A stretch of 16,921 nt of DNA from an uncultured Desulfobacterales bacterium (lineage in GTDB: Bacteria; Desulfobacterota; Desulfobacteria; Desulfobacterales; UBA11574): positions 1 through 16,921 of the forward strand of contig CALANC010000371.1 in the NCBI GenBank assembly GCA_937925895.1. The letters are read 5' to 3'. Positions 1 through 16,921 of this stretch are shown here, one piece after another. Below the pieces are notes generated by a model. It was not told where the DNA came from, searched no databases, and saw only the letters and a program-made list of their open reading frames with translations. Both the position numbers and the translations under genes were made by a program. Numbering within the stretch: the first letter of the stretch is position 1; each line of letters starts with the position of its first letter.

Positions 1-478
1 CTTGGATAACCGTTCTTAGATCTATTTTCGAGCGAATCAAAAAGGTGGGATTTGGTGTGGGCCTTCCGGGCCAACCGGGGGTGAGCCGTATAGGATTTTC
101 GACATTCATTTTAACCAGTTCATCGAATGTTGGATAGGAAACCTTGCCTCGATGAATAGATTCGAAAATGTCCAGCGGCAAGCCCTCAAATTCAAGAAGG
201 CGCCGCTGCTGCTCGCCTAAATTAACTTTCTGAGTTTCAGTCGAAAGAAAGGAAAGAAGCTGGCTCTCAGGGCTTGGGTACAAGGCGTTGTTGTGAATGA
301 CTTCAAGCAATGAAGTAACGGATCCGAGGGATTTTCGGGTGCGAATCGGCTCTCCGTCGTCTCCGAAAACGCCAACGCCGGTACTGTCAGGCGCCCGGTA
401 TGCAATGGCTGACATCCCTGACAACACCCGAGTCAGGTTGTTCCCTGCCCCACCAAAATAAGCGACAATTCCACACAT
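1..478 (-). CDS. GlmS-like class II glutamine amidotransferase, N-terminal part (runs off the window)
   Basis: The reverse strand from 478 is open to the window edge (159 codons seen). It begins MCGIVAYFGG, the class II (Ntn) glutamine amidotransferase start in which Cys2 becomes the N-terminal nucleophile. Residues 27-34 read YRAPDSTG, matching the YRGYDSAG motif of glucosamine-6-phosphate synthase. In ordinary GlmS the TRWATHG motif follows at about residue 73. Here roughly 100 further residues (about 50-159) pass without it, so this is a longer, atypical relative with an insertion, probably one of the large SIS-domain proteins related to GlmS rather than housekeeping GlmS. The C-terminal SIS domains would lie outside the window. 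The ribosome binding site is weak (GAAAGAAAA about 8 bases upstream). The gene follows the MmgE/PrpD gene by 62 bp on the same strand with no convincing terminator between them. The family call is firm; the substrate is unknown. Confidence 0.8.
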   Translation of the reverse strand, partial: MCGIVAYFGGAGNNLTRVLSGMSAIAYRAPDSTGVGVFGDDGEPIRTRKSLGSVTSLLEVIHNNALYPSPESQLLSFLSTETQKVNLGEQQRRLLEFEGLPLDIFESIHRGKVSYPTFDELVKMNVENPIRLTPGWPGRPTPNPTFLIRSKIDLRTVIQ

Positions 479-540
479 GATACTGTTTTCTTTCGACAGG
501 TTAGATGAAAGGAACTATTAAAAAAAATATATTGACTCCT

Positions 541-1869
541 TTATAGTTTTTTAACACATAAATCAATTAACGTTTCGACATTATCACATTCATCCAAGCG
601 CCATATCAGCTCACACAACTTTTGGCTTTGCTCAACCCCCAAGACAGGAGCCACCAGCCAAATAAACTTTTCCGCCAATTCACCATCTGACGGAGGATCG
701 GCAGGCGGCTCCCACCGGGCTTCAACAGGGCCGGAAGAAAAGCCGGCACCCGATGTCGTGTGTATTATCACTTCGGCACACGCCTTTTCGGGAAATACGC
801 GATCAAAAGCTTCCGATACTTCAGCATCGACTTTGTCGGCCAACCGGAGGACCTGATCTTTGTAAATCCCCGGGGGCAAAACCTGTTTGGGGCCCACCTC
901 ACCATCCACCAGTGCCGCTGCCACTGGAAACGACAAATTATATTGGGCCTGCTCCGTATCTTCCGGAGGACTGCAACTCAATGCGGCTGCTTCGGTGAAG
1001 GTTCGCACTCGAATACGAGCAATTTCCTCGGATGGGATTTCGTGGTCTTTCGTAATTTTCAAAGCACCGGCAATGGCCGGCTGGGCCCAGCGGCAGGCGG
1101 CATACGGCTTAAAATATAGATTTAATATTTCATACGCATCCCCTAACACGTCACACCATTCCGCTTTGGGCGTATCATCAAACAGCGGTTCAATACCCGT
1201 AAATCCGTTTTGTGCCATTAAAACCGACATGACGGCAACCATGGACCCCCAACCAATGCTGTCCTTAACCATACTGGGTTTGGCAATCCCCTTCATCATG
1301 GGTGCGATGGGAGCATGGTACTCAGCAGTTCCCAGCGCATTCCTCAAGATGGTCGAATCCAATCCCATAATTTTTCCGGCGGCAGCAGCACCGGCAAGCG
1401 CACCCCAGCTTCCTGAAGAGTGGTACGTTTCGTAGGTGGCATGGCGAATTAACCCGGAGCGAATGCCGATCTCATATCCTACAACCAGCGCCGCTAAAAA
1501 CTTTTTTCCCGAACAGGATGGAATCAATTCGCCAGCTGCCAATACCGCCGGCAGTACACATGCGCCCGGATGGCCCTTAATCAAACGGTAACCGTCGTCT
1601 ATATCCAGTGCATTTCCTGCAAACCCGTTTACAAGGGCAGCCCCCGAAGCGGAACATCTATTTCCGTTCACCAGTATGGTGGCCTCGTTGCCTTGGTACT
1701 GTTGCTCGCCGATACGTGAAAGGATCTTTGCTACGGGTGTCTCCATGCCGGCCAGCATAGCGCCCAATGTGTCCAACAGGCAGCGTTTGGATTGATGCTG
1801 AACGTCGAGAGGAAAATCTTCCCAGTTTTTTTCTATGATGAATCGTAAGGCACAATCGGTGAAATCCAT
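541..1869 (-). CDS. MmgE/PrpD family protein
   Basis: This 442-residue protein has the usual length of the MmgE/PrpD family (2-methylcitrate dehydratase, cis-aconitate decarboxylase and relatives). Family signatures are visible: NALDIDDGY followed by GHPGACVLPAVLAAGE (about residues 86-114), GSWGALAGAAAAGKIMGLD (about 153-171), and KPYAACRWAQPAIAGAL in the middle of the protein. The start at 1869 is preceded by AAGGAAAA about 10 bases upstream. The gene begins 26 bp after the MttB-like gene and is probably co-transcribed with it. Family members catalyse dehydration or decarboxylation of small polycarboxylates, but the family is functionally mixed. There is no citrate synthase or acnD-like neighbour, so a methylcitrate-cycle role is not supported. 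From context it may process the carbon skeleton left after demethylation of an amine (inference). The specific reaction is unknown. Confidence 0.88.
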   Translation of the reverse strand: MDFTDCALRFIIEKNWEDFPLDVQHQSKRCLLDTLGAMLAGMETPVAKILSRIGEQQYQGNEATILVNGNRCSASGAALVNGFAGNALDIDDGYRLIKGHPGACVLPAVLAAGELIPSCSGKKFLAALVVGYEIGIRSGLIRHATYETYHSSGSWGALAGAAAAGKIMGLDSTILRNALGTAEYHAPIAPMMKGIAKPSMVKDSIGWGSMVAVMSVLMAQNGFTGIEPLFDDTPKAEWCDVLGDAYEILNLYFKPYAACRWAQPAIAGALKITKDHEIPSEEIARIRVRTFTEAAALSCSPPEDTEQAQYNLSFPVAAALVDGEVGPKQVLPPGIYKDQVLRLADKVDAEVSEAFDRVFPEKACAEVIIHTTSGAGFSSGPVEARWEPPADPPSDGELAEKFIWLVAPVLGVEQSQKLCELIWRLDECDNVETLIDLCVKKL

Positions 1870-1895
1870 GATATTGTTTTCCTTTTTTTCTTCAG

Positions 1896-3149
1896 CTAGT
1901 CGACGAAGACCTGGCCAAAATTGGCAGTGGTCAACGAATCTTCCATATACATTCCCAATCCGATGCGCTGGATCGATTCCATTCCCCGTTCATCGTACAC
2001 GGGCATCTCTAATTCCGGAGCGTCTTCTGGCGTGACCTCATCAGCAATCTGAATGGCGGTTTTTAATTTAGCAAAAGAAAAATCAACCAGGTGGCGAAGA
2101 AATCCGAACGGGTGCCGGATCATGTGAAAACCGAATTTCAATGCAAGGGCCTGGCCGCTTCTGGCGTCATCGAATGCCCGCTTCGTGGGGTGTTCCTCGT
2201 TGGTGGTTGCCCCGCTTTGGAAGGTCGGCAGATCGAGCATGAGATTCAGATGAGCCATGAGAATATTTAACAAATGATGACTTTTCAAGCCGTAGTTGGG
2301 ATTGTATTCGAACCGGGGATCGGCGATGGTGGGAAAACCGGCGTGAATCGCCGTAACTCCCGGATTGAGCAGCTGGGACGCACAGATGCCAAAAAGAACC
2401 TCGGCATGCGTTATGGAAAGCACGCCGTTGTAGCAATACGGCGCGCTGATGCCGGCCAGGGGCATGGCTGAAATAAAAACGGGCAGACCGGCCTGAACAA
2501 CTTTGACAAAAAACTCCGAAAGGTTATCATTGACTTCCAAGATGGGCCGGGTCAGGCAAAAGACGAGCATGATGTTGCCCCTCTCGGCGTGAATCTCTCT
2601 GGCTCTGGCAAGCGCGGCATCTGAGGTTGCCACGAAGTAAAGCGGTTTGGTGCAGTATTCCTTCATGATATTCATCTGCTCGATTTCGTCTTTTAGCAAT
2701 ACCCCTCTTCCCATGCCCGCCACCATCGGGTTCTCTTCCGCAATCCGGGCGATTTCAACCACATGATCGGCAGTCGGAATCATACCGCCGCAGCCGGCGA
2801 TATCATCATAAACATACGGGGCCGTACCGCCGATAAAAAAACTGTCTCGGGGAACAAAAAAATCGACCACACCGGGCACCGATGAAAGACAGTTTGTTAT
2901 TAATTCGGCGGTCAGGTAAATTCGATTTTCATAGACAATGGCCTGCCCCTGGGCTTCAAATTTCTGGAAGGCTTTCTGAATGACGGGTTGAGAGCACCCC
3001 ACGCCGAGATTTTCCAACATCCACAAGGCATCCTGGTGAACCTGCATCAACATCTCAACGGTTTGTTTTCCGAGCAAGCTTGTCGAGTGCTCAATTTGTG
3101 CTGAATTCATATGATGCTTTCCTACCTCTATGTTTTTGAGATGATCCAT
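1896..3149 (-). CDS. MttB-superfamily (trimethylamine methyltransferase family) protein, without pyrrolysine
   Basis: This 417-residue protein resembles the MttB superfamily, whose members move methyl groups from tertiary or quaternary amines to a corrinoid protein. The N-terminal stretch QVHQDALWMLENLGVGCSQPVIQKAF is the typical opening, and an internal GAPYVYDDIAGCGGM-like region and SGATTNEEHP follow. It is shorter than the usual 470-500 residues and diverges in the C-terminal third, where archaeal MttB carries pyrrolysine. No internal amber codon is present, and the TAG at the end is followed soon by another in-frame TAG, so it is an ordinary stop. Residue 1 at 3149 lies 20 bp after soxG. 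An alternative start at 3110 (residue 14) has a better ribosome binding site, AGGAAAG about 6 bases upstream, and may be the true one. No cognate corrinoid protein gene lies in the window. The substrate is unknown; the neighbouring sarcosine oxidase genes suggest an N-methyl amino acid or betaine-like compound (inference). Confidence 0.8.
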   Translation of the reverse strand: MDHLKNIEVGKHHMNSAQIEHSTSLLGKQTVEMLMQVHQDALWMLENLGVGCSQPVIQKAFQKFEAQGQAIVYENRIYLTAELITNCLSSVPGVVDFFVPRDSFFIGGTAPYVYDDIAGCGGMIPTADHVVEIARIAEENPMVAGMGRGVLLKDEIEQMNIMKEYCTKPLYFVATSDAALARAREIHAERGNIMLVFCLTRPILEVNDNLSEFFVKVVQAGLPVFISAMPLAGISAPYCYNGVLSITHAEVLFGICASQLLNPGVTAIHAGFPTIADPRFEYNPNYGLKSHHLLNILMAHLNLMLDLPTFQSGATTNEEHPTKRAFDDARSGQALALKFGFHMIRHPFGFLRHLVDFSFAKLKTAIQIADEVTPEDAPELEMPVYDERGMESIQRIGLGMYMEDSLTTANFGQVFVD

Positions 3150-3169
3150 AATTTATTATCTTGCCCGAG

Positions 3170-3787
3170 TCAGAGGATAAAAGCCGCTTCACCCGCCGGC
3201 CTTAAATCCGCCTCCTTTCCGGCGGCAAACACGGCATCCACCATATCCCTTGCATATCCTCTCGAACAGCTCAAAAGCAAAAGGCAATTGTCTGTTTTAT
3301 TTTTGACAACCACGACCTGACAGGGGACGTGAGCAAAAGGCCCCTGGAACAGGTATGGTGTAGGTTTTTCCGGATTTTGGAGGTCCAGCGAAGTCAATTT
3401 TTCGGTGATGGAAAACAGATTCGGCCCCGTAAGGGCGAGCAACAGGTGACCTTCCGTGATATCCGTGAATTCGGAGGTATTCGGCTGCTCATTTTTTTCT
3501 TGTCCAGTGATGATTATCCGTGCCTGTGTCGCGTTCATGCGGCAGACCATTCTACCGTGCATCAGTTTACACCGGCCCGGCGATTTCGGGATTTCAACAC
3601 CAAAAGGCTGAATGGTATCCAGCGCTGAACTTTGAACATCCCATTTCGGCTTGTGGCTCAAATCAATCAGATGAGGACCTTCGCCTTCTTGGGGATATTT
3701 TAAGGCAACGCGCCAAAGGCCTCGGAGTTCTGTTTGAACCGGCTGTTTTTCAAATGAAACCGGGGAATATCTTCGCATCTCATTCAT
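3170..3787 (-). CDS. soxG: Sarcosine oxidase gamma subunit-like protein (SoxG)
   Basis: This 205-residue protein matches the size of SoxG, the small subunit of heterotetrameric sarcosine oxidase, which has a folate-binding (GcvT-like) fold without its own catalytic centre. The sequence is divergent. The segment TEGHLLLALTGPNLFSITEKL and the later FAHVPCQVVVVKN and SRGYARDMVDAV segments resemble the LxGP and C-terminal SRS/SGR-type segments of that family. The call rests strongly on position, directly downstream of soxA in the classical order B-D-A-G. It is separated from soxA by 151 bp containing a large inverted repeat. No good ribosome binding site is seen before 3787; the next Met at 3778 is no better. 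The MttB-like gene follows 20 bp later. The gene is probably translated as part of the sox transcript. Confidence 0.75.
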   Translation of the reverse strand: MNEMRRYSPVSFEKQPVQTELRGLWRVALKYPQEGEGPHLIDLSHKPKWDVQSSALDTIQPFGVEIPKSPGRCKLMHGRMVCRMNATQARIIITGQEKNEQPNTSEFTDITEGHLLLALTGPNLFSITEKLTSLDLQNPEKPTPYLFQGPFAHVPCQVVVVKNKTDNCLLLLSCSRGYARDMVDAVFAAGKEADLRPAGEAAFIL

Positions 3788-3938
3788 TCGATTTCTTTTA
3801 AGGAGTTATAATAATTTTTAAAAAAAGGTTCTCTAGCAGCCACCAGATAATTTAGTATAGATCGTACTTCCCGAGCCTAACTAAATCACCTGGCGGCTTA
3901 TTACAAATATGAACAAATATGCCTTAACCGGAACATAA
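3788..3938 (-). repeat. Intergenic inverted repeat between soxA and soxG (arms 3839-3856 and 3880-3897)
   Basis: The 151-bp gap between soxA and soxG is dominated by an 18-bp inverted repeat with a 23-base spacer. On the plus strand the arms show three A-C mismatches. In the minus-strand transcript, which is the operon mRNA, these become G-U wobbles, so all 18 positions pair; one further A-T pair can be added at the outside (3838/3898). A T6 run on the minus strand follows the stem only after about 12 bases, so this is not a textbook intrinsic terminator. It may be an mRNA-stabilising or processing hairpin, a partial attenuator lowering soxG expression, or a dispersed repeat unit. Confidence 0.65.
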
Positions 3939-6860
3939 TTAGATTTTCAACCGCGCTCCCTCCGGATCATAAAACGGCATCCGGGCAACCCTGGCGTATG
4001 TCAATTTTCCATTGCAATCGTCCTCAAATATAGCCAATCGTTCACTTATCGACGACAGACGATCTTCCACAAGAGCCATTCCCACGGACGCGTTTAACGT
4101 GTGACTGTACCGGGCGGTGCAAACGTAACCGCGGATCTTTTCGTCAACGATGATAGAGCCGTCTCTGGGCGGTGCGGATGCAGAATCTTCCATTTCAAAT
4201 CCCACCAGCTTCAAGCGTCCTTTTTGATTTTCTGTATGTTTCAACGCAGCTGCACCCACCGTTTTGGCTTCCGGTTTGTTTCTGTGCCAGAGAAATCCCA
4301 GTCCCAGATCATGCAACGTGGTGCGCTGCTCGGATTCGGACCCGATGATCACATGACCTTTTTCCATTCGAAGGATGTTTTGAGCTTCCAGTCCGAAATT
4401 TCGAATACCCCAAGGCTTGCCTGTTTCTTCTAATATCTTCCAAACCGTAATCATATAAGAGGCGGGTACATGCAGCTCGAATGAGAGCTCACCCACAAAT
4501 CCCAGGCGCATCACCCGCACGGGTATGGTATTCAGGATTAAAAGCTCACGATAGCCGGCATAGGGGAAGGCCTCGGGGGAGACGTCCGAATCGGTTGCTC
4601 GTTCCAAAACCTCACGTGCTTTAGGGCCTGCCAGGTTGATGACGCCGAAAGCATCGGTCAGGTTAACCAGGTGGAAATCCCAGCCGTCATAGCGGGTGTG
4701 AAAACGAATCCATTCAATCGTTCCACCGGCACGGGCGGTCGAGGTGGTAAAGAAATAATCATTTTTCCCCCTTTGAACGACCACACCGTCGTCGATCAAA
4801 CAGCCGTCATCGTTGCACATGGCGGAATATTTCACTTTGCCCTCGGCAATATTGGTCATGTCTCCTACATAAACCCGTTGGAGCGCCTTTAGGGCATCCG
4901 GTCCGTGGAGGCGAAATTTGCCGAGTGTGGAAGCATCCAAAATTGCAACTGAGGTGCGCACGGCTTCAATTTCCTCCCTGATGCTTTTGTCAGGGGAAAA
5001 ATATCGGGCTCGACGCCAACCACCGACACGCTCCATTTTTCCGCCGGAGGAAATTTGTAGGTCATGCACAGGAGTCCGCTTGCTCATGTCCAGATTTTTG
5101 CCGGCATAAGTTGCCAGCAGCACCGGAACCATCGGCGGTCTCACCGTGGTCGGTGAGGGCGGATCATCTGCCGGCAGGCGGGATTGACCGACATATAAGG
5201 GGAGGTTATGCCCCGGAATACCACCCTGTCCCGGACCGGTGCCGGCGGCGGTAAAACGTTTAATGAGCTCCGGCATTTCAAAACCTACGGAGAAGGCTTG
5301 ATCAATATTTTGAAGCGTCGCGTCTTCGTCAAAGCATATAAACACTTTTTTACCCTTGCCTGGAGGGCTCACCCACTTCGATCCGAGTGGCGGTCCGGGT
5401 AGTGTTGCTAGCTGTTCTTCGACTTCCTTTCTTAATCCGTTGGTGGTTTCCTTGCAGCCCGCAGCAGCGTTTAAACCTGCCAGCCGGCCTGAGATTTCGA
5501 TGCTCAACGGATGATGAAATCCAAGCATTCTCCCGGAGGCGTACACCCTCTCCGGCAAGTTAACAGGTAAAAAGAAACCGGTATGGTTATCGTAGGACAG
5601 CTTGCACTGAGCGATGCTCAGGAGCCCGGTAGCCGGTGTTAATCCAGCCGAAGCCACTAGCACCTCACAGGGTATATCTCGACGACGGGTTCCGGAGACA
5701 GTGCTAATCGTAACCGCTTTAACCGCTTTTTTTCCCTTAACCTTTGCGGCGACCCATCCCCTGTAAAAAGGAATGTTTCTTTTTTTCAATTCAGCCACCA
5801 GTTCCGCATCCTGACCGTCTTCACGATTATCGGCTACACAGAGCACCTCCATTCCGAGATCGAACAGGTCGATGGCGGCTTCCAAGCCGAGGTCGTGGCC
5901 GGTACAAAAAACGGCATTTTTTCCGGGAAGAATTCCCCAGGTTCTGGCGAGCCTGTGGGCGCAACCCACCTGCATGACACCGGGTCGTTCATTGTTTTCA
6001 AACAACAAGGGGCGTTCAAGGCACCCGGTGGCAACGACCAGGCTTTTTGCCCGGATTTCAACATACCTTTCTTTGTAGGCATCAGGACGTCCGCCCACTT
6101 GAAAGGCGGTTATCTGATTATCCGGATAAATACCGACAACAGCCGTCTGTAAAAAAACCCTGATATTTTTGTTTTCTGTAACACGTTGAGAAAGTACACC
6201 GGCTCTCTCGTGAAGGGAAAATCCGTCAAGATATTTTGCCGGTCTGTAGTCAAAAATCCCCCCCAACCAAGGTCTGGCTTCAATTAAAATAACCTGCAGC
6301 CCCTGATCGGCGGCAGCCAGGGCAGTCGACATGCCTGCCGGTCCTCCGCCGATAACACAAAGGTCTGTGTGTGGATAAATTTCATCAAATCTGACCTGCA
6401 TGACGAAATCATGGCGAAGTGTCCCGAGGCCGGCTATTTTTCTGATCCGTTTGAGCGCCAGGGGCCAAAGGCTCGGCGGTTTGTGAAACATATGATAAAA
6501 AAACCCGGCCGGCATGGCCCGGCTGAATCTATCCATGATGCCCAGGAGATCGAATTCAGGCGAACCCACCACGTTCTGTGCCTTAACCGTCATCCCATGC
6601 CTGGCCGGAGTCGTTTCGGTTCGCAGGTTGGGAATGCCGTCAATCGCCATTGTCGTGTTGCTGCATTCACCATCGAGGCTGTATAATCCGCGAGGACGAT
6701 GGTATTTGAGGCTCCGGGAAAATATGCGGATACCGTTGGCATACAGCAGGCTGGCTACGGTATCGCCCTCATACCCCTGGTAGGATTTACCCCTGTAGGT
6801 GATAAAAACCTTTTTTTCAGGATCAATACGGCACGTCGGCAATTGGCTCAGCCTTTTCAT
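3939..6860 (-). CDS. soxA: Sarcosine oxidase alpha subunit family protein (SoxA)
   Basis: This 973-residue protein has the full SoxA layout. An N-terminal Fer2_4-like domain (about 15-100) contains LKYHRPRG but only one cysteine, so no [2Fe-2S] cluster is expected, as in classical tetrameric sarcosine oxidases. A dinucleotide-binding domain follows with VIGGGPAGMSTA at about 169-180 and ASGRMLGFHHP later. A SoxA_A3-like segment (about 515-590) reads FICFDEDATLQNI, equivalent to FVDFQNDVT in the known enzymes. The C-terminal GcvT-like aminomethyltransferase domain (about 615-970) includes LDASTLGKF, GFVGELSFELHVP and ILRMEKGH. In the family the amine is oxidised on SoxB and the methyl carbon is transferred to tetrahydrofolate in the GcvT domain, giving 5,10-methylene-THF. 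The start overlaps the soxD stop as TGATG, with AAAGGA about 8 bases upstream, implying translational coupling. The true substrate could be another N-methyl amino acid such as dimethylglycine. Confidence 0.93.
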   Translation of the reverse strand: MKRLSQLPTCRIDPEKKVFITYRGKSYQGYEGDTVASLLYANGIRIFSRSLKYHRPRGLYSLDGECSNTTMAIDGIPNLRTETTPARHGMTVKAQNVVGSPEFDLLGIMDRFSRAMPAGFFYHMFHKPPSLWPLALKRIRKIAGLGTLRHDFVMQVRFDEIYPHTDLCVIGGGPAGMSTALAAADQGLQVILIEARPWLGGIFDYRPAKYLDGFSLHERAGVLSQRVTENKNIRVFLQTAVVGIYPDNQITAFQVGGRPDAYKERYVEIRAKSLVVATGCLERPLLFENNERPGVMQVGCAHRLARTWGILPGKNAVFCTGHDLGLEAAIDLFDLGMEVLCVADNREDGQDAELVAELKKRNIPFYRGWVAAKVKGKKAVKAVTISTVSGTRRRDIPCEVLVASAGLTPATGLLSIAQCKLSYDNHTGFFLPVNLPERVYASGRMLGFHHPLSIEISGRLAGLNAAAGCKETTNGLRKEVEEQLATLPGPPLGSKWVSPPGKGKKVFICFDEDATLQNIDQAFSVGFEMPELIKRFTAAGTGPGQGGIPGHNLPLYVGQSRLPADDPPSPTTVRPPMVPVLLATYAGKNLDMSKRTPVHDLQISSGGKMERVGGWRRARYFSPDKSIREEIEAVRTSVAILDASTLGKFRLHGPDALKALQRVYVGDMTNIAEGKVKYSAMCNDDGCLIDDGVVVQRGKNDYFFTTSTARAGGTIEWIRFHTRYDGWDFHLVNLTDAFGVINLAGPKAREVLERATDSDVSPEAFPYAGYRELLILNTIPVRVMRLGFVGELSFELHVPASYMITVWKILEETGKPWGIRNFGLEAQNILRMEKGHVIIGSESEQRTTLHDLGLGFLWHRNKPEAKTVGAAALKHTENQKGRLKLVGFEMEDSASAPPRDGSIIVDEKIRGYVCTARYSHTLNASVGMALVEDRLSSISERLAIFEDDCNGKLTYARVARMPFYDPEGARLKI

Positions 6861-7132
6861 CAGGCATCCTTTATCTTGTCTTCAACAGGTAGAGGGACTT
6901 CTCCAATCGTTCTGGTGTCCCGATAAATCTTAAACCACGTGCCGCATCCGTCGCGATGACACCACCACTCTTTTTGCATCCCGGCAATGCAGGTGTTCAA
7001 GTGGGTATAATCGAACCATTTTTCCGGTGTCAGTTCATCTTCATCAGGTCTGGGGCCTTTGTCCTCACCGCCGTAGCGAAATTCGTAACCGCTGCGCTTG
7101 CCGCAGATGGGACAAGTGATTGTTAATGACAT
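6860..7132 (-). CDS. soxD: Sarcosine oxidase delta subunit (SoxD)
   Basis: This 90-residue protein has the SoxD zinc-binding pattern: CPIC at residues 7-10, and His59 and Cys63 in the WWCHRDGCGTWF segment, followed by RDT as in known delta subunits. SoxD is the small zinc subunit that joins the alpha and beta subunits of the heterotetramer. The start at 7132 has a good ribosome binding site (AGGGGA, 9-base spacing). The stop codon overlaps the soxA start (TGATG). It is separated from soxB by 292 bp that contain two inverted-repeat elements, which is unusual because soxB and soxD are normally close together. Confidence 0.93.
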   Translation of the reverse strand: MSLTITCPICGKRSGYEFRYGGEDKGPRPDEDELTPEKWFDYTHLNTCIAGMQKEWWCHRDGCGTWFKIYRDTRTIGEVPLPVEDKIKDA

Positions 7133-7152
7133 AGCTTAATTCCCCTAGTTAT

Positions 7153-7272
7153 AGATTTCGAGATAAAGATTTTGGACTGCGTTATCGGTCGAAATGCTCG
7201 ACGGAGTACTCATATGTATGCCTTACTCGTATTTCTCCCTCTATCCTTGCCAAAACCATTATCTCGAAATCT
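7153..7272. repeat. 120-bp element with 23-bp terminal inverted repeats in the soxB-soxD gap
   Basis: The 23 bases at 7153-7175 and the reverse complement of 7250-7272 agree at 21 of 23 positions, starting with a perfect 14-base match (AGATTTCGAGATAA). The 74-base interior includes a smaller hairpin, GTCGA-AATGC-TCGAC. The compact size, terminal inverted repeats and lack of coding capacity look like a MITE-like or REP-like dispersed element. No second copy is present in this window, so the repeat status is an inference. No obvious target-site duplication was identified. Confidence 0.6.
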
Positions 7273-7288
7273 AAATAATATCCCGTCC

Positions 7289-7415
7289 AGAAATGGTAGC
7301 TTTTGGTTCAGGGCAAGGCTAGAGCGTTTTTTCAACCGCAGGCATAGTGTGTGTCCTATTCCGAGGATTGAAAAAATGCGAAAAACGAAGCCCTGGGCCA
7401 AAAGATGCCGTTTCT
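7289..7415. repeat. 127-bp long imperfect hairpin element just downstream of soxB
   Basis: Three nested stems can be read. The outer arms 7289-7314 and 7390-7415 pair at 25 of 26 positions when the plus strand is taken as RNA, including four G-U pairs. The middle arms 7324-7335 and 7368-7379 pair at all 12 positions with one G-U. The inner arms 7341-7347 and 7356-7362 pair at 6 of 7. The wobble pairs occur on the plus strand, opposite to the operon. It begins 10 bp after the soxB stop codon. It could be a dispersed hairpin element, an mRNA 3'-end stabiliser for soxB, or a decayed mobile-element end. No reading frame of note lies inside. Confidence 0.6.
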
Positions 7416-7424
7416 TTATAAAAA

Positions 7425-8645
7425 CTAGTTGTTTGGGCTAAATTCCACCAATGCCGCGGTTTCACCCATAAGCCGGTGTTTTTCAAAACGCTGCCTTGTA
7501 AACGGTTTAAGTATTGCAGGACATTGCCCGGTGGCCATGAACCGGGCCATGTATTTCCCGGTGACCGCTGAGGATTTGAAGCCGAAATATCCCCAGCCGC
7601 AATCGACAAAATATCCTTCGACAGGATCATTGCCGTCGATTATCGGTGCCATATCCGGGGTCATATCTGCCAGCCCCCCCCAAATTCTCATGAACTTCGC
7701 CCCTTTTAAGCAAGGGAAAAGCTCCGTCAATGCCTCGGCCTGGTGTTTAATATAATAAGCCGTGTTTTGGGTGGTATAATTGGGCCAAGGGTCCATATGG
7801 GAACCGGTGGCGATTTCACCTTTGAGTGTCTGGTTGGCATAGACATGGTATGCCCCAGAGGAAACGACATGATCCATAAGTGGTTTTAAAGGTTGGGTCA
7901 CCATGGCCTGAATCGTTAGCACACTGATCGGCATTCGAATATCCAACATCTGGTATGCCAGTGCGGCTGAATAGGCCCCGGCCGCATTGAGCACTTTTTC
8001 CGTTTTAATCTTTCCTCGCGTCGTTTCGATAAATTCGACCTTGCCGTTTTTCACACCGATGTCGGTGACCTCGGTATTCTGATGGATATGTACGCCGTGT
8101 TTTATACAACCTCTGGCAAGCCCCCAGACCACGGCATCGTGACGGACGATGCCGCCGGGTGGATGATACATACCCCCGAAAATCGGATATCGGGGTCGAT
8201 CGGAGATATCGAGAGCCGGAACCAGGGTTTTGCATTCTTTTGCATCCAGCAACCGGCTGTCAATACCATGAAACTGGGCCGAGGAAACATTCAGTCGCAG
8301 TGATTTTATAGCGGCGTCACTGTGGGCCAAATTCAGATTTCCACAGTTGTAAAACATCAGGTTGAAATCGAGTTCTCTGGTTAACAGCGGCCAGAGTTTT
8401 AAAGCTTCTTGATAAAGGGGAAGGTTTTCCTGGGTACGTTGGTTGGCGCGTACAATGGCGGTATTTCTTCCGGCTCCACCAAAACCGATATAGCGTTTTT
8501 CGATGACTGCGACGTTATTGATTCCGTGATCCTTGGCCAAATAATAGGCGGTGGCAAGACCGTGGAGCCCCCCCCCGATAATCACGGCATCATAGCTGGA
8601 CCGAAACCGAGATTTTCCCAACAGCTGTTCATGTTTAAAAACCAT
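7425..8645 (-). CDS. soxB: Sarcosine oxidase beta subunit family FAD-dependent oxidoreductase (SoxB)
   Basis: This 406-residue flavoprotein has an N-terminal dinucleotide-binding motif (VIIGGGLHGLATAYYLA, about residues 21-37) with the matching Glu49 at the end of the second strand (VAVIEK). The segment GGIVRHDAVVWGLARG places His169 where the heterotetrameric enzymes attach FMN covalently (His173 region in characterised SoxB). The C-terminal motifs IWGGLADMTPDMAPIIDG and GYFVDCGWGYFGFKSSAVTGK are typical of SoxB. It is the substrate-oxidising subunit. It starts 25 bp after the ParB/RAM fusion gene on the same strand, with only a weak ribosome binding site. Classical enzymes use O2; in an anaerobe the electrons would more plausibly go to a carrier such as an electron-transfer flavoprotein (inference). 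Confidence 0.93.
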   Translation of the reverse strand: MVFKHEQLLGKSRFRSSYDAVIIGGGLHGLATAYYLAKDHGINNVAVIEKRYIGFGGAGRNTAIVRANQRTQENLPLYQEALKLWPLLTRELDFNLMFYNCGNLNLAHSDAAIKSLRLNVSSAQFHGIDSRLLDAKECKTLVPALDISDRPRYPIFGGMYHPPGGIVRHDAVVWGLARGCIKHGVHIHQNTEVTDIGVKNGKVEFIETTRGKIKTEKVLNAAGAYSAALAYQMLDIRMPISVLTIQAMVTQPLKPLMDHVVSSGAYHVYANQTLKGEIATGSHMDPWPNYTTQNTAYYIKHQAEALTELFPCLKGAKFMRIWGGLADMTPDMAPIIDGNDPVEGYFVDCGWGYFGFKSSAVTGKYMARFMATGQCPAILKPFTRQRFEKHRLMGETAALVEFSPNN

Positions 8646-8670
8646 GGAATCTTCGATTCGCTAATTTTGT

Positions 8671-9777
8671 TTATTTTTCCTTCATCTTTGAAACACCGGG
8701 AATGAGTGTCACGGTGCTGGTTACACCCGAAATGCTTCTTACCTTATTATGGACAAATTCCCCGATGACTTCAGCATCAGAAGAAACCAGGTCTCGGGTT
8801 AACATAATCTTAACCAGGAGATCAATATCACCATGAACGGAATGGACCTCCTTTACTTCTTTAAGTGCAAAGAGTTTATCCATTATTTTAAACTCACTTT
8901 TTGCTTTTACACTTATTAGAATGAACGCAGTTATTCCCCACTGCATCTCGGGATACTCGATATCTTTGGTATTTGACATTTTCTTTCTAAATTCCTCCAT
9001 GTTGTCAGACAAAATACGGTCTATTGTGCTGCCATAATTCCGCCTTCGTGGACTGTCCCATTGATGGATGGAGATATACGTGTAGAGATCAGCAATTGTC
9101 CGTCCCGGGAAAGCCTTAATGAGACGCCCTTGATTAATGATATCAATCAAGGGACGATAAATCGTTTTATACCAGTCTTCAGCAGCGCTTTCAAATGAAA
9201 CCGATTTTTTTGTCTCATGCTGCAGAAATTCCTGGTGCTTAGAAATCTGTTTTATGAGAAGCGTATACTGACCCACTTCTGTCAGATCTATGGCGTATGG
9301 TAACCTGACGGCTTTGTTAAATTCACTTTTTTCGCGATAGAGAACATTCTCCAGCGTGTCTTTGGAGGGAATAAATTCCTCGATTTTCGCCTCGATTTCA
9401 TGGCGACCGATTTCCTTTGCCGCGGCAACGCGGTGATTTCCATCCAGAACGTAGTATTCATCCTTGATTTGATAGAGCTTGACAGGGGGAAGATGTTTAC
9501 CGCTTTTCATCGCCTCTTTTATTCTCTGAAATCTTTCAGAAGGCATATGCTGCATTAATCGGAATTCATTGTCGAAGTCATGATATCGTCCCACGCTCCC
9601 CACGATCTGTTGAACCAACACGGAAGAGACGCCCCTGTCTTGGTGATCGAAGGCTTCTTCTTTTTGCTGACCTTCCTTGAAGGATTTAACCATTTTATCG
9701 CGGGTGCGGCCGTGCCGGACGTTTAACAGCCTAGCCCTTAACTTGATCAACATCGATTTCAAAAAGGTAATAGCCAT
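8671..9777 (-). CDS. ParB/sulfiredoxin-like domain protein with C-terminal Lrp/AsnC-type RAM domain
   Basis: Two modules can be seen in 368 residues. Residues about 74-135 form a ParB/sulfiredoxin-fold segment with PPVKLYQIKDEYYVLDGNHRVAAAKEIG, where DGNHRVAAA is the ParB box-II type motif. Residues about 281-361 (ITAFILISVKAKSEF to GVTSTVTLIPG) look like the RAM ligand-binding domain of Lrp/AsnC regulators, which senses amino acids. The middle region, including WYKTIYRPLIDII and FPGRTIADLYTYI, is not recognised. No helix-turn-helix of the Lrp kind is seen at the N-terminus. The start is uncertain: the Met at 9777 overlaps the upstream gene by 47 bp, and Met codons at 9753 and 9693 are alternatives; none has a strong ribosome binding site. 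Position directly before soxB suggests an amino-acid-responsive role linked to this pathway (inference); a function in chromosome partitioning is unlikely. Confidence 0.75.
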   Translation of the reverse strand: MAITFLKSMLIKLRARLLNVRHGRTRDKMVKSFKEGQQKEEAFDHQDRGVSSVLVQQIVGSVGRYHDFDNEFRLMQHMPSERFQRIKEAMKSGKHLPPVKLYQIKDEYYVLDGNHRVAAAKEIGRHEIEAKIEEFIPSKDTLENVLYREKSEFNKAVRLPYAIDLTEVGQYTLLIKQISKHQEFLQHETKKSVSFESAAEDWYKTIYRPLIDIINQGRLIKAFPGRTIADLYTYISIHQWDSPRRRNYGSTIDRILSDNMEEFRKKMSNTKDIEYPEMQWGITAFILISVKAKSEFKIMDKLFALKEVKEVHSVHGDIDLLVKIMLTRDLVSSDAEVIGEFVHNKVRSISGVTSTVTLIPGVSKMKEK

Positions 9778-10342
9778 AGGTGTTAACCACTTTCGTCTTG
9801 TTAATTATTGTTAGGCGTTCGGCGGGATCATTGAACTCAGCATGAATGTGGCCATGGATAAAGAAGGTCGGGCTGTAGTGATCAATGAGCCACCTGAAGC
9901 TTTTGAATCCTCTGTGACAAAGATCTTCTGCATCATGAATATAACGTGGTGGTGCATGGGTAATGATGACATCGATACCTTTTTGCCACCAAATCTTGGG
10001 TCGAAGTCTTCGGATTATCTTCCACATCTCTTTTTCAGTATATTGATTGGGGCCCCCATTGTACCAACGCGAGCCTTCAAGACCCAGCAGGTTGAGTCCC
10101 TGGACTTGAATTAATCGCGCATTCAGATCGATACAGCCGTCAGGAGGTTTTGAATCATATCTGATATCATGATTTCCGCGCACATAGTAAAGGGGGACGT
10201 TAAAGGAATTGAAAAGATAAGAGAGGTATTCAGGCGGGAGATCCCCGCAGGAAAGGATCAGGTCAATTTTCGGAAAATGCTCGGCATCAAAATTATCATG
10301 CAATGTTGACACAACATAATCTGAAACAGAAAGTATTTTCAT
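9731..10342 (-). CDS. Calcineurin-like metallophosphoesterase
   Basis: This 203-residue protein has the ordered metal-binding motifs of the superfamily: Asp8, Gly33-Asp34 (CGDLPP), Gly56-Asn57-His58-Asp59, His129 in ITHAPP, and His163-Gly-His165-Ile-His167. The first motif reads DYV instead of the usual DxH, so one metal ligand is replaced. This may be normal for its subfamily, but it should affect the dinuclear site. It begins 4 bp after the PLP-enzyme stop codon and overlaps the next gene, so co-translation is likely. The substrate is unknown; relatives hydrolyse phosphodiesters or phosphomonoesters in the cytoplasm. No signal peptide is evident. Confidence 0.87.
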   Translation of the reverse strand: MKILSVSDYVVSTLHDNFDAEHFPKIDLILSCGDLPPEYLSYLFNSFNVPLYYVRGNHDIRYDSKPPDGCIDLNARLIQVQGLNLLGLEGSRWYNGGPNQYTEKEMWKIIRRLRPKIWWQKGIDVIITHAPPRYIHDAEDLCHRGFKSFRWLIDHYSPTFFIHGHIHAEFNDPAERLTIINKTKVVNTYGYYLFEIDVDQVKG

Positions 10343-10346
10343 TCGC

Positions 10347-11534
10347 CTACACCGCTCTTAGAGCTTGTTCTAAATCAGAAATCAAATCCTCAGTATTTTC
10401 AATGCCCACGGAATAACGAATCAGGCTCTCAGGTATTCCCATCGCGGCACGTTCTTCAGAGGTACATTCCACATGACTCGTAGTTGCCGGCGGTCCGACA
10501 ATGGTTTCGACCGCCCCCAGGTTTGCCGCAGCATGAGCATGTCTCAAACGGGGCAGAAATCGTCGTACCGCGTCAAACGTGTTCTCCTTTAACATAAAAC
10601 TGAGCACGCCACCGAACCCTCTCATCTGCCTGCGGGCAATTTCGTGTCCTTCGTGAGCAGCGAGCCCGGGATAAAACACCTGTTCGACGGTCGGATGCGA
10701 TGATAGGAATTGCGCTATTTTTAAGGCGCTCCTATTTTGCCAATCAATACGCAAGTGAAGCGTCTTCATACCTCGCAGGATAAGATACGCCGCCGTCGGG
10801 TGTAAAGTGGCACCATTGATTTCGCGGAAATGATAGATTTGCTCAATCAACTCCTTTTCACCGCAAATTACGCCGCCTAAAGCATCCGCGTGACCGCCCA
10901 AAAACTTGGTGGCACTGTGTAAAACCAAATCGGCTCCAAGTTGCAAAGGGTTTTGATTGATGGGAGTAGCAAACGTATTGTCAACGATGACGATGGCGCC
11001 AAACTTATGACCAACTTTGGCGAGCCGTTCTATATCAATTACTTTTACCGTCGGGTTGGTCGGACTCTCCAAATATAACACTTGGCAACCTTTCATGACC
11101 TCTGCCTCAATAGCCTCATGATCTGTCGTATCGCATAAAGCGATTTCAATTTGGAAGCGTGGTAAAAATTCTACCAGGATTTTGTTGGTGCCGCCATAAG
11201 TATCTTTAACCGATACAATCCGGTCACCTGGAGAGAGAAGAGTGAAAAAAGCACTACTTATAATCCCCATGCCCGTTGCAGCACTGGTGGCAGCTTCAGC
11301 CCCCTCAAGGATTCGGATTTTCTCTTCAAAAACATGGACTGTAGGGTTGGTATTACGTCCATAGATGTGGCCCGGTTTCTTCCCAAGGGCCACCTGCAAC
11401 CACTCATCGACGTCCTTGTACCCAAAAGAAACGCTGTGGACTACCGGTACCTGGGTGGCGCCCTGCATTAAATATTCTTCTTCACCTGCCCAAACAGAGA
11501 GGGTTCCGGCTTTGAGATTTTTATTGTGAGACAT
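10347..11534 (-). CDS. PLP-dependent Cys/Met metabolism (cystathionine gamma-synthase family) enzyme
   Basis: Starting at 11534 the protein has 395 residues, the usual length of this fold-type I family. The start is chosen because GAAAGGAG lies about 5 bases upstream; the upstream in-frame Met at 11615 has no support. Residues seen include YGR 58-60 (phosphate binding from the neighbouring subunit), DTYGGTN 111-117 with Tyr113, Asp185 (VDNTFATP) and the Schiff-base Lys210 in SATKFLGGHADALGG. The Cys that marks methionine gamma-lyase after the active-site Tyr is Gly here, which argues against canonical MGL. Possible activities are cystathionine gamma-synthase, cystathionine lyase, O-acyl-homoserine sulfhydrylase or a related gamma/beta elimination. 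It heads the minus-strand gene run and could be part of methionine or homocysteine metabolism linked to methyl-group flow (inference). Confidence 0.9.
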   Translation of the reverse strand: MSHNKNLKAGTLSVWAGEEEYLMQGATQVPVVHSVSFGYKDVDEWLQVALGKKPGHIYGRNTNPTVHVFEEKIRILEGAEAATSAATGMGIISSAFFTLLSPGDRIVSVKDTYGGTNKILVEFLPRFQIEIALCDTTDHEAIEAEVMKGCQVLYLESPTNPTVKVIDIERLAKVGHKFGAIVIVDNTFATPINQNPLQLGADLVLHSATKFLGGHADALGGVICGEKELIEQIYHFREINGATLHPTAAYLILRGMKTLHLRIDWQNRSALKIAQFLSSHPTVEQVFYPGLAAHEGHEIARRQMRGFGGVLSFMLKENTFDAVRRFLPRLRHAHAAANLGAVETIVGPPATTSHVECTSEERAAMGIPESLIRYSVGIENTEDLISDLEQALRAV

Positions 11535-11555
11535 TTTTCTCCTTTCTGCACCCGT

Positions 11556-11577
11556 CGATAAATGCAATAATTTATCG
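11556..11577 (-). promoter_or_regulatory. Leader inverted repeat upstream of the PLP-enzyme gene
   Basis: A perfect 7-bp inverted repeat, CGATAAA / TTTATCG with an 8-base spacer, lies 22 bases upstream of the start codon at 11534 and just above the ribosome binding site. It could form a weak leader hairpin or be an operator. The AT-rich stem makes a terminator unlikely. No known riboswitch or T-box pattern was recognised. Confidence 0.3.
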
Positions 11578-11986
11578 TTTATTCTTTTCGTCCTAAAGCC
11601 GAAAATTAAGATCATCGACTTTGCAGGCGGTCGTTTTTAAACCCGCCTCAATTATGTAGTAAAAAGATTTTCATCAATTTTCAGGCAAGATTCAGTTAAT
11701 ATATCATTTGAATTAAATATACAATATTTTGTATTTTGGCAATTTACGCAAAATTATCCGATAAAAGCGCTTACCACTCGCATATCTTGATTCCCCTAAA
11801 ACTTTGTTACTGCCTTTGACCACAAAAAATAAATCTTGAAAAAGTATTGATTTTGTTTCGAAATTTGATATAAATCCTGTCAGAAAGAGAGTAAATCTTC
11901 AGGCACTTAATCTCGTCCTGCGCGACGCTGGCAATAATATTAGATTGAAACAGATTCCTTAAATGCTTTAAATACCGTTATTTTTT
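11578..11986. other. Divergent AT-rich intergenic region
   Basis: This stretch separates the minus-strand PLP-enzyme gene from the plus-strand Fe-S protein gene. It holds no credible gene. It should contain the promoters for both directions. A short inverted repeat around 11624-11648 (AGGCGG / CCGCCT, 12-base loop) and a candidate plus-strand promoter (listed separately) are the only structures noticed. Confidence 0.6.
11847..11874 (+). promoter_or_regulatory. Candidate sigma70-type promoter for the Fe-S protein gene
   Basis: TTGATT (11847-11852) and TATAAA (11869-11874) are separated by 16 bases and lie about 112 bases before the start codon at 11987. The surrounding DNA is AT-rich, so chance matches are likely; the support is only by consensus. 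Confidence 0.35.
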
Positions 11987-13267
11987 ATGGCACACAATAC
12001 AATTAAATCCGGTTATTCCCGTCTGGTGGATCGATTAAATCGTTATCCAGAGGGTGCTCCCCCTTCGGAGCTCTTACATAAAATCCTGAAAATACTTTTC
12101 AGAGAGAAAGAAGCTGAATTGGTTTCGCTTTTGCCTATCAAGTCCTTTACGGCAAAGAAAGCGAGCCTCGTCTGGCAAATGGATCTGGCCAGTGCTCAAA
12201 ACGTACTGGATGAACTGGCTGGTCGGGCTATACTGGTCGATTTAGACCAAAATGGAGAGTCCGTATACACCCTTCCTCCTCCCATGGCAGGCTTTTTTGA
12301 GTTTTCTTTAATGCGTGTGCGAGATGATATAGATCAAAAAGTATTGAGCGAACTGTTTTTTCAGTATTTGAACGTGGAAGAGGATTTTATCCTGGATCTG
12401 TTTACACGCGGCGAAACTCAGCTGGGGCGCACCTTTGTCCACGAACCGGTGTTATCCAATGAAAACGCACTCTACGTATTGGATTATGAACGTGCTACCC
12501 AGATCATAAAAGGTGCTTCTCATAGGGCAATTGGTATGTGTTATTGCCGTCATAAAATGTACCATATGGACAGGGCCTGTGATGCCCCGATGGAAATATG
12601 CATGACGTTTAATACGACGGCATCGTCGCTGATTAAACATGGTTTCGCCCGCCGGGTGGATGTTGCAGAAGGTCTTGATATTTTACAGTTGGCTTACGAA
12701 CATAATCTGGTCCAGTTCGGTGAAAATGTGAAAGAGGGGGTTAATTTCATATGTAACTGCTGCGGGTGTTGTTGCGAAGCTATGATCGCGGCCCGTCGAT
12801 TTGCGGTTTTTAATCCTATTCATACCACCAATTTTATCCCTGAAATCAACAAAGATAATTGTCTCGGATGTGGAAAATGCGTGATTGCCTGTCCAGTAGA
12901 GGCCATGGCTTTAGTATCATCTAATGATCCTGCTAAACCAATAATGAAACGATCAAACCTGAATGAAGACCTTTGTTTGGGATGCGGTCTTTGCGTTAGA
13001 GCCTGCGTGAACGACAGTATTATTCTCAATTCTCGACCAAAGAGAGTGATTACACCACTGAATACCACCCACAGGGCTGTGGTGATGGCCATCGAACGTG
13101 GTAACTTACAAAATTTGATTTTTGATAACCAGGTGCTGCTAAGTCATCGAGCCTTGGCTGGAGTTCTGGGGGTCATTTTGAAACTTCCACCATTCAAGCA
13201 GGCCCTTGCCAGCCAACAGGTTAAATCACGCTACCTGGAAGCCCTGATTAACCACTTGGAGTGCTAG
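11987..13267 (+). CDS. Cysteine-rich protein with two [4Fe-4S] ferredoxin motifs and helical N-terminal domain
   Basis: This 426-residue protein carries three cysteine zones. GMCYCR (Cys185, Cys187) with Cys198 and Cys205 comes first. A dense CNCCGCCC cluster (Cys256-Cys263) follows. Then come two ferredoxin motifs, CLGCGKCVIACP (Cys292, 295, 298, 302) and CLGCGLCVRACV (Cys330, 333, 336, 340). Residues 1-100 contain no Cys and look helical with a possible winged-helix-like pattern (FTAKKASLVWQMDLASAQNVLDELAGRAILVDL), a shape compatible with a MarR-like fold. The family is common in sulfate reducers as an uncharacterised 4Fe-4S binding protein (recollection). It may be an electron-transfer or redox-sensing protein. 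No Shine-Dalgarno sequence is obvious before 11987. It precedes the MerB-like gene but a probable terminator intervenes. Confidence 0.85.
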   Translation: MAHNTIKSGYSRLVDRLNRYPEGAPPSELLHKILKILFREKEAELVSLLPIKSFTAKKASLVWQMDLASAQNVLDELAGRAILVDLDQNGESVYTLPPPMAGFFEFSLMRVRDDIDQKVLSELFFQYLNVEEDFILDLFTRGETQLGRTFVHEPVLSNENALYVLDYERATQIIKGASHRAIGMCYCRHKMYHMDRACDAPMEICMTFNTTASSLIKHGFARRVDVAEGLDILQLAYEHNLVQFGENVKEGVNFICNCCGCCCEAMIAARRFAVFNPIHTTNFIPEINKDNCLGCGKCVIACPVEAMALVSSNDPAKPIMKRSNLNEDLCLGCGLCVRACVNDSIILNSRPKRVITPLNTTHRAVVMAIERGNLQNLIFDNQVLLSHRALAGVLGVILKLPPFKQALASQQVKSRYLEALINHLEC

Positions 13268-13316
13268 CCCGGATATTTCATGAAAATTTTTCAGCAAATT
13301 TTAGTTTAATAGAATC

Positions 13317-13359
13317 AACAACCCAATAGCTAATCCATGTATTGGCAAGTTGTTCTTTT
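13317..13359 (+). terminator. Probable intrinsic terminator after the Fe-S protein gene
   Basis: Located 50 bp after the stop codon at 13267. AACAAC-CCAATA (13317-13328) pairs with TATTGG and GTTGTT (13340-13345, 13349-13354), with an 11-base loop and a three-base bulge, and is followed directly by CTTTT. The AT-rich stem makes it moderate in strength. The rest of the 13268-13505 gap holds no gene I trust. Confidence 0.45.
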
Positions 13360-13505
13360 AAGGATGTGATGATAAAAGCAATCACCAGTTTTAAGAACCG
13401 CATAAAACCTATCCAAATAATGAAGAAATTAATTTTTTAAAGATCATCACCTGGAAAGAGCAGAAAATGAAACGGTAGTGGACCAATAGCAAATGAGGCA
13501 AATTT

Positions 13506-14270
13506 ATGAAAACTGATATAAAACGTAAAATGTACATTGGAATCTGGCGTTTTATGCTCCCACTTCCTATGGCGATTTCAGCAAAAGGGGTCAAAAGGAG
13601 CGTGTCTGGTGCAAAAACTAAAGCAGATCTTTTGTCGAAAGAGGAACGTAAGGTTCATCACTTTATTGTGAAGCAAATGGCGATTGCTAAAGAGCCTATA
13701 TTAGCAGAATTTATCGGAGAAAAGCTCAATATATCGTTAAATCGGGTCAAAGATATTGTGGAAAAGCTTGAAGGGATGAAAACCTTTTGTTACCGATATA
13801 ATAGTCAAGGTATAAACTGGGTTTATCCTCTATCTTTTGAAGATACAGGTCACAAAATAACCGTTAGCACCGGCGAGCAATTTTTCGCCGCTTGAGCGGT
13901 GGACGCTATTGCGGCTCCCTTCGTGTATGGGAAATTACGAGATGAGGAATTGTTTTTTACTATAAATTCGGAATGCGCTAACAGCGGAAAACCGATTAAG
14001 ATCGAACTTGACGGTGATCTAAATATTATAAACGTGGATAAAGATTCTGAACCCATGTATTGCATTGCATTAATGGATACCTCTAAAACAAAAGAACCAA
14101 GCATTGTGGATATTTTCTGACGAAAGTCACTTTTCTTCTGGTCAGAAGAAGATGCAAGAGGATACCAAAAGAAAACGCGTGAGCTTAAGTTCTATATGAA
14201 TCTTAGTGCAATATCTATTAAGAGTATTAAAAAAATACAATCAGCGATTTTTGATTTTTCAGAAGATTAA
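13506..14270 (+). CDS. MerB-like organometal lyase read as a selenoprotein with two in-frame UGA (Sec) codons (SaoL-like)
   Basis: Reading through TGA at 13893-13895 and 14118-14120, one open frame runs from ATG 13506 to TAA 14268-14270, giving 254 residues with Sec at 130 and 205. A ribosome binding site GAGG lies 7 bases upstream. Residues about 43-110 form a winged-helix-like region similar to the MerB N-terminal domain (ILAEFIGEKLNISLNRVKDIVEKLE). The core then follows MerB closely. FFAA-U-AVDAIAAPFVYG matches YAWCALDTLIFPALIG, putting Sec130 at catalytic Cys96 and Asp133 at catalytic Asp99. Cys157 in INSECANSGKPI matches Cys117. F-U-RKSLFFWSEEDA matches the FCCHVHFFAS region, putting Sec205 at catalytic Cys159. 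MerB cleaves carbon-mercury bonds by protonolysis with these residues. I recall a MerB-like selenoprotein family named SaoL in a selenocysteine-assisted organometal system. The N-terminal 40 residues are an extension or a start that is too early (next Met 13530). Standard gene calling would split this gene at 13895/13899 and lose the last 49 codons. Confidence 0.85.
13887..13932 (+). promoter_or_regulatory. Candidate SECIS region around the first UGA codon
   Basis: Two alternative foldings surround UGA 13893-13895. One is GCCGC (13887-13891) with GCGGC (13911-13915), enclosing AGCG-GTGGA-CGCT (13895-13907). The other is TCCC (13916-13919) with GGGA (13929-13932) and a nine-base loop TTCGTGTAT containing GU, centred about 29 bases past the UGA, a distance usual for bacterial SECIS loops. 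Neither is strong, so the element for this codon is tentative. Confidence 0.35.
14131..14152 (+). promoter_or_regulatory. Bacterial SECIS-like hairpin downstream of the second UGA codon
   Basis: Beginning 11 bases after UGA 14118-14120, TTTTCTTCT (14131-14139) pairs with AGAAGAAGA (14144-14152) over nine positions (one G-U), closing a GGTC tetraloop at 14140-14143. A loop with GGU at 20-23 bases after the UGA fits the bacterial SECIS pattern recognised by SelB. The element lies inside the coding sequence, as bacterial SECIS elements must. Confidence 0.65.
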
Positions 14271-14297
14271 TGATTTGTATTTAAGGAGCCGATAATT

Positions 14298-15029
14298 ATG
14301 ACATCAAAAACTTCACTAACTACTGAAGTCATCTCGCAAGCTGAATCGTATGATGGAGTTCGAGCCCGAGTTGTCCGTTTAAAAGATGTTTTGAAAGGTC
14401 CTTCATATCAAGCTGCGTTGGCAGGTCCGAGATACACGGACTCAATGGACGATGTTCCAATTGATAATTGGCCGACAGAGGCCCAAACCGTGTTGATATT
14501 GGGTTTGAATCATCCGGAAAAAGACCCTCGTCAAGACTATTGGGAACGAGGCGATACCTGGGGTAATAGGCGCCTTAGGGAAATATCAGAGTTGATGAAA
14601 CGTTGGCTCCGGGAAAAACACGATTTAACCGCTCTACCGCTACCATATCATGTGGAAAAGGGTGGATTATTTCTGAAAGATGCTGCTGTTTTATCTGGTA
14701 TGGGTATCATAGGCAAGAATAATCTGCTTATACATCCGGAGTGGGGACCGAGAATCAGGTTTCGTTCTATTTTGGTGGAAGGAGATTTCCAAACGACAAA
14801 ATCACTCGAAGGATTCACTCCATGTGAAACCTGCGAGGTGTTTTGCCAAAAAGCTTGTCCAATGAAAGCTTTTCCCCAAGGAAAATACAGGTGGTCAATC
14901 TGCGTTAAGAGGTTAAATGCTGACGTTGAAAATAAAGTTCCCGAGGGAGAAATCGGAGAAAGTGGGAAACGCAATTTGGTGATTAAATATTTCCGAGCTT
15001 GTGAATTGTCGTGTCCGGTAGGAACTTAA
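14298..15029 (+). CDS. QueG-like (COG1600-type) 4Fe-4S reductase
   Basis: This 243-residue protein resembles the epoxyqueuosine reductase superfamily. The N-terminal half includes AQTVLILGLNHPEKDPRQDYW, and VLSGMGIIGKNNLLIHPEWGPRIRF (about 131-155) matches the GLGWIGKN.LLI.P..G motif of QueG. Cysteines follow as Cys176, Cys179, Cys183 and Cys187 (CETCEVFCQKACP), then Cys202, and CELSCP (Cys235, Cys239) near the end, enough for two [4Fe-4S] clusters. It is shorter than true QueG (about 350-380 residues), and lacks the HEAT-repeat tail, so a tRNA role is doubtful. A strong ribosome binding site AAGGAG lies 9 bases before the start, and the gene begins 27 bp after the MerB-like selenoprotein gene, so the two are probably co-transcribed. 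It may supply a reductive step in the same pathway (inference). Confidence 0.82.
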   Translation: MTSKTSLTTEVISQAESYDGVRARVVRLKDVLKGPSYQAALAGPRYTDSMDDVPIDNWPTEAQTVLILGLNHPEKDPRQDYWERGDTWGNRRLREISELMKRWLREKHDLTALPLPYHVEKGGLFLKDAAVLSGMGIIGKNNLLIHPEWGPRIRFRSILVEGDFQTTKSLEGFTPCETCEVFCQKACPMKAFPQGKYRWSICVKRLNADVENKVPEGEIGESGKRNLVIKYFRACELSCPVGT

Positions 15030-15052
15030 AAGTAAAACTTAATATTTTCACC

Positions 15053-15085
15053 TCCCCTAAAAAATACACCACAACATTTTGGGGA
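15053..15085. terminator. Inverted repeat between convergent genes, possible transcript end
   Basis: TCCCC-(T)-AAAA (15053-15062) pairs with TTTTGGGGA (15077-15085) across a 14-base loop. It lies between the QueG-like gene (stop 15029) and the glucokinase gene (stop 15109), which converge. There is no T-run directly after the stem in either direction, so the terminator call is weak. Confidence 0.35.
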
Positions 15086-15108
15086 ATCCATTTGCCAGAA
15101 TTTATATT

Positions 15109-16110
15109 TTATTTTACCATCATAGCGCAATATGCCGCGCCGATTAGGGCAGCTTTATCGTTCAGAACAACCTTAACGGGTATCCTCTCAAGAAAACCCT
15201 TAAAGCGTCCTTTGTTTGTAAATGCTTCCATAAAAATATTTTCTTTTAATTTGGATAAAATTTTTGGTGGAATTCCGCCACCCAGATAAACTCCCCCTGT
15301 AGCCATACCGGTTAGGGCTAAATTGCCAGCAACGGCACCGAAGATGGAGACAAACATATTCAGTACTTCGACACAACCGGGATTTTTACTCACCAGTGCG
15401 GCTTCAGTGACGGCTTTGGCCGGGTCCATTTCTTTTATCTTTATCTTTAACCATTCCGGCTCGCTTAAACGGCCTGAATCTTTGAACCAATTATAAATAT
15501 TCACCAATCCTGATCCGGAAACCACCCTTTCTATACTCACGTGGCCATACTGCTGATGAAGATATTGCCATAGCTTTATTTCTGCTTCGTTATTAGGCGC
15601 ATAATCAGCATGGCCGCCCTCTGAAGGTACTGGCAAGTATCGACCGTCCTGACTAATCAGCATTGCTTTTCCCAGACCCGTTCCAGGAGCAATAAGAGCG
15701 AGATTTTGGTCTTTTTTGGGATCTGCCTGATTTAAAGCAAAGAATTCATCTTTGTTTAATATCGGTATGGCCATCGCAGTGGCAGTTAAATCGTTGACAA
15801 GCTCAACATGATGAAAGTTAAACTTTTTTTTGATCCGATCTTCGTAAATATTCCAGGGGAGGTTGGTTGTTTTGGATTTCCCATCTATCACAGGACCTGC
15901 AACCCCGAAGCAGGCATGGGTAACAGAAACCTTATGGATTTCGAGAAATTGCCGAACAATGCTTTCCAGGTCAGGTGCGGCTTGGCTCGAGAATGTTTCA
16001 ATCACTTTTGGCACCGGGCGTCCTTTTCCCTTGAGGAAAAGCCCCAAATTCGTTTTTGTTCCACCGACGTCGCCGGCCAAAACGAGTGTTTTATCCAATG
16101 TTCTTGTCAT
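15109..16110 (-). CDS. glk: Glucokinase
   Basis: This 333-residue protein has the length and motifs of the bacterial glucokinase (Glk) family. LAGDVGGTKTNLGLF (residues 11-25) is the phosphate-1 ATP-binding motif. TTNLPW (81-86) and LVNDLTATAMAI (104-115) follow, with Asp107 as the catalytic base. APGTGLGKAML (141-151) and SEGGHADYAP (163-172) are the adenosine and sugar-binding segments. MATGGVYLGGGIPPKI near the end is also typical. It phosphorylates glucose to glucose 6-phosphate with ATP in the cytoplasm. The start at 16110 has GGGAG about 9 bases upstream. It is divergent from a GH63-like glucosidase gene, which fits a role in using glucose released from alpha-glucosides or stored glucan. 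Confidence 0.92.
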   Translation of the reverse strand: MTRTLDKTLVLAGDVGGTKTNLGLFLKGKGRPVPKVIETFSSQAAPDLESIVRQFLEIHKVSVTHACFGVAGPVIDGKSKTTNLPWNIYEDRIKKKFNFHHVELVNDLTATAMAIPILNKDEFFALNQADPKKDQNLALIAPGTGLGKAMLISQDGRYLPVPSEGGHADYAPNNEAEIKLWQYLHQQYGHVSIERVVSGSGLVNIYNWFKDSGRLSEPEWLKIKIKEMDPAKAVTEAALVSKNPGCVEVLNMFVSIFGAVAGNLALTGMATGGVYLGGGIPPKILSKLKENIFMEAFTNKGRFKGFLERIPVKVVLNDKAALIGAAYCAMMVK

Positions 16111-16130
16111 AGTCTATATCTCCCGGCAAT

Positions 16131-16522
16131 AAAGAGGCTGCTCCGCGATCCAAGAGCCATGTTAACTAATCGCTCAGCTATGTCTGTCGTGTTGATCCGA
16201 TTTTCTAGAACCAAATAAACGATTTAAAAAAAATAATTGCAAATTTCCAAGTTGTCCATACTATATGAGGTGTTTGATGAAATTGACAAATTCATGTATG
16301 AAAAAAGGCCAAACATATCTGATGTTCGGAATCCCGATTTCTAACGAATAGATAACTTTATAAATACAGACTAATATATGCAAGCCTTAATAACTGTAAA
16401 TCATCTCCAGAACAGTTGGAGTGATCCCTGCGTAAGAAAACAATTTTTTTGGGAGCAAAGGACAAAAAAGTCCGGCTCAAGGAATTTTAATTTCGTTTTT
16501 ACTACATAAGAGAAGAGAGATT
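16131..16522. other. Divergent intergenic region between glk and the glucosidase gene, with two hairpins
   Basis: No gene is supported here. Two hairpins precede the glucosidase gene on the plus strand. The first is CTCCA (16405-16409) with TGGAG (16417-16421), extended by TCA/TGA around a bulged T. The second is a two-tier stem, GAGC (16453-16456) with GCTC (16475-16478) and, inside it, GGAC (16460-16463) with GTCC (16470-16473) and an A6 loop. Neither is followed by a T-run. The glucosidase leader could be structured, but no known riboswitch class was recognised. Confidence 0.45.
16260..16289 (-). promoter_or_regulatory. Candidate sigma70-type promoter for glk
   Basis: On the minus strand TTGTCA (16289-16284) and TATAGT (16265-16260) are separated by 18 bases. 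Transcription would start near 16253, leaving a leader of about 140 bases before the glucokinase start at 16110. The call is by consensus only. Confidence 0.4.
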
Positions 16523-16921
16523 ATGAAGATAACAGCTGAGCACAACCGACTTGTTGAATACCGAAAGCGCAAATTAAACTGGAAAAAATGGGGACCGTAT
16601 CTAAGCGAGCGTTCCTGGGGCACCGTTCGAGAAGATTACAGTGAAGATGGTAACGCCTGGGACTTTCTCCCCCATGATCATGCACGCAGCAAAGCCTATC
16701 GTTGGGGAGAAGACGGCATTGCAGGGATCTCGGACCGAAATCAATATCTCTGCTTTGCTTTGGCTTTATGGAACGGGAAGGACCCCATCTTAAAAGAACG
16801 CATGTTTGGTCTGAGCGGTTCCGAAGGCAATCACGGTGAAGATGTTAAAGAATCTTATTTCTACCTCGATAGCACACCCACGCACAGTTACATGAAGATG
16901 CTTTACAAATACCCCCAGGCC
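16523..16921 (+). CDS. GH63 / MGH1-like glucosidase, N-terminal part (runs off the window)
   Basis: An open frame of 133 codons runs from ATG 16523 to the window edge. It reads [35 protein letters not shown] at about residues 15-50 (described here in two parts: [18 protein letters not shown] and [17 protein letters not shown]), then [16 protein letters not shown] and [13 protein letters not shown]. This matches the start of the bacterial GH63-type proteins with an MGH1-like (mannosyl-oligosaccharide glucosidase-like) catalytic domain, typically about 880 residues long. No signal peptide is seen, so it is probably cytoplasmic. AGAAGAGAGA upstream serves as a ribosome binding site. Divergence from glk suggests joint use of glucose-containing oligosaccharides. 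Confidence 0.85.

Follow-up and report, generated by a model that had tools for sequence, protein, structure and literature searches.

What is encoded by a frame that resembles MerB and is interrupted by UGA codons at both positions where MerB has its catalytic cysteines? The frame lies in a 16,921-nucleotide contig of an uncultured Desulfobacterales bacterium (CALANC010000371.1; the whole of this stretch is called the window below), at positions 13506-14270 of the plus strand, and runs from ATG to TAA through 254 codons, with in-frame TGA at codons 130 and 205 only. Read through both UGA codons, it gives a MerB-like protein of 254 residues and about 28 kDa, in which Phe precedes the second UGA. 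The likely ribosome-binding site is a GAGG at 13495-13498 on the same strand, 7 nt upstream of the ATG; GAGG precedes the gene starts in two other loci (L007 and L008) as well. The answer that we favour on balance is a selenoprotein with two selenocysteines, from a MerB-fold family distinct from both MerB and SaoL, which would act in a MerB-like manner.

The catalytic residues of MerB are Cys96, Asp99 and Cys159. We take these, together with Cys117, to be correctly numbered, which is consistent with the titles of structure entries that name D99S and C160S. With UGA read as Cys, the window protein scores 52.6 bits against the Pfam MerB model PF03243, above the gathering cut-off of 27. Its scores against the NCBIfam MerB models NF009710 and NF033555 (51.6 and 47 bits) are below the respective cut-offs of 193 and 200, and no model of NCBIfam 20.0 takes the protein over its cut-off, the best match being NF040728, the SaoL model. 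A search of the PDB with the single window protein gave zero matches, and MerB structures were reached only by a profile: aligned by HMMER with MerB structures 3f2g and 1s6l, a profile of 14 homologues puts residue 130 at Cys96, 133 at Asp99, 157 at Cys117 and 205 at Cys159. MerB2 (5c17) has, in the same profile alignment, Ser where Asp99 stands in MerB. By fold, too, the window protein belongs with MerB.

Frame reading, profile alignment and family conservation all assign the two UGA codons, at 13893-13895 and 14118-14120 (plus strand), to the Cys96 and Cys159 sites as predicted selenocysteine codons. Of the MerB catalytic residues, the Asp is kept (Asp133, codon at 13902-13904), and both Cys positions are UGA; the Cys117 site is held by Cys157 (13974-13976). 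The preliminary description had called the protein a MerB homologue on the same placement of UGAs, Asp133 and Cys157. The homology is borne out by the Pfam score, the alignment to MerB structures and the fold, and the alignment places both UGAs exactly on Cys96 and Cys159, not away from them. What the protein has in common with MerB (PF03243; PDB 3f0o and 1s6l, and MerB2, 5c17) is the fold, the Asp99 and Cys117 positions and two positions for soft nucleophiles; it differs in the predicted Sec for both catalytic Cys, a longer N-terminus, an identity of about 15-18%, and mer neighbours, which are not seen beside the window gene.

Two conserved peptide patterns were used to seed a search through named genomes, which yielded 63 loci, mostly from MAGs, with record titles that include Desulfobacterales, Syntrophus, Zixiibacteriota, Nitrospirota, Acidobacteria, Anaerolineales/Chloroflexota and Acidimicrobiia among others. 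TGA stands at both sites in 63 of 63, across several phyla; 62 were aligned directly, and the remaining one, L088, is frameshifted, yet its two stops at the Cys96 and Cys159 sites are TGA. Homologues with other stops or frameshifts at these sites would have spoken against selenocysteine, and the codon there is TGA in all of these 63 loci. The Sec-Asp-Cys-Sec set is intact in 62 of the 63 aligned proteins (the window protein included, L088 left aside), the exception being L083, with Arg at the Cys117 site. Protein sequence is conserved on both sides of both UGAs, and the lowest identity to the window protein, in an alignment of 52, is 26%. Among 60 genomes (the window's own and 59 relatives), 14 have the gene, the window's own included, and each copy has two TGAs. 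Matches were found in 43 of 389 genomes of the class; all 36 strong ones (E < 1e-70) have two TGAs, and two of these bear one extra stop, TAG or TAA. The plasmid search gave no match, and 42 pattern matches in viral contigs included zero relatives. The initial claim that the placement of the UGAs is beyond chance is upheld by these counts (63/63 loci, 36/36 strong class matches).

Each UGA is followed by a SECIS-like stem-loop on the plus strand. The first, at 13915-13933, is conserved in the family and weakened in the window's own copy; the second, at 14133-14150, has a 7-bp stem and a GGUC loop. The family form of the site-1 hairpin has a 7-bp stem and a CGUG-type loop, with 94.4% of cells paired across 59 distinct sequences and one pair in which both sides have changed, in 13 of these sequences. 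At site 2, 99.3% of cells are paired (63 sequences), and three of the seven pairs have changes on both sides. Covariation scores at both hairpins are above all 500 shuffles and every slid control, kinship of the sequences alone being able to raise such a score; the number of double-change pairs and of pair types at site 1 does not surpass the shuffles. Some stem codons are invariant: at site 1, TTC for Phe139, GTG for Val140 and GGG for Gly142, each in 63/63, and at site 2, TTC for Phe210 (57/57) and Phe211 (60/60). With a threshold picked after the table was seen, one codon is kept in at least 95% of sequences at 7 of 21 conserved columns behind the UGAs, versus 0 of 56 elsewhere. Of 145 overlapping codon windows in which 20 of the 63 sequences were compared with synonymous shuffles, the nine with the lowest values started at codons 131-137 and 203-204.

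According to the legend of Fig. 2 in PMC13188914, the bacterial SECIS model is defined by spacing, by loop size and by a G at one of the first two positions of the loop; the family consensus agrees with this model in spacing (26 nt and 19 nt), loop size and loop G. The hairpin after the second UGA of the window gene conforms to it (7-bp stem, GGUC loop, 19 nt spacing, covariation). In the window's own site-1 hairpin, two of seven pairs are broken, the loop in that form departs from the loop rule, and the hairpin is absent from the minimum-energy fold of 57 nt, the hairpin stretch alone having -5.2 kcal/mol. The geometry rule by itself does not discriminate, as 63.6% of background positions pass it, versus 63/63 and 62/63 at the two sites. 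Hairpins of -7.5 kcal/mol or lower, folded alone, occur in 40/63 sequences at site 1 and 12/63 at site 2, with a background of 3.8%. Rfam at its gathering threshold gave zero matches in the window.

Sequence comparison thus shows, for the family, UGA conserved at both catalytic-Cys positions, a SECIS-like hairpin after each, and conserved flanks. On this comparative evidence the original assignment of Sec to both positions stands, and we consider it very probable. Given Sec at both sites, an organomercurial lyase, probably acting on methylmercury, is the function to which we lean, with some reserve; the argument is that the residues of the chemistry and the fold are conserved. SelB, Sec-tRNA and each hairpin would insert Sec during translation, and Sec130, Asp133 and Sec205 would form the site in the MerB pocket. 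One selenolate would accept the organic mercury cation from its carrier, a thiol or sulfide, and the second would join; Asp133 would then protonate the carbon and thereby release the alkane, and the Hg(II), now bound by both selenolates, would pass to a further acceptor, perhaps sulfide. Selenolates are ionised at neutral pH and are better mercury ligands than thiolates. With them, the enzyme could compete with sulfide in anoxic sediment, the apparent habitat of many carriers, judging by record titles. A chemical difficulty for the lyase function lies in freeing Hg(II) from two selenolates.

By the strongest competing explanation, the double selenoprotein would bind or transport mercury or some other soft metal or metalloid (Hg(II), organo-As, organo-Sn), or serve in redox, and would not cleave the C-Hg bond. 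We regard this as quite possible. In its favour, the window gene has no conserved neighbours and no mer operon was seen; a second group of double-Sec proteins has Glu in place of Asp99, and other relatives vary at this site; and PMC13188914 discusses whether Sec may serve as a ligand of metals in SaoB, SaoC and UXX-star proteins. It is opposed by the retention of the full catalytic set (both sites, Asp and Cys117) in 62 of the 63 sequences aligned from the clade, within a full MerB fold.

The neighbourhood was compared by BLASTP clustering of up to seven genes on each side of 63 loci (the window included, L088 left out), many of them on short contigs. None of the 10 window neighbours clusters with a protein of any other locus, which gives no conserved operon, and mer genes were not seen among the clustered neighbours. 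Clusters present in at least five loci, labelled by eye, are an ABC ATPase (9 loci), a MarR-like protein (7), a MerR-like protein (5) and one other (5). A MarR-like regulator is directly upstream in six loci and a MerR-like one in five (L050, L040 and others; labels again by eye), so that metal-responsive control is possible in part of the family. In the window itself, a QueG-like 4Fe-4S protein (31.1 bits, cut-off 200) is encoded at 14298-15029, on the same strand and 27 nt downstream of the MerB-like gene, and a 426-residue protein with 4Fe-4S domains at 11987-13267, upstream on the same strand; neither was found beside the gene in the other clustered loci. A run of minus-strand genes at 1896-8645, for an MttB-like methyltransferase (57.6 bits, cut-off 525) and sarcosine oxidase alpha-, delta- and beta-like proteins, all below cut-offs, suggests demethylation of methylated amines or betaine.

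The preferred reading, a two-Sec protein acting like MerB, sets the family apart from SaoL, to which the preliminary description had assigned it as probable. NF040728 is the best NCBIfam match and the Pfam domain is common to both, but the window protein scores 64.6 bits against a cut-off of 140 and matches profile positions 6-137 of 159 only. Across 395 genomes, two proteins exceed this cut-off, and both combine Cys at site 96 with a single UGA, at site 159, in keeping with the SaoL table row of PMC13188914, which gives the motif CU and the figure 1, read as the number of Sec. SaoL thus resembles the window protein in the MerB domain and in Sec at the Cys159 site, but has Cys at the Cys96 site, one Sec in the domain, the CU motif of that row, and a separate branch in the tree (the window clade has support of 100/99). 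That the gene is an ordinary, single-Sec member of SaoL is therefore very unlikely, and the assignment is not supported.

Both catalytic-Cys sites are U or C in all 59 MerB-domain rows aligned (56 distinct loci). A tree was built from 54 rows with the two U/C columns left out; the tree is unrooted, and long branches come together near L171. In this tree 25 proteins, the window's included, form a Sec-Asp-Sec clade (100/99), and 12 form a Sec-Glu-Sec clade (100/99), inside a group of 21 rows with nine Cys-Glu-Cys proteins (99/96). Four Cys-Asp-Sec proteins, including the two over the SaoL cut-off, are placed elsewhere, and L164, a canonical-looking MerB, is Cys-Asp-Cys. Since the Sec-Glu-Sec proteins share a clade with Cys-Glu-Cys proteins, a separate origin of their double Sec is probable, and we tentatively suggest from the sequences that double Sec probably arose twice in the superfamily, in which single-Sec forms also exist. 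Within one clade (100/98), L172 has Sec at the Cys159 site where L165 and L166 have Cys, and all have Cys at the Cys96 site, possibly a single exchange. The second double-UGA group (L177, L178, L181, L183, L185, L186 and L188-L193; Sec-x-x-Glu...Sec) is like the window family in having UGA at both sites and SECIS-like hairpins: among its 12 members, the fold shows a GGUC-loop hairpin behind the second UGA in 11 and a hairpin behind the first in seven; it is unlike it in the Glu for Asp99 and in its kinship with the Cys/Glu/Cys proteins. The 395 genomes of the phylum gave 59 PF03243 matches, 35 with two TGAs (both double-Sec groups pooled), 7 with one TGA, 1 with one TAA and 16 with no stop; double-UGA forms may accordingly be the commoner kind in the phylum. 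This census is an undercount, because the window's own gene was missed (zero matches in its own genome).

The supply of selenocysteine is less clear in the window's own assembly (2.58 Mb, 481 contigs, 69% complete), where none of SelA, SelB, SelD and tRNA-Sec is over its curated cut-off; the best sub-threshold matches are tRNA-Sec at 43.9 (cut-off 47) and SelD at 86.1 (cut-off 125). The absence of selB and selC, which the preliminary description would have counted against selenocysteine, is formally found here, but in an incomplete assembly, and 11 of the 14 carriers in the 60-genome set do have SelB over the cut-off, the single-contig genome G003 among them. Across the class, SelB at E up to 1e-60 is present in 327 of 389 genomes, 28/36 carriers and 299/353 others; no enrichment in carriers was seen, and since SelB is nearly universal in the class, its presence does not mark them out. 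A looser search in seven of the eight class carriers that lack it, G241 (97% complete) among them, returned no SelB over the cut-off, only partial or related GTPases and, in G015, a C-terminal fragment at a contig end.

The lack of Sec machinery over cut-off in its own assembly might suggest a pseudogene with two nonsense mutations, a reading that conservation of both TGAs in all 63 named loci of several phyla refutes for the family, and which conserved protein on either side of both UGAs, the hairpins and the codon constraint leave with a negligible probability. An alternative code, with UGA for an ordinary amino acid, would also give one open frame holding two UGAs, but is hardly credible: in-frame TGA is absent from the 12 other window genes checked, of which two have TGA as their stop codon and all encode Trp by TGG, so that TGA is a stop in this genome, which is not recoded; moreover, the residue aligned with UGA is Cys, and a hairpin follows each UGA.

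On another contig of the window's genome (L200:1-1485), HgcA (429.9 bits, cut-off 275) and HgcB (120.2, cut-off 99) are matched by profile, hgcA running open at the contig end; the organism is thus a predicted mercury methylator. The HgcA motif is present in 22 of 30 carriers (six of the 36 were outside the draw) versus 112 of 301 other genomes of the class (p 1.6e-4). Within the 13 families that hold both kinds of genomes it is found in 20 of 28 carriers, with 15.5 expected (one-sided p 0.03); because the association shrinks in this way, much of the crude signal is shared ancestry. HgcA was confirmed by profile for L197 and the window's genome only, and by sequence reading for L198, L199 and L201.

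MerB-like selenoproteins are already known: besides SaoL, an alkylmercury lyase MerB-like selenoprotein is listed, with no motif, in an earlier review (PMC9312934). In the literature covered by our full-text search, which is partial and so does not establish priority, a double-Sec MerB was not found, and SaoL appears solely as one row of a table; the double-Sec form is, within that coverage, a variant not found before. PMC13188914 lists 119 families and subfamilies of prokaryotic selenoproteins, the great majority of them with a single Sec and a small number with two or three. The predicted exchange of both catalytic thiols for selenols would make the family a natural experiment in soft-metal chemistry. 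To ordinary gene finders the gene appears broken, and annotation cuts it short at UGA. A recent field survey validated MerB hits by Cys and Asp signatures (PMC12997803, as described there), a filter that would discard UGA-containing homologues.

Desulfovibrio BerOc1 is described as demethylating mercury with the mer operon undetected (PMC5255934), and the double-Sec family bears on the open question of such demethylation. A speculative and rather doubtful extension would see in the Sec/Sec MerB clade an anaerobic methylmercury demethylase that has been overlooked in sulfate reducers and their allies, predicted hgcAB methylators included; two selenolates would strip methylmercury from its sulfide-bound forms, the enzyme would explain some of the mer-independent demethylation in organisms reported to have no merB, and double Sec would have evolved at least twice. 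The family may in this way help to explain the destruction of methylmercury in oxygen-free mud.
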